The position numbers and the translations under genes are program-made. From Kyrpidia spormannii (lineage in GTDB: Bacteria > Bacillota > Bacilli > Kyrpidiales > Kyrpidiaceae), in assembly GCF_002804065.1 (NCBI RefSeq), contig NZ_CP024955.1, positions 2,790,001 to 2,854,000 on the forward strand: a stretch of 64,000 nucleotides of DNA. The letters are read 5' to 3'. The notes under the pieces are model-generated. The model was not told the DNA's origin. It made no database searches and saw nothing but the letters and a program-made list of their open reading frames with translations. Of this stretch, positions 1 through 64,000 are shown piece after piece. How positions within the stretch are numbered: position 1 is the first letter of the stretch; each line of letters opens with the position of its first letter.

Positions 1-13
1 GCCGCCGGCAGGG

Positions 14-769
14 TCAGCTTTGGCGAGATTTCCCCCGCGTATCTTCCAAAAATCCCTGTTCCCGAAGGTAATCGAACATAAAGGGCCGGCGGGGCGCCTG
101 AAGAACCTGGGCCACGTATTCACTCCACCCGTGGGTGCGTTTCCCCTCGGTCCGAGCGCGGTAATAAGCGCTCACCATCTGATCATAGTCGGCAATGTGC
201 GCATCCCGGTCCGGTTCGTATCGATCCCGGTGCAGCACAGCCTCTACGGGCAGCCGCGGCTTTTTCTCCGGTCGCTCGGCGGGATAGCCCACCGTCAGCG
301 CAAATACCGGGTAAACGAAGCGCGGGATCTCTAACAGCCGGGTCACCTCCCGTATCTGATTGCGGATCCCCCCGACGAAACAGATTCCCAACCCCATCGA
401 TTCAGCGGCCAGGGCGGCATTCTCCGCCGCCAAGGCAGTATCCACGGTGGCCACGATAAAAAGTTCGGTGTTCGAAAGCTCACCCGCTCTGCCCCCAGCC
501 CCTGCGGCCTCCATCATCCGCCTCGCGTCTGCACAAAACACCAGAGCCACCGAACAAGTCTCGACGTGCCGATTGCCGGACAACTCGGCCAGTTCTCGTT
601 TTATCTTCGGGTCTCGAACGGCGATCACGGTGTAAGCCTGAACGAAGCTTGAAGTGGCCGCCGATTGCGCGCTGCGCACGATCTCCTCGATCATCTCCTC
701 AGATACTTCGCGGGGCAAATACTCCCGTACGGACCGATGGTCTTGTATCAAACGTATCGTGTCGTTCAC
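14..769 (-). CDS. NADPH-dependent nitroreductase family oxidoreductase (NfsA/FRP type)
   Basis: FMN-dependent, probably cytoplasmic reductase of nitro compounds, quinones or flavins; the true substrate cannot be read from sequence. The 251-residue product opens with the family signature around HRSVREY (FMN-phosphate binding arginines), continues with AQSAATSSFVQAY, and has the middle segment AAESMGLGICFVGG typical of NfsA-like enzymes. The length matches the family (about 240-250). I chose the GTG at 769 because GGGAAGGAGGGG lies 6-8 nt upstream (775-786); a longer frame to 820 has no ribosome site there. It stands alone; about 590 bp without a recognisable gene separate it from the permease upstream. 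Family assignment is firm, substrate unknown. Confidence 0.9.
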   Translation of the reverse strand: MNDTIRLIQDHRSVREYLPREVSEEMIEEIVRSAQSAATSSFVQAYTVIAVRDPKIKRELAELSGNRHVETCSVALVFCADARRMMEAAGAGGRAGELSNTELFIVATVDTALAAENAALAAESMGLGICFVGGIRNQIREVTRLLEIPRFVYPVFALTVGYPAERPEKKPRLPVEAVLHRDRYEPDRDAHIADYDQMVSAYYRARTEGKRTHGWSEYVAQVLQAPRRPFMFDYLREQGFLEDTRGKSRQS

Positions 770-1364
770 GACGGCCCCTCCTTCCCTTTCCATCTTACCC
801 AGGCATCGTCCGTGGATCAACCGATCCTTGGCGAGCGCACCTCTGCGGTGCGACTCCTTCAGGGACGAATACAGCTTCCAGATTTAGGGAATCGTAACCT
901 TGTTGCGCATCCGGACTCCCAAAACCGGGGGCGGCGTCCCAGAGGATTCGGTCGACGTGAAGTGGGTCACGGGCACAATTTTATCCGTAGCACTGCTTTT
1001 TACGCCTGGAAAAGCACCTGGATGTCCAAACTGGTGCCACCGATATCGCCCCGGTTGTTCATCGTGTGGGATCCAAGAGCGAGATCGCAGGGGTGAGGTT
1101 TCGACAAGTGGACCCGGCCCGCTTGACCCGGGCCGTCCAAGAGGCCCTGACCCAACGGGCGGCGTCTCGGGATCGCGTCGCTGAACAAGTGAGGGCGTTG
1201 CGCTTTCAAGCCGCGCGCAACGCCCACTGTGTCTCGTGGATTCTGCCCCCGGCGTCCCCCGTCCCAGACATCCCCGTCGAATCGGGATTCCCCGGACAAG
1301 TCCAGGACACCGGCTCCCCCTTTTCCTCCGGCGGGTGAAGGGGGAAATCCTGGCCACCCGACTC
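770..1364. other. Intergenic region, no recognisable gene
   Basis: About 590 bp between the nitroreductase start and the permease stop. Open frames exist on both strands but none has a good ribosome site or a family I can name. A plus frame around 1090-1220 has an amphipathic, protein-like stretch that faintly recalls the end of polysaccharide pyruvyl transferases; I do not call it. A perfect inverted repeat lies inside (listed separately). Confidence 0.5.
1193..1225. repeat. Perfect 11-bp inverted repeat
   Basis: GGGCGTTGCGC at 1193-1203 pairs with GCGCAACGCCC at 1215-1225 across an 11-nt loop. There is no T-run on either side, so it is not a canonical intrinsic terminator. It could be a hairpin terminator downstream of the permease transcript on the minus strand, or a protein site. 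Confidence 0.6.
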
Positions 1365-3143
1365 CTAATGCATCTCGACGGCAGCTCCGGAAGCCACCTC
1401 CACGGCCGGCTCTTTTTTGCACATATCATGACACTCTTTCTCCAGACTGCAGCACAGGGAACAAATCGTCGCACCGTGGAAGGGACAGTGCGTGATATCC
1501 GCCCGCTCGTATTCGAAGGCGCAAACCCCGCACGCCAGTTCTTCTTCTCCATCCCCGTGCCGATGTCCACCAAGACCAGCCACCCCGCTGGGTCCCTCGC
1601 CCCCGGCTGAGCCGGCGATCACGTGGATCCGACCATCTTGTGACCCGTGAGCCCCTTGAACCCACGAATTTTCCCGGGCGATGTAATATTTTCCCTTTGT
1701 GATCAAGGCGATCACCGGAGCGAGCACGATGGCCAAACCCAGGGAGACAAAGGGAGAAAAGGCCTGCATGACCGGCCCAAAGGCGCCAAAATACGCGGCT
1801 ATGGACACCGCCGAGGCGATCACCATCGAGCCAAAGCCCACGGGATTGAAATTGTAGAGGTGAGCCCGCTTGAACTCCACGTAGGACGGGCTAATCTTGA
1901 GCAGGCTTTTGTTAATCACCAAGTCCGCCACCACCGCTCCGATCCAGGCGACGGCGACGTTCGAATAAAACCCGAGAACTGTGTTCAAGAACCCAAAGAC
2001 CCCGACCTCCATGAGCAAAAGGGCAATCCCCACGTTGAGAAACAACCACACCACCCGACCGGGGTGAAAATGAAACAGCCGCGAGAAAAAGTTCGACCAG
2101 GACAGTGACCCCGAATACGCGTTGGTCACGTTAATCTTCACCTGGGACAGCACCACGAAGAACGCGGCCAACGTCAGCGCGGCGAACCCACTGGGGATCA
2201 GTTGCTCGAAAGCCACGGTATACATGTGAATCGGCTCGTTCGCCAATTGCAACCCCACCGTCGGGGCAATGTACGAAGCGAGAAACGACCCGCCGAGCTG
2301 CTTGAGGGCCCCGAGAATTACCCACCCCGGGCCGGCCAGCACCACCGCCCACCACCATTTAACCCGGTTAGCCGGGGTTTTGTCGGGCATAAAGCGCAGG
2401 TAGTCCACCTGCTCGCCGATCTGGGCGATGAGCGACAGGACCACCCCGGCCGCGAGCCCGAAAGCGAGGCCGGAAAAGCCCGCCCCGGACGGCGAGTGCC
2501 CCCCGAAGGTGGTCCAGGCCGCGAGGCTCCCGGGATCTTTCGCGAAAATCACCACGAAAGGAAGAACCATGAGAATCAGCCAAATCGGCTGGGTCCACAT
2601 CTGCAGCTTCGACAGGAAGGTCATCCCGTAGATCACCATGGGGATGATTACCAAGGCACACAGGAGGTAGGCCAAGCCCAGGGACATGCCGAAGTACAGA
2701 TTCAGGGCCTGGGCCATGACGGACCCTTCCAGCGAAAAATAGATAAACGTAAATGAGGCATAGATGAGCGAGGTCAGTGTGGACCCGAGATAGCCAAAAC
2801 CCGCGCCCCGGGTAAGCAGGTCCATGTCGATGTTATATTTGGCGGCATAGTAGGCGATGGGGAGGCCTGTCAGAAAAATCACCGCCGCCGCTACGAGGAT
2901 GGCCCAGAGGGCGTTGGTGAACCCGTAAGAGATGGCCACCGACCCCCCGATGGCGAAATCGGCCATGTAGGCGATACCACCGATGGCCGAGCTGAACACG
3001 GCGAACTCGCTCCACTTTCTGAAAGACTTCGGGGCATACCTCAACGCGTAGTCTTCGAGAATCGGGTTGTTGACCCAGCGGTGGAAGGTGCGTTTCGGCC
3101 GCGCCTTCGGAGCACCCGGGGAAACGGGAGAATGGGAGTTCAT
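1365..3143 (-). CDS. NCS1-family (purine/cytosine/amide-type) permease with C-terminal Cys-rich domain
   Basis: Integral membrane symporter of the nucleobase-cation-symport-1 fold: about 12 hydrophobic helices over residues 30-500, beginning at NPILEDYALRYAPKSFRKWS, as in cytosine/purine permeases. The product has 592 residues, longer than the usual 450-500. The extra 90 residues include a Gly/His linker and a compact cluster of eight Cys (CGVC, HCPFHG, CSLCC, EC, MC) that should bind metal. Start: ATG 3143 behind AAAGGAGG (3153-3160), with GTG 3146 a possible alternative. It lies downstream of amiE on the same strand, separated by 364 bp with a strong hairpin, so it may import the amide or a related substrate; that link is inference. 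Start and transporter class are sure, substrate is not. Confidence 0.85.
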   Translation of the reverse strand: MNSHSPVSPGAPKARPKRTFHRWVNNPILEDYALRYAPKSFRKWSEFAVFSSAIGGIAYMADFAIGGSVAISYGFTNALWAILVAAAVIFLTGLPIAYYAAKYNIDMDLLTRGAGFGYLGSTLTSLIYASFTFIYFSLEGSVMAQALNLYFGMSLGLAYLLCALVIIPMVIYGMTFLSKLQMWTQPIWLILMVLPFVVIFAKDPGSLAAWTTFGGHSPSGAGFSGLAFGLAAGVVLSLIAQIGEQVDYLRFMPDKTPANRVKWWWAVVLAGPGWVILGALKQLGGSFLASYIAPTVGLQLANEPIHMYTVAFEQLIPSGFAALTLAAFFVVLSQVKINVTNAYSGSLSWSNFFSRLFHFHPGRVVWLFLNVGIALLLMEVGVFGFLNTVLGFYSNVAVAWIGAVVADLVINKSLLKISPSYVEFKRAHLYNFNPVGFGSMVIASAVSIAAYFGAFGPVMQAFSPFVSLGLAIVLAPVIALITKGKYYIARENSWVQGAHGSQDGRIHVIAGSAGGEGPSGVAGLGGHRHGDGEEELACGVCAFEYERADITHCPFHGATICSLCCSLEKECHDMCKKEPAVEVASGAAVEMH

Positions 3144-3449
3144 CACGACAGGCCTCCTTTCAGGGATCTCAGAGAAATCGGCGGGCGGCCGGCGGATCTC
3201 CCGCCGGGCGCCGCCGGGGGTGTATTGGGGCACTAGCGCCAGGGGAAGCCGGTGCCCGGCCCCCGCCGGGAGGCGCCTGATCTCCTATTGGTCACGTCAG
3301 ACCAGGCCCGGCCCGGCCGGGGTGGTGGGCTTCGCCCCTGGTGGTCATCCCCCACGGGCGGCACCGAGGCGTGATGCGCCCCTGGGTGGATGGGCGTCCC
3401 GGCGGGGCGGCCAGGTGGGAGTCCCAGCTGGCGCAAGCCGCCCAGCTAA

Positions 3450-3485
3450 GGCGGTCGCCCCGTTCCTCGAAGGCCAGCGACCGCC
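3450..3485 (-). terminator. Strong hairpin just after amiE (terminator or attenuator)
   Basis: Perfect 9-bp inverted repeat GGCGGTCGC (3450-3458) / GCGACCGCC (3477-3485) with an 18-nt loop, starting 23 nt after the amiE stop on the minus strand. No T-run follows, so it may protect the amiE mRNA end or attenuate read-through into the permease. The rest of 3144-3507 is GC-rich and holds no gene I can see. Confidence 0.5.
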
Positions 3486-3507
3486 CTCCCTAACAAAGGG
3501 GGACGCA

Positions 3508-4659
3508 CTAGCCAACCGGCTCCTTCGTGAACGTGTCCCCGGGTTGGACGGTGCTCCCGGTTTCCCGGTCAGCGAACGAGTCCCCCGCCCCGCCCTCTAG
3601 CGACGGCGTACAATCGCCCCCGCATCCGCAGGGCGAGGCGAAGACGGGGATCCCTGGAACAGGGCATTCCAGCGTTCCCGGGGTGCTCCGGGTGATCGCC
3701 TCGGACCGGCGCCGGGCTTCTTCCGGGTCCATCACCCAGGTTCGGTAAAACTCGTATGGGCACTCTGCTACACCGGCCTCGCCCTCCCCTGAGCGCAGGA
3801 TGCCCGTGTACCCCCGGTGCAAAAGCTTATAGAGATGATTCTGGGACTGGGCGTTTCGCCGGAAATCCCGAATCTGGGACAGGGAAAGTTCCGCGTACTG
3901 GAAACCGTTTTCCTCGGTCCCGCACTCCCCAAGGGTGCGCCCGTCGAACCCGATGATGGCGGAGTGGCCAAAATACGAGTACACGCCGTCGAACCCGCTG
4001 GCGTTGGCGACGGCGACGTACACGTTGTTCGCCCAGGCCATGGCCTTGGCCATGATCACCTGCTGGTCCTTGGCGGGGTACATGTAGCCTTGACAGCGGA
4101 CGATCAGTTCGGCCCCTTTCATGGCACAATCCCGCCACACCTCGGGGTAGTTCCCGTCGTCGCACACGATCAGGCTGATCCGCAAGCCCTTCGGCCCTTC
4201 GGAGACGTGGGTCCCGCTCCCGGGGTACCAGGGCTCAATGGGCACCCAGGGCATGATTTTGCGGTATTTTTGGACGATCTCACCCCGGGGGTTCATGAGG
4301 ATGAGGGTGTTGTAGGGGAGTTTGTTCGGATGGTCTTCGTGCCGCTCTCCTGTGATGGAAAAGACGCCCCACACACCGGCCCGGCGGCAGGCCGTGGCAA
4401 AAATCTCCGTTTCTTCACCGGGAACCTGAGCGGCCAAAGCCATCATTTCGTCGGGGTCGTACAGGATTCCCTGGGTGCTGTACTCGGGAAAAATCACCAA
4501 ATCCATGCCAGGCAATCCTTGTTTTAAGCCGATGACCATATCGCCTATCCGCCGGGCATTGTCCAGGATCTCCGCCTTGGTGTGCAGTCGGGGCATCTTA
4601 TAGTTGACGACTGCCACCCCAACGGTATCATGACTGCTGGATATATCCCCGTGTCGCAC
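3508..4659 (-). CDS. amiE: Aliphatic amidase (acylamide amidohydrolase)
   Basis: Nitrilase-superfamily enzyme that hydrolyses short aliphatic amides to carboxylate and ammonia in the cytoplasm. The N-terminus [20 protein letters not shown] is diagnostic for AmiE rather than formamidase AmiF. All three catalytic residues sit at their classical numbers: E59 in FPEY, K134 in YRK, C166 in [10 protein letters not shown]. Length 383 against about 346 in Pseudomonas; the surplus is a 35-40 residue tail that includes CGCGGDC and looks disordered. The GTG start at 4659 gives the conserved N-terminus and follows AGAAAGGAGTGAAGG. The upstream region carries three copies of a CCTATATGT-like half-site. 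Likely used to scavenge nitrogen or carbon from amides together with the downstream permease (inference). Confidence 0.95.
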
Positions 4660-4702
4660 GTTCCTTCACTCCTTTCTTGTTGCGATTTTGTAAGCATTTA
4701 CG

Positions 4703-4763
4703 ACATATAGGGTGTTATCGGTGACAATTTCATCCTATGTGTTAATTTATATAACCTATATGT
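4703..4763. promoter_or_regulatory. AT-rich amiE upstream region with inverted half-sites
   Basis: ACATATAGG at 4703-4711 and CCTATATGT at 4755-4763 form a perfect 9-bp inverted pair; CCTATGTGT at 4734-4742 is a third half-site with one mismatch. They lie 45-105 bp before the amiE start in an AT-rich island within GC-rich DNA. This fits a regulator operator overlapping the promoter; no regulator gene is next to it and no clear -35/-10 pair can be fixed. Confidence 0.45.
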
Positions 4764-4882
4764 TCATTCTAGCGATCAAATCTTTTGTCATCAACCCGCA
4801 TTTTCAGGGATTAACCGCGTTTATGGTAAGAAATCTACCGTTAATGCGTCATCTCTCGTTTTCTTGAGGGAATTTTCAATAT

Positions 4883-5271
4883 ATGTTTGTCCCCGCGAAT
4901 TGTCCGACGCCGACAGTGTCCGATGCGCGGTTCACGAACGAAATCCTCCAAGTAGATCAGGCGTTTCGCAAACAAACGGGGAAAGAAATGCCCTACCTTG
5001 GGCCCCCGGGTGGGGAGTTCAGTGAACCCACGCTGAAACTGGCCGAAGATCTGGGATATCGCAGCGTTTTCTGGAGTTTTGCCTATAGAGACTGGGATCC
5101 CGGGGACAGAAAGGGGCAGAATACGCATACAATCGGGTCATGATGGGAGTGCAAAACGGAGCGGCGCTTCTTCTCCACGCGGTTTCCAAAGATAACGCCG
5201 AGTCGCTGTGGCGGATCTTAACCGACCTGAAGGCCCAAGGGTACACCTTCGGCACCCTGGATGACTTGTAA
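4883..5271 (+). pseudogene. Decayed PdaA-like polysaccharide deacetylase, C-terminal part
   Basis: The 3' half of a delta-lactam-biosynthetic (PdaA-type) peptidoglycan N-deacetylase. Frame one reads GKEMPYLGPPGGEFSEPTLK then LGYRSVFWSFAYRDW, matching the family core with RPP altered to GPP. Near 5110 one base is missing; the next frame continues AYNRVMMGVQ, LLLHAVSKDNAESLW and GYTFGTLDD to TAA at 5271. The N-terminal catalytic TFDDG region is absent. The frameshift, altered motif and missing front show a non-functional relic. It sits between amiE (divergent) and csx20 (convergent). Confidence 0.85.
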
Positions 5272-5283
5272 CTTTGTGAGTCC

Positions 5284-5304
5284 CCGGCCGGCTCCCTCGG
5301 CCGG
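5284..5304. terminator. GC hairpin between converging pdaA relic and csx20
   Basis: CCGGCCG (5284-5290) and CGGCCGG (5298-5304) form a 7-bp stem with a 7-nt loop, between the end of the pdaA relic and the end of csx20. Position suggests a two-way terminator, but there is no T-run. Confidence 0.4.
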
Positions 5305-5339
5305 TTCGGGCCGCAATCGGCCGGACACCTCCCCCGCCC

Positions 5340-5753
5340 TTAATCCGAACGGGGAGTGCCCGTATCATCCGGTAAACTCGGGTATTCCCGGAATTGCACG
5401 TGCCGAAATACGTGCCGATTTTCTACCCCGCCGTCCGGCCGCGGCACTGAAGTGTATTCCCGCCGGGTGGTGGCATAGAGCGGAATCCGCCCGTGCCGCC
5501 GACACCACGCCACCGCCAGCAAAATGGCGCCGGGTTCGCCGTGCACAAGCACGAGGTCACCCGGCACCGTCTCCTGTTCGATCCAGTTCCAGATCGGGTC
5601 CAGCCAATCCGCGGGAAAAGGCCCCTCCGGGGGAATCTGGGACCACCGCTCCTGCAGCTCCGCGGGTAGGGCCGCAAACCGCCCCACCCCCCATCGTTCC
5701 CGGGCCTCCTCCTCCTGCTCCGACATCAGGCTGTGCGAAAAGAGCAAAACCAT
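5340..5753 (-). CDS. csx20: Csx20-like CRISPR-associated protein (putative ring nuclease)
   Basis: A 137-residue protein opening MVLLFSHSLMSEQEEEARE, with PAELQERWSQIPPEGPFP in the middle and a C-terminal ENRHVFRHVQFREY block; this pattern matches the Csx20 family as I remember it. Csx20 is usually found with type III CRISPR systems and has been predicted to degrade cyclic oligoadenylate. ATG 5753 is chosen since the family begins with a MxLLFSH strand; GTG 5762 and TTG 5768 are in-frame alternatives after GAGGAGTAGGGGG. It lies 13-28 nt downstream of the phosphodiesterase gene, probably co-transcribed. No type III effector is in the window. Assignment from motif memory, moderately sure. Confidence 0.65.
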   Translation of the reverse strand: MVLLFSHSLMSEQEEEARERWGVGRFAALPAELQERWSQIPPEGPFPADWLDPIWNWIEQETVPGDLVLVHGEPGAILLAVAWCRRHGRIPLYATTRREYTSVPRPDGGVENRHVFRHVQFREYPSLPDDTGTPRSD

Positions 5754-5781
5754 GGTTCTCACCGACAATACCCCCTACTCC

Positions 5782-6516
5782 TCATCCGAAAGGACTGATC
5801 GCCTCCCGAATCACCCGCATCATTTGTAGATTCGGATAATCCACTTGTCGCAAACGCTCCGCCGCCCGGTCCGCGTCATAGGGCACCCGCTCCAGGGTCA
5901 CCCGAAACCGCCCGGTCTCCACCTCGAGCAGGGCGTAAGACGGCTGGGGCAGGCCGTCGAAGGGCAGGCCGACACTGCCGGTGTTCACCACACATTTTCC
6001 CCGGAGATAGCGCACATAGGGCAGGTGAATATGCCCGTACACATAGACGTCCACCGCCGGTTTGACCATCAGCCGCCCCTCTAATACTTCAGCGGAGGCA
6101 TCCGGCCACACTGCGGTGAACAAATTGGTGGGCGTGGCGTGAAAGGCGTGAATCCGCACTCCTTCGAGATCCCAAAAGATGTCCTCCGGAAGTTCCTCCA
6201 GGTACCGCACCTGGTCTGCCGTCAGCCGGCCGGCGGTCCACTCCTGCTCCCGGCACATAATCTCCAAAAACGGGTCCGGCACCTCGCCGGCCTCCACGCC
6301 CCGTACCGCCCACAGGTCGGCATTGCCTTGAATCACCTCGGCGCCGGCCGCCGCCAACTCCCGCACCTTCTCCACCGCCCGGGCGGGCTCCGGGCCGCGA
6401 TAGGCGATATCCCCCAGCACTGCGATACGGTCAACACCCCGCCTCCGCACATCCGCCAACACCGCATCAAGAGCCTCGACATTGCCGTGAATGTCCGACA
6501 AAAACGCCACCCGCAT
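5782..6516 (-). CDS. Metallophosphoesterase (calcineurin-like, YfcE/MJ0936-type)
   Basis: A 244-residue dinuclear-metal phosphoesterase. All metal motifs are present in order: DIHGN near residue 8, GDIAYRGP near 40, GNAD near 70, HATP near 135 and GHIHLPY near 170. Such enzymes hydrolyse phosphodiesters or nucleotides; the physiological substrate is unknown. ATG 6516 gives the canonical MRVAFLSDIHGN start behind GGGAGGAGGC. It is directly upstream of the csx20-like gene. If the two form an operon, a role in nucleotide-second-messenger turnover is conceivable but unproven. Confidence 0.85.
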   Translation of the reverse strand: MRVAFLSDIHGNVEALDAVLADVRRRGVDRIAVLGDIAYRGPEPARAVEKVRELAAAGAEVIQGNADLWAVRGVEAGEVPDPFLEIMCREQEWTAGRLTADQVRYLEELPEDIFWDLEGVRIHAFHATPTNLFTAVWPDASAEVLEGRLMVKPAVDVYVYGHIHLPYVRYLRGKCVVNTGSVGLPFDGLPQPSYALLEVETGRFRVTLERVPYDADRAAERLRQVDYPNLQMMRVIREAISPFG

Positions 6517-6621
6517 GGTCAAAGCCTCCTCCCGCAGTTCGTCCTCCCAGCAAGGCCAAAAAGTCACAGCGAGATACGCTCATACCCCCGGGGACCCCGT
6601 GGCGCCGCCTCTTTCAACTCG

Positions 6622-8010
6622 TTACGTTAACCCCCGACGGGCGAGCTCATTCCAATACACGCACAGCGTCTGAATCCCTTTCTTAAAATTCTCCAGGTCA
6701 AAATGCTCGTTTGGCGCGTGGTTATTTTCGGTCGGTAAACTGAACCCCATCATCACCGCGGTCAAACCGAGAATGCGATGAAAATCCTCCACAATAGGAA
6801 TGGATCCGCCCAATCGGGTGAACACCGGCCCTGTACCGTACACCGCCTCGTACGCCGGGATCGCCGCCTGAATGCCCGGATGATCCAGGGGTGCCACGTA
6901 GGGCCGCCCGCCGTCAAACCGCCGCACCTCCACCCGAACGCCCGCCGGCGCGTGCCGGGACACGTGAGCCGCGATGAGATCCATGATTTCGCCAGGCTCC
7001 TGATCCGGAACCAGCCGACAGGTGATCTTCGCGTGGGCCTCGGCGGGGATCACCGTCTTCGTCCCCTCCCCCTGAAATCCGCCGTAGATCCCGTTGATCT
7101 CCAGGGTCGGTCTGGCGGTGGTCCTCTCCACATAGTTATAGCCCGCCTCCCCAACCAGGGCCGGCAGGCCAAGGTCCCGGGCCAACGCCCCCTCGTCGAA
7201 GCCGAGTTCCCGGATCGCCTCCCGCTCCTCGGGAGTCAACTCCCGCACCCGATCGTAGAACCCCTCGACCCGCACCCGGCCATCGGGCCCGTGCATGGAC
7301 GCCAGGATTTCCACCAGGGCGTGGATGGGGTTGGGTACGCCGCCTCCGTAGATCCCGGAATGCAGGTCTCCCTTCGCACCGTACACATCCACCTGCAGAG
7401 CCGCCATCCCCCTGAGCCCGTAACAGATCGCCGGACGCCCGGGGGCCAGCATGGAGGTGTCGGAAATCACCAGCACATCCGCCTGGAAAAGATCCCGGTT
7501 CGCCTCCAGACACCCCGGCAGACTCCCGCTGCCCACCTCTTCCTCGCCTTCAAAGCAGAATTTTACGTTCACCGGGAGTTCTCCGACAGTCTTTAGCCAC
7601 GCTTCGACCGCCTTCACGTGCATGAAAACCTGGCCCTTGTCATCGCTCGTACCCCGGCCGTAGATTTTCCCATCCCGCACCTTGGGTTCAAAGGGCGGCG
7701 ACTGCCAAAGGTTCAAAGGATCCACGGGCTGGACGTCATAATGGCCATAAATCAGCGCTGTCGGAGCTCCAGGTTTGCCCATCCACTCTCCATATACCAC
7801 GGGATTCCCCGCCGTTTCCACCAGCCGCGCCCCCTGCACCCCCGCCCGGGTCAGCGCATCCACCAACCAGCGGGCCGCCGCCAGGACATCCCCCTTGTGC
7901 TCGGACAGGGCACTGATGCTCGGAATGCGAATAAAATCCTTGAGCTCCTCTAAAAATCTTTCATTTTCTGCCTCGGCATATCGGATTGCGGCGTCAATTC
8001 CATTGTTCAC
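6622..8010 (-). CDS. M20-family dipeptidase / peptidase
   Basis: Zinc-dependent exopeptidase of the ArgE/DapE/CPG2 superfamily, 462 residues, the size of Cys-Gly or beta-Ala-His dipeptidases. Visible features: YGHYDVQPVDPLNLW with the first His/Asp metal pair, FEGEEEVGSGSL with the catalytic and bridging Glu, a dimerisation lid from about 190 to 310, and the C-terminal NNHAPNEHFDLENFKKGI with the last His ligand. Cytosolic, no signal peptide. The GTG start at 8010 follows GAAAGGGGAACA. It is followed by the phosphodiesterase after about 100 bp. Class firm; substrate unknown. Confidence 0.9.
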   Translation of the reverse strand: MNNGIDAAIRYAEAENERFLEELKDFIRIPSISALSEHKGDVLAAARWLVDALTRAGVQGARLVETAGNPVVYGEWMGKPGAPTALIYGHYDVQPVDPLNLWQSPPFEPKVRDGKIYGRGTSDDKGQVFMHVKAVEAWLKTVGELPVNVKFCFEGEEEVGSGSLPGCLEANRDLFQADVLVISDTSMLAPGRPAICYGLRGMAALQVDVYGAKGDLHSGIYGGGVPNPIHALVEILASMHGPDGRVRVEGFYDRVRELTPEEREAIRELGFDEGALARDLGLPALVGEAGYNYVERTTARPTLEINGIYGGFQGEGTKTVIPAEAHAKITCRLVPDQEPGEIMDLIAAHVSRHAPAGVRVEVRRFDGGRPYVAPLDHPGIQAAIPAYEAVYGTGPVFTRLGGSIPIVEDFHRILGLTAVMMGFSLPTENNHAPNEHFDLENFKKGIQTLCVYWNELARRGLT

Positions 8011-8117
8011 GATCTGTTCCCCTTTCGTTCACAAATATGGCCCAGAACGTCCCTGTCTTCCCCCCGGGATTTCTGTTAAACTTCTGTAAGAGACTGACAA
8101 AAGGAGGGGTCTACTTT

Positions 8118-8516
8118 ATGAAGAAACTTCTCGCTGTCCTCGCGGCAGGCGCTTTGTTAGTGGCGGGTTGCGGCGCTGCATCTTCCCCGTCCTCTTCGGG
8201 CTCGGGTTCCTCCAGTGCCTCGACGCCCAACACCTCCAGCCAAAGCGGGTCGTCCTCTTCCTCGTCTTCATCTTCGGGTTCTGGCGGCGGCAGTGCGGAC
8301 GCGACAGCCTTGTACCAACAGAATTGCCAGGCGTGTCACGGCGCCAACCTCGAAGGAGGAGTCGGACCCGCGCTGGACAAGGTGGGCGCCAAACTGTCCG
8401 AAGACCAGATTCAAAAGCAGATCGAAAACGGCGGTGGAACCATGCCCGGGTTCAAGAGCAGCATGAAAGAGGACGACATCAAAGCCCTCGCCACTTGGCT
8501 TGCCGCCAAGAAGTGA
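8118..8516 (+). CDS. Lipoprotein cytochrome c (c551-type)
   Basis: Membrane-anchored monohaem c-type cytochrome of 132 residues, small electron carrier outside the cell membrane. Residues 1-17 form a lipoprotein signal ending LLVAG, with lipidated C18; residues 20-58 are a Ser/Gly-rich tether; haem site C70-Q-A-C73-H74; probable axial Met109 in GTMPGF; C-terminal helix DDIKALATWL. Resembles CccB/c551 of Gram-positive bacteria, which donate electrons to terminal oxidases. ATG 8118 follows AAAGGAGGGG (8100-8109). Divergent from the dipeptidase and followed by an intrinsic terminator, so monocistronic. Confidence 0.93.
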   Translation: MKKLLAVLAAGALLVAGCGAASSPSSSGSGSSSASTPNTSSQSGSSSSSSSSSGSGGGSADATALYQQNCQACHGANLEGGVGPALDKVGAKLSEDQIQKQIENGGGTMPGFKSSMKEDDIKALATWLAAKK

Positions 8517-8545
8517 GAACGACTCCCAATCTTGAGAAAACCTCC

Positions 8546-8585
8546 AAGCCGGTTGCCTCGGACAGCCGGCTTGCCGTTTTCTTGC
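8546..8585 (+). terminator. Rho-independent terminator after cytochrome c gene
   Basis: AAGCCGG (8546-8552) pairs with CCGGCTT (8566-8572), followed by a T-rich stretch GCCGTTTTCTTGC, 30 nt after the stop codon. Confidence 0.75.
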
Positions 8586-8799
8586 ATCCCTTCATCTCAG
8601 TCGCCGGGCAGTTGTTCCTGTTGCCCGGCGATCCGGCTCGGATGCTGCCTCACTGCATTTGCTATTGCTATCCTATATAGTACCACGCCGTGCCACTTTA
8701 TTCCCGCCAGGTGGTCGTTCCCGCCAAAATGAAAAAGCCCGGTCCCGGACACCATGGCCCTGGTCGAGCTTTTGAACAACCATCCTTGAACACGACATA

Positions 8800-8930
8800 C
8801 GGGTTATTCCATTTTGACCTCCTCCCCCGCCTGAAGGCGGAGGATTCCTTCCTGCCACCAGGGGCCTTGTTGCACCCCTTGGATCGGTCGAACAACCGAC
8901 TCCCCGGCGCTACACCGGAGAACAGGCGAT
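8800..8930 (-). ncRNA. Predicted omega/reRNA at the tnpB 3' end
   Basis: IS605-family right ends encode an RNA that starts in the 3' part of tnpB, folds into the terminal hairpin and runs into flanking DNA, giving TnpB its guide. Here the tnpB stop (8910), the linker and the RE hairpin (8818-8843) have that arrangement; the guide would be the roughly 15-20 nt just below 8818. Limits are inferred from family architecture. Confidence 0.4.
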
Positions 8931-10109
8931 CCGGGCCAGTCCAGCCCTTAAAATGTTCATCGCTCCCACTGTGTCGGCATTGCCCTCATACCCGCACCTC
9001 TCGCACCGGAATGTCGATTGCCTCGGCCGATTCGCATTGCTCACATGCCCGCATTCCGGTACCGGGCATCTTTGGCTCGTGTACGGGGCCGGGACGGTCC
9101 CCAGCCAGCCTCCCGACCAGTGGAGCTTGTAGCCCAAGAACGTTTGAAACATGAACCACCCTTGGTCCAGGATCGCTTTGTTCAGCCCGCTCTTGGCCCG
9201 CACGTTCTTTCCCGGATTCTCCCTCGTCCCCTTGGCTGACCGGCTCATGTTCTGGATCCGCAAATCCTCCACAAACACCATCGCGTGGGTTTTGCTGATG
9301 GCCGTGGAGGTCTTGTGCAGAAAATCCCGCCGGGCATTCGCAATATGCGCATGAAGACGCTGAAGCCTGGCCTTCTGTTTCTGCCAGTTTCGCGAGAACC
9401 TTTTCTTCCGCGACAGCTTCCGCATTTCCCAAGCCAGTTTCTTTTCATGCCGCCGGAACCATCCCGGCGCATCGACAAACGTGCCGTCCGACAACGCCGC
9501 AAAATGCACAATTCCCCGGTCGATCCCCACAGCCGACTCCGACGGGTGAACCGGCTCCGGCACGTCGATCTCCGTCTGGAAAGAGATGTACCAGTGCCCG
9601 GCTTGCCATGTTACCGTGGCATTCCGAATCGTCCCGTCGATGGTCCGGGACTTGCGGAACTTCACCCACCCGATCTTGGGGAGGCAAACCTTTGGCAAGA
9701 CACACCGCCCGTCTGCATCCTTAGTCGACAGGTTGAGCTTGATCTGTTTCGGGTCCGGAAAGCGCAGGCCCGCCTCGTCCCGGTTCTTTTTCTTGAACGT
9801 CGGGAAGCGCGCCGGGTTGGACTTGTCAAACGCCGCCCGGATTGCCCGATCCAGGAACTTGAGCGTCCATTGCAGGGGATGTATGGGCGCATTCGCCAAA
9901 AACCCGTATTCCTCGCTGTGTCTCCAGAGTGTCAGGAGCCGGGCAAGCTCCTCATACGAGAGTAAAGGGTACCCGGCCTCCAGTCGCCCCTTTTGCAAGG
10001 CCAGCGCCTTGTTCCAGACCAACCGCGCACATCCCCGGTAACGGGTGAGGCACTGGGATTGTTCCGTTGTCGGTTCCAAACGGAATCGAAATGACTTGAG
10101 AATTTTCAT
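8910..10109 (-). CDS. tnpB: TnpB RNA-guided nuclease of IS605-type element
   Basis: Transposon-encoded RuvC-like nuclease, 399 residues, ancestor group of Cas12. Full length, starting MKILKSFRFRLEPTTEQSQ. RuvC acidic residues visible: D in AVGIDRGIVHFAALSDG, E in VFVEDLRIQNMS, D in GNADTVGAMNILRAG; zinc ribbon CPVPECGHVSNANRPRQ followed by CERCGY. The helix-turn-helix N-terminal part and the lysine-rich bridge region are present. It would cut sites matching the omega-RNA guide and help the element persist. Divergent from tnpA with 22 bp between starts. Confidence 0.93.
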   Translation of the reverse strand: MKILKSFRFRLEPTTEQSQCLTRYRGCARLVWNKALALQKGRLEAGYPLLSYEELARLLTLWRHSEEYGFLANAPIHPLQWTLKFLDRAIRAAFDKSNPARFPTFKKKNRDEAGLRFPDPKQIKLNLSTKDADGRCVLPKVCLPKIGWVKFRKSRTIDGTIRNATVTWQAGHWYISFQTEIDVPEPVHPSESAVGIDRGIVHFAALSDGTFVDAPGWFRRHEKKLAWEMRKLSRKKRFSRNWQKQKARLQRLHAHIANARRDFLHKTSTAISKTHAMVFVEDLRIQNMSRSAKGTRENPGKNVRAKSGLNKAILDQGWFMFQTFLGYKLHWSGGWLGTVPAPYTSQRCPVPECGHVSNANRPRQSTFRCERCGYEGNADTVGAMNILRAGLARIACSPV

Positions 10110-10131
10110 GTTTTTAGGATATACTTGGTCT

Positions 10132-10548
10132 ATGACAAAGTCAAACGAAATCCGTACAGGTCGACATTGCGTATATAATCTTCATGTCCATTTGGTCTTT
10201 GTGACTAAATATCGGCGCGGAGTGTTCACCAAAGAGATTTTGGAAGACCTGCGCGAGATTATGGCCTCCGTCTGTAAAGGTTTTGAAGCCGAATTGTTGG
10301 AATTTGACGGTGAGGATGACCACGTGCACCTTTTGGTGACCTATCCACCCAAAGTGGCCATTTCCACGCTGGTGAACAGTCTGAAAGGCGTGTCCAGCCG
10401 CCTGATTCGAAAGAAAAACTATACGCAAATTCGCCGAAAGCTATGGGGTGGACATCTCTGGTCCCCAAGTTATTTCGCCGGGAGCTGTGGCGGCGCTCCT
10501 CTGTCCGTTATCCGACAGTATATCGAGAGTCAGAGAACACCTGAATGA
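10132..10548 (+). CDS. tnpA: TnpA, HUH/Y1 transposase of IS200/IS605 family
   Basis: Single-strand transposase, 138 residues. HUH motif DDHVHLLVTYPP near residue 62, N-terminal strand YNLHVHLVFVTKYRRGVFT, and the catalytic tyrosine in IRQYIESQ near the C-terminus. All active-site parts are present, so it should excise and insert the element as single-strand circles. ATG 10132 gives the usual family N-terminus. It ends 10 nt before the left-end hairpin. Confidence 0.95.
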   Translation: MTKSNEIRTGRHCVYNLHVHLVFVTKYRRGVFTKEILEDLREIMASVCKGFEAELLEFDGEDDHVHLLVTYPPKVAISTLVNSLKGVSSRLIRKKNYTQIRRKLWGGHLWSPSYFAGSCGGAPLSVIRQYIESQRTPE

Positions 10549-10671
10549 CGCGCCTTATCCTCTTCCTGAAGGAAGAGGTTTGCGGCGCGTTTTTTTCAGA
10601 TCAACACCCCGAGAGAGGGGCTTAGAAAGGCCGATTGCCCGCCATGCCCCAGATTCTCTTCTCCCTGGGCT

Positions 10672-11397
10672 CTACTGCCCGGCCGCCTGGGCTCCGGCCG
10701 AGGGCTGCTCGGGAAGAGGCTTGGGCAATGGCTGAGGAGAAGGCTGAATCTCCTCGATGATCCGGGCCCGGAGCAATAGAGGTTTGGACGGATCGCCATT
10801 TCCTGCGGGCTGGGGCAGGGCAATATCCGCATTCGCGCTGGGCGGCGTGCTCACCGAAGCGCCGCCTCCCGCCGTTGCTGCACCCTGGCTTGGTGCGGAC
10901 ATCTCCGGCGGCGCGGCGGGAGTCAGAAACGGTACGCTATCCGAGGGCGAACCCTGTGTAGCCGCACCGGCCTTCGGGGCCCCTCCGGATCCAGGAGCGG
11001 GAGATTTTGAAGCCGCCGGGCCGCCTTTCTGACCCGGAACCTCGGGCACCACTCCGTAGATCACGACCCGCTCCCCGACGAACAGTTCACCTTGTCCAAT
11101 CGGCTGCCCGAAGGAAGTCTGAAACTCCGCCGTCGACGTATCCACGCGATATGTTGGCCCAAGCATAATGTATAGTGTGCATACTTTTCCCGGCGGGCAC
11201 GTCGGACGCCAATCATCGGCCTTGACCGTCGCCCACCCGGGTTGTACCTCGGTGACCTGCCCTTGAATCACCACATCCCGCCAAACCGGGTCCACCGGCG
11301 CCTGCGCCCCGGAGCCCACCGCCGGGCCCGCCGTCAACCCCGGTACGGCCCCAACAAATGAAGCCATCAAAGCCCCCGCCGCCATCGCGGTTTTCAC
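10672..11397 (-). CDS. Secreted protein of unknown function with Pro/Gly-rich tail
   Basis: A 241-residue protein that I cannot place in a family. Residues 1-25 are a Sec-type signal peptide. Residues 35-125 form a compact beta-rich domain (VVIQGQVTEVQPGWATVKAD, a CPPGKVC pair, then VGERVVIYGVVPEV), like small OB-fold extracytoplasmic domains. The rest is low-complexity Pro/Ala/Gly/Ser, probably a spacer in the wall. The GTG start at 11397 follows CGGGAGGGG. No operon partner: the IS605 element lies downstream. Confidence 0.6.
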   Translation of the reverse strand: MKTAMAAGALMASFVGAVPGLTAGPAVGSGAQAPVDPVWRDVVIQGQVTEVQPGWATVKADDWRPTCPPGKVCTLYIMLGPTYRVDTSTAEFQTSFGQPIGQGELFVGERVVIYGVVPEVPGQKGGPAASKSPAPGSGGAPKAGAATQGSPSDSVPFLTPAAPPEMSAPSQGAATAGGGASVSTPPSANADIALPQPAGNGDPSKPLLLRARIIEEIQPSPQPLPKPLPEQPSAGAQAAGQ

Positions 11398-11550
11398 CTG
11401 AATCCCCTCCCGGTCTCTCGACCTTCCGATCTACTCATCCTAATAGACGGGCGGGACGGCCGATTTGTTCCCGGCGATCAAACCGGCTGTCGGTAGGTAG
11501 AACCCCCTTGCAAGTACCCAGGCGGGGGGACCCCTTGACACCGTCATTTT

Positions 11551-11772
11551 TCGAAGCGCGCCTACGATGAGTTGGAAAAAGAGGGGCTGGTCGTCTCCGT
11601 GGTGGGCAAGGGCTCCTTCATCGCCGGCCAGAACCCGTCGTTCTTAAAAGAACAGCGGCTCAAGGCAATCGAAGAACAGCTGGCCAGGGTGGTGAAAGAG
11701 TGTCGAGCCCTGGGCCTCGGGCTGGACGACATCAAAACCATGCTCGAGATTCTGTACGAGGAGGAGCGCTGA
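11551..11772 (+). pseudogene. GntR-family regulator, C-terminal remnant
   Basis: The frame starts inside the winged helix (RAYDELEKEGLV, then VVGKGSFIAG) and runs to TGA at 11772, ending in the helical tail of YtrA-type GntR regulators. The DNA-binding front half is missing; a break lies near 11545. The ABC ATPase start overlaps its stop (ATGA), the usual regulator-transporter arrangement, so this is the stump of a GntR-ABC operon. Confidence 0.75.
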
Positions 11773-12005
11773 TGAAAGAAGTGGTGACTTTGGAGGGCGT
11801 CAGCAAAACATTCCGGGGCTTTCACTTGGACAATGTGTCCTTTTCGATCAAGAGAGGGTATATCACCGGCTTCATCGGGCCAAATGGCTCCGGCAAGACG
11901 ACGACGATTAAGCTGATCATGGACCTGTTGCACCCGGATGCGGGCACGGTCCGGCTGTTCGGGCACAGCGATCCCCGCAGCCGTCAAAAGGCCAAAGACC
12001 GCTGC
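11772..12005 (+). pseudogene. ABC transporter ATPase, N-terminal remnant
   Basis: Reads VVTLEGVSKTFRGFHLDNVS, Walker A GPNGSGKTTTIK and the following LLHPDAGTVRLFGH, then loses homology near 12000. Signature LSGGQ, Walker B and the rest are absent. An internal deletion fuses it out of frame to the end of a permease gene. Start ATG 11772 follows GAGGAGCGCTG. Confidence 0.85.
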
Positions 12006-12339
12006 CATGGGTTGGGCGCATCTCGGGGGCGTGGTCACCGCCGCCCTCCTGTGGTCCGCGACCATTCTCCCGTTGTATTTTTGGTTGGGATCGGTGTTTG
12101 TACAGTATTTGAGTTTCATTGTTTTCGTGATCGCTTTTGGCATTGGGTCTGCGGCGGGAGCCATTCGCGCTTTAGTCAGTTCCGAAAGTACCGGGTGGAT
12201 CGTGCACCTGTGGGCTTGGTCCCGGAGCCTCGCAGCCGGAGAAGCCTTGGCTTGGGTTTATCTGCTCCTGACAGCCGCGGTGCTTTTTGTGGGGTCTATG
12301 CTGCCGTCCGTCCGCCTCTACCAACGGCGGGAGTTTTGA
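12006..12339 (+). pseudogene. ABC-2 type permease, C-terminal remnant
   Basis: Three hydrophobic segments, including VTAALLWSATILPLYFWLG and VYLLLTAAVLFVGSMLPSV, and the end LYQRREF are typical of the C-terminus of an ABC-2 exporter permease. The frame differs from the preceding ATPase fragment, so about half of each gene was deleted in one event. It converges on cas2 of the CRISPR locus, 34 bp away. Confidence 0.7.
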
Positions 12340-12373
12340 AAATGGCCCGCCCACCAAGGTGAGCAAGGGCATG

Positions 12374-12664
12374 TTAAAAAATCAACGGATCCTCAAAATT
12401 CACCGCGGGACTTCGGCCCAGTTGGAGAATATTTCGGGGTCGCTGTTCCCCTAAACAGTAAATCCGTATGTTGTCCTCGGATTTGTCCATAATCCGGCTC
12501 AACGTGCGCACGAGGCCGGCGTACCGCACCTCATCCAATGTACACTCGAAGACCGATTTTTGCACCCTCTGCCCCACGCGTTGGCAAGCCTGGGCCACCC
12601 GGCGCAGGCGCTTTTGGCCCGACTTCGTATCTGTGTAGATATCGTAGGCCACTAGGATGAACAT
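12374..12664 (-). CDS. cas2: CRISPR-associated endonuclease Cas2
   Basis: Central scaffold of the Cas1-Cas2 integrase, 96 residues. Ferredoxin fold with the catalytic/metal Asp in MFILVAYDIYTDT, the RLRRVAQACQRVGQRVQKSV helix and strand, and the C-terminal strand. Last gene of the minus-strand type I-G locus, 12 nt after cas1. It looks intact, but its partner cas1 is interrupted. Start ATG 12664 follows GAAAGGGGATCGCC. Confidence 0.95.
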   Translation of the reverse strand: MFILVAYDIYTDTKSGQKRLRRVAQACQRVGQRVQKSVFECTLDEVRYAGLVRTLSRIMDKSEDNIRIYCLGEQRPRNILQLGRSPAVNFEDPLIF

Positions 12665-13564
12665 GGCGATCCCCTTTCAACGATAAAAAAATGGAACGTA
12701 CACGGCATCGCTGCGGATAGCCCGGGCCAAAAGCCGGGCCTGGAGATATGGCAACATTCCGAACGTGATCGGTCTCTTGAAAAGCGGGTGCCGACACGCA
12801 TCTTGCTTCCGCCTTTGATATGCGTCAAGAACCGTTTTCCGCCCGCCTTCGTTTAACAGCACAGCCCCACCAGGCACAGCATCAAAATCCTGCTGTCGGA
12901 GTTGTCGGCGATTGATCAGGGTGATGGCCGTTCGGTCGGCCAGAATCGGCCGCAACTCTTCCATCAGATCCAAGGCCAGAGCAGGCCTCCCCGGTCGCAG
13001 AGCATGCAAATAGCCGATTTGTGGATCCAGGCCCGCGGCCTCGACGGCAGATGTACAGTCGTTACCGAGCAACGAGTATAAAAAAGAGAGAACTGCATTG
13101 ACCGGGTCCCGAGGAGGTCGGCGATTCCTTCCCGTGAACCGCCACGTCCCGTCGCCCCGCAGCAGATTGGAAAATTGGCCAAAATATCGTTTTGCGTTGA
13201 TTCCTTCCATACCACGTAGGGCATCCAAATCGCAAACCTGCGGCAAGCGGCGCAAATCCCTGGAGATTTCTCCGGCGGTCTGCTGGAGCTCACTGCGCAC
13301 CGTCTCCTCCGAAACGTCCCGGGCCGCCCGAAGCAGCACCTGCCGGCTATTGTGCATTTTCCCGGCGAGAATAGCCTGAACAATCGGGACCGCCTTGGCC
13401 GGCTCACGAAACAGACGGTGCTGGGCAACGCGCAGCAATACATTGCCCGATTGACGGCCCTCAATACGGTACAGGAACCGGCCCCGGGAGTTCAGGACCG
13501 CCACGGACCGCCCGTCCGCGGCGCACCTGGCGAGCAACGGACTCGTCAGTGATACACGCCCCAA

Positions 13565-15013
13565 GAGGTTGTCCCGGTCGTCGTGGATTTTCGTGACGGC
13601 CTTTTTCTTCAATTTACGCGGTGATGGATTTGTTTTCCTGCTGTGGTTGCGGATGTACACATTTGTGTAATGCATCAAGAAGCAGAGGGATTTGGCGAAA
13701 TCCCTTGACGGTCCTGAACTTTTTCTCCGCCTCCAAAAATCCTGCAGCCGCCCAGCGCAGCACCTGTTCCCCATTCTGCCAGCGCTTGACGTTCCGACTC
13801 ACCATCCGCACCTTCTCATTGGCTGATTCGATCGCATTCGTCGAGCGCAGAGTTCCCCGAAGCAGTTCCGGAACTCCCAGCCGGATCACGGTCACGGTCT
13901 CTTCCATCCCCTCGCGCAAACTGGCTGCTGCTCCTGGATGCGACTTCTCAAGTTGTGCCGCCAAGCGCCGCAGGGCCGCCAGTGCCTCTTTTTCGGTTTC
14001 CTGGCGCCAGGCCTCCCGCAATTGCCTCTTGACCCAATCTCGCTGTTTCTCCGGCAGATGCTCCAGGACATTGCGCTCCTTGTGCACCTGACACCGCTGA
14101 ACCAATGCCGTCTCTCCAAACACGTCCCGTACTGCGGCACGCAAAGCCTTACTCCCGTCGATGACGACCAGGATCCCATCATCGGTTTTCAGTCCCCGGT
14201 CCACAAGATCGGTCAGCAGTCCTTTACACACTGTCGCATTCTCTGTCGCTCCCTCCCAGATGCCCAGGATCTGCTTCTGTCCCCCTACGTCAATCCCTAA
14301 TGCCGCCACTACGGTGTGGTCCGCCATGACGATCCCGTCAATAACTAGCGCCACGTACCGGCGGTCGTCCAGGCGCCGCTGCATGAGTTTTTCGAGCAGC
14401 TTCTTCGTGGCGGCAATGAAACGCCGGCTAACGGCGCTCTTGCTCGTGCCGGAGGTTTCCACCTCGTTTCCGACCGGCTCAAGACCAAACGCATAGTTTC
14501 GGGTCGACAAGCCATGAATCATCCGCTCCAACGCGGCCTGGGTCAGCAGCGTTGGATCCTGAAAAGCCTGGTAGGTCTCCAGCGGGATTTCATGACCGTC
14601 GACGCTGCGTACCCGAACTTTTTCCACAGCCACCTTCCGGCCCCCAAGCATCACGGAGCCCTTTTCCTTTCCGTGTCGCACAGCCTTGCGCTTTGGATTG
14701 TGTTTCCCTTTGGGGCCCACCAAAGCTTCGACTTCCTCTCGCATCATGAGTTGAATCACTCGAAGCCCGGTTTGAACCGCCAAGGCCATGAGTCCCTCTT
14801 TCGCGCTCTCCATCACGTCCAGTAGCGACAGTTGGAGGGTGAACTGCTGAAAAGGATCTAGTGTCGAAAACAGGCTCTGGTCATTTCTCACAATTTGATG
14901 TACCCTTGATTTCATAGGTGGCGTTCTCCTTTCTTGTTGTGCCCAATCCCGTTATACCAAACGGGTTCAGGAGACCGCCACCTTCAAATTTCCACGAAAC
15001 CTGGGACAACGCC
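13565..15013 (-). mobile_element. IS256-family insertion sequence in cas1
   Basis: A 1449-bp element with imperfect terminal inverted repeats: the left end begins GAGGTTGTCCCGG and the right end, read inward, begins GGCGTTGTCCCAGG; similarity continues with CGTGGA and beyond. An 8-bp target duplication CGCCCCAA flanks it (13557-13564 and 15014-15021), the length expected for IS256. It carries one transposase gene. Both ends and the duplication are well preserved, so the insertion is probably recent. Confidence 0.95.
13614..14915 (-). CDS. IS256-family (mutator-type) transposase
   Basis: DDE transposase, 433 residues, complete. The catalytic acids fit VIDGIVMADH (first D), LVVIDGSKALR (second D) and RSTNAIESANEKVR (E); the family signature VQRCQVHKERNVLEHLP lies between. 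The start ATG 14915 follows AAGAAAGGAG, inside the element's right end. Transcribed in the same direction as cas1. Nothing suggests inactivation. Confidence 0.95.
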   Translation of the reverse strand: MKSRVHQIVRNDQSLFSTLDPFQQFTLQLSLLDVMESAKEGLMALAVQTGLRVIQLMMREEVEALVGPKGKHNPKRKAVRHGKEKGSVMLGGRKVAVEKVRVRSVDGHEIPLETYQAFQDPTLLTQAALERMIHGLSTRNYAFGLEPVGNEVETSGTSKSAVSRRFIAATKKLLEKLMQRRLDDRRYVALVIDGIVMADHTVVAALGIDVGGQKQILGIWEGATENATVCKGLLTDLVDRGLKTDDGILVVIDGSKALRAAVRDVFGETALVQRCQVHKERNVLEHLPEKQRDWVKRQLREAWRQETEKEALAALRRLAAQLEKSHPGAAASLREGMEETVTVIRLGVPELLRGTLRSTNAIESANEKVRMVSRNVKRWQNGEQVLRWAAAGFLEAEKKFRTVKGFRQIPLLLDALHKCVHPQPQQENKSITA

Positions 15014-15256
15014 CGCCCCAATACGACGATGCCCTGAAGATGATGCAGGGGGATGCGCAAGCTCCTCTCTTGCCCGGTCTCCGGGCTTGAACTGCGGTTC
15101 TGATCCCCCTTCCAGGTAACCACCACATTATCGTGGTCCAAGCGCAGGATCGCCCCCTCTGTTTGCACGTACAGCGTGTTCATCGCCTCCTGAATCATGT
15201 TTCAACCTCCCCCCACATCGCATGGAGTTCTCCCGGATAACCCCCCTTTTTTTCCG

Positions 15257-15949
15257 TCAGTCGCGCGTTCCTTCTCGCTGCCTCTCTTCCACCACCTGTT
15301 GCACCAAAGGCCAGTCTGACCAATGATCCGGCAGATGCCCATCCGTCGCATCGGGGAGACAGATTGGCTCCAGGGAACACCGATTGCACCGCTTGTCGTT
15401 AACCGCTGGCGGCAGAACGCCGCGATGATTCACCCCGCGGATCTCAGCGACAATTTCCAAAACCAGTTGGCGTAGCCTATCGTCAAGGAGCACTTCCCGT
15501 CGATGTCGGGACTGCACATGATAAATCGCTCCCTTTGGCACGGCCACGCCAAACATTTCTTCTAAACACAACGCTTGTCCACATAACTGCAACTCATCGT
15601 GGATCGACGCCTTCATCCTGCCGAACTTGAACTCAACCGGGAAAGGAATGCCGCCTCGAATTTCCACCCGATCGCACTTACCAACTAGACCATACCGATC
15701 GGACCACACGGCCAGACCCGTCAACACCCGTATACCGTCTTGGGATTGCGCCCCTTCTTCATCAACCCGCTCGTGCACCCATCTCCCCTTGGCCGTATAA
15801 ATATTCTCCGCCCACGCCTGCTCGATATGGATCAACGCATACTGCCGCGGACAATAGCTGTAATGTTGAATCGCAGACAGGGGAACCCAATCCTCATCCG
15901 CCCACTCGATCTCTTCCCGCCCCACCGTCGAATCGCCGGGATCGCTCAT
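15257..15949 (-). CDS. cas4: CRISPR-associated exonuclease Cas4
   Basis: RecB-like nuclease that trims and orients prespacers for Cas1-Cas2; 230 residues. It has the first Fe-S cysteine in YCPRQYALIH, the nuclease core GKCDRVEIRGGIPFPVEFKFG (D, then ExK) and QLCGQALCLEEM, and the C-terminal cysteines CNRCSLEPIC. In several I-G loci cas4 is fused to cas1; here they are separate, cas1 starting 58 nt downstream. ATG 15949 follows GGAGGGTGGAGC. Looks functional. Confidence 0.95.
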   Translation of the reverse strand: MSDPGDSTVGREEIEWADEDWVPLSAIQHYSYCPRQYALIHIEQAWAENIYTAKGRWVHERVDEEGAQSQDGIRVLTGLAVWSDRYGLVGKCDRVEIRGGIPFPVEFKFGRMKASIHDELQLCGQALCLEEMFGVAVPKGAIYHVQSRHRREVLLDDRLRQLVLEIVAEIRGVNHRGVLPPAVNDKRCNRCSLEPICLPDATDGHLPDHWSDWPLVQQVVEERQREGTRD

Positions 15950-16196
15950 GCTCCACCCTCCGCCCGTCGTTCTCACAAGGACATCGAAATATCTTCACGT
16001 TATCTATCATTGTGAACAGAATTTCGACGGGTTAGACGTGCGGCTGATGATTTCAAACAAGAAGTTTGCGTTGTTGACCGAGGAAACCGCCGGGGCTTAA
16101 TAAAGCCTCATCAAAACATGGAAGGCTTTAAATGATCATGGCATTGTTCCACAGATGTTCACACTGAGGGGCTCGCCGAAGGACCGACCACCGAGG
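15950..16196. other. Spacer between cas4 and array 1 (trailer side)
   Basis: About 250 bp with no gene. As array 1 is read from the right, this is its trailer; it should also hold any cas4-cas1-cas2 promoter. AAAGCCT (near 16104) and AGGCTTT (near 16127) form a small inverted repeat. No clear promoter boxes. Confidence 0.4.
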
Positions 16197-17042
16197 CAAC
16201 AATGGGGCCGCGGAGTCACTCCGCGGATCTACGACGGCTGGGGGATTAAAAACTCCATCTGAGGATGCTTCAATGGGGCCGCGGAGTCACTCCGCGGATC
16301 TACATTTTCCTGCCAATCTCCTACGATACGGTAGACTTGCTTCAATGGGGCCGCGGAGTCACTCCGCGGATCTACTTGACTTACAATGGCAGCCTAATTT
16401 CGGTATTATACGTGCTTCAATGGGGCCACGGAGTCACTCCGCGGATCTACGAGCTTGTGGCTTTCGTTGGAATGCTGTACTTCGCGCTGCTTCAATGGGG
16501 CCGCGGAGTCACTCCGCGGATCTACATCGAGGCAATCAACGAGCTGCAACGGAGGCTGAAAGGCTTCAATGGGGCCGCGGAGTCACTCCGCGGATCTACA
16601 CGTCACGCATCCGGCCATGATGGAACAGCCGAAGTACCTTCAATGGGGCCGCGGAGTCACTCCGCGGATCTACGAGTATCTGTGTATCAGAGTTACCAGT
16701 GTTACCGCCCTTCAATGGGGCCGCGGAGTCACTCCGCGGATCTACGGGGGTGATCGCCAACGAACATCGTTCCGAAAGTGGGCCCTTCAATGGGGCCGCG
16801 GAGTCACTCCGCGGATCTACGATCCAAATTCGAGACCGTTCCCAATCGCTCCAAGAACCTTCAATGGGGCCGCGGAGTCACTCCGCGGATCTACCTGAGA
16901 TGGGGAAATGATGTGTCTTTTGTGTCGAATCCTTCAATGGGGCCGCGGAGTCACTCCGCGGATCTACATAGTCCACAAGCTTGCACCGTTCACCATCCGT
17001 CTCAACCTTCAATGGGGCCGCGGAGTCACTCCGCGGATCTAC
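16197..17042 (-). CRISPR. CRISPR array 1: 12 repeats, 11 spacers
   Basis: 36-bp repeats, plus strand CTTCAATGGGG ... GGATCTAC around the near-perfect palindrome CCGCGGAGTCACTCCGCGG. Repeat starts: 16197, 16268, 16340, 16415, 16490, 16564, 16638, 16710, 16785, 16859, 16932, 17007. Spacers are 35-39 bp and all different. The first repeat has a degenerate 5' end and the fourth has CCACGG for CCGCGG. The degenerate repeat at the left and the conserved leader at the right show transcription on the minus strand, giving crRNA repeats that end CCCCATTGAAG. It sits between csb2 and cas4 in the I-G locus. Confidence 0.97.
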
Positions 17043-17222
17043 TCCTCGCTTATTATACCTTGTGTGGTGCGGATTTCAATGGTCTTTTTCGCGAACCTCA
17101 GTTGCATGGTACTCCGCGAAGGCATTCCATCTCACACCTCTTTCCCTTTTTCCCCGCCACACCAGCAAAAAATCCGGATCGCGAACCCCCTGGGAAATCC
17201 CCCATCACTACAGGTTCGCGCA
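17043..17222 (-). promoter_or_regulatory. Leader of CRISPR array 1
   Basis: The sequence abutting the newest repeat is shared with array 2 (29707-29885) and partly array 3: TTATTATACCTTGTGTG, then TTCGCGAAC (17088-17096), ATCGCGAAC (17178-17186) and the reverse element GTTCGCG (17214-17220). The rest of the space to csb2 (17223-17581) has patches similar to the DNA next to array 2 and no gene. Confidence 0.8.
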
Positions 17223-17581
17223 AGCAACCAGAGATGCCCGCAAACAGCCCCCGCCGACACCGGCGCCATCCAGTGACAGCACCGGAATCGGCTCCTCACC
17301 CTTCTCCCATAAGCACTATTTCCCTGAAAATCTGCTTGCTCATATTCGCCGCAGCCTTACACTCCCCGAGACATACCGCCATAACCACTCCCCCATGCCG
17401 TGTAAAGCCGACTGGCTCCCCCACAGCCCGGAGAAGTAAAGAGGCTTGGTCCCTCACTGCAACCTCCTCACACCCGAGTGCCCTCTCACACCTGTGGTGG
17501 ACACCACTGCCCCAGCTATTTGGCCTACCTTAAATTGGCTACCGCCAAGCAACTCCTCCCACCACCCTACCGTTGCGGGAC

Positions 17582-19219
17582 CTACATCCGAGTACCTTCG
17601 CTTTTTCCCTGAACCTCCGGTTGGGACCACGATGCCGCCACCGGAGCGAATAAACCGAGTCCATAATGACACCCATATCCGAAAGCAAGGGGGCCCGGAA
17701 CTGGTTCCGGGAACTCGATATGGTAGAACCCTCCGTGACGATCCGGTTGGCTTTGGGAACTTCCTTTGCTTCGAAAACGCCGGAACTGAAGCACAGAGGC
17801 CGCCCGGCCCCCCACGCGCACGAAGGGCTTCCATTCAATCAACACTGGTTCCGGCAGCCCCCGAAGGCGAATCTCTTTCCTCAGTTGCTCCTCCCTGCCG
17901 AATTTCCCGCCCTTTTTCTGGAACCACGGGTGAAGATAAGGGGTCACCGATTCCCAAACCCGGGCCGGACCGAGCAAGGAAGACAAGGAAGACTCCATTC
18001 CTTTCGCCACGGCCTGGTCCAACCTCGATCCCAGCCCTTCCAAGAACACCCGCCACTCTTGTTCCCCGGTATATAGTTTCCTCAAAGATTGCAACACACG
18101 AATTAACGGTTCAGTAAATGGTTCCGCACTGTACAGCAAAAGATGGTCCACCCGGCCATCCCTATCCGCGTCTTCCGGGAGAAAGAACGCATGGTTATGA
18201 CTGTCGGCGAGGACGCGTTGGTGCTCGTCCCGCCCGGTGATCGTCCGGGGAGCTTGTTTGTCCAGACGGCTTAACAAGGCTCGGCGGAACAACTCCGCCA
18301 CCGTAACGGCATTAAATCGGCTCGGCAAGGGAGTTCCGGCCAACGCAAAACGCGCGATGTGAAAGGCGCCTCTGCCCTCGTCTCCCCCACCGCGATTGTC
18401 AATTTTTTCTTCGAAACACCCGTAGGGGCGAAGATAGATGACACGGCGAGATCCGGGTGGCTGATTCCAACCCTCTCGCTCCAGGTCGGAGGTATCGACG
18501 GCCAGGGCTTCGACGATTGTCACGGGAATCTTCGGCCCTCTCCGGCCTCGCCGGGTGTTCCCCCCTCCGATCCGGGAACCCTCTCGTACCCCATCCCGCC
18601 ACGCGAGAAACTGATCTTCACTCTGCACCGCCATAACCGCCACCGGCTCCATGTCCTCCGCAGTCGAACCGTATACGCTCTCCCGCTCAATCGGATAGCA
18701 GTTGGGGATCCCCGTCCATTCCACCAGCCGCGCCTCCACCCAACTCTCAGTGCGACCCAGATACGTCATATGCCGCAAAATACGATCCAACAGGAGACGC
18801 TCTTCGTCGGCGAACGCCAGTCCCGGCCAGGCCATCACCACCCGGTCTTCGGGGTTGAGGCGAACGAACCCATCAAAAACGAGGGATTTGTCATGACCCG
18901 GCCCAGGCATATAGTGTCGAGTGTGTCCCCGACTCGCCTTGGGCAAATAATACACCGGCAACACCGAAGCCAATTTGACCACCAACGAATCAAAAACTTG
19001 GTCCGCCTCCAGGCGGCCTTGTCCATCGCCGTCTTCCCCATATAATAAATCCTCCCGGATGACCGGACCCTTGTGGAACCATGTTGCCATAAGCGCCCGC
19101 AACACCCTCCACGGAGACGGGGGCCACTCCACGTCCCCTTCATTGACATGGCGGCCCCAAGGGTTAGCGTGGTATCGCCCACCGGGAAACCGAAATGCGA
19201 CAGCCCACTCGTGATCCAC
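17582..19219 (-). CDS. csb2: Csb2 (GSU0054 family), fused Cas5-Cas6 of type I-G Cascade
   Basis: Subunit of the type I-G interference complex that combines the Cas5 role (5' handle binding) with the Cas6 crRNA-processing role. 545 residues; N-terminal block EWAVAFRFPGGRYHANPWGRHVNEG and PPSPWRVLRALMATW are family hallmarks, and the C-terminal RAMP part ends HIEFPEPVPGPLAFGYGCHYGLGLF with the glycine-rich loop. The GTG start at 19219 follows TCTGGGGGGTTCGGGCA, 32 nt after csb1. Last gene before the leader of array 1. A degenerate copy of its 3' end lies at about 30175-30270 beside array 2. Confidence 0.95.
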   Translation of the reverse strand: MDHEWAVAFRFPGGRYHANPWGRHVNEGDVEWPPSPWRVLRALMATWFHKGPVIREDLLYGEDGDGQGRLEADQVFDSLVVKLASVLPVYYLPKASRGHTRHYMPGPGHDKSLVFDGFVRLNPEDRVVMAWPGLAFADEERLLLDRILRHMTYLGRTESWVEARLVEWTGIPNCYPIERESVYGSTAEDMEPVAVMAVQSEDQFLAWRDGVREGSRIGGGNTRRGRRGPKIPVTIVEALAVDTSDLEREGWNQPPGSRRVIYLRPYGCFEEKIDNRGGGDEGRGAFHIARFALAGTPLPSRFNAVTVAELFRRALLSRLDKQAPRTITGRDEHQRVLADSHNHAFFLPEDADRDGRVDHLLLYSAEPFTEPLIRVLQSLRKLYTGEQEWRVFLEGLGSRLDQAVAKGMESSLSSLLGPARVWESVTPYLHPWFQKKGGKFGREEQLRKEIRLRGLPEPVLIEWKPFVRVGGRAASVLQFRRFRSKGSSQSQPDRHGGFYHIEFPEPVPGPLAFGYGCHYGLGLFAPVAASWSQPEVQGKSEGTRM

Positions 19220-19251
19220 TGCCCGAACCCCCCAGATTCATTTCCGCGTGC

Positions 19252-20223
<972 letters not shown>

Positions 20224-20250
20224 TCACAATGACGACCGCGCGACCATCCT

Positions 20251-22488
20251 TTACCGGGTAGGTTCATCGGCAAAAGGTGGCCCATGTTCAACCGCTTCTT
20301 GCGCCCCGACGTCTGTGGCGAGCGCAGCCATGTGTGCCAGGGTTCTCAGATCCCGATCCGCAACGGGTAAGGCCAACATTGCGACAATACGTGTGCCCAT
20401 TCGCCGGCGGTCAGCCACCGAGCTGCGGCTGAGCCAGGGTGAAACACCTTTTTGGAAAAATGGGCTCGCGAATCCACTCCCCCGAAGCCTGTGTTCAGCC
20501 ATTCTCTCCGCCCGGTCCAGATCGCCGGCCGCAAGGGAGGCGAGAAACTGGTTGGGTACCGGCACCGGGGCAACTCCCGGAAAAATGCGCTGTATCTGCG
20601 CCTCCGGTGCCGTAATCAGTCGGGCCAGGATGTATACCCAAGGCACTGCGTATTTTGACTCTTCTCGCCGCACGCTTCGATCGAAAACACCTCCCGGGCG
20701 TGCACTCTGACTCAAGGGCAACAAACCCCAGATCAAGTCAGCGATTCGCCTGTCGCTGTTGGTCTCATGGAGCAGTCGCACCACGATCCACACCGGCACC
20801 GGACGGAGGCCCGCCGTGGGCTTGTCCACCGACTCCGGTCGCACGATCCCCCGCCTATCGCCTCTGTCGACCTCAGCCCGCTCAGCCTCCAAAAAGCGTC
20901 GTCGGAGCACCGCCGCCAGGTTCGTCGCCAAATCGGTGGACTTCCAGACCACCCGAGGCGGACTCGATTCCACACTCCAACGACCTGGCTGGTCCGGTTC
21001 CACCGGGGACAAAAAGGAGCGAATCGATCCCGCTGTGCCCGGTAAGGTCGAAACAAAACCGCGCGCTGCTTGAAAAGCCCACGAGCCGTCGTCGGCAGCC
21101 TCCCACCAAGCCGGATTGCGCAGTGTGAGTGGCGGCACTTTTTCACGGGCGCTCGTCACTTGGCTCAGCAGCTTCTCCGCCCGCCCCAGGGCGATCAACA
21201 GTTCCTGCATACGCCGGCTCCCACCGTATTGGCAGTACAGGAACTCAGCCTCCCGAATCTTTCGCAGGGCGGATTGAAAGGCGTGAGAGGTATTCTCTAC
21301 CCGAGAGAATAGTTCGATCCAGTTGTCCGCTTCGGACAACAATTCCGCATAGGGTCGCCTTTGAACCACAAAACGGTTCAAAGGTACTGCCAGATAGGCC
21401 TTCCCATATCGCTTGAGGAAAGAGTAGCGCTGAAAGCTGTCGATCCCGCGATCAACGGCCAAAGTCGCACAGGCCCGAGCAAAATCGACGCCATTTTTCG
21501 CGACGCGCCGGGACCGATTGCCCGCCAGTTGTGCCCGGCCTTCCCGAAACACATATTGCAGTTCCCTTAAGGACACTGGCTGAGACCACATTGGCAACCA
21601 CATTTCAGCCCGAGCCACCCGGGAGTTGTCAGAATCCGCCGTAGAACCGTGTCCCACCGCCGTCGGGTAGACGGTAAACGGGGCCGCCACCACCGAAGCT
21701 GACTGTCGTTCCAAACGCTTGGTCGCCGCCGAAGCGAACAAGAGGGCGCCCTCGAGCATCAGGATGAAATCCCATGGGTTCACAAGAGAATTTCCCGAAA
21801 ACCCGCTGCGAGCATTCGGCCCACCGGCCTCTCCTGGAGAAAACTGGCCAATTGCTCCCTTCATGAGGCCGGACGTCGGCTCTCCCCACAGCGCCGCCCG
21901 GAGCCACGTGGCCGCCATCGGGGTCGGATCACCGCTGACGGGAGACATCACGTTCAAGATTCGCTGCATAAAATTATTCGAGAACTCCAGATTCCCGTCA
22001 TTCCCCCCGGTTCCGGCAAGTGGGGGGAATCCCAGATCTCCAGTGGTGAGCACCACAGAAGCGTCCAGCCATGCAATCGCCTCATCCGGAAAACGGTTCC
22101 GACAAGCTTGAACCAATGGGCGCTTGTCCTTGTTGTCCGGCTTTTTTTCCAATCCGAACGCCTGGAGGATCCTGCGTGCCTCTTCAATCGTGGTCCGGTA
22201 CGCACTCAGTCGATCAGTTTCAGACGTTTCAATGGCATGTAGCGCTTCGTCGCGACCAAAGAAGCCGCTCCCGCCATTCCATGGGGTCACCAGGGGCGTG
22301 GGGCGATATTGGGTTAAAAGAAACATTTCTACATCTGATGAGGAGAGAGAGGTTTCGACGCAAAACGTCTCGTCTTCCCACCATCCCCGGGCATGTGGAT
22401 CCGCCTGTTCCACGAGAAGCCGCAAAACCCCCATCGCCTTCAAATAATGAGATAACGGTCGAGGGGCCGTGCCAGTGAACTGAATCAT
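20251..22488 (-). CDS. csx17: Csx17 / Cas8g, large subunit of type I-G Cascade
   Basis: Predicted large subunit that recognises the PAM and recruits Cas3; 745 residues. Start ATG 22488 gives IQFTGTAPRPLSHYLKAMGV, the typical Csx17 opening (GxxPxPLxxYLKALGVLR), and overlaps the cas3 stop by four bases (ATGA), a sign of translational coupling. Further upstream in-frame codons lie within cas3 and are ignored. Middle part contains QFSPGEAGGPNARSGFSG and NPWDFILMLEGALLFA, also conserved in the family. Followed by csb1 after 48 nt. Confidence 0.93.
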   Translation of the reverse strand: MIQFTGTAPRPLSHYLKAMGVLRLLVEQADPHARGWWEDETFCVETSLSSSDVEMFLLTQYRPTPLVTPWNGGSGFFGRDEALHAIETSETDRLSAYRTTIEEARRILQAFGLEKKPDNKDKRPLVQACRNRFPDEAIAWLDASVVLTTGDLGFPPLAGTGGNDGNLEFSNNFMQRILNVMSPVSGDPTPMAATWLRAALWGEPTSGLMKGAIGQFSPGEAGGPNARSGFSGNSLVNPWDFILMLEGALLFASAATKRLERQSASVVAAPFTVYPTAVGHGSTADSDNSRVARAEMWLPMWSQPVSLRELQYVFREGRAQLAGNRSRRVAKNGVDFARACATLAVDRGIDSFQRYSFLKRYGKAYLAVPLNRFVVQRRPYAELLSEADNWIELFSRVENTSHAFQSALRKIREAEFLYCQYGGSRRMQELLIALGRAEKLLSQVTSAREKVPPLTLRNPAWWEAADDGSWAFQAARGFVSTLPGTAGSIRSFLSPVEPDQPGRWSVESSPPRVVWKSTDLATNLAAVLRRRFLEAERAEVDRGDRRGIVRPESVDKPTAGLRPVPVWIVVRLLHETNSDRRIADLIWGLLPLSQSARPGGVFDRSVRREESKYAVPWVYILARLITAPEAQIQRIFPGVAPVPVPNQFLASLAAGDLDRAERMAEHRLRGSGFASPFFQKGVSPWLSRSSVADRRRMGTRIVAMLALPVADRDLRTLAHMAALATDVGAQEAVEHGPPFADEPTR

Positions 22489-25118
22489 ACCCGCTTCCCC
22501 TCCCTCTCGGAGCCTCGCCAGTCGGCCACCCGGACCAACGCTTCGAGGAAACCGAGGCGAAAAGGTCCGTACTGTTTTAACAAGTGCATGGTCCGATCCA
22601 CCCAGCTTTCGCCCCACGGACCCCGACCGAGCGTCATCCATCCCAACTGCAATGTGACCTGAGGCAACACCTCCCCGGTGGGCAATATCACCCCCGGCAA
22701 CGAATCGCCATCCCAAACACCCCTGGCGAACAACCAACGCTCCCTGGGATCCGCAGCTGGCGGAATCTCGTCCGGCAACGATCGAATCGACATGCGCACC
22801 TTACCATGATGGGCAGCAATGAGATAGGTGACCAAGTCTCGCGTCACATCCGGCCGTTCCGGATCATGAAGTTGCAGATACGCCAGGGCCGAGGCCAGCT
22901 CGTGACGAAAATGTTTTCGATCCGGAACTTTCAGCAGGGTGAGGGGCCCTTCTTCCCCGCCACTTCCGGCAAGCCTTTCCTGCGAGTCTTCCTGGCATGA
23001 CTGCGCTTGTGGTTCATGATACTCCGGCCCCCTGCCGGATTTCGCCCACAGAGACGCTCGGTATGGGTGGTCGTTTGAGAGTCCCGCCAACAACCGCTCT
23101 TGAAAAACCGGGTGCGCCTTGCCGATATCGTGCCAATTGGCGGCCTCCACCACGGCCCGCCGCAAGTCCTCCGGAATCTGCTCCTGAAACTTTTCCATCA
23201 AGCTTTGCGCGGCTTCACCCACATGTTTTAAATGGTCGGCGAGCAAGACAAACGAACCTTGATAGGTATTCGGATCATCGGCGTCGGACAATTCCTCCCT
23301 TCTTGTCTCCTCATCGCCGGACGGAACGATAGAAACTGGTTCCCATGCCCCAGGATCGAACCCGACGTCCTTCCGATAACCACCGAGGGCCGCATCTAAC
23401 AAATAAACCTTGCCAGGCACGGGGTTCCTCTCCCGGAAGCTCATCCACGTCCCGGTTAACCAATCCCAGGTCCAAACCCTGTCCTTTCTCGTTCGATTCT
23501 CTTTTTTCGCCGTGAGATAGTCCCGCATCGCAGACATGGAGACATTACAAATTTCCTCGGGTCTCGCCGGCCAGTCCGATAGTTGTGGTCCTTCCCCAAT
23601 CGACCGCCAGTAGACCTGGACATCCGTGTCCGATATATCCCGCACATAAGGAGAGATATCAAGGTCGAGTCCCGCCAGATCCGGCGTCGTATCAAACAGA
23701 TCCAGCACATCCCTTTGTCGCAAAACCTGCCCCTCAGGCGGGGGCATGCGCCAGGTTTTCAGGCTCTCCGGACCAACTTCCTCGAGCTCGCGCAGCCGAG
23801 CCCTCGCTTCCTTGATCTCCTCCTCAGCATAGGGCTGAGCACAGTCAAGGTCGTCTTCCATATCAAGCAACCAAACATCCGCCTCTTGAAACTCCCCGCG
23901 GCGGTTGCATCGACCAAAACGCTGGACTAGAGATGCCCAAGGCGCGATTTCGCTGATCAAAGTACGGGCGGATAGGTCCACCCCGGCCTCCACGGCTTGG
24001 GTGGCCACGACAATCCCTCCGGAAGACTCCATCTCAATGACCGCGCGTCCGATATCCTGGCGATCCGCCGGACGAAACCGACTGTGCACCAACCGGATCG
24101 GAACATTGGGACTCATGGCGAGAAGCTGTCGGTACACAGCCTGAGCTCGGTTCACACGATTCAAAATGACAAGGGTCAGCGCCCCTTCCCGATGCTTCCC
24201 AAGGGCAAGTTCGGCCACCCGTTTCGCATATTCGTTAGGCCGACTCGCGTCACTGGAAGACAGATAAAAATCTGACCAATACAACAGCTTCCGAGCTCTG
24301 TACCGTTGCTGGATGACGGGATGCGTCAGATCGTCCTCATCCAGATCAATCCACCAGGTGGCATTGCGATAGGGTACAAAGTCGATCGTGTCCAGCCATT
24401 CGGGATCCAAGGTCGCGGACATCCAAGTGCTGTAATTCGAGCCACACGTTCCGAACCGGCGACGAAAAGCCTCCAATTGGGCCGTGGTATAGATGCCGCC
24501 GCCACCCATCAATTGAACCTCATCATAGACCCACCACACATCGTTGTTCAGGAAAGCAAAATCCATCGGCCAGCGGCCTCGGCTGACTCCATAACCTCGG
24601 TTCAATGCCCTGGATAATAATTGATCCTGGGTTCCGATGAGTATCTGATCGTACTCCGGCAACCTCACCCAATCCCGTTCGACCGCACCGCCCATCATCA
24701 CGTACACACCGACCGGTTCGCCGAACTCAGAATCTGATCCGCGTTCAGAAGACTGTGAACCCGCAGCGGCAACATGTCCGAATACGGGCACGTTCAGTCG
24801 GGATAGCCAAAGGGCCACATTGTCCACCACTTGTTGGACCAACGTCCGCAGGGGGAGGCAATAAACCAATCGGCGGGGGCAGGATTGTCGGACTTTAGGG
24901 TCAGCATAGCGCCGTCTCCACAACCAGGTCAGGACGACCGCCGCGGTTTTTCCGAGGCCCGTGGGCACCCGGACCAAACCGGGCCATTCGGGTGCCAAAG
25001 CCATGCGCACTTGATAAGGCAATGGCGGAAATCCCACTGCTTGCTCAAAACGTTGAGCGAATCGTTCTGCGTCTGTCATCGCCGCAGCGAAAACCTCCTT
25101 CATTCCCTTACGTCTCAC
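22485..25118 (-). CDS. cas3: Cas3 helicase-nuclease, type I-G arrangement
   Basis: Degrades target DNA after Cascade binding. 877 residues, helicase first and HD nuclease last, the order seen in I-G/I-U. Walker A PTGLGKTA (about 52-59), motif II DEVQ (199-202), motif III MSAT, motif VI VQRFGRCNRRG; HD core ANWHDIGKAHPVFQ near 665 and later metal ligands in FRHEL and AAHHGK. The GTG start 25118 overlaps the helicase stop (GTGA); ATG codons at 25103 and 25079 are alternatives. Ends within the csx17 start. Intact catalytic set. Confidence 0.95.
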   Translation of the reverse strand: MRRKGMKEVFAAAMTDAERFAQRFEQAVGFPPLPYQVRMALAPEWPGLVRVPTGLGKTAAVVLTWLWRRRYADPKVRQSCPRRLVYCLPLRTLVQQVVDNVALWLSRLNVPVFGHVAAAGSQSSERGSDSEFGEPVGVYVMMGGAVERDWVRLPEYDQILIGTQDQLLSRALNRGYGVSRGRWPMDFAFLNNDVWWVYDEVQLMGGGGIYTTAQLEAFRRRFGTCGSNYSTWMSATLDPEWLDTIDFVPYRNATWWIDLDEDDLTHPVIQQRYRARKLLYWSDFYLSSSDASRPNEYAKRVAELALGKHREGALTLVILNRVNRAQAVYRQLLAMSPNVPIRLVHSRFRPADRQDIGRAVIEMESSGGIVVATQAVEAGVDLSARTLISEIAPWASLVQRFGRCNRRGEFQEADVWLLDMEDDLDCAQPYAEEEIKEARARLRELEEVGPESLKTWRMPPPEGQVLRQRDVLDLFDTTPDLAGLDLDISPYVRDISDTDVQVYWRSIGEGPQLSDWPARPEEICNVSMSAMRDYLTAKKENRTRKDRVWTWDWLTGTWMSFRERNPVPGKVYLLDAALGGYRKDVGFDPGAWEPVSIVPSGDEETRREELSDADDPNTYQGSFVLLADHLKHVGEAAQSLMEKFQEQIPEDLRRAVVEAANWHDIGKAHPVFQERLLAGLSNDHPYRASLWAKSGRGPEYHEPQAQSCQEDSQERLAGSGGEEGPLTLLKVPDRKHFRHELASALAYLQLHDPERPDVTRDLVTYLIAAHHGKVRMSIRSLPDEIPPAADPRERWLFARGVWDGDSLPGVILPTGEVLPQVTLQLGWMTLGRGPWGESWVDRTMHLLKQYGPFRLGFLEALVRVADWRGSEREGKRV

Positions 25119-27754
25119 ACTCGATCCAATTCTAAAATTTCGCCCGTTTCGAGATCATACTCGGCGAATTCGGTAACTCCAGGAATTTCGACGATCGCGT
25201 CTTGGGGCCATGTAATCGCGACATCTTCTGACGACATACGCCCGGGATAAGAGCCACGGTAGGCGATCGTTCCAAACCTGGGACTGAAAAAAACATTCTC
25301 GACTTTAAACCACTCATTGTTGTTGCGGACCGCCAGGCCTACGCTTCCGGGCCGGATGACCTTCACCCGCTGATTTTTCGATGGAGTAGATTGAGGAGAT
25401 GGGAGGAAACCATAGGGCACAGCCGAGTTCCGGGCGTCTTCCACCAATCGGAGCATCGCCTCCCAGGTCTCATCGCGAAGCGGTTCGTCAAAAGAGGCTT
25501 CCGCGAGATTTTGCATGTGCCGGCCCATCTTCACGAGGACACCGTCTTCCAGGATCCGCCCGCTCAAACGAAGACTTCCATAGGTCTCGTCATAGATGCA
25601 GATAAAACGGGATCCCCTTTGCATGGGCAAATTATCTTGCCGAAGGCGGTCCACCGCAAAACCCAGATCCCGGCGTTCGAAAGGCAAGACCAGCAAAAAC
25701 GCTTCGTAGACGAGACGCGCCAAGGCTTCCATTTCTACCTTGTCGCCATCGAAGGCTGGGTGAAACAACGTCACCCCCGTCGTAAAGTAGGTCCGACTAA
25801 AACGATCCCGGTCAAAATACACATTCGCAAGTCCGTGAGCGGGTGAAAAGGGATATTCAATCGGCTCCATCTCCTTGGAACCCCTTCTTTCCCGGACACC
25901 GTACACCGTCTCGTTGATCTGGAGATCTGCCTCGATCCCAACGAGGCTGCCGAAAGACAGAGCCTGATAAACTTGGTCCTCGCTCAGCCCCGGGAAAACC
26001 ATCGTCGGTCTTCGCATGGGGGACGTAAAATACCGGGACTCCCGCCGGACTTGAATCCGCTTTTCTTTCGTCAAGATGCGATAAACGCGATACGGCTGTG
26101 TCGCGTAGTAATAAACGGCCCCCGGATACGCCTCGCGCAACACCTGGGCATGGGACAGAGAGCCCAAACGTTCACGGTGGGGGCCCTGGACAAGTTCCAC
26201 TTCGAACTGCGTCTCCACGTCCCTCAGAGGATAGGTCGTGTTCGGTTGATCTCCGGCTTCCGATTTCATCGGCTGAAGATCTTTGGGAACCTGCCCCATG
26301 CGTTCCTGCCTGCACAATTCGACGAATCCCGGCGGCCATTCGACTTGTTGTGAAGGTTCATAATTAGAGGGGTCCGGGTCGGTCTGTCGAAGCGCGGAAT
26401 CGTACTCACCTCCCAATCGGGCCAGGCACAGGGCGTGGATGTATTGGATGCGCGGGTTTTCAAGGTACAGCGCGCTTTCGGCTAATGGCCGATTCATAAG
26501 CAGCTCCGGATTGCGAAACACCGCCTGGTCGTACACCCCATACGAATTCACCACGATGACATGGCCCGGGCCATGGCGGCCGATGCGACCCATGCGTTGG
26601 ATAAAATTGGTGTTCGAGGCGGGGACGCCGATTAATACCGCCACATCAAGGTGGGGAAGATCCATGCCCAGCTCTAAGGCACTGGTACACACCACCCCCC
26701 GAACGCCACCCCCGGACAGGCGGTTTTGAATCGTCAATCGATCCTGTTCTTCGTACCCGGCCCGGTAGGGGAGAATGTCCAGGTGCTCCAACGGCCGAAT
26801 AAACTGGTCGGGATCTGCAATGGGCTCGTCGGTATCATTTCTCGCCAGAATCGAGGTAATCATCTCGGTTTGCCGGCGACCGTCGACAAACGCAATGAAA
26901 CGTCCGCGGGACTGCGTGCTCAAATATTTGAGCAGCGCGGTTGTCTCTGTCAAAAAATCGTTGTCTTTGGGGGGACTCACCATTTCAATGGTGACGGGAT
27001 ATCTCGGAGAAGTATCTGAGTTCTCACCAATCAAGGCAAAGGGTTCCCCAAACAACTGGCGCAAATGGTTCGCCGGATCCCGAATTGTAGCCGAAGCGCA
27101 GACGTATTGATACTGCGTCCCCAAGCTGTCGCAAGCATGAGCCAGCCGTCGAAAAAGGAAGGCCGCATTCGAGCCAAAGACGCCGGTATAGGTGTGAACC
27201 TCGTCCACCACGACGAGCTTCAGGTGCGAGAGAAACCGCCGAATGGGCAATTCAGCCAGGTTATACAGAAACCACGCGTGAACCACGTCCGGGGTCGCGA
27301 CCACGACCCTGCACTCCGTCAGCAGTTGGTTGCGCATCGAACGGGAAACACTTCCGTCGATGCGACCGACTTGGACCGTTAATCCCGATTGGCGAATGGC
27401 CTCTCTCCACCGGTCTTCCTGTTCGGCGGCCAAAGCTTTCATCGGATAGATGGCGAGGATTCGGGCTTTCGGCTCCTTCGCTAGTGTCTCGATCCCGCTA
27501 CAATAAAAGGCCGCGCTTTTTCCTGAAGCGGTGCCTGTGTTGAGGCATACATGGTCCCCCTTTGTAAACTGCCGAACCGCTTCCATCTGATGGCGATAAA
27601 GTCCACTGGGGAACTGTTTCGTCACGTACTTTTGTGTGACCTCCGACAGCTCAACAATCTCTGTCGAGAACCGTTGGGGTGACCGCCCCGGCTGATCATA
27701 CTGATGGACGACGGTCCATCCACGCTCTTCATAAAAATCCCCGAAGGCAAACAT
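25115..27754 (-). CDS. Accessory DEAD/DEAH-box superfamily 2 helicase in the I-G operon
   Basis: An 879-residue SF2 helicase, not Cas3: Q-like motif LYRHQMEAVRQF, Walker A TGTASGKS (about 73-80), motif II DEVH (184-187), motif III SAT, motif V GVVCTSALELGMDL, motif VI QRMGRIGRHG. Domain order resembles the YprA/MrfA-Lhr branch, but the Cys cluster of the usual DUF1998 end is absent and I do not recognise residues 480-879. ATG 27754 has GGAGGAGG at the right distance; ATG 27778 has none. Its stop overlaps the cas3 start, so it is an operon member. A helper for Cascade/Cas3 (R-loop or fork remodelling) or a defence gene in its own right are both inference. Confidence 0.85.
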   Translation of the reverse strand: MFAFGDFYEERGWTVVHQYDQPGRSPQRFSTEIVELSEVTQKYVTKQFPSGLYRHQMEAVRQFTKGDHVCLNTGTASGKSAAFYCSGIETLAKEPKARILAIYPMKALAAEQEDRWREAIRQSGLTVQVGRIDGSVSRSMRNQLLTECRVVVATPDVVHAWFLYNLAELPIRRFLSHLKLVVVDEVHTYTGVFGSNAAFLFRRLAHACDSLGTQYQYVCASATIRDPANHLRQLFGEPFALIGENSDTSPRYPVTIEMVSPPKDNDFLTETTALLKYLSTQSRGRFIAFVDGRRQTEMITSILARNDTDEPIADPDQFIRPLEHLDILPYRAGYEEQDRLTIQNRLSGGGVRGVVCTSALELGMDLPHLDVAVLIGVPASNTNFIQRMGRIGRHGPGHVIVVNSYGVYDQAVFRNPELLMNRPLAESALYLENPRIQYIHALCLARLGGEYDSALRQTDPDPSNYEPSQQVEWPPGFVELCRQERMGQVPKDLQPMKSEAGDQPNTTYPLRDVETQFEVELVQGPHRERLGSLSHAQVLREAYPGAVYYYATQPYRVYRILTKEKRIQVRRESRYFTSPMRRPTMVFPGLSEDQVYQALSFGSLVGIEADLQINETVYGVRERRGSKEMEPIEYPFSPAHGLANVYFDRDRFSRTYFTTGVTLFHPAFDGDKVEMEALARLVYEAFLLVLPFERRDLGFAVDRLRQDNLPMQRGSRFICIYDETYGSLRLSGRILEDGVLVKMGRHMQNLAEASFDEPLRDETWEAMLRLVEDARNSAVPYGFLPSPQSTPSKNQRVKVIRPGSVGLAVRNNNEWFKVENVFFSPRFGTIAYRGSYPGRMSSEDVAITWPQDAIVEIPGVTEFAEYDLETGEILELDRV

Positions 27755-27826
27755 GAATGACGCCTCCTCCAAATTCATGCCCTAGGACTTGCTCGCAACG
27801 TCATCATACAGGACGGGGGTGTCAAA

Positions 27827-28855
27827 TCATGTCACGCCTTGAGGAGCCTCATCAATTTTTTTGTACAAGCCGCTCATGCGCAAAATCTCCTCTCGAACCT
27901 GATCCCGCACCTCCAAAGGCTCAAGCACTTCGACCCCACCGCCATACTGGAGAACGAACCTTAAAAATTCCCAGTTCCAATGTACCCTAAACCACACTTC
28001 GTAACTTCCGTCCGCAAGGTACACTTCCCGAAGAATGGAGTGACGGCGGACATCCTCCTGGGCATAATGCGCCACAAGTGGTGCAAACCGCACGTGCACC
28101 TCCACTCTTGGGCCGGATTGATCGATCCCCCAAGCCGATTTTAAAAATTCACCCAGAGAAAAACGGGCATCCCGCTCAAAAGTTTGCGCGAGACATTTGG
28201 CACGACGAATCCGCAGGATTTTAAAGGTGCGAAATGCCTGACGAAGGTGACAAAAACCGATAAGATATAGGGAATTGTGCCAAGGTACGAGGTAGTAGGG
28301 GTTCACCATCCGGGTCTCCGGTGCAGACGCACCGATTTTGACATAATCCATTTCGAGAATGCGACATGCCCGAATGGCGAACAAAATTTCAAACAGCAAT
28401 CGATCGTCTGTCTGATGCGGGGATCTCGATAGGTCCGCGATGATTCGCCCCTCAGTCGAAAGGGATTCATCAGCGACTTGACGCGCGGGAAGAGATTTTT
28501 CTGGCAGAAGCTTTTCCACGGCGCGCCGATAGGTGTCGACCAGCGGATGAACGCGGCCGTGCGGGAGCGAGGCGTGAAGGAGGGCGGGCATGATATCCAA
28601 AACCGCTCGCTCATCTTCGGTCAAAATCCCCGGGATTCGCTGCAAATCCCGCATGATAAAATACCCTCCCCCCGGCTCCGACTCGACGCGGATGCCGAGG
28701 TCTTCGATGAGGCGAATGTCCCGTCTGATTGTTCGGACGGACACATGAAAATGTTCCGCCAGACGAGGAGCTGTGTACAGCTTGGGGTTTGTGACGATCA
28801 GGTTCACCAAGTCAAAGAGTCGGCTTGCGAATCGAACGGTTTGAGACGCAGACAT
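27827..28855 (-). CDS. HTH/WYL-domain transcriptional regulator, first gene of the CRISPR operon
   Basis: A 342-residue DNA-binding regulator: N-terminal DeoR-like winged helix (LAEHFHVSVRTIRRDIRLIE), a middle effector domain from about 140 with MVNPYYLVPWHNSLYLIGFC (WYL-type), and a C-terminal WCX-like extension. WYL proteins commonly control CRISPR-Cas and other defence operons, and some sense nucleic-acid ligands. It starts the minus-strand operon, 72 bp before the helicase, with a -10 box TATAAT upstream. Autoregulation of the whole cas operon is a reasonable inference. Confidence 0.9.
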   Translation of the reverse strand: MSASQTVRFASRLFDLVNLIVTNPKLYTAPRLAEHFHVSVRTIRRDIRLIEDLGIRVESEPGGGYFIMRDLQRIPGILTEDERAVLDIMPALLHASLPHGRVHPLVDTYRRAVEKLLPEKSLPARQVADESLSTEGRIIADLSRSPHQTDDRLLFEILFAIRACRILEMDYVKIGASAPETRMVNPYYLVPWHNSLYLIGFCHLRQAFRTFKILRIRRAKCLAQTFERDARFSLGEFLKSAWGIDQSGPRVEVHVRFAPLVAHYAQEDVRRHSILREVYLADGSYEVWFRVHWNWEFLRFVLQYGGGVEVLEPLEVRDQVREEILRMSGLYKKIDEAPQGVT

Positions 28856-28913
28856 GCACCCACCGCCTTGATTCGTGTCGGTCTTACAGGGCTTGGACCG
28901 TCAAGACGGATTC

Positions 28914-28942
28914 ATTATACCATGGTACCTTCCACATATGGA
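28914..28942 (-). promoter_or_regulatory. Probable promoter of the WYL-helicase-cas operon
   Basis: A perfect -10 TATAAT at 28914-28919 (minus strand), about 60 nt before the WYL start. The -35 region 17-18 nt upstream (TCCATA/GTCCAT) is weak, which suits a regulated promoter. Confidence 0.5.
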
Positions 28943-29085
28943 CGTGAAAGTTGTCGCGTGCGCGGGTGGTAGAGGAACGATCGGCAGTGTCATTTTGACT
29001 CAGGGCGGGCGATACACGGTCTGTGGTGACCAGGAATCTGCCGGTGGGCTCAGCCTGCATGGCACTCGGGGCAGCCGGATAGAGG

Positions 29086-29706
29086 CTTCAATGGGGCCGC
29101 GGAGTCATTCCGCGGATCTACTCAAAGATACTGACGAAGGCGAGGACGCACTTGAGCTTCAATGGGGCCGCGGAGTCATTCCGCGGATCTACCAACGTTG
29201 GGCGGAACGTCATCACGGGCGAGGATTTGTTGCTTCAATGGGGCCGCGGAGTCATTCCGCGGATCTACTTCGTATCGGGAAGCATCGGAACCTTGGAACC
29301 GCGTAGCTTCAATGGGGCCGCGGAGTCATTCCGCGGATCTACCATCCTTCGGCTGCACGGCATCGAAGAGACCGACGCTTCAATGGGGCCGCGGAGTCAT
29401 TCCGCGGATCTACCGAGCAAATGGAGGATGTGATGGCCTATGGCGGATGCTTCAATGGGGCCGCGGAGTCATTCCGCGGATCTACCGAGCAAATGGAGGA
29501 TGTGATGGCCTATGGCGGATGCTTCAATGGGGCCGCGGAGTCATTCCGCGGATCTACTTGCAAGTACTCGTCTTCAGACCGTGCATAGCGATCCAAGCTT
29601 CAATGGGGCCGCGGAGTCATTCCGCGGATCTACTCGGTGTCCGGTGTGTGGTTGGGCGGTTTTCGTGCCGCTTCAATGGGGCCGCGGAGTCATTCCGCGG
29701 ATCTAC
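29086..29706 (-). CRISPR. CRISPR array 2: 9 repeats, 8 spacers
   Basis: Same 36-bp repeat as array 1 except for a fixed C-to-T change (CATTCCGCGG for CACTCCGCGG) in all nine copies. Repeat starts: 29086, 29157, 29233, 29307, 29378, 29450, 29522, 29598, 29671. Spacers at 29414-29449 and 29486-29521 are identical (CGAGCAAATGG...), so one repeat-spacer unit has been duplicated. The leader lies at the right, as in array 1, so transcription is on the minus strand. No cas genes are attached, only a csb2 relic on the leader side. Confidence 0.97.
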
Positions 29707-29885
29707 TCTTCGCTTATTATACCTTGTGTGATGCGGATTTCAATGGCCTATTTCGCGAACCTGGACTGCATTGCGCCTCTCGAGGCACTTGCGTCTGATA
29801 TCCCTTTCTTCCTTTTCCCGACAAACCGGCAAAAAATCCAGATCGCGAACATCCCGGGAAATTCCCCGTCACTACAGGTTCGCGC
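29707..29885 (-). promoter_or_regulatory. Leader of CRISPR array 2
   Basis: Clearly homologous to the array 1 leader over about 180 bp: CGCTTATTATACCTTGTGTG, TTCGCGAAC (29752-29760), ATCGCGAAC (29842-29850), CACTACAGGTTCGCGCA ending at 29886. 29887-30170 is AT-richer and holds no recognisable gene. Confidence 0.8.
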
Positions 29886-30174
29886 ACGGACTACAGGCCC
29901 TTCGAACAACTCCCCGTCGCGACCTGCACCATCCACCTATAACACCAGAAATGTGCCTCTTCAAGCCTTCCCCCGTACTTTTTCCCATTGCCCAAATTTC
30001 GCTTCCCCATATTCGTCCGGACATCATAGTTCTCCCTTATAAGTAAAATAAAACATATATTCCATTTACACACCGTTGGATCTACTTTAATTCAGAAAAG
30101 ACCAGGTATTCGGTCACTTATCGAGAACTCTCCAGACAACAATGCCTTGTACCACCTGTTGGGAAGCCATTGCC

Positions 30175-30270
30175 CCAATGATTTAACCTACCCCAACATG
30201 CGATGCACACCGATCCATCTGTAGTCTTTTGACCCGGAATTGGTTTTCGGAAGATATGACGGAACCGTCC
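30175..30270 (-). pseudogene. Degenerate 3' end of a second csb2
   Basis: The minus strand reads RFRHIFRKPIPG against GGFYHIEFPEPVPG of csb2 at about 17690-17740. At DNA level GGTTC..CATATC---TTCC..AACCA.TTCCGGG is shared with one 3-nt gap, and the following GGAT..GG.TGT.CAT also aligns. It lies on the leader side of array 2, exactly where csb2 lies relative to array 1. No start and no long frame remain. Confidence 0.6.
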
Positions 30271-30322
30271 GAGACCTGTTCCCGACGAAATGCTGGTACG
30301 GTTCGACATACAAAAAAAGGAG

Positions 30323-30358
30323 CTTCAATGGGGCCGCGGGGTCAACCCGCGGAGATAC
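30323..30358 (-). repeat. Solitary CRISPR repeat with compensated stem
   Basis: A single 36-bp repeat: CTTCAATGGGGCCGCGGGG on the left and CAACCCGCGGAGATAC on the right. The stem is CCGCGGG/CCCGCGG, where the other arrays have CCGCGGA/TCCGCGG: both sides changed, pairing kept. It is followed at 30359-30400 by leader-like DNA (CTTGCCCGGCGTGGGTTTCAA ... TCGCGAACC). No second repeat nearby, so it is an array remnant. Confidence 0.75.
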
Positions 30359-30614
30359 CTTGCCCGGCGTGGGTTTCAAAGACCTTTGTCGCGAACCCCA
30401 GCTCAACCGGGACATCGACCGGATCCTGGGGAATTGGGGTGAAGAGCGCAGGCCGGAGCGGGAAACAATGGCAGTGTCCCTATGACTTGTCCCGTCCCAC
30501 ACGGGATCGCCCTCGCATCCTCGGGACCGAGGTTCACGGGTGCATTGCTCCCGTCTCACCGACGTCCGGCCGGTCCGGCGAAAATCCCGAAGAATGCCGG
30601 GCAGAGAACCCAGT
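30359..30614. other. Leader remnant and gene-free DNA before the response regulator
   Basis: 30359-30400 resembles the array 3 leader (TTGCCCGGCG, GTTTCAAAG, GTCGCGAACCCC). The remaining 200 bp up to the end of the response regulator gene show no gene; TCCCGT/ACGGGA near 30490-30506 could be a weak terminator for the regulator on the minus strand. Confidence 0.45.
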
Positions 30615-31247
30615 TCACAGAAGTCCGCGCCGGTTCGCCTCCATGACGGCTTCCACGCGGCTTCTGACGCCGAGGCAACGATAGATCTCATTCACAATGA
30701 CCTTGACGGTGTTTTCGGACAAATGCAAGTGTCTACCGATGTCTTGATTGGTCCGTCCTTGGGCTATCAGGCGCAGAATCTCCACATCCCGCAAGTCGAG
30801 CGCATCTTTGCCCGATTCACTGTCCTTGCGGGATTCAATCCAGCGCAGGGCATACTCGGTCACCGCCGGATCGAGAACCGACTTTCCATCCAAAATATTT
30901 CGAATGGCGCGGAACAACTCGTCTCCGGGCATATTCTTGAGCAAGTACCCCTGAATTCCTGTCTGAAGACAAGCATGAACGACATATTTATCCATCAATG
31001 CGGTCAGAATGGCCAGCCGGATATGTGTATTGGCCTCCCGTACCGACTGGCACAATTGGATGCCGCTCATATCGGGCAGACGCACATCGATCAAGGCCAG
31101 ATCCGGCTGCAGAGATTGAATGAGCGCAAGTCCTTCCGATCCGGTGCCGGCGTACCCGACCACATCCAATCCGTGATCGGTCAAAAGGGTGTGCAAACCG
31201 ATTTGAACCAGTTCATGGTCGTCCACGACAACAATGCGTTCCGCCAA
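30615..31247 (-). CDS. NarL/LuxR-type response regulator
   Basis: Two-component output regulator, 210 residues. Receiver domain with acidic pair D9-D10, phosphoacceptor D54 in ALIDVRLPD and K104 in GYLLKNMPG; LuxR-type HTH at 150-205 (DVEILRLIAQGRTNQDIGRH, then LSENTVKVIVNEIYRCLGV). I take TTG 31247 because GGGGGTGG lies 5-6 nt upstream; it overlaps the sensor kinase gene by 35 nt, so they are translationally linked. The pair diverges from the cox cluster, which is its most likely target (inference). Confidence 0.88.
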   Translation of the reverse strand: MAERIVVVDDHELVQIGLHTLLTDHGLDVVGYAGTGSEGLALIQSLQPDLALIDVRLPDMSGIQLCQSVREANTHIRLAILTALMDKYVVHACLQTGIQGYLLKNMPGDELFRAIRNILDGKSVLDPAVTEYALRWIESRKDSESGKDALDLRDVEILRLIAQGRTNQDIGRHLHLSENTVKVIVNEIYRCLGVRSRVEAVMEANRRGLL

Positions 31248-32442
31248 TGATTCCACCCCCTTGTAAATCTCCTGTGGAAATGGACCCTTGCTCGGGGTCG
31301 ACCGGAAAGGTGCAGCGAACGGTGGTTCCTCCGTCGTCATTGCGAAAGATATCCAGCGTCCCATGGAGATCGGCCACGGACCGCGCCATCGAATACAGCC
31401 CAAAATGTCCGGTGGGATAGCTCATGAAGCGAAGAGCCTCGTCGGAGATGCCGATGCCCGCGTCCTGCACCGCGACGGTGGCCCGGTCCGGTTCCACAAG
31501 AACATGGACGACCGCGACCGGACTGTTGGCATGGCGGTAGACATTGGTCAAGGCTTCAGCGACAATCTTAAGAACGGCTTGCCGAACGGACAGACTCAGC
31601 CGGCCGAAGTTTCCGTGCGTAATCAGCCGTGTGGAAATCCCGCTCACCCGTTGGAATTCTTGCACGAGATGCGTCAAGGCGGTCACGTTCGGTTTTTCCT
31701 CATCATCCATGAGCCGGAACAATATAGTGCGCAATTCTGATTGGCATTGTTCTGTTAATTCGCGCAAACGAGCGATCCGAACCTGCACTTCATCTTTCTC
31801 CCTCACCGTCGGCAGGATTCGTTCCAGACGGTCAATCTCGCGGGACACCGCAAACAACGTTTGCGAAAGCGAATCGTGCAATTCCTCCGCAATTCGCCGC
31901 CGTTCCTCCGCCACAATGTGAAAACGGTTCTCGTCTTTTTGGTCGCACCATGAGATGGCAATCGCACACAATGACGCAAACCCGTTCATAATGTCTTCGT
32001 CATTTTTGGTAAAAGCTCCAGCCCTGGGCGGCTTGCCGAAAAACATACAGCCAATCGGTTTCCCGCCGTGCCTCAACGGAATGGCCAGCAACGCTTCGAC
32101 CGGCGGATGGCCCGACGGCACCCCCATGGATAGCGGATGTTGGGAAATGGATTCCACGCGCAGCGAGTGGCCGGTTTTTGCCGGTACAAAGTACATGCCG
32201 TGCCCTTTTGGAAATTCGGCGGGCATCGATTGCCAGCCGGAAACCTTCAAGTACCGGATGGCGAACGGGTCCTCGGGTTCCACGATGATAATCCCGGCGA
32301 AGGAGGCGCGCACCAATTTTCGCGCATAGTCAACCGCGGCCTGCAGCAGCGGTTCAATTCCCTCCTCCATCCAGGGTTGCAGGCGTTCCAAAGCTTCCGA
32401 TAAAATCTGTGCCATTTCAGCGTGATTCGAAGGTTCACGCAT
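31213..32442 (-). CDS. GAF-domain sensor histidine kinase (HisKA_3, NarX/DesK-like)
   Basis: Soluble sensor kinase of 409 residues with no membrane segment. GAF domain about 40-170 (ARKLVRASFAGIIIVEPED ... IPLRHGGKPIGCMFFGKPPR), HisKA_3 with phosphoaccepting His in ERRRIAEELHDSLSQTLFA near 195, and a HATPase domain with AEALTNVYRHANSPV (N box), DAGIGI and GHFGLYSMA (G boxes). It may sense a small molecule, redox state or gas through the GAF domain; no haem or Fe-S motif is obvious. ATG 32442 follows GAAAGGACGGGAGAG. Forms a pair with the downstream regulator. Confidence 0.9.
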   Translation of the reverse strand: MREPSNHAEMAQILSEALERLQPWMEEGIEPLLQAAVDYARKLVRASFAGIIIVEPEDPFAIRYLKVSGWQSMPAEFPKGHGMYFVPAKTGHSLRVESISQHPLSMGVPSGHPPVEALLAIPLRHGGKPIGCMFFGKPPRAGAFTKNDEDIMNGFASLCAIAISWCDQKDENRFHIVAEERRRIAEELHDSLSQTLFAVSREIDRLERILPTVREKDEVQVRIARLRELTEQCQSELRTILFRLMDDEEKPNVTALTHLVQEFQRVSGISTRLITHGNFGRLSLSVRQAVLKIVAEALTNVYRHANSPVAVVHVLVEPDRATVAVQDAGIGISDEALRFMSYPTGHFGLYSMARSVADLHGTLDIFRNDDGGTTVRCTFPVDPEQGSISTGDLQGGGIIGGTHCCRGRP

Positions 32443-32671
32443 AGACTCTCTCCCGTCCTTTCGAAGGCTGTAGCGGCAGGAGATCGGCTGGGAACCCATC
32501 GATCGGGTATCGAAAAACACCCAATCGGGTCTATTCCATACCTATTGTAACATTCTATAATACTTTAAGGAAACGGAAAAAATCTTTGTCCAATTTTTGA
32601 AGCAACCTTCCGTGGATCGTCGTTTTAGGAGGTTTTACCGATCGAATTTCTTAGGCAAAGGAGGTTTTACC
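32443..32671. promoter_or_regulatory. Divergent control region between sensor kinase and coxM
   Basis: 229 bp without a gene. A plus-strand -10 TATAAT lies at 32556-32561, about 110 nt before coxM. Direct repeats ATCGGGT occur near 32500 and 32525, and 14-nt AGGAGGTTTTACCG appears twice (about 32629 and 32659), the second being the coxM ribosome site. The ATCGGGT pair upstream of the -10 could bind the divergent response regulator (inference). Confidence 0.5.
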
Positions 32672-33556
32672 GTGTTTCCCAATGCGTTCAGGTACGAAGC
32701 GCCGACATCGGTCGACGAGGCGATCCGTCTCATGACCGAGTACGGCTACGACGGCAAGGTGTTGGCGGGCGGCCAAAGCCTGTTGCCGATGATGAAATTG
32801 CGCATCGCAGCCCCGGCCGTACTCATTGATATTAACGGCGTGGACGATCTCCGAGGCTGGCGCGAAGTCGACGGAACATTGCGGATCGGCGCAATGACAC
32901 GCCATGCCGAATTGGAACATTCGGCAGAACTCCGCGAACAATTCCCGCTGTTGTCCCGCACCGCCCGCTGGATCGCCGATCCGTTGATCCGCAACCGCGG
33001 GACAATCGGCGGTTCCCTCGTGCACGCAGATCCCGCATCCGATTGGGGGACCGCGATGATGGCCCTGCATGCCGAGGTGGAAGTGCGGAGTCCGGAGAAA
33101 AGTCGGCGAATTCCCATCGACGAGTTCTTCGTGGACACCTTTGCGACATCCCTGGAGGAAAATGAACTCGCCGTCGCGGTCCATCTGCCGGCTCCCGCCG
33201 GACCCGTGGCCGCCCGGTACATGAAGCTCGAACGCAAGGCCGGTGATTTCGCTATCGCGGGTTTGGCCGTGCACATCGGGCTTGGCGGTGATGGCCTCGT
33301 ATGCGACGCGGGCATCGGCATTTGCGCCTGCGGTCCGATTCCTCTGCGGGCAACGAAGGCGGAGGCGGCGCTCATCGGGCAGCCTCTGACTGACGAGACC
33401 ATCTCGGCCGCATCAAAGCTGGTGCCGGAAGATGCCGACCCGACAGACGACCTGCGGGGCAGTGCGGTTTATAAGCGGGACCTGTTACGCATCTTTGCCT
33501 CACGCGCACTCCGTGAAATTGCGGAAGAACTGCACGGAAAGGTGGGCATTCAATGA
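32672..33556 (+). CDS. coxM: CO dehydrogenase medium subunit (FAD-binding)
   Basis: Flavoprotein subunit of aerobic Mo-Cu carbon monoxide dehydrogenase; passes electrons from the Fe-S subunit to quinone. 294 residues; FAD motifs [13 protein letters not shown] (about 32-44) and [15 protein letters not shown] (about 110) are those of CoxM/XdhB proteins; C-terminal CO_deh_flav_C domain follows. The GTG start at 32672 follows AAAGGAGGTTTTACC. Stop overlaps the coxS start (ATGA). First gene of coxMSL. Confidence 0.93.
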
Positions 33557-34068
33557 TCATCCGGGTCAAAGTGAACGGTCGCCTGTACGAATCGGATGTC
33601 GAGCCGCGCACATTGTTGGCGTATTACCTGCGCGAAGAACTCAAACTGACGGGCACGCACATCGGTTGCGATACGACCAGTTGCGGCGCCTGTACGGTGC
33701 TTCTCGACGGGAAAGCGGTTAAGTCGTGCACCGTACTGGCTGTACAAGCGAACGGCCGCGAAGTGTTGACCGTGGAATCCCTGGATCAGGACGGTCAACT
33801 GCACCCGCTGCAAAGCGCTTTTTGGGAAGAACACGCGCTGCAGTGCGGTTATTGCACGCCGGGCATGCTCATGGCTTCCTACGCACTCCTGCAGGAGAAT
33901 CCGATGCCGACAGAAGCGGAGATCCGCGAGGGGCTTTCGGGCAATATCTGTCGGTGTACAGGATATGTGAATATCGTGAAAGCCGTTCAGTCCGCCGCTC
34001 GCACCATGGCGGACAAAACCCGAGAAGCATTGGGGGAGGTGGCCGCCAGTGGCACTGCAACAGACTGA
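33553..34068 (+). CDS. coxS: CO dehydrogenase small subunit, two [2Fe-2S] clusters
   Basis: Electron-transfer subunit, 171 residues. Plant-type cluster: C39, C44, C47, C59 ([14 protein letters not shown] ... KSC). Second cluster: C98, C101, C133, C135 (QCGYCTPGM ... NICRCTGY). All eight ligands are present. ATG 33553 overlaps coxM by 4 nt and its end overlaps the coxL GTG start by 20 nt, so translation is coupled. Same family as xanthine dehydrogenase small subunits; identity as CoxS rests on its coxL neighbour. Confidence 0.95.
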
Positions 34069-36400
34069 GCTGCGGCCCATGGGCAAGTCGATCGGCCGCA
34101 AGGAAGATCCTCGACTGATTCGCGGGAAGGGCCGCTACATCGATGACATTATGCTGCCGAACATGCTGTACATGTGCGTGCTGCGCAGTCCGTACGCACA
34201 TGCCCGCATCCGCCGCATTGATGCGTCCGCGGCACTGGCCGCACCCGGGGTCAAACTGGTGATCACGGGCGAGGACCTGGCCGGCATGAACCTCGCCTGG
34301 ATGCCGACCATGGCGGGGGACACGCAGATGGTGCTGGCCACGGGCAAGGTGTTGTTTCAGTATCAAGAAGTCGCCGCGGTCGTCGCCGAGACGCGCGCTC
34401 AGGCGGAGGACGCCCTCCAGTTGATTGAGGTCGATTACGAACCTTTGCCGGTCGTGGTGGATCCATTCAAGGCCCTTGAGCCGGACGCCCCCATTCTCCG
34501 GGAAGACAAAGAGAAGAAGTCAAACCACATCTTCCACTGGGAAGCGGGAGACCGCGAGCAAACCGAGGCCCTTTTCCGCGACGCGCCGGTGATCGTCAAG
34601 CAGGATGTGCGCTTTCCCCGCGTCCATCCTTCACCGCTCGAACCGTGTGGGTGCGTGGCCGACTACAATTCCGCCACGGGGAGGTTGACTTTTTATGTCA
34701 CTTCCCAGGCGCCGCACGCCCACCGGACGGTGCTCGCGATGGTCAGCGGCCTTCCCGAACACCAGATCCATGTCATTTCACCCGATGTCGGAGGCGGCTT
34801 TGGAAACAAAGTCCCCGTATATCCAGGCTACGTCTGTGCCATCGTCGCTTCCCTGAAATTGGGCGTCCCCGTGAAGTGGATTGAAACCCGCACCGAAAAT
34901 ATTACCAGCACCAATTTTGCGCGCGACTACCACATGACCGCCGAGATCGCGGCCCGGGAGGACGGCCGCGTGTTGGCGCTCCGGGTGAAGACGGTCGCCG
35001 ACCACGGTGCTTTTGACGCCGCCGCCGATCCGTCCAAATTCCCGGCCGGACTATTCAGTATTGTGACAGGATCCTATGATTTCAGATCAGCATTTGTCGA
35101 GGTGGACGGAGTTTATACGAACAAAGCTCCGGGCGGGGTGGCCTATCGCTGTTCATTCCGCGTCACAGAAGCCTCATACCTGATTGAACGCGTGATGGAT
35201 GTATTGGCTCGGCGGTTGCAGATGGATCCGGCCGAGCTGCGCCTCCGCAATTTCATCCGGAAGGATCAGTTCCCGTATCACTCGCCGACCGGATGGGTCT
35301 ACGACAGCGGAGACTACGAAAAAACACTGAATCTCGCGCTGCAGCGCATCGGATACGCCGAACTGCGCAAAGAACAGGCGGAAAAGCGCGCCCGGGGAGA
35401 ATTCATGGGGATCGGCATCTCGACCTTCACCGAGATTGTCGGCGCCGGTCCGGGGCACACCTTCGACATCATGGGGATCAAGATGTTCGACAGTGCCCAG
35501 ATCCGCGTCCATCCCACCGGCAAAGTGATCGCCCGGCTCGGTGTGCGGCACCAGGGTCAGGGACACGAAACGACCTTTGCCCAAATCATCGCGGAAGAAC
35601 TTGGACTCAGCGCGGATGACGTGTTGATCGAAGAAGGCGACACCGATACGGCGCCCTATGGGCTGGGCACATACGCCAGCCGCTCGACGCCTACGGCCGG
35701 CGGCGCCGCCGCACTCTGCGGGCGCAGGATTCGGGAAAAAGCTCGCAAGATCGCCGCCCATCTGTTGGAGGTCGGCGAAGACGATGTGATCTGGGATGGC
35801 CTGGCCTTCACGGTGAAAGGGTTGCCGGGTCGATCGGTCTCGATGAAAGATGTCGCCTTTGCCGCCTACACCAACGTGCCGGAGGGCATGGAACCGGGCT
35901 TGGAGGCGACGTACTACTACGATCCTCCGAATCTCACCTTTCCCAACGGGGCTTACATCGCCGTGGTCGACATCGACAAAGGCACGGGTGCCGTCAAGGT
36001 TCGGCGTTTCATGGCCGTCGATGATTGCGGCAACGTGATCAATCCCATGATTGTCGAAGGCCAGGTGCACGGAGGTCTCACCGAAGGGTTTGCGATCGCG
36101 TTCATGCAAGACATTCCCTACGATGCGGACGGCAACTGTCTGGCGCCGAACTGGATGGATTACCTCGTTCCCACGTCGCTGGACACGCCCCATTGGGAAA
36201 CGGATCGCACGGTGACGCCGTCGCCGCACCATCCCATCGGTGCCAAAGGGGTGGGCGAATCGCCGAATGTCGGTTCTCCCGCGGCGTTCGTCAATGCGGT
36301 GGTGGATGCCCTGTCGCCGCTTGGCGTGGAGCATATCGACATGCCGATTTTTCCGTGGAAGGTATGGAGCATCTTGAGGGAACACGGCATCGACGAGTGA
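34049..36400 (+). CDS. coxL: Form I aerobic CO dehydrogenase large subunit (Mo-Cu)
   Basis: Catalytic subunit that oxidises CO to CO2 at a Mo-S-Cu site; 783 residues. It carries AYRCSFR (Cys near residue 368), the active-site loop that defines form I CoxL; form II proteins have AYRGAGR. Molybdopterin motifs [30 protein letters not shown] and [21 protein letters not shown] are present. N-terminal [19 protein letters not shown] is typical. GTG 34049 lies within coxS. This is strong evidence for CO oxidation capacity, as electron source or for survival. Downstream xdhC/coxG/coxD/coxE supply cofactor and Cu-S maturation. Confidence 0.96.
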
Positions 36401-36420
36401 TTTCGATCGCCATCCTGGAC

Positions 36421-36468
36421 GGAGGAGGGAAGGCCCGGCGGTTTTGGTGCCGCCGGGCCAAACGGATG
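36421..36468 (+). promoter_or_regulatory. Ribosome site separated from its ATG by a perfect 10-bp hairpin
   Basis: GGAGGAGGGAA (36421-36431), then GGCCCGGCGG (36432-36441) / CCGCCGGGCC (36450-36459) with an 8-nt loop, then AAACGG and ATG 36466. Linear distance from the Shine-Dalgarno to ATG is over 30 nt, too far, but folding the hairpin leaves about 7 nt, the optimum. Together with the family-consistent N-terminus this decides the start. It could alternatively be an mRNA processing or attenuation element. Confidence 0.6.
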
Positions 36469-37473
36469 GACAATCTCAGGGAGACTGCGAAAAGCTTGGA
36501 TGAACGGGCCGAACCGTATGTCATGGTGACGGTGGTCCGCCGCAAGAGGCCCAGTTCGGCGACGGTCGGCGATAAAGCCATTGTGACGGCGGACGGCGAG
36601 ATGAAAGGCTTTGTCGGCGGCCATTGTACGCGGGATCTGGTGATCGGCCAAGCGCAGGAGTGCCTGCGCACCGGCGAGAGCAAACTCGTGCTGGTCACGT
36701 CACAGCCGCCTGGCCGGGTGGAGGAAGATGTGACGGTCCTGTCCATGACGTGCGCATCCGAAGGCACGGTGGAACTGTTTCTGGAACCCAAGAACATGGA
36801 TCCCCCGCTGATCATTGTGGGAACGTCCCCGATCGCCCTCGCCCTGGAAGAATGGGCTCCCCGATTCGCCCTGGCGCCGCTCCGGATCTCTCTGGAAGAG
36901 GCGGCACCCGGCGGCGTTGCGGACGAACCGCCGACCAGGCTGCGCAATCAACTGGATCTTCACACCGGCACGGCGGCCTATGGCGTGGTGGCCACGATGG
37001 GGGTATACGATGTCGACGGACTGCTGGCCCTGTCCGCCCTGCCGCTCCGGTACCTGGGCTTGGTCACCAGCCCGAAACGCTGGACGGCCATGCGCACCGA
37101 TCTCACGGCAGCAGGTGCTTCGAGCGAATTCATCGACTTCGTCACAGCACCCGCGGGGTTCGATATCGGCGCCCTGGGGCCCCAAGAGATCGCCCTCAGC
37201 ATTCTGGCCCAAATCGTGGAGCGCCGCCGCCGCCACGCCCAAGTGCGCTGGCGGGGACAATCGGCCGAAGGGCATCCGGAACCCGACGAGGCCGCGGACA
37301 GCCGAGAGCTTGCGGCCCCCCGACAAGTGATCGATCCGGTGTGCGGAATGACCGTGGACTTGGAAAAGTCTCCTCACCGTCTGGTGTTGGACGGAACGAT
37401 CTACGGGTTTTGCTGCGCCGGGTGTCGGGACCGTTTTGCGCGCGATCCGGAAGCCTATCTGAGCCACGCTTGA
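36466..37473 (+). CDS. XdhC/CoxF-like maturation protein with C-terminal YHS domain
   Basis: Molybdenum-cofactor insertion/sulfuration chaperone of the XdhC family, here for CODH; 335 residues. XdhC N-domain: EPYVMVTVVRRKRPSSATVG and FVGGHCTRDLVIGQA (the GGC-like Cys). Central Rossmann-like part: PPLIIVGTSPIALALEEW and YLGLVTSPKRWTAMRTDL. After a linker, residues about 285-335 are a YHS metal domain: DPVCGMTVDLEKSPHRLVLD then FCCAGCRDRF. The YHS fusion may deliver copper or another metal, an attractive idea for a Mo-Cu enzyme (inference). ATG 36466 is favoured over GTG 36397, which overlaps the coxL stop. Confidence 0.85.
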   Translation: MDNLRETAKSLDERAEPYVMVTVVRRKRPSSATVGDKAIVTADGEMKGFVGGHCTRDLVIGQAQECLRTGESKLVLVTSQPPGRVEEDVTVLSMTCASEGTVELFLEPKNMDPPLIIVGTSPIALALEEWAPRFALAPLRISLEEAAPGGVADEPPTRLRNQLDLHTGTAAYGVVATMGVYDVDGLLALSALPLRYLGLVTSPKRWTAMRTDLTAAGASSEFIDFVTAPAGFDIGALGPQEIALSILAQIVERRRRHAQVRWRGQSAEGHPEPDEAADSRELAAPRQVIDPVCGMTVDLEKSPHRLVLDGTIYGFCCAGCRDRFARDPEAYLSHA

Positions 37474-37572
37474 CGAGGCGCCGCATGGGGATCCGTCGGC
37501 AACGGCCGGGCTTTGGGCCGGAGATCGGCGGCGGCACAAGCATTGACTGAAAACATGTGGGGAGGCAAAGCC

Positions 37573-38067
37573 ATGCGAACATATGGAGGAGAATATACCC
37601 TTGAGCTGCCGAGGGAAAAGGTTTGGGAGTTTATGACCGATCCCCATCGAGTGGGGCCTTGTATTCCCGATTTGCTCGAATTGAAGGTCGAGAGTGAGAA
37701 TCGTTTTAACGCTCGCGTAAAGGTGGGCGTCGGACCTGTGCGCGGCAAGTTTGACCTGACCTGTGAACTGTCCGTGATAGAACCGGGAGTGGTGATGGCC
37801 CTCCCGATTAAGGGAGGGGGCATGGGCAGCGGGGTCGAGATGAATGTGGAAGTCAGGCTCACTGACGTGGAGAACGGAACCCTTCTGAAATGGCAGTGCG
37901 ATGCCGTGATCAGCGGACCGATCGCCAGCCTCGGCGGGCGGCTGATTGATGGAGAAGCGCGTAAAATCATTCAAAAGGTATTCGCAAATTTTCAAAAGGC
38001 CCTGCTCGCTGCGGCGGCGGAAGCGGAGGCCGCCGTGGCGGACGCGGCCGCACCGGAGGAAGGTTGA
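37573..38067 (+). CDS. coxG: CoxG, SRPBCC-fold protein of the cox cluster
   Basis: Carbon monoxide dehydrogenase subunit G family, 164 residues. In Oligotropha CoxG helps anchor CODH to the membrane. N-terminal GGEYTLELPREKVWEFMTDP with the typical PxxVW pattern, central GVGPVRGKFD and the C-terminal helix IIQKVFANFQKALLAAAAEA, then an Ala/Glu-rich tail. ATG 37573 follows GGAGGCAAAGCC. It is 99 bp after the XdhC-YHS gene and 25 bp before coxD. Confidence 0.92.
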   Translation: MRTYGGEYTLELPREKVWEFMTDPHRVGPCIPDLLELKVESENRFNARVKVGVGPVRGKFDLTCELSVIEPGVVMALPIKGGGMGSGVEMNVEVRLTDVENGTLLKWQCDAVISGPIASLGGRLIDGEARKIIQKVFANFQKALLAAAAEAEAAVADAAAPEEG

Positions 38068-38092
38068 ACGGCTGGACGTGGAGGATGGACGG

Positions 38093-38953
38093 ATGAACGA
38101 GCAGGTGCGCCGACTGCAAGAGGAATTGCGGGAGGCAAACTATGTGGTTGACGAAGGGCTGGCCACTGTCCTGCACTTGGCACAGCGGCTGGCCCGTCCG
38201 CTGTTATTGGAAGGCCCTGCAGGTGTGGGAAAAACGGCCCTGGCGAAAGCGCTCGCCACCGTTCGCTCAATAAACCTCGTTCGCCTGCAGTGCTACGAAG
38301 GACTGGATGCGAGCCAGGCGTTGTACGACTGGGATTACCCCAAACAGCTGCTGACGGCGCGCGCGGCTTTCTCGGACGGTACCGTGAACCAGGCGGCCCT
38401 TTACAGCGAGCCATTTCTCATCGAGCGCCCGCTTCTGCGGGCCCTGCGGGAAAGGCCGGCTCCGGTGCTGCTGATTGACGAAGTGGATCGGGCCGATGAA
38501 GAATTCGAGGCGCTGTTGCTGGAATTTCTGTCGGAATTCCAATTGACCATTCCCGAGTTGGGAACGTTCCGCGCCGATGAACCTCCGATGGTATTGTTGA
38601 CCTCCAATCGCACCCGGGACCTGTCGGACGCCCTGCGTCGGCGCTGTCTGTACGTTTGGGTCGATTACCCGTCTTTGGAACAGGAGGCGGACATTGTCTC
38701 TTTACATGTGCCGCGGATCGCGCCCGAACTTGCGAAGCAGATCGCGCGCGCCGTGCGGAGGTTGCGCAAGTTGTCCTTGCTCAAGCCCCCGGGACTGGCG
38801 GAATCGATCGATTTTGCCAAGGCACTGATGGAATTAGAAGCGCAGGAATTGAACGAAGGAGTGATCCGGGTGACCCTCGGATGTTTGTTAAAAACCCAGG
38901 AAGACCTGGACCTTGTGCGGGAGAGGGGGCTCGACGTGCTATGGAACGCCTGA
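38093..38953 (+). CDS. coxD: CoxD, MoxR-type AAA+ ATPase
   Basis: AAA+ chaperone that, in Oligotropha, is needed to build the sulfur-bridged Mo-Cu site. 286 residues; Walker A GPAGVGKTAL (41-50), Walker B VLLIDEVDRADEEFE (about 122), sensor 1 VLLTSNRTRDLSDALRRRC. ATG 38093 follows GGAGG at 8 nt; ATG 38084 is an in-frame alternative. Its end overlaps coxE by 13 nt, the usual MoxR-VWA pairing. Confidence 0.93.
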   Translation: MNEQVRRLQEELREANYVVDEGLATVLHLAQRLARPLLLEGPAGVGKTALAKALATVRSINLVRLQCYEGLDASQALYDWDYPKQLLTARAAFSDGTVNQAALYSEPFLIERPLLRALRERPAPVLLIDEVDRADEEFEALLLEFLSEFQLTIPELGTFRADEPPMVLLTSNRTRDLSDALRRRCLYVWVDYPSLEQEADIVSLHVPRIAPELAKQIARAVRRLRKLSLLKPPGLAESIDFAKALMELEAQELNEGVIRVTLGCLLKTQEDLDLVRERGLDVLWNA

Positions 38954-40095
38954 CCGCTGACGGGATTGGCGGGTTGACAGGCGACATCGTCACGCAGGTG
39001 ACCCACTTCGCGCCTTGGCTGCGAAACTATGGATTTCGCGCCGGGATTTCGGAAACGTTGACCGCCATCGCCGCCCTGGTAGAATTGAACCTTGACCGCA
39101 TGGACGAAGTCTGCAACGCCTTTCGGGCGATTTACTCCCGAACACCCGCCGAATGGGGCATCTTTCCGAGTTTGTTCGAACGATACTTTTGTGGTCGGGG
39201 AGTTCGACTGAAGCAGAAGCGCCGCCTGCAACCGGATGAATCGGTCGGCGGAACCGACACCGGTCGGCGGGTGGAGCGTCCGACGGCGGAAACGGTGCAG
39301 GGGTTTCTCGCCGGATATCATCCGGACACTGGTGAGCGGTTCGCATTGCGGGCGGACGATCGGGTGTTAAAGGAGGTCGTTCATCTCACCCGGTTGGCGG
39401 TGCGTACGATGAACGCACCGCGCGGCCGCAAGTGGCGATCCCGGGGAAGGGAGAAAATCGATTTGCGCCAAACCATGCGGAGCGCCCTGCGCCGCGCCGG
39501 AGAGCCCTTCGTCCTGAAAATGCGCCGGCGCCGTCCCGACAGGCCGCGAATTGTCCTGGCCCTCGACATTTCCGGCTCCATGAAGCCCTATGCGCCGTTT
39601 CTCACGTCTCTTGCCTGGTCGTTCACCCGGGCCCGGGCGCGCACGCAAATCTTTCTCTTTTCCACGCGGCTGCTGCGGGTGACGTCGCTCATCGCCCGCA
39701 AAGGGGTTTCGGGCATTCCATCATCCGATCTGCCGGGAATGAGAGGCGGCACCCGGATTGGCGGAGCGTTGGAACAATTGCTTCGGCGGTATCCCGGTTT
39801 GCTCCATCGCCACACGTGCGTCATCATCGCGTCGGATGGCTATGATGCCGGCCATCCGGAGCGCATGCACAGCTCCATGCGCGACCTGGCGGACCGAGCG
39901 GGACGCGTGGTGTGGATCAATCCCCTGCTCGGCGAGCCGGGATATGAGCCGACTTCGACGGGGATGTCGATGGCGTTGCCGTACATCAACGCCTTTGTCG
40001 ATGTCCACGATGTGGCGACTTGGAAAAAAGCGATACTGGGCGGGGTAATGCGAGGAGCGGCGCCCCAAGCCGCCCCGTTGAAGCGTCAACCATGA
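38941..40095 (+). CDS. coxE: CoxE, von Willebrand factor A domain protein
   Basis: Partner of CoxD in copper insertion into CODH; 384 residues. VWA domain from about 200 with the metal site DISGSM (D-x-S-x-S), Thr/Asp counterparts in MRGGTRIGGALEQLL and CVIIASDGYDAG; the N-terminal half is helical, VTHFAPWLRNYGFRAGISET. ATG 38941 overlaps coxD by 13 nt. Longer in-frame upstream sequence is inside coxD and rejected. Last plus-strand gene of the cluster; it overlaps the end of the converging coxI-like gene by 10 bp. Confidence 0.92.
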   Translation: MERLTADGIGGLTGDIVTQVTHFAPWLRNYGFRAGISETLTAIAALVELNLDRMDEVCNAFRAIYSRTPAEWGIFPSLFERYFCGRGVRLKQKRRLQPDESVGGTDTGRRVERPTAETVQGFLAGYHPDTGERFALRADDRVLKEVVHLTRLAVRTMNAPRGRKWRSRGREKIDLRQTMRSALRRAGEPFVLKMRRRRPDRPRIVLALDISGSMKPYAPFLTSLAWSFTRARARTQIFLFSTRLLRVTSLIARKGVSGIPSSDLPGMRGGTRIGGALEQLLRRYPGLLHRHTCVIIASDGYDAGHPERMHSSMRDLADRAGRVVWINPLLGEPGYEPTSTGMSMALPYINAFVDVHDVATWKKAILGGVMRGAAPQAAPLKRQP

Positions 40096-41135
40096 ATTTT
40101 CTCCCGCCCATGCAGGGATTCTCCCAATCGGCCGGATCGCACGGCGAGCAATTCCGACACAATCGAGACCGCCACTTCGTCGATCGTTTCTGCGCCTATA
40201 TCCAGTCCAATGGGAGCATGGATCGGACCGCTGTCGAAGTCGGCCCCGATATTGCTCAGCATTTCCTGGGTTCGCGACACGGGACCCAGTACGCCGACGA
40301 ACTTGGGATGGGCTTGCAGCGCCAAACGCAACGCCGCTTCGTCTCGCAATTGCAGGTGGTTCATGATCACCCACCAGCTGGCGGACAGTTGCGCAGGATC
40401 CGCTTGATCCGGTTCGACCACCAGGTGTTCGGCCGCGGGAAAACGGCCGGTCCCGTTAAATTCTTTGCGCGGATCGAGCACGGTGACACGAAACCCGCAC
40501 TTGGCGGCGAGAGCCGCCACGGGCACCGCATCGTGGCCCGCACCGCAGATGATCAGCCGTTCGCTCGGCCGCATCGTGTCGACGTAAAAGCGCCTGCCAT
40601 CGACAACGGCGACCTCCGCCCTCGTCCGACTCCATACGCGCTGCATCAATTGCTGCGCGACGACTTCTGGCAACGCGTCCCTATCTCCGGCAATTGGATT
40701 CGTGCCTTCAAATGCGACGCGGACCCCGGTCGGCAGTTCGATGGCCAACGAGATGACGCGATCTTGGGCCACGGCCTCCCGCACCGATTGCCAAAACGGA
40801 TCCGAGGAATGAACGGGAAAAATGGCGACTTCCATGGTTCCTTTGCAACCAATCCCGAGGGACCACAACTCGCTTTCACTGAGATCATAATGGACGAGGC
40901 GGGGTTTGCCTTCCTCAATGGCTTTTTCCGCCCATCCGTAGAGGTCCGACTCGAGGCAACCGCCGCTGAGGGTTCCCAGCATCTTCCCTTTTTCCGTCAT
41001 CATCATTTTGGCGCCGGGAAGGCGATAAGCCGAGCCTTTCACCTGGGTAATCGTCAACAGAGCGGTTCGTTCTCCGTCCGACCAGGCCTGTTCTATACGG
41101 GCAAACATCTCGCGCGCTTCATCGATCCTTGACAC
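40086..41135 (-). CDS. coxI: XdhC/CoxI-family molybdenum hydroxylase maturation protein
   Basis: A complete XdhC protein, 349 residues: N-domain TALLTITQVKGSAYRLPGAK and GTLSGGCLESDLYG with the conserved Cys, and a Rossmann C-domain RLIICGAGHDAVPVAALAAK, VLGPVSRTQEML, PIGLDIGAETIDEVAVSIVS. Thought to bind and sulfurate Mo-cofactor before insertion. It faces the cox operon and ends inside coxE, so it has its own promoter; overlapping transcripts could produce antisense at both 3' ends. GTG 41135 follows AGGAGATGATCAACG. CoxI rather than another XdhC is inferred from location. Confidence 0.88.
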   Translation of the reverse strand: MSRIDEAREMFARIEQAWSDGERTALLTITQVKGSAYRLPGAKMMMTEKGKMLGTLSGGCLESDLYGWAEKAIEEGKPRLVHYDLSESELWSLGIGCKGTMEVAIFPVHSSDPFWQSVREAVAQDRVISLAIELPTGVRVAFEGTNPIAGDRDALPEVVAQQLMQRVWSRTRAEVAVVDGRRFYVDTMRPSERLIICGAGHDAVPVAALAAKCGFRVTVLDPRKEFNGTGRFPAAEHLVVEPDQADPAQLSASWWVIMNHLQLRDEAALRLALQAHPKFVGVLGPVSRTQEMLSNIGADFDSGPIHAPIGLDIGAETIDEVAVSIVSELLAVRSGRLGESLHGREKIHG

Positions 41136-41369
41136 CGTTGATCATCTCCTTGGCTGAACTGGAGACCGATTCGACAACTCATCGAGATGGCTCCCATCCC
41201 GGGGAGCCGGGCATGCCGAAGTCGGGCTCGACTTAAAGGTTCGTCTTGGATTCACAAGACTATTGTAGAATATTAGAATGAACTTTTTATATATCCAAAT
41301 GGGTGTTTCTTCATACCCGGTCGGTGACGGACTTTGGGACTCATTATACAGAGAAAGGTGGTCAACATC

Positions 41370-41882
41370 GTGGATCGACTGTACCGGACAACGGGATGGA
41401 GCTGTGCATGGGGCAGCTTTTCCGCAGCTCTCTTCGGCGGCATCCTCGATTTCCTGACGGGTACATCCGGGCTTTTGACGCTGATCCTCGCCGGCACAGG
41501 TTCCCTTTCCGGCAGTTATTTGGGACTCAGGATCGGATTGAAAGATGTCCAAGATCTGTTGTCTTCGACGAACCACCCTTTTGAGGTCATCGGAATCCAC
41601 AAGCAACATGGAGCCATGTGGTCCCTGATGGGTGCCATGGTGGGCGGAGTGGTCGGATCGACGGTCGGGACGGTCCTGGCTGCCGTTGGATGGGTGTTGT
41701 TCATGCGTCGTGTGCCCGACATGATGGGTTTTATGTCGATTGTCAACGTCATGATGGGAGGCGGAATGGGCGGTATGACCGGAGGGGTGGTCGGTGCGTG
41801 GCGGAGCGCCGTTCGCGTCGGATTCGTCGGAGAAAAAAGAGAGTTGCCATTGTCGGGTGAAAAGACGAAGTCGGAGGTGTGA
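41370..41882 (+). CDS. Membrane protein of unknown function with Gly/Met-rich helices
   Basis: A 170-residue protein I do not recognise. Four hydrophobic segments: SFSAALFGGILDFLTG, SGLLTLILAGTGSLSGSYLG, a middle GAMVGGVVGSTVGTVLAAVG and NVMMGGGMGGMTGGVVGAW; the repeated GxxxG patterns suggest closely packed helices. The last loop is Met-rich (MMGFMSIVNVMMGGGMGGM), which could bind copper, but this is speculation from composition. GTG 41370 follows AAAGGTGG. It stands alone downstream of the cox cluster. Confidence 0.65.
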   Translation: MDRLYRTTGWSCAWGSFSAALFGGILDFLTGTSGLLTLILAGTGSLSGSYLGLRIGLKDVQDLLSSTNHPFEVIGIHKQHGAMWSLMGAMVGGVVGSTVGTVLAAVGWVLFMRRVPDMMGFMSIVNVMMGGGMGGMTGGVVGAWRSAVRVGFVGEKRELPLSGEKTKSEV

Positions 41883-41939
41883 GGGCCTGCTCAACCAACG
41901 GACTGAATCCAGACGCGCTGAGCCGGGACCATCGCAGAC

Positions 41940-42140
41940 CGGACCACCCGGCCTCCATGTCCCCCGCCATCATGACCGATCTCCTGCGCCGCGAACTGCA
42001 GTTTCACGGTATGATCATCGATGACATGACCATGGCGCCATCGTACAAAACTATGACATCTCCCAGGCGGCTGTCCAGGCGGTCCGAGCCGGGGCGACTT
42101 GGTGTTGGTGGGTCACGATGCATCGAGCAGGAATGGGCGG
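41940..42140 (+). pseudogene. NagZ-like glycoside hydrolase 3 fragment, frameshifted
   Basis: Reads HPASMSPAIMTDLLRRELQF then HGMIIDDMTMAP, the conserved block of beta-N-acetylglucosaminidase NagZ. The next frame continues NYDISQAAVQAVRAGA and a third frame LVLVGHDASSR. Two frameshifts in 200 bp and no start or end mark a relic. Confidence 0.75.
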
Positions 42141-42144
42141 CTAG

Positions 42145-42319
42145 CCCCCATCCCGTAACACCACCAGAGATGCGGGCCGCATCCGGCGGTTCATCAAGCT
42201 TGACGGAGCCTTCGGTAACGTTCGCTTAAACTCATCAACCCCTGGGCCTGCCAGTAGGCGTTGCCGAGGGCCCTGTTCATCGGCCCGTGGGCCATTCGCC
42301 ACGGTCCTTTGCGGGTCCA
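42145..42319 (-). pseudogene. Group II intron remnant: maturase C-terminus and domain V-like RNA
   Basis: The minus strand reads TRKGPWRMAHGPMNRALGNA then SLSERYRRLRQA-stop (42319-42194), the C-terminal end of a bacterial group II intron reverse transcriptase. It is followed by GAACCGCCGGATGCGG and CCCGCATCTCTGGTGGTGT, the pairing sequence that follows such ORFs. The reverse-transcriptase domain and the 5' intron half are gone. It abuts the rbsA-like fragment, suggesting the intron once inserted there. Confidence 0.75.
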
Positions 42320-42341
42320 TCCAGCGGCGACCGGATGCGAG

Positions 42342-42527
42342 TTAGGCCCCCTTCAACCAACAACTCACCGGAGTCCGCTTAGTAGACACCCCTGACAAAA
42401 TCTTCATCAGGGTCGATTTTTCTGCCCCGTTTTCTCCCGCCAAACAGTGCACTTCCGAGGGATAGAGGTCAAAAGAAACATCGTCTAAAACCTTTGTGCC
42501 GGTATACCGTTTGGTGATGCCCTTCAC
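42342..42527 (-). pseudogene. Sugar ABC ATPase (RbsA/MglA-like), N-terminal fragment
   Basis: Reads [20 protein letters not shown], then Walker A written GENGAEKST where GENGAGKST is expected, then MKILSGV. A frameshift follows: another frame continues VY[15 protein letters not shown]. Mutated P-loop, shift, stop and truncation at about 42342 show a dead gene. It follows the sugar-binding-protein fragment in operon order. Confidence 0.8.
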
Positions 42528-42672
42528 TCTAGCAATGGCGTCGCGCTCTCCATCGTCATCCCTCTCGAAGTTGTGGTGATTCTCCTAATCAACGACAAAT
42601 GGCGCCCATCGATAGTCACAACTGTCAACCAGTCTGGAGAAGTTTGTCGACATACTGCTTGGTTTTGCCAGG

Positions 42673-43197
42673 TTATTCAGATGTTATGTTGGTAAGGGTC
42701 TGATTGTCTCGCATGATCGATGCTCCATTCAATTTCATACCTTGAGTGATGGCGATGGCCGCCTGGAGAGCGGGACCCCCATGGAACGGAGAATTCTGGG
42801 TATCGGCGATAGCGACGCCTTGGAGAACCATTTGCAACCCTTCGAGCTGGCCATCTCCGCTAAAAAACCAGCCGTTTAGATCGGTGAGATGTGCAGCCTG
42901 CAACGCTTCCAGGGCACCCATCATCATTTCATCACTGGCACAGAAAACTCCCTGAAGGAATCCGGTCGGATATTTCTGAATATATCCCTCCATCACTTTG
43001 CAGCCTCCCTTACGGGTCCAATCCACGGATTGGGTGGCGACAATTTTGATGTTTGGGTAAGGTTTGATCGCCTCCTGAACCCCTGCGTTGCGCTCGATCG
43101 TCGGATCCTGTCCAACCCCGCCTTCGATGATGGCCAAATTAGACTTTGGGCTGGCCGTGTGGATCACAGGGTGGGTAAACCGGAGGTGCGCGAACAC
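42673..43197 (-). pseudogene. Sugar ABC substrate-binding protein, C-terminal fragment
   Basis: About 170 residues of a RbsB-like periplasmic-binding fold: NLAIIEGGVGQDPTIERNAG, GYIQKYPTGFLQGVFCASDE, LNGWFFSGDGQLEGL and GGPALQAAIAITQGMKLNGA. The signal peptide and first lobe are missing; the upstream side runs into CRISPR mini-array 3. With the ATPase fragment it is the rest of a sugar importer operon. Could still be translated, but without export signal it is presumed non-functional. Confidence 0.75.
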
Positions 43198-43210
43198 CGT
43201 CCTGCCGACG

Positions 43211-43319
43211 CTTCAATGGGGCGCAGAGTTAATCCACGGAGCTACGGCTTGCAGGTTCGCCGTCACGCTAGTTGGCGAGGTAGCTTCAATGGGGCCGCGG
43301 AGTTAATCCGCGGAGCTAC
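43211..43319 (-). CRISPR. CRISPR mini-array 3: 2 repeats, 1 spacer
   Basis: Repeat 1 at 43211-43245 is 35 bp and degenerate (GGCGCAGAGTTAATCCACGG); repeat 2 at 43284-43319 is 36 bp with the stem CCGCGGA/TCCGCGG and loop GTTAA. They differ from arrays 1 and 2 in the loop and in GAGCTAC for GATCTAC. One 38-bp spacer. A leader like those of arrays 1 and 2 lies at the right, so it has the same orientation. Probably an old or immobile array. Confidence 0.85.
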
Positions 43320-43406
43320 TCTTCGACTTTTATACCTTGCCCGGCGCAAGTTTCAAAGGCTTTTTTCGCGAACCCCTGTGAATTTTTGCACCACTCCAAG
43401 TTCGCG
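43320..43406 (-). promoter_or_regulatory. Leader of mini-array 3
   Basis: TTATACCTTGCCCGGCGC, TTTCAAAGG, TTCGCGAAC (43365-43373) and GTTCGCG (43400-43406) in the same order and orientation as the other leaders, but more diverged and shorter. 43407-43599 shows no gene. Confidence 0.65.
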
Positions 43407-43599
43407 CTCATTTTTTGCAGGTCGAACAAAGGAAAAACATGGAACCAACCATCGCCTCGTTCATCAAATTCGCCATCATTCGCACGGGCGAACTACGTCC
43501 GAAACGTTTCTTGTCACATGAGGTCGGGCGTGTGCCTGCCACGGGAAGTCCCATCCCCCTCTTGGATTCCAGTGGAGCATCCCATGACCTAGACAGGCT

Positions 43600-43662
43600 C
43601 CCCTTCTCCGGTAACGAGCACTCCTTCCCCGGTAGCGGGCACCCTTTCCCCGGTGGCCGGCA
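43600..43662. repeat. Three tandem 21-bp repeats
   Basis: Units 43600-43620, 43621-43641 and 43642-43662 share the pattern CC(C/T)TTC(C/T)CCGGTA..G(A/G)GCA, differing at a few positions. 21 bp equals seven codons, so it could be coding in an extended frame, but no convincing gene covers it. It lies 50 bp beyond the amidase stop. Confidence 0.65.
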
Positions 43663-43713
43663 CGGCTGGCCACTGACCGGGCCCGTTCCTTCCACCCGCC
43701 CGGGCCGGCCGTA

Positions 43714-45168
43714 TCATCGATCGCCGAGGCTATCGTACAGGCACTCGGGAGTCACTGCCCGGGGCGCAAATTCCCGATGCCAGGGAGTGGCCTGTTCATA
43801 TGCGTGGGCAAACCCCAGCAACGACGCCTCCCCGAACGGCCGTCCCACCCATTGCAGCCCCACGGGCAACCCCTCTGAGGTCTTTCCACAGGGGACGGAA
43901 AGAACCGGGAACCCCAGAAGATTGAACAGCGGTGTTCTCCCCAGGCGAAAAATATTATTCACCGTCTCTTCAGGTCCGACTTCCCCGATCCCACACGGCG
44001 GCCTGGCATTGGTGGGCGCCACCACGGCGTCGCACCGGTCGAACACCTTCAAAAACGCCTTCTGAAACATCCGCCGGATCCTCTGGGCCTGAACGTATTG
44101 ATATCCGGGAATCTTTTCGCCGATTTCCAGACGAATCCGCACATCCTCGCCGTACAACTCCGGCTGACTGCGGAACCACCTTTCGTGGACAGCGAACCCC
44201 TCTACCTGGGAAATCGCTCGCTGGGCCACCGCCGCCTCATCGATCCAGGGCACGGTTACCTCGACGATCTCAGCCCCGAGATCTTCGCTCACGGCCAACG
44301 CCCGATCCACCGCCCGGCGGATCTCGTCGTCGAGATCTTCGAAAAAATACTCCCGGACAACGCCCAGGCGCACTCCCTTGAGCGGCCGGTCCCCCATCGG
44401 CTCGACCAGCGCCCCGTAAGGCTCCACCGGCCGACGAGAACAACTGGGATCCCCGTCGTCGGCCCCGGCCAGCACTTCCAATAAATACGCCGCATCTTTG
44501 ACCGTCCGTGTCATGGGTCCCACGTGATCCAGCGACCAACTGAGAGGCAGTAGCCCCTTCCGGCTGACCCGCCCGTATGTCGGCTTCAACCCCACAATGC
44601 CGCACAGGGCGGCCGGAAGCCGAATCGACCCTCCGGTATCGGTGCCCAAGGCCCCATAACCCATGCCGGCCGCCACCGCCGCCGCCGACCCGCCGCTGGA
44701 TCCCCCCGGGATCCTCCGGGGATCCCACGGATTGCGTGTGGGCCCATAGTGCGGGTTCTCGGTGGTCGCCCCCATTGCGAACTCGTGCAAATTTGTCCGA
44801 CCCACCAGGACCGCACCGGCCTCCTTCAACCGCTTCACCACCGTGGCGTCTTCATCCGCCCGCCACTCGGCAAGAATTTTCGAACCCGCCGTGATCACCT
44901 CGCCTTTTACGGTAAAAATATCTTTTAGGGCGATGGGAACCCCGTGGAGCGGGCCGCGATACTTCCCGGACCTAAGCTCCGCCTCCAGCCGCCGGGCCGC
45001 GGCCAGTGCCGACTCCGCCGTCACCGCGATGAAGACATTGAGAACGGGATCCAGTTCGGCAATCCGCCCGAGCACCGTCTCAGTCACTTCCACCGGCGAC
45101 AGTTCGCGCAGGCGAATCAGCGTCGCCAGGCCGTCGATATCGAGGGAAAGCAGTTCTTCATTCGTCAC
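43714..45168 (-). CDS. Amidase-signature family hydrolase (GatA/AtzF-like)
   Basis: Ser-cisSer-Lys amidase, 484 residues. Catalytic Lys in PIALKDIFTVKG (about 76), Ser-rich block GGSSGGSAAAVAAG and nucleophile region GTDTGGSIRLPAALCGIVGLKP; C-terminal GFPVLSVPCGKTSEGLPVGLQWVG. Not paired with gatB/gatC, and it sits in an operon with an M20 amidohydrolase and a peptide importer, so a catabolic amidase is more likely than Glu-tRNA amidotransferase. GTG 45168 follows GGGGGGAGCCGG and overlaps the small upstream ORF by 11 nt. Substrate unknown. Confidence 0.88.
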   Translation of the reverse strand: MTNEELLSLDIDGLATLIRLRELSPVEVTETVLGRIAELDPVLNVFIAVTAESALAAARRLEAELRSGKYRGPLHGVPIALKDIFTVKGEVITAGSKILAEWRADEDATVVKRLKEAGAVLVGRTNLHEFAMGATTENPHYGPTRNPWDPRRIPGGSSGGSAAAVAAGMGYGALGTDTGGSIRLPAALCGIVGLKPTYGRVSRKGLLPLSWSLDHVGPMTRTVKDAAYLLEVLAGADDGDPSCSRRPVEPYGALVEPMGDRPLKGVRLGVVREYFFEDLDDEIRRAVDRALAVSEDLGAEIVEVTVPWIDEAAVAQRAISQVEGFAVHERWFRSQPELYGEDVRIRLEIGEKIPGYQYVQAQRIRRMFQKAFLKVFDRCDAVVAPTNARPPCGIGEVGPEETVNNIFRLGRTPLFNLLGFPVLSVPCGKTSEGLPVGLQWVGRPFGEASLLGFAHAYEQATPWHREFAPRAVTPECLYDSLGDR

Positions 45169-45310
45169 CCGGCTCCCCCCTTTCGGCCACCGCCGGCCGG
45201 GACTCAACATCCGGCCCCTCCCACCCGAAACCGGTAAACGCGGGTTCCACGTCGAACGGAATCGTATCGGCAAGAACCGCCAGACGGTCAAAAAACTCCC
45301 GGGTGCTCAT
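45158..45310 (-). CDS. Small 50-residue protein coupled to the amidase gene
   Basis: An ORF beginning MSTREFFDRLAVLADTIPFD and ending RGEPGDE. It has its own ribosome site (AGGGGG, 8 nt before ATG 45310), starts 12 nt after the M20 stop and overlaps the amidase start by 11 nt. Small companions (AtzG-like, GatC-like) occur beside some amidases; I see only a general resemblance in size and position, not a family motif. It could also be a translational-coupling leader peptide. Confidence 0.55.
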   Translation of the reverse strand: MSTREFFDRLAVLADTIPFDVEPAFTGFGWEGPDVESRPAVAERGEPGDE

Positions 45311-45322
45311 CCCGAATACCCC

Positions 45323-46567
45323 CTATCTCGTGCGATCCAGCCCGAGGACCGTGTCCAGCAGTACCTGGGCTCCCTTCACCAAATCCCCGTCCGCACTGAA
45401 TTCCTCTTCGCAGTGGCTCTTGCCTTCCCGACTGGGTACGAAAATCATCCCCGTTTCACAGACGCCGGCCAGGTGCTGGGCATCGTGACCGGCGCCGCTG
45501 GGCATCTCCAAAAATGTATACCCGCGCCGCAAACAGGATTCGCGGATCAGTTCCCGGATCCCAGACGCAAAAGGCGTGTACGGCGCCCAATGGAGGCGAC
45601 GAACCGCCTTCTCCACCCCCGCCCTTCGGCACAGGTCATCTCCCCAGGCAAACATTTGCTCCTCCGCCTTCCGCAGCCGTACCTCGTCCGCACTTCGCAA
45701 ATCCACGGTGAACGCGACTTTTCGGGGAATAACGTTCACCGCCCCGGGCTCCGCGGCAATCCGGCCGCACGTGACCAACAGGGCGCCCTCCGAAGACTCA
45801 GCCATTTCGTGGACGTAAGCGATCCACCGAGCCGCGGCGACCAATGGATCGCGCCGCCGGCTCGGGGGTGTGGTACCGGCATGGTTGGCCTCCCCCTCCA
45901 GGACCACTTCGTGCCAGGACTGGGCAACAATCCCTTGTACGATTCCAATGGTTTTGCCCGCCGCCTCAAGCACCGGCCCCTGCTCAATGTGCAGTTCGAC
46001 ATAACACAGCGGCCGGGAAATCCGGTTGCGCCGCTCACCCAGAAACCCGCTGGCCTGCAGCGCGTCGCCGAACGCGATCCCTTCCTGATCCCTCACCGCG
46101 TAGGCCTCTTCCACAGGCCATTTTCCCACGGCCACCGAAGAGCCCATCATGGCGGGCTGGAATCGGGCTCCCTCCTCATTCGTGAAAATCGCCAGACCCA
46201 ACGGATGCTCGGTCTCCACCCCGTGTTCATGGAGCACCCGCATCACCTCCAGGCCGGCCAGCACCCCGTAAGCTCCGTCGAATCGACCGCCAAAAGGCAC
46301 CGTATCCACGTGAGACCCGAATAGAATGGGCGGTCCCGGGTTGCGTCCCGGCCGCAAACCATAGAGGTTTCCCATATCATCCACGGAGACCGTCAGCCCG
46401 GCCTCTTCCATCCACTCCACCATCTGTTTACGGGCTCGAATGTCGTCGGGACTGAGGGCCAACCGGTGCACCCCGCCTCCCGCCGTGGCCCCGATGGACG
46501 CCAGATCCCGCACCGACGCCAGGAAGCGCTCCGATCTGACCAAGTACTCCTTTAACTGAATTTTCAT
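45323..46567 (-). CDS. M20 Zn-dependent amidohydrolase (N-carbamoyl-L-amino acid hydrolase/allantoate type)
   Basis: Binuclear zinc enzyme splitting ureido or carbamoyl groups from amino-acid-like substrates; 414 residues. Ligands visible: GSHVDTVPFGGRFDGAYG, FTNEEGARFQPAMMGS (the catalytic Glu pair), ELHIEQGPVLE, and GAGHDAQHL near the end, the pattern of HyuC/AllC proteins. ATG 46567 follows GAGGAAGGGGAC. Followed by the small ORF and amidase; the opp genes lie upstream, so imported N-acyl or N-carbamoyl compounds are plausible substrates (inference). 46568-46750 has no gene. Confidence 0.9.
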   Translation of the reverse strand: MKIQLKEYLVRSERFLASVRDLASIGATAGGGVHRLALSPDDIRARKQMVEWMEEAGLTVSVDDMGNLYGLRPGRNPGPPILFGSHVDTVPFGGRFDGAYGVLAGLEVMRVLHEHGVETEHPLGLAIFTNEEGARFQPAMMGSSVAVGKWPVEEAYAVRDQEGIAFGDALQASGFLGERRNRISRPLCYVELHIEQGPVLEAAGKTIGIVQGIVAQSWHEVVLEGEANHAGTTPPSRRRDPLVAAARWIAYVHEMAESSEGALLVTCGRIAAEPGAVNVIPRKVAFTVDLRSADEVRLRKAEEQMFAWGDDLCRRAGVEKAVRRLHWAPYTPFASGIRELIRESCLRRGYTFLEMPSGAGHDAQHLAGVCETGMIFVPSREGKSHCEEEFSADGDLVKGAQVLLDTVLGLDRTR

Positions 46568-46750
46568 GTCCCCTTCCTCCCCACAATCCATTCTTCGGGT
46601 TCCCGCCGTGAGGTCCGATCCTTCGAGTCGCGAAACGATGTCCCCAGGCCTTCGATCGGCGATTGATGGCCCCCTGGCGCCAAAAAGTCTACGATCCGCG
46701 ATCCCCCCGATACCGGCACAAGGCCACGTTCCCCGACCCGGAATCGCCCG

Positions 46751-47587
46751 CTATCCCCGGACACCGGCCGCCTCCCGATACACATGGCCCAGATCGCCAT
46801 CCACGGTGAGCACCGAACTGAGCAGCATCCGGCTGTACGGGTGGGTCGGTTGACGATACAACGATTCCGCCTCGGCCAATTCCACGATTTTCCCACGGTA
46901 CATCACCGCCACCCGGTGGCACAACTGGGCCACCACGTCCAGGTTGTGAGCGATGAACAAGTAGGTGAGCCCGTAGGTTTCTCGAAGTTCCACCAACAAC
47001 TGGACAATCTGCGCCCGCACGGACACATCCAGGGCGGAGACCGGCTCATCCAGCACCAACAACTCCGGTTCCACCGCCAACGCCCGGGCCAGAGCGGCCC
47101 GCTGGCGTTGGCCCCCCGACAGTTCGTGGGGGTACCGTTCACCGTGCCCCGGAGTCAGTCCCACCACCTCCAACAGGCGTGCCACCCGGGCCCGGGCTTC
47201 GCTCAGAGACACCCCCCGATGGTGGCGAACAAACGGTTCCAGAATCTGCCGATTGATGGGCAGGCGGGGATTGAACGCGGACCCCGAGTCCTGAAACACG
47301 ATTTGGATCACACGGCGATGGGTTCGCGCCCCCGCCCCATCCCAGGCCGGCTTTCCCCGAAAGACAATCTCCCCGCTGTCGGGCTGAAGCAGCCCTGCGA
47401 TCAGCCGTCCCAGGGTGCTCTTGCCCGATCCCGACTCGCCGATCAGTCCAAGGCTCTCCCCCGCTGCCACATCGAAACTGACCCCGTCCACCGCACGAAT
47501 TTCTGTCTTGTTTCTCCCCAGGCCGCCGACCCGAAAAGTCTTACACAGTGCACGCACCGTCAGGATGCTCTCTTCCGTGCGAGTCAT
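46751..47587 (-). CDS. Peptide ABC transporter ATPase (OppF/DppF-like)
   Basis: Second ATPase of a peptide/nickel-type importer, 278 residues. Walker [13 protein letters not shown]-loop FQDSGSAFNPR, signature LSGGQRQRAALARAL, Walker B LLVLDEPVSALD, H-loop IAHNLDVV. C-terminal oligopeptide tail is short. ATG 47587 overlaps the oppD stop (ATGA). End of the five-gene opp operon on the minus strand. Confidence 0.93.
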   Translation of the reverse strand: MTRTEESILTVRALCKTFRVGGLGRNKTEIRAVDGVSFDVAAGESLGLIGESGSGKSTLGRLIAGLLQPDSGEIVFRGKPAWDGAGARTHRRVIQIVFQDSGSAFNPRLPINRQILEPFVRHHRGVSLSEARARVARLLEVVGLTPGHGERYPHELSGGQRQRAALARALAVEPELLVLDEPVSALDVSVRAQIVQLLVELRETYGLTYLFIAHNLDVVAQLCHRVAVMYRGKIVELAEAESLYRQPTHPYSRMLLSSVLTVDGDLGHVYREAAGVRG

Positions 47588-48582
47588 GCTTCTTCCCTCC
47601 GTTTCCAGCATTTTACATGATGGTGAGCAGATACCTCGATCATCGGGGGCGACATGCGCTTGCACCGCCATCCCGATTCAGGACATGCGGAAAGGTAAGG
47701 ACACCCGGTCATACTCGAGGATTCCGATCGGGCCGGCCGCCTCGTCTCGCCGGCCGCCGGACGGGGCTCGCCGCGAAACACCCAGGACAAATCGGGAACG
47801 CTGCCGAGCAGTGCCCGGGTGTAGGGGTGGCTCGGCCGATGGATCACCTCCGCCACGTCGCCTTCCTCCACGATCTCCCCCTTATACATGACCCCCACCC
47901 GCCGGGCCACCCGGGCCACCACCCCAAAATCATGGGTGATGAGCAGAATGGCGGTTCCGAGGCGCCGATTGATCTCTTGAAACAGATCCAGCACCTGAAG
48001 TTGGACGGTGGGATCCAACGCCGAGGTGGGCTCATCGGCAATGAGCAGTCTCGGATTCCCGGCCAGAGCCATGGCGATCACCACGCGCTGGCGAAGACCC
48101 CCGCTCAATTGGTGAGGGTACGCCCGACACACGGCCTCCGGATCGGAAATGCCCACTTGGGTGAGCAACATGTGAATCCGCTGCTGCGCTTCCTCCCCCC
48201 GCAGCCCATATTTTTTCAACACTTCGGTCAACTGTGTGCCGACGAGGTAACAAGGGTCCAGCACAGTCATGGCACTTTGAAAGACCATGGCGATACCTCC
48301 GCCGCGAATTGTCCGCATCTGTTTTTCGGACAGGCGCAACAGATCGGTGCCCTCGAACACCACCTTGCCGAAATGTCCATCCAGCAATCGGCGGGGGACC
48401 ATCCGGATGACCGACTGAACCGTCATGGATTTTCCCGAACCCGATTCGCCCACCAGGGCGTAGATCTCCCCGGGATGCAGCGTTATCGATACCTCGCGGA
48501 CCACCGAAACCGACCCTTGGGGCGTGCGGATCCGGGTCGTGAGATTCCGAACATCAAGCAGCGCACCTCCCATCCCGGTCAC
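47584..48582 (-). CDS. Peptide ABC transporter ATPase (OppD/DppD-like)
   Basis: First ATPase, 332 residues. Walker [11 protein letters not shown], signature [17 protein letters not shown], Walker [14 protein letters not shown]-loop LITHDFGVV. The C-terminal domain has the [14 protein letters not shown] Cys set, typical of DppD/OppD Fe-S tails. I take GTG 48582, which overlaps the oppC stop (GTGA) and follows GAGGTTGGAGC; ATG 48573 is the alternative. Couples ATP hydrolysis to uptake of the ligand bound by the lipoprotein at 50.5-52.2 kb. Confidence 0.93.
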
Positions 48583-49499
48583 GCTCCAACCTCCTCTCGA
48601 ACCGAGGCTTCCGAGGGCGCCGAATCGCCGCGGCGGCGCTTCACGACCAGCGACCGCTGACGGGGATCCAACGCGTCTCTCAGCCCATCTCCCACAAAGC
48701 TGAACGCCAGGGAAACCAACAGGATCGCCAACCCGGGAAACAAGGTGAGAAACGGATCCCCCTGCATGAGCAAAGTGCTGCCCTCCGACGCCATGCGGCC
48801 CCAGTCGGCGGCGGGCGGTTGGACTCCGAGCCCGATGAAACTGAGCCCCGCCGCCGTCACCACCGACACACCAGTCAAAGTGGCGGCATAGACCAATAAG
48901 GACGGAAACACATTGGGCAGCAGGTGGCGAAACATGATCTCCCAGGGCCGGGCGCCCAGGGCCGCCGCCGATTCCACGTACTCTTTGCGTTTCTCCTGCA
49001 GCGTATCCGTGTACACCACCCGCATCATGTAGGGAATCCGCACCACCGTCATCGCGATCATCACATTCAGAAGCCCCGGCCCCAGGACCGCGGCGACGGC
49101 AATGGCCAGGAGCACTGCGGGAAAGGCGAAGAAAACGTCCACCAACCGCATCAGCAGGGTCCCGACCCATCCGCCTGCATACCCGGCCACAATGCCCAGC
49201 ACCAGGCTCACCGCCGCCGCCGCGACCACCGGAACCACAGCCGCCAGCAGGGACGTCCGGGATCCCCAGATCAGCCGACTGAGGATGTCTCGGCCCTGGT
49301 CATCGAGGCCGAGCACGTGGCCCGGCGTCCCGGGCGGCGCCAACCGGTGGGCGCCGTCTCCCACCAACGGGTCGTAGGGAGAGATCCAGGGTGCACCCAG
49401 GGCCGCCGCCACGGTGATCACCAACACCCCGAGGCCGAACATCGCTGCCGGGTCGCGTATAAATGCCGCCGCCGCTCGCCGCAGCTCGCCGGTTTTCAT
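48579..49499 (-). CDS. Peptide ABC transporter permease (OppC/DppC-like)
   Basis: 306-residue inner-membrane permease with an N-terminal TM (GLGVLVITVAAALGAPWI), GLDDQGRDILSRLIWGSRTS typical of OppC, and the coupling-helix region EYVESAAALGARPWEIMFRH with the EAA loop. Forms a heterodimer with the OppB-like protein. Start ATG 49499 follows GGGGGTGAAGCG. Confidence 0.93.
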   Translation of the reverse strand: MKTGELRRAAAAFIRDPAAMFGLGVLVITVAAALGAPWISPYDPLVGDGAHRLAPPGTPGHVLGLDDQGRDILSRLIWGSRTSLLAAVVPVVAAAAVSLVLGIVAGYAGGWVGTLLMRLVDVFFAFPAVLLAIAVAAVLGPGLLNVMIAMTVVRIPYMMRVVYTDTLQEKRKEYVESAAALGARPWEIMFRHLLPNVFPSLLVYAATLTGVSVVTAAGLSFIGLGVQPPAADWGRMASEGSTLLMQGDPFLTLFPGLAILLVSLAFSFVGDGLRDALDPRQRSLVVKRRRGDSAPSEASVREEVGA

Positions 49500-49544
49500 C
49501 GCTTCACCCCCGTTTTCCGAACGCGTTTTGCATGCCGCCCCGGC

Positions 49545-50501
49545 TTACGACACGGCGGTGCGCTGTCTGGGATTCAACATGATGTTGGCGGTGTCCACTG
49601 CAAAATTGATCAATACCACCATCACGGCGATCACAAAGATCCCCGCTTGCACCATGGGATAGTCCTTGGCCGAAATCGCCGTATACATCTGTCGACCCAA
49701 CCCCGGCCAGTTGAACACCACTTCGCTAAAAAGGGACCCGCCGATGAGGTAACCGACCTGCAGGCCGATCATGTTCAGAATCGGAGGCAGAGCGTTGCGC
49801 AGTACGTGACGCACGGTCAGCGACCATCCTTCGATACCCAAAGACCGGTAGTACCGCACAAAATCCTGCTCGAGAATGTCCGCCACCACACTCCGGGTGA
49901 GTCTGGCGATCACCGCGGTGGAAACCAGCGCCGTGGCCACCGCCGGCAGCACCAGGTGAACCAGCAGATCGCCGATCCCCCCGGAACTGCGAAGATCGTG
50001 CATCCCGCCGGTGGGCAGCCATCCGAGCTGAATGGCGAACACCCACATGAGCAGCAGTCCGACCCAAAACACCGGCATGCTGGCCGCCACCTGGGCCGCC
50101 GCCATGGTGATCCGGTCAAACCAGGACCGGGATCTGAGCCCCGCCAAGGTCCCCAGGGACACACCCACAACCACACAGAAAACGAGGCTGGCCCCGGCCA
50201 GGATGAGCGTGTTCGCCAACTTGGGAAAGAGCAGTTCGGAGATCGGCACGTGCAACGAATAGGACATCCCCCAGCGCCCGCTCAGCAGATTTCCCAGCCA
50301 CCGCAGATACTGTTCATACAGCGGGCGATCCAGGGCCAATTGGCTCCGCAGAGCGGCGACGGCCTCGGGCGTGGCTTCGGAACCCAGGATCGTTTGCACC
50401 GGGTCCCCGGGGATCAGGTGCATCAAGAGAAAACAGATCACCGTCACCCCAAACAGCACCGGCGGAACCGACAGAAATCGAATAAGCAGATAGCGCCGCA
50501 C
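49545..50501 (-). CDS. Peptide ABC transporter permease (OppB/DppB-like)
   Basis: 318-residue permease: N-terminal MRRYLLIRFLSVPPVLFGVT, HLIPGDPVQTILG, LDRPLYEQYLRWLGNLLSG, and EAA loop YYRSLGIEGWSLTVRHVLRNA; six TM helices. The GTG start 50501 has GGAGG 8 nt upstream; upstream in-frame sequence belongs to the binding-protein end. 34 nt after the binding-protein stop. Confidence 0.93.
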   Translation of the reverse strand: MRRYLLIRFLSVPPVLFGVTVICFLLMHLIPGDPVQTILGSEATPEAVAALRSQLALDRPLYEQYLRWLGNLLSGRWGMSYSLHVPISELLFPKLANTLILAGASLVFCVVVGVSLGTLAGLRSRSWFDRITMAAAQVAASMPVFWVGLLLMWVFAIQLGWLPTGGMHDLRSSGGIGDLLVHLVLPAVATALVSTAVIARLTRSVVADILEQDFVRYYRSLGIEGWSLTVRHVLRNALPPILNMIGLQVGYLIGGSLFSEVVFNWPGLGRQMYTAISAKDYPMVQAGIFVIAVMVVLINFAVDTANIMLNPRQRTAVS

Positions 50502-50535
50502 CTCACCCACCTCCCGTTCCCATTCCCCATGCGGG

Positions 50536-52194
50536 TTATTTGGTGAGCCACACGGTTGACAAATTGTACCATTCCTCGGCCGGAACGATGAATCCGTGCA
50601 CCTGAGGCGCCAGGACATAAGGCGCCGTATCGTTCACAATCGGGGCAAAGGCGGCATCTTCCATCACAATTTTTTCGGCCTGTTTCCAAAGCGCGACCGA
50701 CTCCTCCTGGGTACGGGCCGTGGCCGCCCGGTCCATGACGTCATCCAGTTGCGGATTCACGTACTGGCCGGAGTTGAACCCGCCCGGTGCCTTAAATTTC
50801 GAGTGGGCGATCATGGCCAGAAAATACGGCGTGGTGCGTCCGGAGGACATCTGGTTCATGCCCACCTCGGGCGGCATGCCGTTCGTGTACCCGCTGAGAT
50901 AGCTGATCCACTCCCGGGTGTCGAGCTTCACGCGAATGCCCACTGCAGCGAGATTGCGCTGGATCCACTCGGCCATGGGCACAGGCAACAATTGGCCGGA
51001 GCCGTCCACCGATGTCATGAGGGTTGTTTCGAATCCATTGGGATACCCGGCCTTGGCGAGCAGTTGCTTCGCCTTCTCGGGATCGTACAGGTACCATTTC
51101 TTCGAGGGATCGTACGCGATATTGGCCGGCGACTGAATCGTGTAGGCGGGCTGCACCGTCCCTTTCAAGAGATCTTTGGCCAAGCCCTCGCGGTCAATGG
51201 CGTAGTTAATCGCCTGACGCACGTCCTTCGATTTCATGTATTGATTTTGAAAATTGAACGCCAGGTACCACACGTGGGGCGGACGGCCGGACACCACCTG
51301 AAATCCTTGGGACTTGAGTTTGTCCAGGGCGTCCGGCGGCGGTACGGCGATGATGTCCACCTCGTGGTTCTGCAGGGCCAGGACGCGGGAGGCCGGATCC
51401 GGCAACGGGCGGAAAATCACCTTGTCGAGATAAGGTTTCGGCCCCCAGTAGTTGTCGTTGCGCACCAAGGTGATGCTCTGGCCCCGGACACGGCTGTCGA
51501 AACGGAACGGACCCGTCCCCACCGGATGGTCGCCCAGGCCGTCATTGCCGTATTTTTGAATCGCCGCCGGGCTCACAATCTGGAGCGAATTGATCTGGGC
51601 CAGCACCCGCAGAAAATCCGGGAACGGTTTTTTCAAGCGGATCTCCACGGTGGAGGGGTCAATCTCCTTGGCGGACTCGTAGTACAACCAGGTTCGAAAA
51701 GTCTTCGACGCGCCGATCTTGTCGTAGTACTGGAACGACTTGTCCGTTAAGCGGCGAATGTTGAAGATCACCGCCGAGGCGTCAAAGGGCGTTCCATCAT
51801 GAAAGGTGACGTTTTTGCGCAGGGTGAAGGTATATACCAAACCATCGTCGGACACTTTCCACGATGTCGCCAGAGCCGGCACCAAGTCTGGAACGGAGCG
51901 GACGTCGGACGGTTTCGATAAATCTTCCGCCACCAACGGTTCATAAATTTGGTTGTTGATTCGCATGGTCACCCATCCCACCCCGCGGTGGGGATCCAAC
52001 TGGTCCGCTTCGGACTCCATGCCGATAATCAGCGCACCTCCCGACACCGGAGTCCCTTGACCCGTTTCGGCCGGGGCATTGGCTCCTTTGGACGCGCAGC
52101 CGGATACCGCCACCGCAATCAGCATCAAAACGCCCAGAATCACCGTCACATTTTTCCGACCGGCGAGCCGGTGAAAGGCCCCGGATGTGAACAC
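50536..52194 (-). CDS. Peptide-type ABC transporter substrate-binding lipoprotein (SBP_bac_5)
   Basis: 552-residue lipoprotein that captures peptides or similar ligands outside the membrane. Signal helix VILGVLMLIAVAVSG then lipidated Cys; SBP_bac_5 features SGGALIIGMESEADQLDPHR, DGLVYTFTLRKNVTFHDGTP, PVGTGPFRF and LAFNFQNQYMKSKDVRQAIN. GTG 52194 is preferred over ATG 52212 because GGAGGTGGG is 7 nt before it. First gene of the operon; a TTGACA at 52268-52273 (minus) lies upstream with TATTAA 20 nt downstream. Ligand unknown; the amidases downstream suggest an amide or N-substituted amino acid. Confidence 0.93.
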   Translation of the reverse strand: MFTSGAFHRLAGRKNVTVILGVLMLIAVAVSGCASKGANAPAETGQGTPVSGGALIIGMESEADQLDPHRGVGWVTMRINNQIYEPLVAEDLSKPSDVRSVPDLVPALATSWKVSDDGLVYTFTLRKNVTFHDGTPFDASAVIFNIRRLTDKSFQYYDKIGASKTFRTWLYYESAKEIDPSTVEIRLKKPFPDFLRVLAQINSLQIVSPAAIQKYGNDGLGDHPVGTGPFRFDSRVRGQSITLVRNDNYWGPKPYLDKVIFRPLPDPASRVLALQNHEVDIIAVPPPDALDKLKSQGFQVVSGRPPHVWYLAFNFQNQYMKSKDVRQAINYAIDREGLAKDLLKGTVQPAYTIQSPANIAYDPSKKWYLYDPEKAKQLLAKAGYPNGFETTLMTSVDGSGQLLPVPMAEWIQRNLAAVGIRVKLDTREWISYLSGYTNGMPPEVGMNQMSSGRTTPYFLAMIAHSKFKAPGGFNSGQYVNPQLDDVMDRAATARTQEESVALWKQAEKIVMEDAAFAPIVNDTAPYVLAPQVHGFIVPAEEWYNLSTVWLTK

Positions 52195-52614
52195 GTGGAT
52201 ACCCACCTCCATGTCCCTCGTGTATGTATCTTTTTCTTACTTTAATAGTGCGACTATATGACATGATTGTCAAGGCCAAATAGAGAAAACCGGTTATTTT
52301 GGCTTAGAAACAGGGGGCATTGCGTAAGGCATGTTAGGTTTTATACCATATACATATTTCCTCAGGTGAACGGCGATACCTGGTTTCCTGCCTCGCGATA
52401 GTGGGGATGGGCAGGTGGTATATGGTCACCAAATCCGTCAGTTCCGGGGCAATAAACGCCACTCTTCCTTTTCGGGTCACAAGATATTTTTCGAGTAATC
52501 GAAAAAGAGTATAATGAATCAGTGGGATAAGCCATAAAAGTAGCCAAGCCTATCACCCGAAAAGTCGAGGTAGCGGATCACTTGTCCATTCACACCTGCG
52601 AGGGGGAGGATGCG
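52195..52614. promoter_or_regulatory. Divergent control region, opp-like operon and acyl-CoA synthetase gene
   Basis: 420 bp without a gene. Minus-strand TTGACA (52268-52273) and TATTAA (52242-52247) are separated by 20 nt, longer than ideal. An imperfect palindrome GCCAAAT...ATTTTGGC lies at about 52275-52303 next to it. On the plus strand TATAAT sits at 52510-52515, about 100 nt before the synthetase start. Both promoters are tentative. Confidence 0.45.
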
Positions 52615-53240
52615 ATGGAAACCTATACCTATGACGTGCGGATGTTCAAGGAGACCTTTGAGTACGGGTTCACGTACATCAACGGCTTCATGCGAAACGT
52701 GCACCGGTTCGCCCATCGTCCAGCTGTGACTTGCCCGCTTCGCAACCGGACGTGGACGTATGCCGAACTCAATCGAGAAGTGAATCGGCTTGCCCACGCG
52801 CTTTTGGGTGACGAGATTGGCAAGAATGACGTGGTCATGTACCAACTGCTCAACTCCTTTGAGTTCGTGTTGAGCTATTTGGCACCTCAAAAAATCGGGG
52901 CCATTAACTGCCCGATCAACTATCGCCTCTCGCCTGGGGAAACGGCGTTTATCATTGACGACAGCCAGCCGGCGGTGTTCATATACGGTGCGGAGATCCG
53001 GGAAACGGCGGAGCAAGCGTTGGCACTGGCTCGGCACAAACCGAAACGGATCGTGATGGTCGACCTGAACGGCGATCAGCAAGCGCCGGAAGCTCACGTT
53101 CCGTTCGCCGAGTATGTCAACAATCAGCCGGAGGACAATCCGCCCATCGAGCGCCCGTCCCACATCTACGATGAAACCACCCGCCTTTATACCTCCGGGA
53201 CCACGGGCACCCCCAAGGGGGTGATCAACAGCCTGGAAGT
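52615..53240 (+). pseudogene. Acyl-CoA synthetase (AMP-ligase) 5' part, interrupted by IS607-type element
   Basis: Encodes about 208 residues of an AMP-forming ligase: RNRTWTYAELNREVNRLAHA, GAINCPINYRLSPGE, and the ATP-binding loop YTSGTTGTPKGVIN. Then the frame enters the element (EVCKHL-stop). The rest of the gene resumes at 55211. ATG 52615 follows GGGGGAGGATGCG. The downstream part also lacks its end, so the gene is dead even without the insertion. Confidence 0.9.
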
Positions 53241-53288
53241 TTGTAAACATCTATAGACGAACATATATTTCTGTTATACAATCGTCTC

Positions 53289-53867
53289 ATGAAACTATCC
53301 GATTGGGCTAGGCAACAAGGAATCTCCTACATGACCGCTTGGCGTTGGTGGAAGGACGGCAAGCTGCCTGTACCCGCCCGTCAGACCGAATCCGGCACGA
53401 TCCTGGTGGATGTCCCCCCGAGCCGTAAAGGCGGCCGGACGGTTGTGTATGCCCGGGTGTCCTCTCACGACCAGAGGAGTGACTTGGACAGGCAAGTGTC
53501 TCGAATCACCCAGTGGGCAACCGAGCGAGATCTCGTCGTGGACGAGGTGGTAACGGAGGTCGGATCGGGGATAAACGGGAAACGTCCAAAGCTCCGGCGT
53601 ATTTTGGCGGATGCGCGGGTGACGACCATCATTGTGGAACACCGGGACCGACTGGCGAGGTTTGGCGTGGAGTACCTGGAATCTGCACTGGCTGCTCAGG
53701 GCCGTCACATCGTGGCGGTGGATTCCGGGGAGACCCGCGCCGATCTGGTCCGGGACATGATCGAGGTCTTGACATCGTTCTGCGCCCGATTGTACGGCCG
53801 ACTGGGAGCACGGAATCGGGCTTTGCGGGCTGTGACCGCCGCAAAAAAGGATGGGAAGGAATCATGA
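53289..53867 (+). CDS. tnpA: IS607-family serine recombinase (TnpA)
   Basis: 192-residue transposase: N-terminal MerR-like helix-turn-helix (LSDWARQQGISYMTAWRWWK) and a small serine-recombinase domain with nucleophile S58 in VVYARVSSHDQ and the RxxR motif in EHRDRLARFG. Works through a circular intermediate with a 2-bp core. ATG 53289 with TATACA 20 nt upstream. Stop overlaps the tnpB start (ATGA). Intact. Confidence 0.93.
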   Translation: MKLSDWARQQGISYMTAWRWWKDGKLPVPARQTESGTILVDVPPSRKGGRTVVYARVSSHDQRSDLDRQVSRITQWATERDLVVDEVVTEVGSGINGKRPKLRRILADARVTTIIVEHRDRLARFGVEYLESALAAQGRHIVAVDSGETRADLVRDMIEVLTSFCARLYGRLGARNRALRAVTAAKKDGKES

Positions 53868-55129
53868 AGACGCTTCAGGCGTACCGCTTTGCACTCGATC
53901 CTTCGCCGCATCAGGAGAGGATGTTGGCTTCCCACAGCGGAGCCCGGCGGTTTGCCTTTAACTGGGGGCTGGCATTGGTAAAAGAGCGATTGGAGGCCAG
54001 AGGACGAGGCGAAGACGTCGAAGTGCCGTGGACCCTTGCCGCCCTTCGGAGGGAGTGGAACCGGCAGAAGGAACAAGTCGCCCCGTGGTGGCGGGAGAAT
54101 TCCAAGGAAGCGTACTCGGCGGGGCTGGACGGCCTGGCCCGGGGGCTGAAGGCGTTTTTCGACAGCCGGTCTGGGAAGCGGAAGGGGCGTCGGGTGGGGT
54201 TTCCGAAGTTCCGGAAGAAGGGCCGGGGTCGGGAATCGGTGCGGTTCACGACGGGAGCGATCCGGGTGGACGACAAAAGCCACGTCGTTTTGCCCCGGAT
54301 CGGGCGGGTGAGAACGCACGAGATGACCACGGCGCTCTTGGAGCGGGTGCAAAGTGACCGGGCGCGGATTCTGTCGGCGACTGTCTCCCGGGAAGGCGGG
54401 CGGTGGTTTGTGAGTTTCACCTGCGAAGTGGAGCGGGACGCCGGGCGGCCGAAGCGCCCCCGGGACGTGGTGGGAGTGGACGCCGGGCTGAAACACCTGG
54501 CGGTCCTGTCCACGGGGGAGAAGGTGCCGAACCCGCGACCCTTGCGCAAGGCATTGCGAAAGATCGCGCGGTTGAACCGGGAGTTGGCCCGGCGAAAACG
54601 CAGAAGCCGACACTGGGAGGATACCCGTCGGCGGCTGAACCGGGCCCACGCGAGGGTGGCGAGAATTCGCTTGGACGCCATGCACAAGCTGACTCACCGG
54701 CTGGCGACCACGTTTGGCACCGTCGTGGTGGAAGACCTGAATGTGGCTGGGATGGGGCGGAACCGGCGATTGTCCCGGGCGATCTACGACGCGGGGCTGG
54801 CGGAGTTGAGACGGCAGTTGCGGTATAAATGCGAGTGGTACGGGTCCCGTCTCGTCCAGGCCCCCAGGATGTATCCCAGTTCCAAGACCTGCTCCAGGTG
54901 CGGGGCGATCAAGGAAGTCCTTCCGCTTTGGGAGCGGGTGTATCGGTGTGAAGAGTGCGGGACGGTGATGGACCGGGACGAGAATGCGGCGCGGAATCTG
55001 GCGGCTCTTGCGGCCGCCGTCGCCGGGAGTGGACCGGAGACGAAAAACGCCCGTCGAGAGGATGTAAGACCCGACTTGACCGGGCGGTCTTCGATGAAAC
55101 GGGAAGCCGGCACCGGGCAACCGGGTTAG
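53864..55129 (+). CDS. tnpB: TnpB RNA-guided nuclease of IS607-type element
   Basis: 421 residues. RuvC acids: D in VVGVDAGLKHLAVLSTG, E in VVVEDLNVAGMG, D in MDRDENAARNL; zinc ribbon SKTCSRCGAIKE and YRCEECG. N-terminal KTLQAYRFALDPSPHQERML is the usual TnpB front. ATG 53864 overlaps tnpA by 4 nt. The last 40 residues past the RuvC III motif are basic and low complexity, where an omega RNA is usually encoded. Appears active. Confidence 0.93.
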   Translation: MKTLQAYRFALDPSPHQERMLASHSGARRFAFNWGLALVKERLEARGRGEDVEVPWTLAALRREWNRQKEQVAPWWRENSKEAYSAGLDGLARGLKAFFDSRSGKRKGRRVGFPKFRKKGRGRESVRFTTGAIRVDDKSHVVLPRIGRVRTHEMTTALLERVQSDRARILSATVSREGGRWFVSFTCEVERDAGRPKRPRDVVGVDAGLKHLAVLSTGEKVPNPRPLRKALRKIARLNRELARRKRRSRHWEDTRRRLNRAHARVARIRLDAMHKLTHRLATTFGTVVVEDLNVAGMGRNRRLSRAIYDAGLAELRRQLRYKCEWYGSRLVQAPRMYPSSKTCSRCGAIKEVLPLWERVYRCEECGTVMDRDENAARNLAALAAAVAGSGPETKNARREDVRPDLTGRSSMKREAGTGQPG

Positions 55130-55212
55130 ACCGGCGCCCCTGCCCCGCAAGGGACGGGTACTTGAAACAGATGTATATGTTTCAAGTAACGGTACCGCTG
55201 AACAACATACGT
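55080..55212 (+). ncRNA. Predicted omega/reRNA at the right end of the IS607-type element
   Basis: Covers the tnpB 3' end, the GC-rich GCCCCTGCCCCGCAAGGGAC hairpin and the palindrome AAACAGATGTATATGTTT up to the right boundary at about 55211. By family analogy the guide would be the acyl-CoA synthetase DNA immediately after 55212. Limits inferred. Confidence 0.35.
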
Positions 55213-55434
55213 CCTCTCCGCCCATGACGTGGCCATGCATTTTCCCTTAAGTCCCGTCGATAAAACCATGAACATGAGCCCCTGGTTTCACCGCGGGGGA
55301 CTCCACTCCGGCGGGCCAACCCCCACCCTCTACGTCGGGGGTGAAATTGTCATTCTGAGATATTTTAATCCGAGAACATGCCTGGAGTATGTAGAGAAAT
55401 ACGGGTTGACCTTTTTGATCGGGGCCCCGCCCAT
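55213..55434 (+). pseudogene. Acyl-CoA synthetase, second part, 3'-truncated
   Basis: Continues the interrupted ligase: VLSAHDVAMHFPLSPVDKTM, MSPWFHRGGLHSGGPTPTLY, GGEIVILRYFNPRTCLEYVE, KYGLTFLIGAPPM, then homology stops near 55434. The C-terminal domain with the catalytic Lys is missing. Confidence 0.85.
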
Positions 55435-55498
55435 GCGGGGACTGTCGCTGCGGACTGGGCGTGGGTCGGTCCACTGGGCCGCTACGCATCCCCGTCCG

Positions 55499-55515
55499 CG
55501 CCCGTTTAACGGGCG
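55499..55515. terminator. Hairpin after the MFS gene
   Basis: CGCCCGT-TTA-ACGGGCG, a 7-bp perfect GC stem 28 nt beyond the MFS stop on the minus strand; no T-run. Probably ends the MFS transcript. Confidence 0.5.
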
Positions 55516-55543
55516 TCCCCCGCGGCCCGAGACACGCCGACCG

Positions 55544-56938
55544 TCACCCCTCGGACCGCCCCGGGAGCCGCCAACTCATCCAAATCACCGCCAAGCCCAG
55601 AACCGCCAAAACGGTACCCAACTCGTGCAAACTCGTCGTGTCCAGGTGATGGCCAAAAAACAACCCGAGCAACACCGTGGAGAGGATCGTTCCCATATAG
55701 CGGGACGTTTGGAACAACCCCGACGCCACGCCGATCACCTCTTTCGGCGCCACCTGAAACAGGGCGGTCTGCAGCCCGACGTTATTGAACCCGTTGCTCA
55801 CCCCGAGCACCGACAAACAGAACACCAGCCACGCGACGGACGAGGCGCTGTGAAGGGTCCAAAACAACGCGGATCCCACCGTCATGCAGATCCCGGCCAG
55901 AAGCAAAGGCGGGCGCACGCCCCCTTTGGCCACCCAGCGGCCGGTCAACGGAGTGACGATCACCCCAAACCCGGCCACCGCCAGCATTAAAAGGCCGGTC
56001 TCCTGGGCGTTCAATCCCCGGGCCTCCTGCAGATACGTCGGCATTCCGAAGAAAATCGAGTAAAAAATCACGTTCACGGTCACGAATTGCACCAACACCC
56101 AGGTGAGGGACAGATTGCGCCGAAACATCCGCACATCCAAAAATGGTGTCGCCACCCGCAGTTCAACGGCGACCAGGGCCAAACTCGCGATGACAGCCAG
56201 AACCCCGGCGCCCCAAATCGGGTGGTCCGTCACCGAAAGGAGAAAGAGCAGCCCCGTGACGATGGTTCCGGCAAAAAGCACCACGCCGGGAATATCCAAG
56301 TATCTCAGCCAACCGGGGAGCGATTCCGCCCGCTTGCGCGGCTTGTCTTTTGGCAACACCGCCAAAGCCATCCCAAACCCCGCGATAACAAACGGAAAAT
56401 TCACCCAGAAGATGGCCGGCCAGTCGCCGTAATGGACCAGCACGCCGCCGATGGACGGCCCGAAGGCCGCGGCGCCCGACGCAAAAACCGACAAAAACGC
56501 CAACGCCTGGGACTGCCGCTCCGTGATGACATTGCGCACGATGCCCATCCCCGCCGGATAAATCGCCCCGCTTCCAAAAGACTGGATCAGTCGGAAGGCG
56601 ATCAACCACCCGTAGGACGGGGCGAAGGGAGCGGTCGCCGATGACACCGCCACCAGAATCAGGCCGGCGAGAAAAACCCTTTTGCGCCCAAACAGATCGG
56701 CCAGCTTGCCCATCACCGGCTGGGCGATGGCACTGGCCAAATAATACGCCGAGATCAGCCAGGACGCCGCGGCAAAATCCAGACCAAAGGCGTGCTCCAG
56801 CCGGGCCAGGGCCACGGCGATCAGCGACGAATTGAGCGGATTGAGCAGCACCCCGAGGGCGATGGTGAACAGCAAAAGATTCCTGCGCGGCGACGCCGGC
56901 GGACCTGTCCCATCTCGTCTTTCTGTCTCCAGTTCCAC
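55544..56938 (-). CDS. MFS transporter (EmrB/QacA-like, DHA family)
   Basis: 464-residue drug:proton antiporter-like exporter with 12-14 TM helices. Motif A GKLADLFGRKRVFLAGL between TM2 and TM3, motif C-like SGAAAFGPSIGGVLVHYGDW in TM5, and MGIVRNVITERQSQALAFLS. GTG 56938 is preferred (GGGAGG 10 nt upstream); the frame continues to 56962. Substrate cannot be told. It converges on the dead acyl-CoA synthetase gene; 56939-57161 has no recognisable gene. Confidence 0.9.
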   Translation of the reverse strand: MELETERRDGTGPPASPRRNLLLFTIALGVLLNPLNSSLIAVALARLEHAFGLDFAAASWLISAYYLASAIAQPVMGKLADLFGRKRVFLAGLILVAVSSATAPFAPSYGWLIAFRLIQSFGSGAIYPAGMGIVRNVITERQSQALAFLSVFASGAAAFGPSIGGVLVHYGDWPAIFWVNFPFVIAGFGMALAVLPKDKPRKRAESLPGWLRYLDIPGVVLFAGTIVTGLLFLLSVTDHPIWGAGVLAVIASLALVAVELRVATPFLDVRMFRRNLSLTWVLVQFVTVNVIFYSIFFGMPTYLQEARGLNAQETGLLMLAVAGFGVIVTPLTGRWVAKGGVRPPLLLAGICMTVGSALFWTLHSASSVAWLVFCLSVLGVSNGFNNVGLQTALFQVAPKEVIGVASGLFQTSRYMGTILSTVLLGLFFGHHLDTTSLHELGTVLAVLGLAVIWMSWRLPGRSEG

Positions 56939-57161
56939 GATCTTCCGGCCTCCCGCGTGCACTTACGATCGGATTATTCCATCGACGATCCGCCGTTTAC
57001 CGGCGCGTACGTTTCCCATCCAGTATACCATTCGTATCGCGAGAATTTCCAAAAGCGGGATCAACCTGGATATGCACACCTTTGGCATCACGGAAGGAAT
57101 CTCCGGAATTACCGGCTCCATTTCCAAGGTGTATGCTAATCAAAGGAAAGTGGTCAACGTC

Positions 57162-59006
57162 TCAGGCGAATTGTCCACGAGCAGTGTTCGGATCTTCATT
57201 TCGTTCCTCCCACAGCACGGTGTTGTATTCGACAGCCAGGTTCCTGTCTCGGGTATGGCCCACTTGCAACACAGTATTGGGATGCCGTAAACGAATCCGA
57301 ATCCTCCCGGACGGATTGTCGACTTTTGCACTGCTCTCTATACCGAACGGAGTACCCATTTCTTCAATATCGATTAAATTTTGGGCTACGAGAAATCCGC
57401 CCCGCATGCTGCCGCGTATCACGATTGAATTCCCGGCTTCCAAAGAGCTGGCGTAAGTACCAGGCCCGGTAACCACAATGCTCCCGGATGCCCTCACCGA
57501 ACTGGAGGTGATACTGGCCGCCTTCACCGTGGCGGTTTCAGTGTGTTTCATCGATTCGATGTGGAAGATGTAATCAACCAACATGTGGTGTAAAGCCATC
57601 ACATGCTGTTCAGTTATGTTGGTCCTGCCAATTCCGAACCACTTTGAGCGGATCTCACGCACGATCTGGCGATACCGATCATCTGCGTTCAGCACTCCAT
57701 CAGTCTCGTTGCAGAAGGATTGCAGAAAACGTTCCAGATCCGGATGGCGGGTGGTAAGCAGTGCGTCCGCCAACAACCCCAGGTGTGTACCCTGGTCAAT
57801 CCGCTGCCTGGCGTGACCCAACAATTCCTGGAACTCCGCTTGGAACTTCTCATATTCCACTATACCTTTTTTCAGCATCTCATAAATCCTCGTGTACACA
57901 AGTTTGGATGCTCCCGCCACGATCTGCGAACCCACAATGGCATCCTGTACCGACACACCACGTTCTCCCAGCACCGTCGAGTGGAACACACCACCATTTA
58001 CCCGCACTGTCCCCATGGCTTTGATATAGCTACCATCGAGTACCGACCCCAACACCACAACGTCCCCGTCAAATTCAACCTTCCCGTCTTTGCTGGAAAG
58101 ATCGTGGTCAATAACCAACTCCGGGATTACATCGATACGATTTTTCGTAAAGAGCAGTCGGCCACTGCGAACTGCCACGAGGCGGTCATTTACTTCTATC
58201 ACACCTTGACCCAGCGTTGGCAGCGAGCGGTGTACTGAACATGGAATCTCCCTGCCGAACACATCCCGCCCCGGCGTACCCGGTATCTCTGGTTCCAATA
58301 CAGCGACCGTTGTGCCAAGACCAATGGATGTAATGGGCATCTGACGCTGAAGAGGATCGTGGACCTTCGGAAGTTCAACCCGTCTGTAACGAGCCGCTCG
58401 GCCTGGAACGGGGGGAGTTCCCCGCAACACGATACACTCGGTCGTGTCCTTGGCCTGAGCAATGGTCTCAACTCCTGTCGGGTCAAGTACCCCGACGTAC
58501 CCCGCAGACTCCAACCGCGCCACAATTTCGCCTGTGCCCAATGGATCGGGACGCAAATCTATTGTTTCAATTTCCAGCACCGCACGATGCGCACCGTGCA
58601 TGTCTCTGAGACGATGCTCTTCACCCGGTTTTACGTCGATTCTCCCAATGACTTCCATGTTGTCCTTCGTCACTTTTGTAGAAAATTGGATTGATGGCAA
58701 ACTCTTGGCCAGCGATACCTCGATATGTTGATTTTCATGAACAACGACCTCTCCGACACATTTCTGTCCGTCAATCACGACCGTCAACCGAGGGTCGTCG
58801 GGGATAACAATTATCGCAAATGAACCTTCATCGTCAGGGTCAGAGACAATAAGCTGATTGTTCACCACAGTGACAGTTCCATGCCGCACGCTTCGTATCT
58901 CTTCATTGGATTCAAACGACGGGAATGATTGTGTCTCAGGTTCTGATGATCTTGACAGGCGAGGTTTGAAAAGCCAATGCCTTACTTTCTCCAGCAAGGA
59001 CCGCAT
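57162..59006 (-). CDS. FapA/DUF342 family protein (polymer-forming, flagellar/polarity-associated)
   Basis: 614 residues. The FapA (DUF342) core lies at about 150-460: MPITSIGLGTTVAVLEPEIP, GTPGRDVFGREIP, then a right-handed beta-helix with regular turns (KVEFDGDVVVLGSVLDGSYI, KAMGTVRVNGGVFHSTVLGE). A helical insert and a second beta-helix (SIVVTGPGTYASSLEAGNSI) follow. Such proteins form oligomeric scaffolds; FapA of Vibrio controls flagellar assembly, but the role in this organism is unknown. ATG 59006 follows GAGAGGTGAGAGA. It lies 61 nt after the EAL gene on the same strand, hence under the same riboswitch. Confidence 0.85.
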   Translation of the reverse strand: MRSLLEKVRHWLFKPRLSRSSEPETQSFPSFESNEEIRSVRHGTVTVVNNQLIVSDPDDEGSFAIIVIPDDPRLTVVIDGQKCVGEVVVHENQHIEVSLAKSLPSIQFSTKVTKDNMEVIGRIDVKPGEEHRLRDMHGAHRAVLEIETIDLRPDPLGTGEIVARLESAGYVGVLDPTGVETIAQAKDTTECIVLRGTPPVPGRAARYRRVELPKVHDPLQRQMPITSIGLGTTVAVLEPEIPGTPGRDVFGREIPCSVHRSLPTLGQGVIEVNDRLVAVRSGRLLFTKNRIDVIPELVIDHDLSSKDGKVEFDGDVVVLGSVLDGSYIKAMGTVRVNGGVFHSTVLGERGVSVQDAIVGSQIVAGASKLVYTRIYEMLKKGIVEYEKFQAEFQELLGHARQRIDQGTHLGLLADALLTTRHPDLERFLQSFCNETDGVLNADDRYRQIVREIRSKWFGIGRTNITEQHVMALHHMLVDYIFHIESMKHTETATVKAASITSSSVRASGSIVVTGPGTYASSLEAGNSIVIRGSMRGGFLVAQNLIDIEEMGTPFGIESSAKVDNPSGRIRIRLRHPNTVLQVGHTRDRNLAVEYNTVLWEERNEDPNTARGQFA

Positions 59007-59067
59007 TCTCTCACCTCTCATCCTTGTCCGTCGCCGCCAACGACACGGAGGGTGATTCTGTGACCAC

Positions 59068-60036
59068 CTACAAATCCTTGCGCAATAATTGGTGGTACAA
59101 ATGAATCAGAGTATCGAGTTCTTGGCTTTTCTGTACCACCGCCTTATCGGTCAATGAGCCGTCCCTATTCCGAGCAAGATCCGCCAACTCAGTCCTCTTT
59201 CTCTCAATTTCACTGAGCAGATCCGACAATTCACTGATCGACATCGGGCGTGACCAATAGTATCCCTGACTCACATTGACACCAGCTTCCCGAATGGCAT
59301 TCAGATCTTCGTAGTTTTCGACCCCCTCAGCAATGACTGAATTTCCGGACTCCATAAATCTCACTAAACGGGATAGAAATCGCTGTTTTGAAGAGGATAT
59401 CGAAATCCCTTGAATCACTGTACGGTCTACTTTGACGAAATCGGGTTCGAATTCAAAGAGTCCCGCAAGACTGGTGCTCCCAGCACAAACATCGTCAAGG
59501 GCTATCCGAACGCCGAGTGATCGTATGGATTTGATCATTTTCGACAACAAAGTAAGGTCATACGATATGTACTCGACGATTTCGATTACAAGTTGGTCTG
59601 GTTCACACAGTCCCTCTCGAAGCAAAACTTCGAGCCGTTCAACAAAGGACTCCTGAACAAAGCTGCTCGGCATCACATTCACGTACAAGGGAATGGAACT
59701 GATTTCAGGGGGCAACAGTCGGAGGCGATTTACACTGATAGTGAGAGCTAATAAATCGGCTTCCATCGAACGCTTGCTTTCGTAAGCAGCACGAAACCAA
59801 ACTTCCGGCGGAATAAAATGGCCGCCGTACTGAGGACGGCTTAGTGCCTCATGAGCAAAAACGACGCCCTCGGCATGATTGACGATGGGCTGATAAACCA
59901 CTTCAAGCGTTTCGTGTTTAAGGATCTCATCTACACTCCGGCAGAGGGAATTGTATTGATTTGGGTTTTTAGGGGATTTATACCCCCCCCCCCCCCCCCC
60001 CCCCCCCGGTGAGGGTTTATTTGGAAATTGATCCAA
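59068..60036 (-). CDS. EAL-domain cyclic-di-GMP phosphodiesterase with poly-Gly tract
   Basis: Hydrolyses c-di-GMP; 322 residues in the cytoplasm. All EAL catalytic positions are visible: E63-A-L in HEALSRP, N in YVNVMPSSF, E in LVIEIVEYIS, DD in IALDDVCAGSTSLAGL, K in DFVKVDR, E in VIAEGVEN. C-terminal 70 residues are coiled-coil-like. TTG 60036 is the start because GAAGGAGGG lies 8 nt upstream (60045-60053). Residues 11-18 are eight Gly encoded by a 25-G run, so slippage would shift the frame after ten codons. Preceded by a c-di-GMP-I riboswitch, followed by fapA. Confidence 0.92.
   Translation of the reverse strand: MDQFPNKPSPGGGGGGGGYKSPKNPNQYNSLCRSVDEILKHETLEVVYQPIVNHAEGVVFAHEALSRPQYGGHFIPPEVWFRAAYESKRSMEADLLALTISVNRLRLLPPEISSIPLYVNVMPSSFVQESFVERLEVLLREGLCEPDQLVIEIVEYISYDLTLLSKMIKSIRSLGVRIALDDVCAGSTSLAGLFEFEPDFVKVDRTVIQGISISSSKQRFLSRLVRFMESGNSVIAEGVENYEDLNAIREAGVNVSQGYYWSRPMSISELSDLLSEIERKRTELADLARNRDGSLTDKAVVQKSQELDTLIHLYHQLLRKDL
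59983..60007. repeat. 25-bp homopolymer (poly-C/poly-G) inside the EAL gene
   Basis: 25 consecutive C on the plus strand, thus 25 G in the coding strand, at codons 10-18. With 25 G the frame runs into the EAL domain; 24 or 26 would not. Typical of a phase-variable contingency tract. Assembly length error is possible. Confidence 0.9.
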
Positions 60037-60064
60037 TTCCTTCACCCTCCTTCGTAATGATGTC

Positions 60065-60091
60065 AAAAAGCGCCCTTTTCCTGCAGGGCGC
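60065..60091 (-). terminator. Intrinsic terminator of the riboswitch expression platform
   Basis: Coding strand GCGCCCT (60091-60085), loop, AGGGCGC (60076-60070) followed by TTTTT (60069-60065). It lies between the c-di-GMP aptamer and the EAL ribosome site, so ligand binding could choose between termination and read-through. Confidence 0.8.
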
Positions 60092-60099
60092 CTCATCCT

Positions 60100-60195
60100 T
60101 TGCGAGTGGCAACCCGGCGATCATAGGCACATGTGCCCTTAGACCCGTGGCTTTGCGTCCTAGCGTTTCCGCTAGTTTGCCCTGAGACAACTCTA
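60100..60195 (-). promoter_or_regulatory. c-di-GMP-I (GEMM) riboswitch aptamer
   Basis: The minus strand reads CAGGGCAAACTAGCGGAAAC, GCTAGGACGCAAAGCCACGG, then TCTAAGG and a P3 helix GGGCACATGTGCC, and CGCCGGGTTGCC closing P1. This matches GEMM-I: AGGGCAAAC, GNRA-type GAAA loop, GGACGCAAAGCC and the 3' GGGTTGCC. It lies upstream of a terminator and the EAL phosphodiesterase, giving c-di-GMP feedback on its own breakdown. Direction of control (on or off) cannot be told. Confidence 0.88.
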
Positions 60196-60219
60196 TCGAC
60201 CTATTCACCTTGTCCCAAC

Positions 60220-60248
60220 ATAATCCTACATTATTCGACATCTGTCAA
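60220..60248 (-). promoter_or_regulatory. Promoter for the riboswitch-EAL-fapA transcript
   Basis: Minus strand TTGACA (60248-60243), 17-nt spacer, GATTAT (60225-60220), then the aptamer begins about 25 nt downstream. A good vegetative sigma-factor match. Confidence 0.75.
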
Positions 60249-60664
60249 GCGGTCGCAGTGCGTGCTGCTGTTCGTCCGTGATATTGTCATCTTGGAACTC
60301 GTCAGTGACAAGGTCATCAGGGTGCGAAAAACGCTTACATGGTGGAGAAAGTACAAGAAACGGCAGCCGACCGGGTGAACACTTGAAAGCTTGGCCTTGT
60401 GAGACAACGGACCCCTGTTCAGCGCCTATAATGACGATCTAAAAAAAACTGAGCAGGGAAGTGATGATAGCCCTTTCATGGGCCGGACCGGAGTTCATCG
60501 TCGTTCCGCCGATGTGCTAGCATAAACACAGGTGGATGTGGCCGGCGCTCCGGGCGTCCATTGGGATCACCAAAATGCTTTCATCCAGGAAATTTAACCA
60601 CGAAGATTGGAATATAAGTCTATTAGAAAGGAATCTCTGAACAAAGGAGACGGGGAGCCGTCCA
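60249..60664. other. Intergenic region upstream of the DUF1284 gene
   Basis: About 415 bp without a recognisable gene. A plus-strand TATAAT occurs at 60427-60432 without a good -35. CGGACCGGAG and related GC-rich inverted stretches are present but form no clear known RNA. Confidence 0.4.
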
Positions 60665-61081
60665 ATGTTTCGATTGCGAGGTCACCATCTTTTATGTCTG
60701 CTTGGATACCGAGGCATGGGATACTCTCCCGAATACGCCGCAAACATGACTCGTCTTCACCAAACCTTGCGCATGGCACCGGAAACGGAGATTCTCCTCA
60801 TAGCTGGGCCTGATGATCTATGCGTAAAATTCCCGGAATCTCAACCCTATCACTGCGACGATACAAACATCCATGAACGCGACTCCGCCGTGCTTCAGAA
60901 ACTGGGCCTGCGGGTCGGACAAAGCCTTCCGTGGAGCGAAATTCAACAGCTCATTCGGGAGAACATGGTACCAAGGGACATTTCGATCCTATGTCCCACG
61001 TGCCCTTGGCGATCCTATGGTGTTTGCGAAGAAGGAATCGAAGAAATCAGGGCTGGAAAAGGGCTTCGGATTATCGACTAG
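60665..61081 (+). CDS. DUF1284 domain-containing protein
   Basis: A small cytoplasmic protein, 138 residues. The family begins FRLRGHHLLCLLGYRGMGYS and has conserved Cys near the middle (DLCVKF, YHCDD) and the C-terminal CPTCPWRSYGVCEEGIEEIR. The number of Cys suggests metal or Fe-S binding. Function unknown in the family. ATG 60665 follows CAAAGGAGACGGGGAG. 61082-61336 shows no gene. Confidence 0.85.
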   Translation: MFRLRGHHLLCLLGYRGMGYSPEYAANMTRLHQTLRMAPETEILLIAGPDDLCVKFPESQPYHCDDTNIHERDSAVLQKLGLRVGQSLPWSEIQQLIRENMVPRDISILCPTCPWRSYGVCEEGIEEIRAGKGLRIID

Positions 61082-61336
61082 TGACGCCCGGAGGGGCATA
61101 CCAGAACCCCGTCACCATAAAAAGACAAGGACGTGAATGTCTTCCCCAGCGTCGACAAGTTCACCTGTGCGCCCATTGAAATGAAGCACGTTGAGATACG
61201 ATTCCGGGTCACCACCGTCACCACTAGAGATCAGATTATCGGGAAATTTCTCCTTGGCACCATCATGACCACGATCAGGCCAACCAGTTGGCCGTTTCCT
61301 CAACAGCCGCGGGGGCAGCGGTTGTCGCCTCGCGGC

Positions 61337-62626
61337 TCATGGCGTCTCCCCTCTGCGCACGTGAACTTGGGCGCCGTCTTTCAAACCGGGCCCTGGTTCG
61401 ATCACCAATTTATCGCCGATTTTCACCCCCAACGAAGCGATGAACCAGTGGTCGTCCTTCTGCTGGCCGTGCACTTCAACGAGTTGGACACGGTCCTCGT
61501 TGAGCTTGTACACGAAGGTTTTCCCCTCTTGTTTAACAAGGGTTTTCATGGGGATCTCCACGCCGGCCTGGCCGGTGGCGCCAAAGGTCACGTCGGCCAC
61601 CATCCCCGCCCGCAACCGGAGGTCAGGGCTAGGCACCTCCACTTTGACCGGGAAGGTGTTGTTGTTTTGGTCGGACACCGGACTGATGAAGGTGATCGTC
61701 CCGGAGAACGTCTCCTCGCCCAGTTCCGGCACGTGCACCCCGACCGTCTGGCCCGTGTGGAGACTGGGCAACAGGGACTGGGGCACGCTAACCGCCACTC
61801 GGACGGAGTCGAGATTGACCAAGGTCAAGAAGGGCGCGCCCGGCTGCACCATCTCGCCGACGTTGATGTTCTTTGCGGCCACCACCCCGTCCATCGGCGC
61901 AACGATCTTGGTGTTCACCAAGTTGTTCTGGGCCGCTTGCAAGGCGGCTTGGGCTTGGTTCACCGCCCCTTGGGCTTGGTTCACCTGGGCTTCAAGGGCG
62001 GCAATGGTGTTTTCCGTTGCTCCCGCCTTGGCGAGATTGAGCTGCGCCTGCGCCTGCTCAAGGGCGCCTTTCGTCTGGGCGACGGCCAACTCGGCCTGAT
62101 CCAGGGTCGCTTTGGACGCCGCCCCGGCATCATTGAGATTCTTCGTGCGATTGTAATTTTCCTGGGCATTCGCATAGGCCGCATGGGCTTGTTCCACCGC
62201 CGCCTGGAGCCGCTGCAACTCCTCCTGCCGGCTGCCCGCCTTGGTGTCCGCCAGTTTCGCCTGGGCGGCAGCCAGTCCCGCCTGGGCCTGCTGCAACCCG
62301 GCCTGGGCCTGGTTCACCTGGGCTTGATAATCGGAGCTGTCCAGCTCGACCAGCACTTGTCCTTTATGTACCCGGGTACCTTCTTTGACGTGTACGGCGG
62401 TGACCCGCGCGCCAAGTTTCGACGACACCTTCACTTCGTCGGCCGCCGCGATCTTGCCTGTCACCGTCTGGCCCCCGCCTGCCACCGTGAACACCTGCAC
62501 CTCCGGCGTCCCCGGCTGGGACAAGGTCGCCGCCGATCCCGGCAGGGAGCAACCGGACGCCAGGAAGAGCACGGCGGACGAGGCAGCCAACCACATACCT
62601 ACCTGTTTGACCGGCCAATGAATCAC
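61337..62626 (-). CDS. HlyD/RND-type efflux adaptor lipoprotein
   Basis: 429-residue membrane-fusion adaptor. Lipoprotein signal ending LFLASG with lipidated Cys; lipoyl half-motif GARVTAVHVKEGTRVHKGQV; a long Ala/Gln-rich coiled coil (about 85-215) with heptads such as NQAQAGLQQAQAGLAAAQA; second lipoyl half TKIVAPMDGVVAAKNINVGE; beta-barrel and membrane-proximal domain. ATG 62626 overlaps the preceding EmrA-like gene (ATGA). In a Gram-positive cell it may stabilise the exporter or bridge the wall. Last gene of the efflux operon. Confidence 0.9.
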   Translation of the reverse strand: MIHWPVKQVGMWLAASSAVLFLASGCSLPGSAATLSQPGTPEVQVFTVAGGGQTVTGKIAAADEVKVSSKLGARVTAVHVKEGTRVHKGQVLVELDSSDYQAQVNQAQAGLQQAQAGLAAAQAKLADTKAGSRQEELQRLQAAVEQAHAAYANAQENYNRTKNLNDAGAASKATLDQAELAVAQTKGALEQAQAQLNLAKAGATENTIAALEAQVNQAQGAVNQAQAALQAAQNNLVNTKIVAPMDGVVAAKNINVGEMVQPGAPFLTLVNLDSVRVAVSVPQSLLPSLHTGQTVGVHVPELGEETFSGTITFISPVSDQNNNTFPVKVEVPSPDLRLRAGMVADVTFGATGQAGVEIPMKTLVKQEGKTFVYKLNEDRVQLVEVHGQQKDDHWFIASLGVKIGDKLVIEPGPGLKDGAQVHVRRGETP

Positions 62627-63297
62627 GTCCGTGTCCCCTCCTTATCCTTCAGATGAATGCGGACTTCCACGCTCATCCCGGGCGACAAATCCACGCCGTG
62701 GAGATCGTCGATGGAGATTTTCACCGGGATGCGCTGGGTCACTTTGGTGAAATTCCCGCTGGTGTTGACCGCCGGAATGGCGGAAAAGGTGGAGTTGGTC
62801 GCTTCCCCGATCTCTTTCACTTTCCCGGCGAAAAGCATTCCAGGATAGCTGTCCACGGTAAAATCGACCGGTTGCCCGGTCTTCACTTTCGCCAGGTCGG
62901 TTTCCTCAATGTTGGCCGAGACGTACACCTGCTTTTTGTTGACAATCAAGGCCACCGGCTGTCCCGGCGACACCACTTCCCCTACTTTAGCCAGGGTCTT
63001 GATCACCGTGCCGTCGGCCGGCGCCCGCAAGAGGGCGTTATCCAGTTGGCTGTTGGGCAAATTGCTGATCTCTTGCTGGCCGACGATCTGGTCCGCCACC
63101 ACATAGTCCCCTTCCTGGATGTTCAAGGCCGTCAATTTCCCGGCCACCCGGGGCATGATCCGGTACACGTCCCCGGCAATGCGCGCGTCGTCCGTGGAGA
63201 CGTAATGGGTTGCGTTGTACCAGTAATAGGCGCCAATCCCCCCTCCAGCGACCACGATAGCAATCACAAGAACGACTAAGATCAATCTTCGCTTCAT
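62623..63297 (-). CDS. EmrA-like membrane-fusion protein
   Basis: 224 residues: one N-terminal TM (LILVVLVIAIVVAGGGIGAY), then YYWYNATHYVSTDDARIAGD typical of EmrA/HlyD, single lipoyl pair VAGKLTALNIQEGDYV and LRAPADGTVIKTLAKVGEVV, and VSANIEETDLAKVKTGQPVD. The coiled-coil hairpin of Gram-negative EmrA is missing, so this is the short Gram-positive form. ATG 63297 follows GGAGGAGAGAAGACG. Works with the MFS pump encoded upstream. Confidence 0.9.
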   Translation of the reverse strand: MKRRLILVVLVIAIVVAGGGIGAYYWYNATHYVSTDDARIAGDVYRIMPRVAGKLTALNIQEGDYVVADQIVGQQEISNLPNSQLDNALLRAPADGTVIKTLAKVGEVVSPGQPVALIVNKKQVYVSANIEETDLAKVKTGQPVDFTVDSYPGMLFAGKVKEIGEATNSTFSAIPAVNTSGNFTKVTQRIPVKISIDDLHGVDLSPGMSVEVRIHLKDKEGTRT

Positions 63298-63665
63298 GGC
63301 CTCGTCTTCTCTCCTCCCTGTCTCCAGCCGGTCCCGAGATCGGGCTGGCCTTCTCTCTCCGGAATTGCTCCGGTTGCTGCTGAGCGCGGTGCGCAGGATA
63401 CTTAGCAGTAAGGCTCACCACCAAGGCCAAAAACCGTTATCCGTTGTATTTCAGCGTCAGCCACCTTAGATCTCCCGCTGGAACATAGCGGACCGTTGGA
63501 CGCCAATCGGAGCTGGCGTGGTAGTCGGTTGCCAGTTAACCGGCCTCCCTTGAGGGACGATCACGTTTCGTCACTCGGAGGATCTCCAGTCAGGTCTATC
63601 CCTGATACTTTTATAGACTCATAAACCTGTCATTTTCTCAGACGCTTGACAGCCTTCCTTTACTT
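63298..63665. other. Gap inside the efflux operon
   Basis: 368 bp between the emrB-like stop and the emrA-like start. No gene recognised. The minus strand has short inverted stretches (GCCAGCTCCGATTGGC and others) but nothing that matches a riboswitch class I know. It could hold a separate promoter for the two adaptor genes. Confidence 0.4.
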
Positions 63666-64000
63666 TCATGGTTCTCCTATGTGCCTTTGATACAGAAAAA
63701 GGGCGGGCACCATCGTCAGCCAACCGAACACCACCGCCGCAAAAAAAGCATCGTGAAACGCCAGAACGGACGCCGCCTTTTCAACCGATTGAACCAGTAG
63801 AGACACCATCAGTTGCTGCGCTTCCCCCACCGAATAGCCCATGCCCTGTAAAGAAACGGCCACCTGGTTCCACGCTTGCTCCGCAGGGGAGCCAACAGTA
63901 ATGGTCTCGGCATATCTCGTCAGGTACACGGGTTGCCTTTCCTGAAGAATGGTTGTCAACAGCGCAACCCCCAGTGCACTGCCAATCTGCCGGACGAGGT
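63666..64000 (-). CDS. EmrB/QacA-type MFS exporter, C-terminal part (cut by window edge)
   Basis: The last 111 residues of a DHA2-family 14-TM pump: RQIGSALGVALLTTILQERQ is the conserved block before TM13, and HDAFFAAVVFGWLTMVPALF is the last TM helix. The gene continues beyond 64000. With the EmrA-like and lipoprotein adaptors it makes a multidrug or metabolite exporter. Confidence 0.85.
   Translation of the reverse strand, partial: LVRQIGSALGVALLTTILQERQPVYLTRYAETITVGSPAEQAWNQVAVSLQGMGYSVGEAQQLMVSLLVQSVEKAASVLAFHDAFFAAVVFGWLTMVPALFLYQRHIGEP

Follow-up and report, generated by a model that had tools for sequence, protein, structure and literature searches.

A candidate three-layer cell-fate switch at a predicted EAL-Spo0E fusion gene of Kyrpidia spormannii

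Organization of the locus and its fusion protein

The window analysed here, a 64,000-nucleotide stretch of the Kyrpidia spormannii genome, carries on its minus strand a promoter, a c-di-GMP-I (GEMM-I) riboswitch aptamer, an intrinsic terminator, a gene with an EAL phosphodiesterase domain and a FapA-like gene, all of them present in the order given by the initial annotation (Table 1). That annotation omitted a 25-nt poly-G tract, a C-terminal Spo0E-like domain and Spo0A (0A) boxes within the promoter. The aptamer, identified correctly from the outset, scores 84.1 bits against the 35-bit cut-off of its Rfam family (E 4e-15), matches the model over its full length with all model pairs formed, and occurs as a single copy in the 3,352,175-bp genome. 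The ATG at 60096, previously listed as the start of the EAL gene, was rejected because it lies within the terminator stem; the likely start codon is the TTG at 60036, behind a GGAGG Shine-Dalgarno sequence.

Table 1. Features of the EAL-Spo0E locus in window coordinates
Feature	Coordinates	Strand	Evidence
Sigma-70/A-type promoter, TTGACA-17-GATTAT	60220..60248	minus	10/12 matches
Tandem Spo0A (0A) boxes, TGTCGAA-TAA-TGTAGGA, between -35 and -10	60224..60240	minus	motif match
c-di-GMP-I (GEMM-I) riboswitch aptamer	60105..60191	minus	Rfam RF01051
Intrinsic terminator, GAGGCGCCCT-GCAGGAAA-AGGGCGCTTT-TTG	60064..60094	minus	5' arm complementary to aptamer strands
Shine-Dalgarno, GGAGG	60046..60050	minus	sequence
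EAL-Spo0E coding sequence from the likely TTG; 25 G keep it in frame (ON)	59068..60036	minus	PF00563, PF09388
25-nt poly-G tract, candidate slipped-strand phase-variation tract	59983..60007	minus	sequence
EAL phosphodiesterase domain	59245..59931	minus	PF00563, E 4e-48
Spo0E-like domain, C-terminal	59095..59220	minus	PF09388, E 9e-10, above cut-off
FapA-like gene, probably second in the transcript, with an alternative ATG at 59006	57162..59021	minus	PF03961, E 8e-13; PF20250, E 3e-10

The EAL part of the protein has all the residues expected of a catalytic domain (E64, N121, E153, D182, D183, K203, E238 and Q258), and these (E of EAL, N, E, DD, K, E and Q) are invariant or at least 90% conserved in 30 orthologs. 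At one variable column the window protein departs from the Gly of most orthologs, with DDVCAG. A Foldseek comparison with solved structures matches this part to the EAL domain of BifA (E 6e-17).

The C-terminal tail scores above the Pfam cut-off for PF09388 in five orthologs, namely the window protein and four more. It contains the SxxxD signature as SQELD at 59113-59127, the Asp of which is invariant across 12 divergent aligned tails. The top matches of a profile made from the tails are the solved Spo0E-like proteins 2c0s (E 5e-8) and 2bzb (E 1e-5), and an AlphaFold2 model (mean pLDDT 84) shows the EAL domain followed by a two-helix hairpin (residues 268-291 and 299-319) with the motif in helix 2. 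The product is a fusion of 322 residues and not a small stand-alone protein, so the term Spo0E-like domain is used here in preference to classical Spo0E. The genome encodes one Spo0A and, apart from the fusion, a single further Spo0E-like domain, which stands alone in a frame of about 84 residues. The protein is thus predicted to be a c-di-GMP phosphodiesterase fused to a predicted Spo0A~P phosphatase. No EAL-Spo0E fusion was found in the literature searched; the one broad survey of Spo0E that was found there considered proteins of 40-100 amino acids (PMC11115286), and would therefore have excluded fusions to EAL domains.

Both Pfam matches of the FapA-like gene are above cut-off, in agreement with its initial description. 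The reported distance of 61 nt from the EAL stop codon applies if fapA begins at its conserved inner ATG (59006); its first ATG (59021) lies 46 nt from that stop. A fapA gene is common downstream of the EAL gene, but this arrangement is not constant, and in several species chemotaxis genes (encoding a chemoreceptor or CheW/CheA-like proteins) take its place. The fapA gene of K. tusciae (L011 2439-3892, reverse-complement coordinates) is apparently split by a frameshift. Further along the window, a Transposase-2 RNA (RF03015) lies at 55096-55162, at the 3' end of an ORF (53513-55129) whose translation resembles a TnpB-type transposon protein.

Strong relatives of the EAL-Spo0E gene were found only in Kyrpidia, in Alicyclobacillaceae and in a few metagenome-assembled genomes of Bacillota. 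Not all of them possess every feature: the orthologs of A. herbarius and A. mengziensis have no tract, those of A. montanus and two A. contaminans copies have no Spo0E tail, and A. cellulosilyticus has no riboswitch while keeping eight G and a 0A box. As separate parts are missing from different members, the tract, the tail and the riboswitch evolve separately. A. contaminans apparently possesses three riboswitch-EAL paralogs in one species (L077, L079 and L153), two with the tract and one without. In Alicyclobacillus sp. ALC3 and a related metagenome-assembled genome (L083 and L084), the tract is down to five or six G and the EAL gene is frameshifted, which suggests that these genes decayed after tract loss.

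The poly-G tract and the reading frame

The poly-G tract lies between the TTG start and the EAL domain. Its 25 nt are far beyond chance in a window where the second-longest G or C run is 6 nt, and the whole genome contains only three G runs of at least 12 nt, with lengths of 21, 25 and 22 nt. A tract recurs at the same place across Kyrpidia and many Alicyclobacillaceae, with lengths from 8 to 29; for instance, there are 29 G in K. tusciae, 16 in A. macrosporangiidus, 18 in A. montanus and 16 in A. contaminans. In A. mali the tract divides two contigs: the first comprises riboswitch, terminator and start codon and stops within the tract, and the second opens within it and runs on into EAL; further draft contigs also begin inside the tract. 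A search for at least 14 G followed by a different base gave 45 matches in 41 genomes of the family, of which 15 are less than 75 nt upstream of this EAL gene, against an expectation of about 0.0005 by rough arithmetic. Two more of the 45, in genomes G090 and G098, precede other EAL genes. In the near-closed genomes G062, G063, G076 and G088, the tract of the EAL gene is the sole one of 14 or more G genome-wide. An origin of the poly-G as an assembly artefact was rejected, as the tract is found in finished genomes, among them that of K. tusciae, sequenced by Sanger and 454 methods (PMC3236038), and many independent assemblies agree on where it lies.

Translation from the Shine-Dalgarno-preceded start on the 5' side of the tract would run on into the EAL frame (ON) in the window (25 G), A. 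macrosporangiidus (16 G), an A. contaminans copy (16 G), G088 and G097 (14 G each), A. montanus (18 G, with a weak Shine-Dalgarno sequence) and some further loci. In K. tusciae (29 G), G082 (19 G), G073 (12 G), G063 (20 G), G062 (21 G) and G076 (18 G) it would miss that frame (OFF), although all of them have an intact EAL domain downstream. These lengths are compared between species, with one genome per species, and single ON or OFF calls are tentative because assembled homopolymer lengths may err by at least one base; the overall pattern is independent of any single call. A downstream start that might rescue the OFF alleles was considered and rejected: in most species no Shine-Dalgarno-preceded, in-frame start was found between tract and EAL domain, G076 being the one exception. 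The locus thus combines a long, pure repeat capable of altering the frame with lengths that differ between ON and OFF among species, and the EAL-Spo0E gene is probably phase-variable by slipped-strand changes in the tract. The nearly identical loci of G073 and G063, with 12 and 20 G, fit this reading.

Two other explanations of the tract were weighed. It could be retained as a glycine linker for the sake of the protein: poly-G reads as glycine in every frame, the window tract continues the frame of a start codon, and the residues that follow it (GYKxPxNP) are conserved. Yet the tracts are pure G, although GGG accounts for only 33% of the glycine codons sampled in the window; in about half of the species the tract is out of frame with the Shine-Dalgarno-preceded start while the EAL domain is still open; and G073 and G063, with flanks 98-99% identical, differ in having 12 and 20 G. 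A linker function as the reason for the tract is therefore highly improbable. Long G runs are also prone to polymerase slippage and can form quadruplexes, and the hosts are thermophilic, so the tract might act at the RNA level, through transcriptional slippage or a G-quadruplex, to give a mixed or temperature-dependent output and not a genetic ON/OFF choice. This would leave the large length changes between close relatives unexplained, and we regard it as quite unlikely in place of phase variation, with which it could coexist.

Other long tracts were seen in these genomes. A 21-nt poly-G tract at genome positions 1229026-1229046 (L030) lies in a small ORF (MGTTARVTLRGT...) just upstream of a gene for a PAS-HD protein, and its K. 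tusciae homolog has 18 G (L067); this is possibly another phase-variable locus near c-di-GMP-type genes. A 22-nt tract at 2939320-2939341 (L031) is located upstream of a methyl-accepting chemotaxis protein, and the homologous place in K. tusciae has 14 G (L057). In genomes G003 (L054) and G002 (L060), a different, shorter EAL gene without a riboswitch has a poly-G of 12 and 23, respectively, very soon after the start codon, and neither tract keeps the gene in frame. The divergent EAL genes of G090 (L189) and G098 (L194) have tracts of 17 and 21 G, and the former also has a c-di-GMP-I riboswitch. In A. fructus (L074/L148), the contig carries 49 C in place of the G run of its relatives, which is probably a mistake of assembly in the tract.

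Riboswitch, terminator and Spo0A boxes

Aptamer, terminator and EAL gene are found in the same order in about 17 related loci, and this conserved order supports the view that the riboswitch controls the gene of the predicted phosphodiesterase in response to c-di-GMP. The aptamer is coupled to the predicted terminator as its expression platform. In 17 of 22 leaders, the 3' strand of the aptamer, GGG(U/C)UGCC, which contains the ligand-contacting C, is able to pair over 8 bp with the terminator's 5' arm; among leaders with unambiguous pairing, those whose aptamer has C at the variable position have G opposite it in the terminator arm. Such an antiterminator is the minimum-energy fold just before completion of the terminator in about half of the 17 leaders folded. 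In the window leader, its energy is -36.5 kcal/mol versus -40.4 kcal/mol for the best fold, and the complementarity by itself is not significant (p 0.10). The best fold of the window, K. tusciae and G082 leaders pairs CAGGGC at the 5' side of the aptamer with the same terminator arm, which likewise excludes the ligand. Under either arrangement ligand binding would free the terminator, making the element an OFF switch. Elsewhere, the Cd1 riboswitch of C. difficile is an OFF switch in which the aptamer's 3' strand is complementary to the 5' arm of the terminator (PMC9262584), and class I riboswitches of that species are uniformly off in reporter assays (PMC6200980). An OFF direction is likely for the riboswitch upstream of EAL-Spo0E; because the signal from the window leader is weak, this grading depends on the family of leaders as a whole.

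The promoter, at the position first reported, is preserved in the K. tusciae and G082 leaders. Its spacer contains a perfect 0A box at 60240-60234, identical to the established Spo0A core motif TGTCGAA (PMC3485338), and a second box, TGTAGGA, lies 10 bp on and overlaps the -10 element. Tandem boxes, defined by 10-bp spacing and no more than three mismatches in 14 positions, precede the riboswitch in 12 of the 18 non-redundant leaders, compared with 0.26 in dinucleotide shuffles and one on the opposite strand; exact boxes are present in seven of the 18 leaders, against 0.38 expected. The control genes from the K. spormannii genome that carry the tandem pattern were not recognizable as a classical Spo0A regulon, and the excess of the pattern in that genome comes partly from a repeated element; the enrichment is for these reasons judged from the ortholog leaders alone. 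The placement of the boxes over the promoter suggests repression, and Spo0A~P is probably a repressor of the EAL-Spo0E gene.

The proposed switch and its relation to known systems

It is fairly likely that the locus is a three-layer cell-fate switch in which Spo0A boxes, a riboswitch and a poly-G tract control the EAL-Spo0E fusion. The sequence itself shows the domain architecture, the riboswitch, the tract, how its length and frame differ from species to species, and that the boxes are conserved; from these we infer the enzyme activities, the OFF direction of the riboswitch, repression by Spo0A, switching within a clone and the phenotype. Transcription would begin at a promoter overlapped by tandem Spo0A boxes, where Spo0A~P probably represses it. 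The transcript would then meet the riboswitch, the ligand-bound fold of which frees the terminator, so that c-di-GMP probably halts transcription. Finally, slippage would change the length of the poly-G tract and so switch translation between an in-frame (ON) and an out-of-frame (OFF) state. An out-of-frame tract would stop translation early and may lower expression of the downstream gene by polarity.

In ON cells, the protein would clear c-di-GMP as well as Spo0A~P and thereby lift both restraints on its own gene, and with an OFF riboswitch this would create a double self-reinforcing loop, to which the tract would add a heritable, reversible OFF state. Low c-di-GMP and low Spo0A~P would both favour motile vegetative growth, and the ON state may thus be a self-reinforcing motile or vegetative state; in B. 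subtilis, motility is promoted by Spo0E (PMC11115286). Genetically OFF cells would be free to raise c-di-GMP and Spo0A~P, and to settle or sporulate. Whether the whole amounts to a bistable, bet-hedged choice between motility and sporulation or biofilm in environmental spore formers, with one protein erasing both repressing signals under the toggle of a hypermutable poly-G tract, we rate as evenly balanced.

In the initial annotation, the second messenger appeared to control the expression of the enzyme that destroys it. The conserved order of aptamer, terminator and EAL gene sustains control by the riboswitch, but simple feedback is an incomplete account, as the anatomy of the terminator favours an OFF switch. 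The homeostatic alternative would need an ON riboswitch through which high c-di-GMP induces its own phosphodiesterase, with the G tract being incidental. A phosphodiesterase under negative feedback would be a plausible arrangement, and in truncation folds of the window leader in which the aptamer has formed, 5'-UGUCUCA is able to pair with GGAUGAG at the base of the terminator. Against it, the aptamer 3' strand of most relatives is complementary to the terminator 5' arm, as in the Cd1 OFF switch (PMC9262584), and class I switches gave uniformly off responses in C. difficile reporters (PMC6200980); we find homeostasis by an ON switch unlikely. Another alternative concerns the tail, which may be a Spo0E-like hairpin that no longer acts on Spo0A and instead serves in dimerization or partner binding. 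The fusion departs from the stand-alone form of 40-100 amino acids, some orthologs have lost the tail, and C. difficile Spo0E also binds RstA (PMC11115286), but the signature Asp is invariant in the aligned tails and spo0A is present in the genome, so such a change of role seems unlikely. A three-layer switch with an OFF riboswitch and a tail directed at Spo0A~P is the reading that we prefer.

If the fusion acts as predicted, it would be a direct physical link between the c-di-GMP and Spo0A~P signals; in C. difficile, c-di-GMP acts on the start of sporulation through an 'unidentified regulatory pathway' (PMC8653836). A 2025 review describes phase variation of c-di-GMP phosphodiesterases by inversion and epigenetic switching only (PMC11868660), and no homopolymer-controlled c-di-GMP phosphodiesterase, nor any precedent on c-di-GMP in Kyrpidia, was found in the literature searched; simple-sequence-repeat slippage would, if true, join the known modes. 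Poly-G contingency loci would likewise extend to free-living, thermoacidophilic Bacillota, and with a transcription-factor operator, a riboswitch and a slippery tract one after another on a single gene, the fate switch would be unusually compact.

Each part of the locus belongs to a known kind, whereas the fusion and the control of a phosphodiesterase by repeat slippage are without precedent in the literature searched. The closest precedent is pdcB of C. difficile, which with pdcC is a phase-variable phosphodiesterase (PMC9286219; reviewed in PMC11868660). As predicted for Kyrpidia, stochastic ON/OFF switching of these EAL phosphodiesterases influences motility and sporulation in a spore former, but it is caused by DNA inversion acting on a promoter, whereas in the Kyrpidia locus the coding sequence itself contains a homopolymer tract, to which a c-di-GMP riboswitch, 0A boxes and the fusion to a Spo0E-like domain are added. 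The riboswitch resembles Cd1 of the C. difficile flagellar genes (PMC9262584, PMC6200980) in its class I aptamer and in the complementarity of the terminator 5' arm to the 3' strand, and Cd1 also works together with a phase-variable flg switch; unlike Cd1, the Kyrpidia riboswitch has a predicted c-di-GMP-degrading enzyme as its target, closing a feedback loop. The tail shares with the Spo0E family (solved relatives 2c0s and 2bzb) the SxxxD signature, the two-helix hairpin and a Spo0A encoded in the same genome, but the known members are small and stand-alone, and the Kyrpidia domain is fused to EAL. The downstream gene has the FapA_N and beta-solenoid domains of FapA (DUF342) proteins, both above cut-off, but is not a fixed partner, being swapped for chemotaxis genes in the operons of several species. 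The tract itself, a long run of pure G near the start of a coding sequence with ON and OFF frames across genomes, is like the poly-G contingency loci of Campylobacter and Neisseria; those mostly affect surface structures of host-associated Gram-negatives, whereas the Kyrpidia tract lies in the gene of a predicted second-messenger enzyme in a free-living member of the Bacillota.

Follow-up and report, generated by a model that had tools for sequence, protein, structure and literature searches.

Organization of the locus

The window (the whole stretch of DNA analysed, 64,000 nt of the Kyrpidia spormannii EA-1 genome) carries on its minus strand a gene encoding an EAL domain followed by a Spo0E-like domain; a promoter, a c-di-GMP-I riboswitch, an intrinsic terminator and a Shine-Dalgarno sequence precede the gene, and a poly-G tract lies near its 5' end (Table 1). 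On the minus strand this end reads TTG GAT CAA TTT CCA AAT AAA CCC TCA CCG (GGG)x8 TAT AAA, and the eight GGG codons are followed by 304 further codons that carry both domains. The next gene belongs to the FapA family, and FapA-family genes are found downstream in A. acidocaldarius DSM 446 as well.

Table 1. Features of the EAL-Spo0E-like locus (window coordinates) and of two other G tracts of strain EA-1
Feature	Position	Strand	Remarks
Sigma-A-like promoter	60220..60248	-	-35 TTGACA, 17 nt, -10 GATTAT
c-di-GMP-I riboswitch aptamer (RF01051)	60105..60191	-	84.1 bits (gathering threshold 35)
Intrinsic terminator, GCGCCCTGCAGGAAAAGGGCGC-TTTTT	60065..60092	-	5' arm can pair with aptamer P1 3' strand
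Shine-Dalgarno, AAGGAGGG	60045..60052	-	Strong; 5' of TTG start
EAL-Spo0E-like gene	59068..60036	-	In frame at 25 G, 322 aa
TTG start codon	60034..60036	-	Ten codons, then the pure GGG codons of the tract
G-free stretch, 25 nt	60008..60032	-	Coding strand, 5' of tract
Poly-G tract, 25 nt	59983-60007	-	Candidate slipped-strand phase-variation element
G-free flank, 40 nt (TATAAATCCCCTAAAAACCC...)	59943..59982	-	3' of tract; TATAAATAYCC conserved in EAL orthologues
EAL domain (PF00563)	59245..59931	-	164 bits (cut-off 31.3); catalytic residues conserved
Spo0E-like domain (PF09388)	59095..59220	-	38.8 bits (cut-off 23); contains SQELD
FapA-family gene	57162..59021	-	3' of EAL-Spo0E-like gene, same strand
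21-G tract	L061:5027-5047 (EA-1 1229026-1229046)		93-aa ORF directly 5' of PAS-HD-GYP gene
22-G tract	L062:9321-9342 (EA-1 2939320-2939341)		Intergenic, ~140 nt 5' of chemoreceptor (MCP) gene

Active EAL phosphodiesterases require the Glu of the EAL motif, Asn, Glu, Asp-Asp, Lys, Glu and Gln. Residues E45, N102, E134, D163, D164, K184, E219 and Q239 were invariant in 16 sequences, and the domain aligns with BlrP1 (3gfx) and other solved EAL enzymes. The gene product is thus inferred from its sequence to be a c-di-GMP phosphodiesterase. The Spo0E-like domain, found in 14 of the 16 orthologues, is likewise inferred to be a Spo0A~P-phosphatase domain. The N-terminal leader is poorly conserved at the protein level. 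The fusion itself (59095-59931), which would link c-di-GMP to Spo0A, is conserved in Alicyclobacillaceae, and no paper on an EAL-Spo0E fusion was found in the open-access literature searched (incomplete coverage). Elsewhere in the window, a match to the Rfam Transposase-2 RNA (RF03015) was detected at 55096-55162 on the plus strand.

Tract length, reading frame and chance expectation

The tract consists of exactly 25 C on the plus strand (25 G on the coding strand) and is the sole G/C run of at least 9 nt in the window. In silico, a tract of 24 G gives a product of 34 aa and one of 26 G a product of 19 aa, against the full-length protein at 25 G; a long homopolymer inside the ORF thereby sets the reading frame, which satisfies the criterion for a contingency locus. 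Using a first-order Markov model of the EA-1 genome, about 45 G/C runs of at least 10 nt were expected, but only 2e-6 runs of at least 25 nt. Genome-wide pattern searches returned just three G runs of at least 10 nt (21, 25 and 22), all of them at least 21 nt long. Because so few were seen of the many expected, moderately long runs are avoided in EA-1, with three extreme ones retained as outliers.

A preliminary description, made without database searches, had reported the 25-nt run and its position after ten codons, as eight glycines ahead of the EAL domain, and both points held (by exact count and by translation). It had also claimed that slippage by one base would disable the enzyme, with which the in silico frames agree, and that such tracts are not kept by chance, which the Markov expectation supports.

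Conservation, length and frame of the tract in related genomes

The congeneric genome G001 is taken here to be K. tusciae. Family f7 was identified as Alicyclobacillaceae because its member G062 matches the A. acidocaldarius DSM 446 plasmid pAACI02 at 100%; G076 matches A. curvatus by plasmid position. The motif G12-TATRAATNYCC was present in 11 of 399 genomes of the class, every one of them Kyrpidia or Alicyclobacillaceae. In Kyrpidia and many Alicyclobacillaceae, orthologous tracts of 12-29 G occupy the homologous position between CCCYTC and TATAAATAYCC, and extra tract-bearing EAL genes were found in G090, G098, G074 and a Kyrpidia MAG (G002). Some relatives have a short or interrupted tract (5, 6 or 8 G; GGTGGGCGG) or none, and G078 has a short GGT GGG CGG in place of the pure run. 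A search of 398 genomes of the phylum for the riboswitch-to-tract pattern returned EA-1 only, the arrangement not being found elsewhere in that sample, and a profile search of genome contigs with the EAL alignment returned distant EAL domains only.

A sequencing or assembly artefact, in which a shorter run was inflated by polymerase or base-caller error, is very unlikely. Homopolymers are error-prone, and obvious poly-G junk occurs at contig ends of some Alicyclobacillaceae drafts (G069). Against this, the tract occupies one and the same site, between conserved flanks, in genomes obtained by PacBio and Illumina (K. spormannii EA-1; PMC5773743) and by Sanger and 454 (K. tusciae; PMC3236038), as well as on the finished A. 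acidocaldarius DSM 446 plasmid. The earlier worry that the tract might vary in culture or reads is largely answered by these same-place tracts in Kyrpidia and many Alicyclobacillaceae. Long homopolymers nevertheless remain error-prone in every technology, and some of the frame calls below may be wrong. G098 has two tract-bearing copies of the EAL locus 4.5 kb apart (L227), which differ by single-G indels resembling long-read homopolymer errors.

Tract length could be read at 13 loci, of which seven were in frame (ON; 25, 16, 16, 14, 18, 14 and 17 G) and six out of frame (OFF; 29, 19, 21, 18, 12 and 20 G), the least certain call being G076a, for which there is an in-frame GTG alternative. Seven ON loci of 13 do not fit ordinary in-frame constraint (P ~2e-5 if 95% should be ON). 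The tract of K. tusciae, with 29 G, is among those out of frame, although the EAL reading frame behind it remains intact. The dN/dS ratio was 0.26 between EA-1 and K. tusciae, 0.17 between two OFF copies, and 0.17-0.34 across comparisons of diverged copies, OFF copies included. Purifying selection thus acts on the downstream EAL frame even in out-of-frame orthologues, and the gene has been preserved despite the many reference copies whose tract puts it out of frame.

G063 and G073, two near-identical A. acidocaldarius-type genomes, have 20 G and 12 G respectively, with 50-nt flanks 98% and 100% identical and a coding-sequence dS of 0.014. Contigs of the drafts G009, G032, G079 and G080 start or stop inside the tract; short-read assemblies are known to break at long homopolymers. 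A variable length between close relatives with conserved flanks, and the occurrence of both frames beside a preserved downstream ORF, fulfil two further criteria for a contingency locus. That the tract is family-wide, occurs in both frames, differs between such close genomes, precedes a frame under purifying selection and terminates draft contigs supports the view of a hypermutable tract toggling an EAL phosphodiesterase. In the EA-1 cathodic evolution paper (PMC7823960), which covers only variants above 50%, none lies at a G tract, and the GG insertion given there at 1515328 lies outside any long homopolymer.

Promoter, riboswitch and terminator

A c-di-GMP-I riboswitch lies 5' of the tract in 16 of the 20 related loci scanned, which confirms for these loci the riboswitch layering put forward in the preliminary description. 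Orthologous aptamers are also present in K. tusciae and G049, and the promoter motif TTGACA ... GATTAT recurs in K. tusciae. In most orthologues pairing is possible between GGGYTGCC, the 3' strand of aptamer P1, and the 5' arm of the terminator, and in A. acidocaldarius-type genomes the two partners have changed together (aptamer GGGCTGCC, terminator GGCAGC). This pairing is strong in seven of 16 cases (shuffle fraction at most 0.02) and weak to moderate in EA-1 (0.147).

In the standard platform, pairing of the P1 3' strand is the anti-terminator. Since the P1 3' strand and the terminator 5' arm can pair in this way, ligand binding would cause termination, and the riboswitch is probably of the OFF type; the sign is inferred, and pairing strength varies. 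Class I c-di-GMP riboswitches of C. difficile are OFF switches (PMC9286219). If the sign is right, high c-di-GMP would repress its own remover, and the loop would be self-reinforcing; the feedback control suggested earlier would then not be homeostatic.

An invertible promoter of the C. difficile pdcB type was considered and rejected, the sole inverted repeat near the promoter being 15 nt long and 80% complementary. This imperfect repeat (60200-60214 / 60307-60321) surrounds the promoter and is probably fortuitous.

Other G tracts and flanking sequences

The PAS-HD-GYP gene 3' of the 21-G tract has both HD and HHEHVDGSGYP; the corresponding tract of K. tusciae (L140) has 18 G, and the small ORF is open at both lengths. 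At the MCP locus, the 22 G of EA-1 are 14 G in K. tusciae (L144). All three EA-1 tracts lie beside MCP, EAL, HD_5 or GGDEF genes, for which the probability under random placement is about 1e-6 (considering ~32 such places among 3,087 genes).

Both flanks of the EA-1 EAL tract are G-free, with C runs on the coding strand, a feature common to related tracts. Downstream flanks of the EAL, HD-GYP and MCP tracts are G-poor on the coding strand (exceptions are the G002 gene and G081), and at most 3 G per 45 nt is reached by 0.2% of random 45-mers of the window. A profile of the EAL 3' flanks matched the flanks at HD-GYP in EA-1 and K. tusciae, as well as the flank at MCP in K. tusciae (shuffle fraction at most 0.003); it matched neither the EA-1 MCP flank (0.10) nor three control tracts (L141, L142 and L145, other G tracts of these genomes without G-free flanks and motif). 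A dispersed element, an RNA feature and compositional convergence are each possible explanations of the G-poor flanks.

Proposed slipped-strand phase variation and alternative explanations

Slipped-strand phase variation of the EAL c-di-GMP phosphodiesterase is considered the best explanation (probability about 0.8), although switching within a culture was not shown. The phase-variable c-di-GMP turnover first proposed is supported by comparative evidence, heterogeneity within a single culture not having been observed. Differences in tract length and frame between genomes are shown; reversible slippage within a clone and the resulting phenotype are inferred. In the proposed mechanism, transcription would start at the sigma-A-type promoter and pass through the c-di-GMP-I riboswitch, where high c-di-GMP would lead to termination, the P1 3' strand serving as anti-terminator. 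Gain or loss of G at replication would bring the EAL and Spo0E-like domains into frame (ON, 322 aa) or leave a peptide of 19-34 aa (OFF). Cells would then fall at random into a heritable subpopulation in which c-di-GMP is low or high and Spo0A~P is altered, a random frame switch being layered on a self-reinforcing c-di-GMP sensing loop.

Some findings count against phase variation. MutS, which would damp slippage, is present in all seven genomes tested (its loss was accordingly rejected as a cause of the tracts), and some relatives lack the tract or have merely 5-8 G. The distinction between ON and OFF could also be blurred if transcription slipped, or ribosomes shifted frame, on 25 G.

A first alternative is a neutral hot spot, in which a tolerant N-terminal leader contains a short GGG/Gly motif that grows and shrinks by slippage without selected switching, out-of-frame copies being transient loss-of-function alleles. 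The short or interrupted versions in some relatives (GGTGGGCGG, 5 G, 6 G, 8 G) and the poor conservation of the leader as protein are in its favour. It is judged unlikely, since out-of-frame copies retain intact frames under the dN/dS ratios given above, runs of at least 10 nt are fewer than expected elsewhere in the genome, the tract is maintained in two families, and both further tracts likewise lie 5' of c-di-GMP or chemotaxis genes.

A second alternative is that the tract acts mainly at the RNA or protein level, as a G-rich or G-quadruplex element or a poly-Gly linker tuning translation; in a variant, a transcriptional slippage site would give a graded mixture of proteins regardless of DNA length. 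The conserved G-free, C-run flanks of the coding strand suggest a role for the nucleic acid itself, and 25 G would readily fold as a quadruplex. However, a poly-Gly linker would have mixed codons and a constant frame, whereas pure GGG and both frames are observed, and a structural element needs a constant length, which the tract does not have. This alternative, taken jointly with its slippage variant, is also unlikely. An invariant glycine run with mixed codons in relatives, named at the outset as a result that would refute phase variation, was looked for and not met, the run being almost always pure GGG and variable in length.

Within the phase-variation reading, a bolder version can be considered, in which the poly-G tract and its 3' flank, G-free and with C runs, together form a regulatory DNA element dispersed over several genes. 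The EAL-Spo0E, PAS-HD-GYP and MCP genes would then be independently phase-variable, forming a small lifestyle "phasome" conserved among thermoacidophilic spore-formers; with a c-di-GMP-OFF riboswitch ahead of the EAL copy, a single transcript would join the genetic switch to a bistable ligand loop and would also toggle Spo0A~P dephosphorylation. As a whole, the balance of evidence leans slightly against this version.

Comparison with known systems

In C. difficile, pdcB and pdcC are phase-variable c-di-GMP phosphodiesterases (PMC9286219, PMC11868660). They share with the Kyrpidia locus the random, reversible ON/OFF control proposed here for an EAL phosphodiesterase in a spore-forming member of the Bacillota, but use an invertible promoter element in place of a homopolymer in the reading frame. 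In the flgB and cmrRST operons of C. difficile, too, a single operon is both phase-variable and under c-di-GMP control, and class I c-di-GMP riboswitches there down-regulate (PMC9286219); their switch is again an invertible element, and the controlled gene is not a phosphodiesterase that removes the ligand. The poly-G contingency loci of Campylobacter and Helicobacter are intragenic frameshift switches, mostly of surface structures in host-associated bacteria. Output depends on frame at an intragenic poly-G there, as is inferred for the present locus, whereas the present target would be signal turnover in thermoacidophilic environmental Gram-positives with MutS. Phase variation is also tied to a c-di-GMP phosphodiesterase in the E. 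coli sfa operon (cited in PMC11868660), where the mechanism is epigenetic.

In the open-access literature searched, the coverage of which is incomplete, there was no report of a homopolymer-switched c-di-GMP enzyme or of phase variation in Alicyclobacillus, nor of a phase-variable phosphodiesterase behind a c-di-GMP riboswitch or in Kyrpidia or Alicyclobacillaceae. Phase-variable phosphodiesterases are already known; the homopolymer version with a c-di-GMP riboswitch, conserved family-wide, looks new. If true, it would extend homopolymer phase variation to c-di-GMP turnover in non-pathogenic thermophilic spore-formers, over two families, with the switch tied both to a riboswitch that senses this messenger and to a phosphatase domain of the sporulation pathway, and would supply a cause at the level of DNA, open to testing, for heterogeneity among clonal cells in biofilm, dispersal and sporulation. 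This would be of relevance for K. spormannii EA-1 in cathodic biofilms (PMC7823960) and for Alicyclobacillus relatives in fruit-juice spoilage.

Such loci are easily missed, because automated annotation can begin out-of-frame genes 3' of the tract. In A. acidocaldarius DSM 446, the RefSeq start of the EAL gene lies ~100 nt 3' of the tract and would drop the first EAL strand, which is how an out-of-frame copy appears to an annotator.
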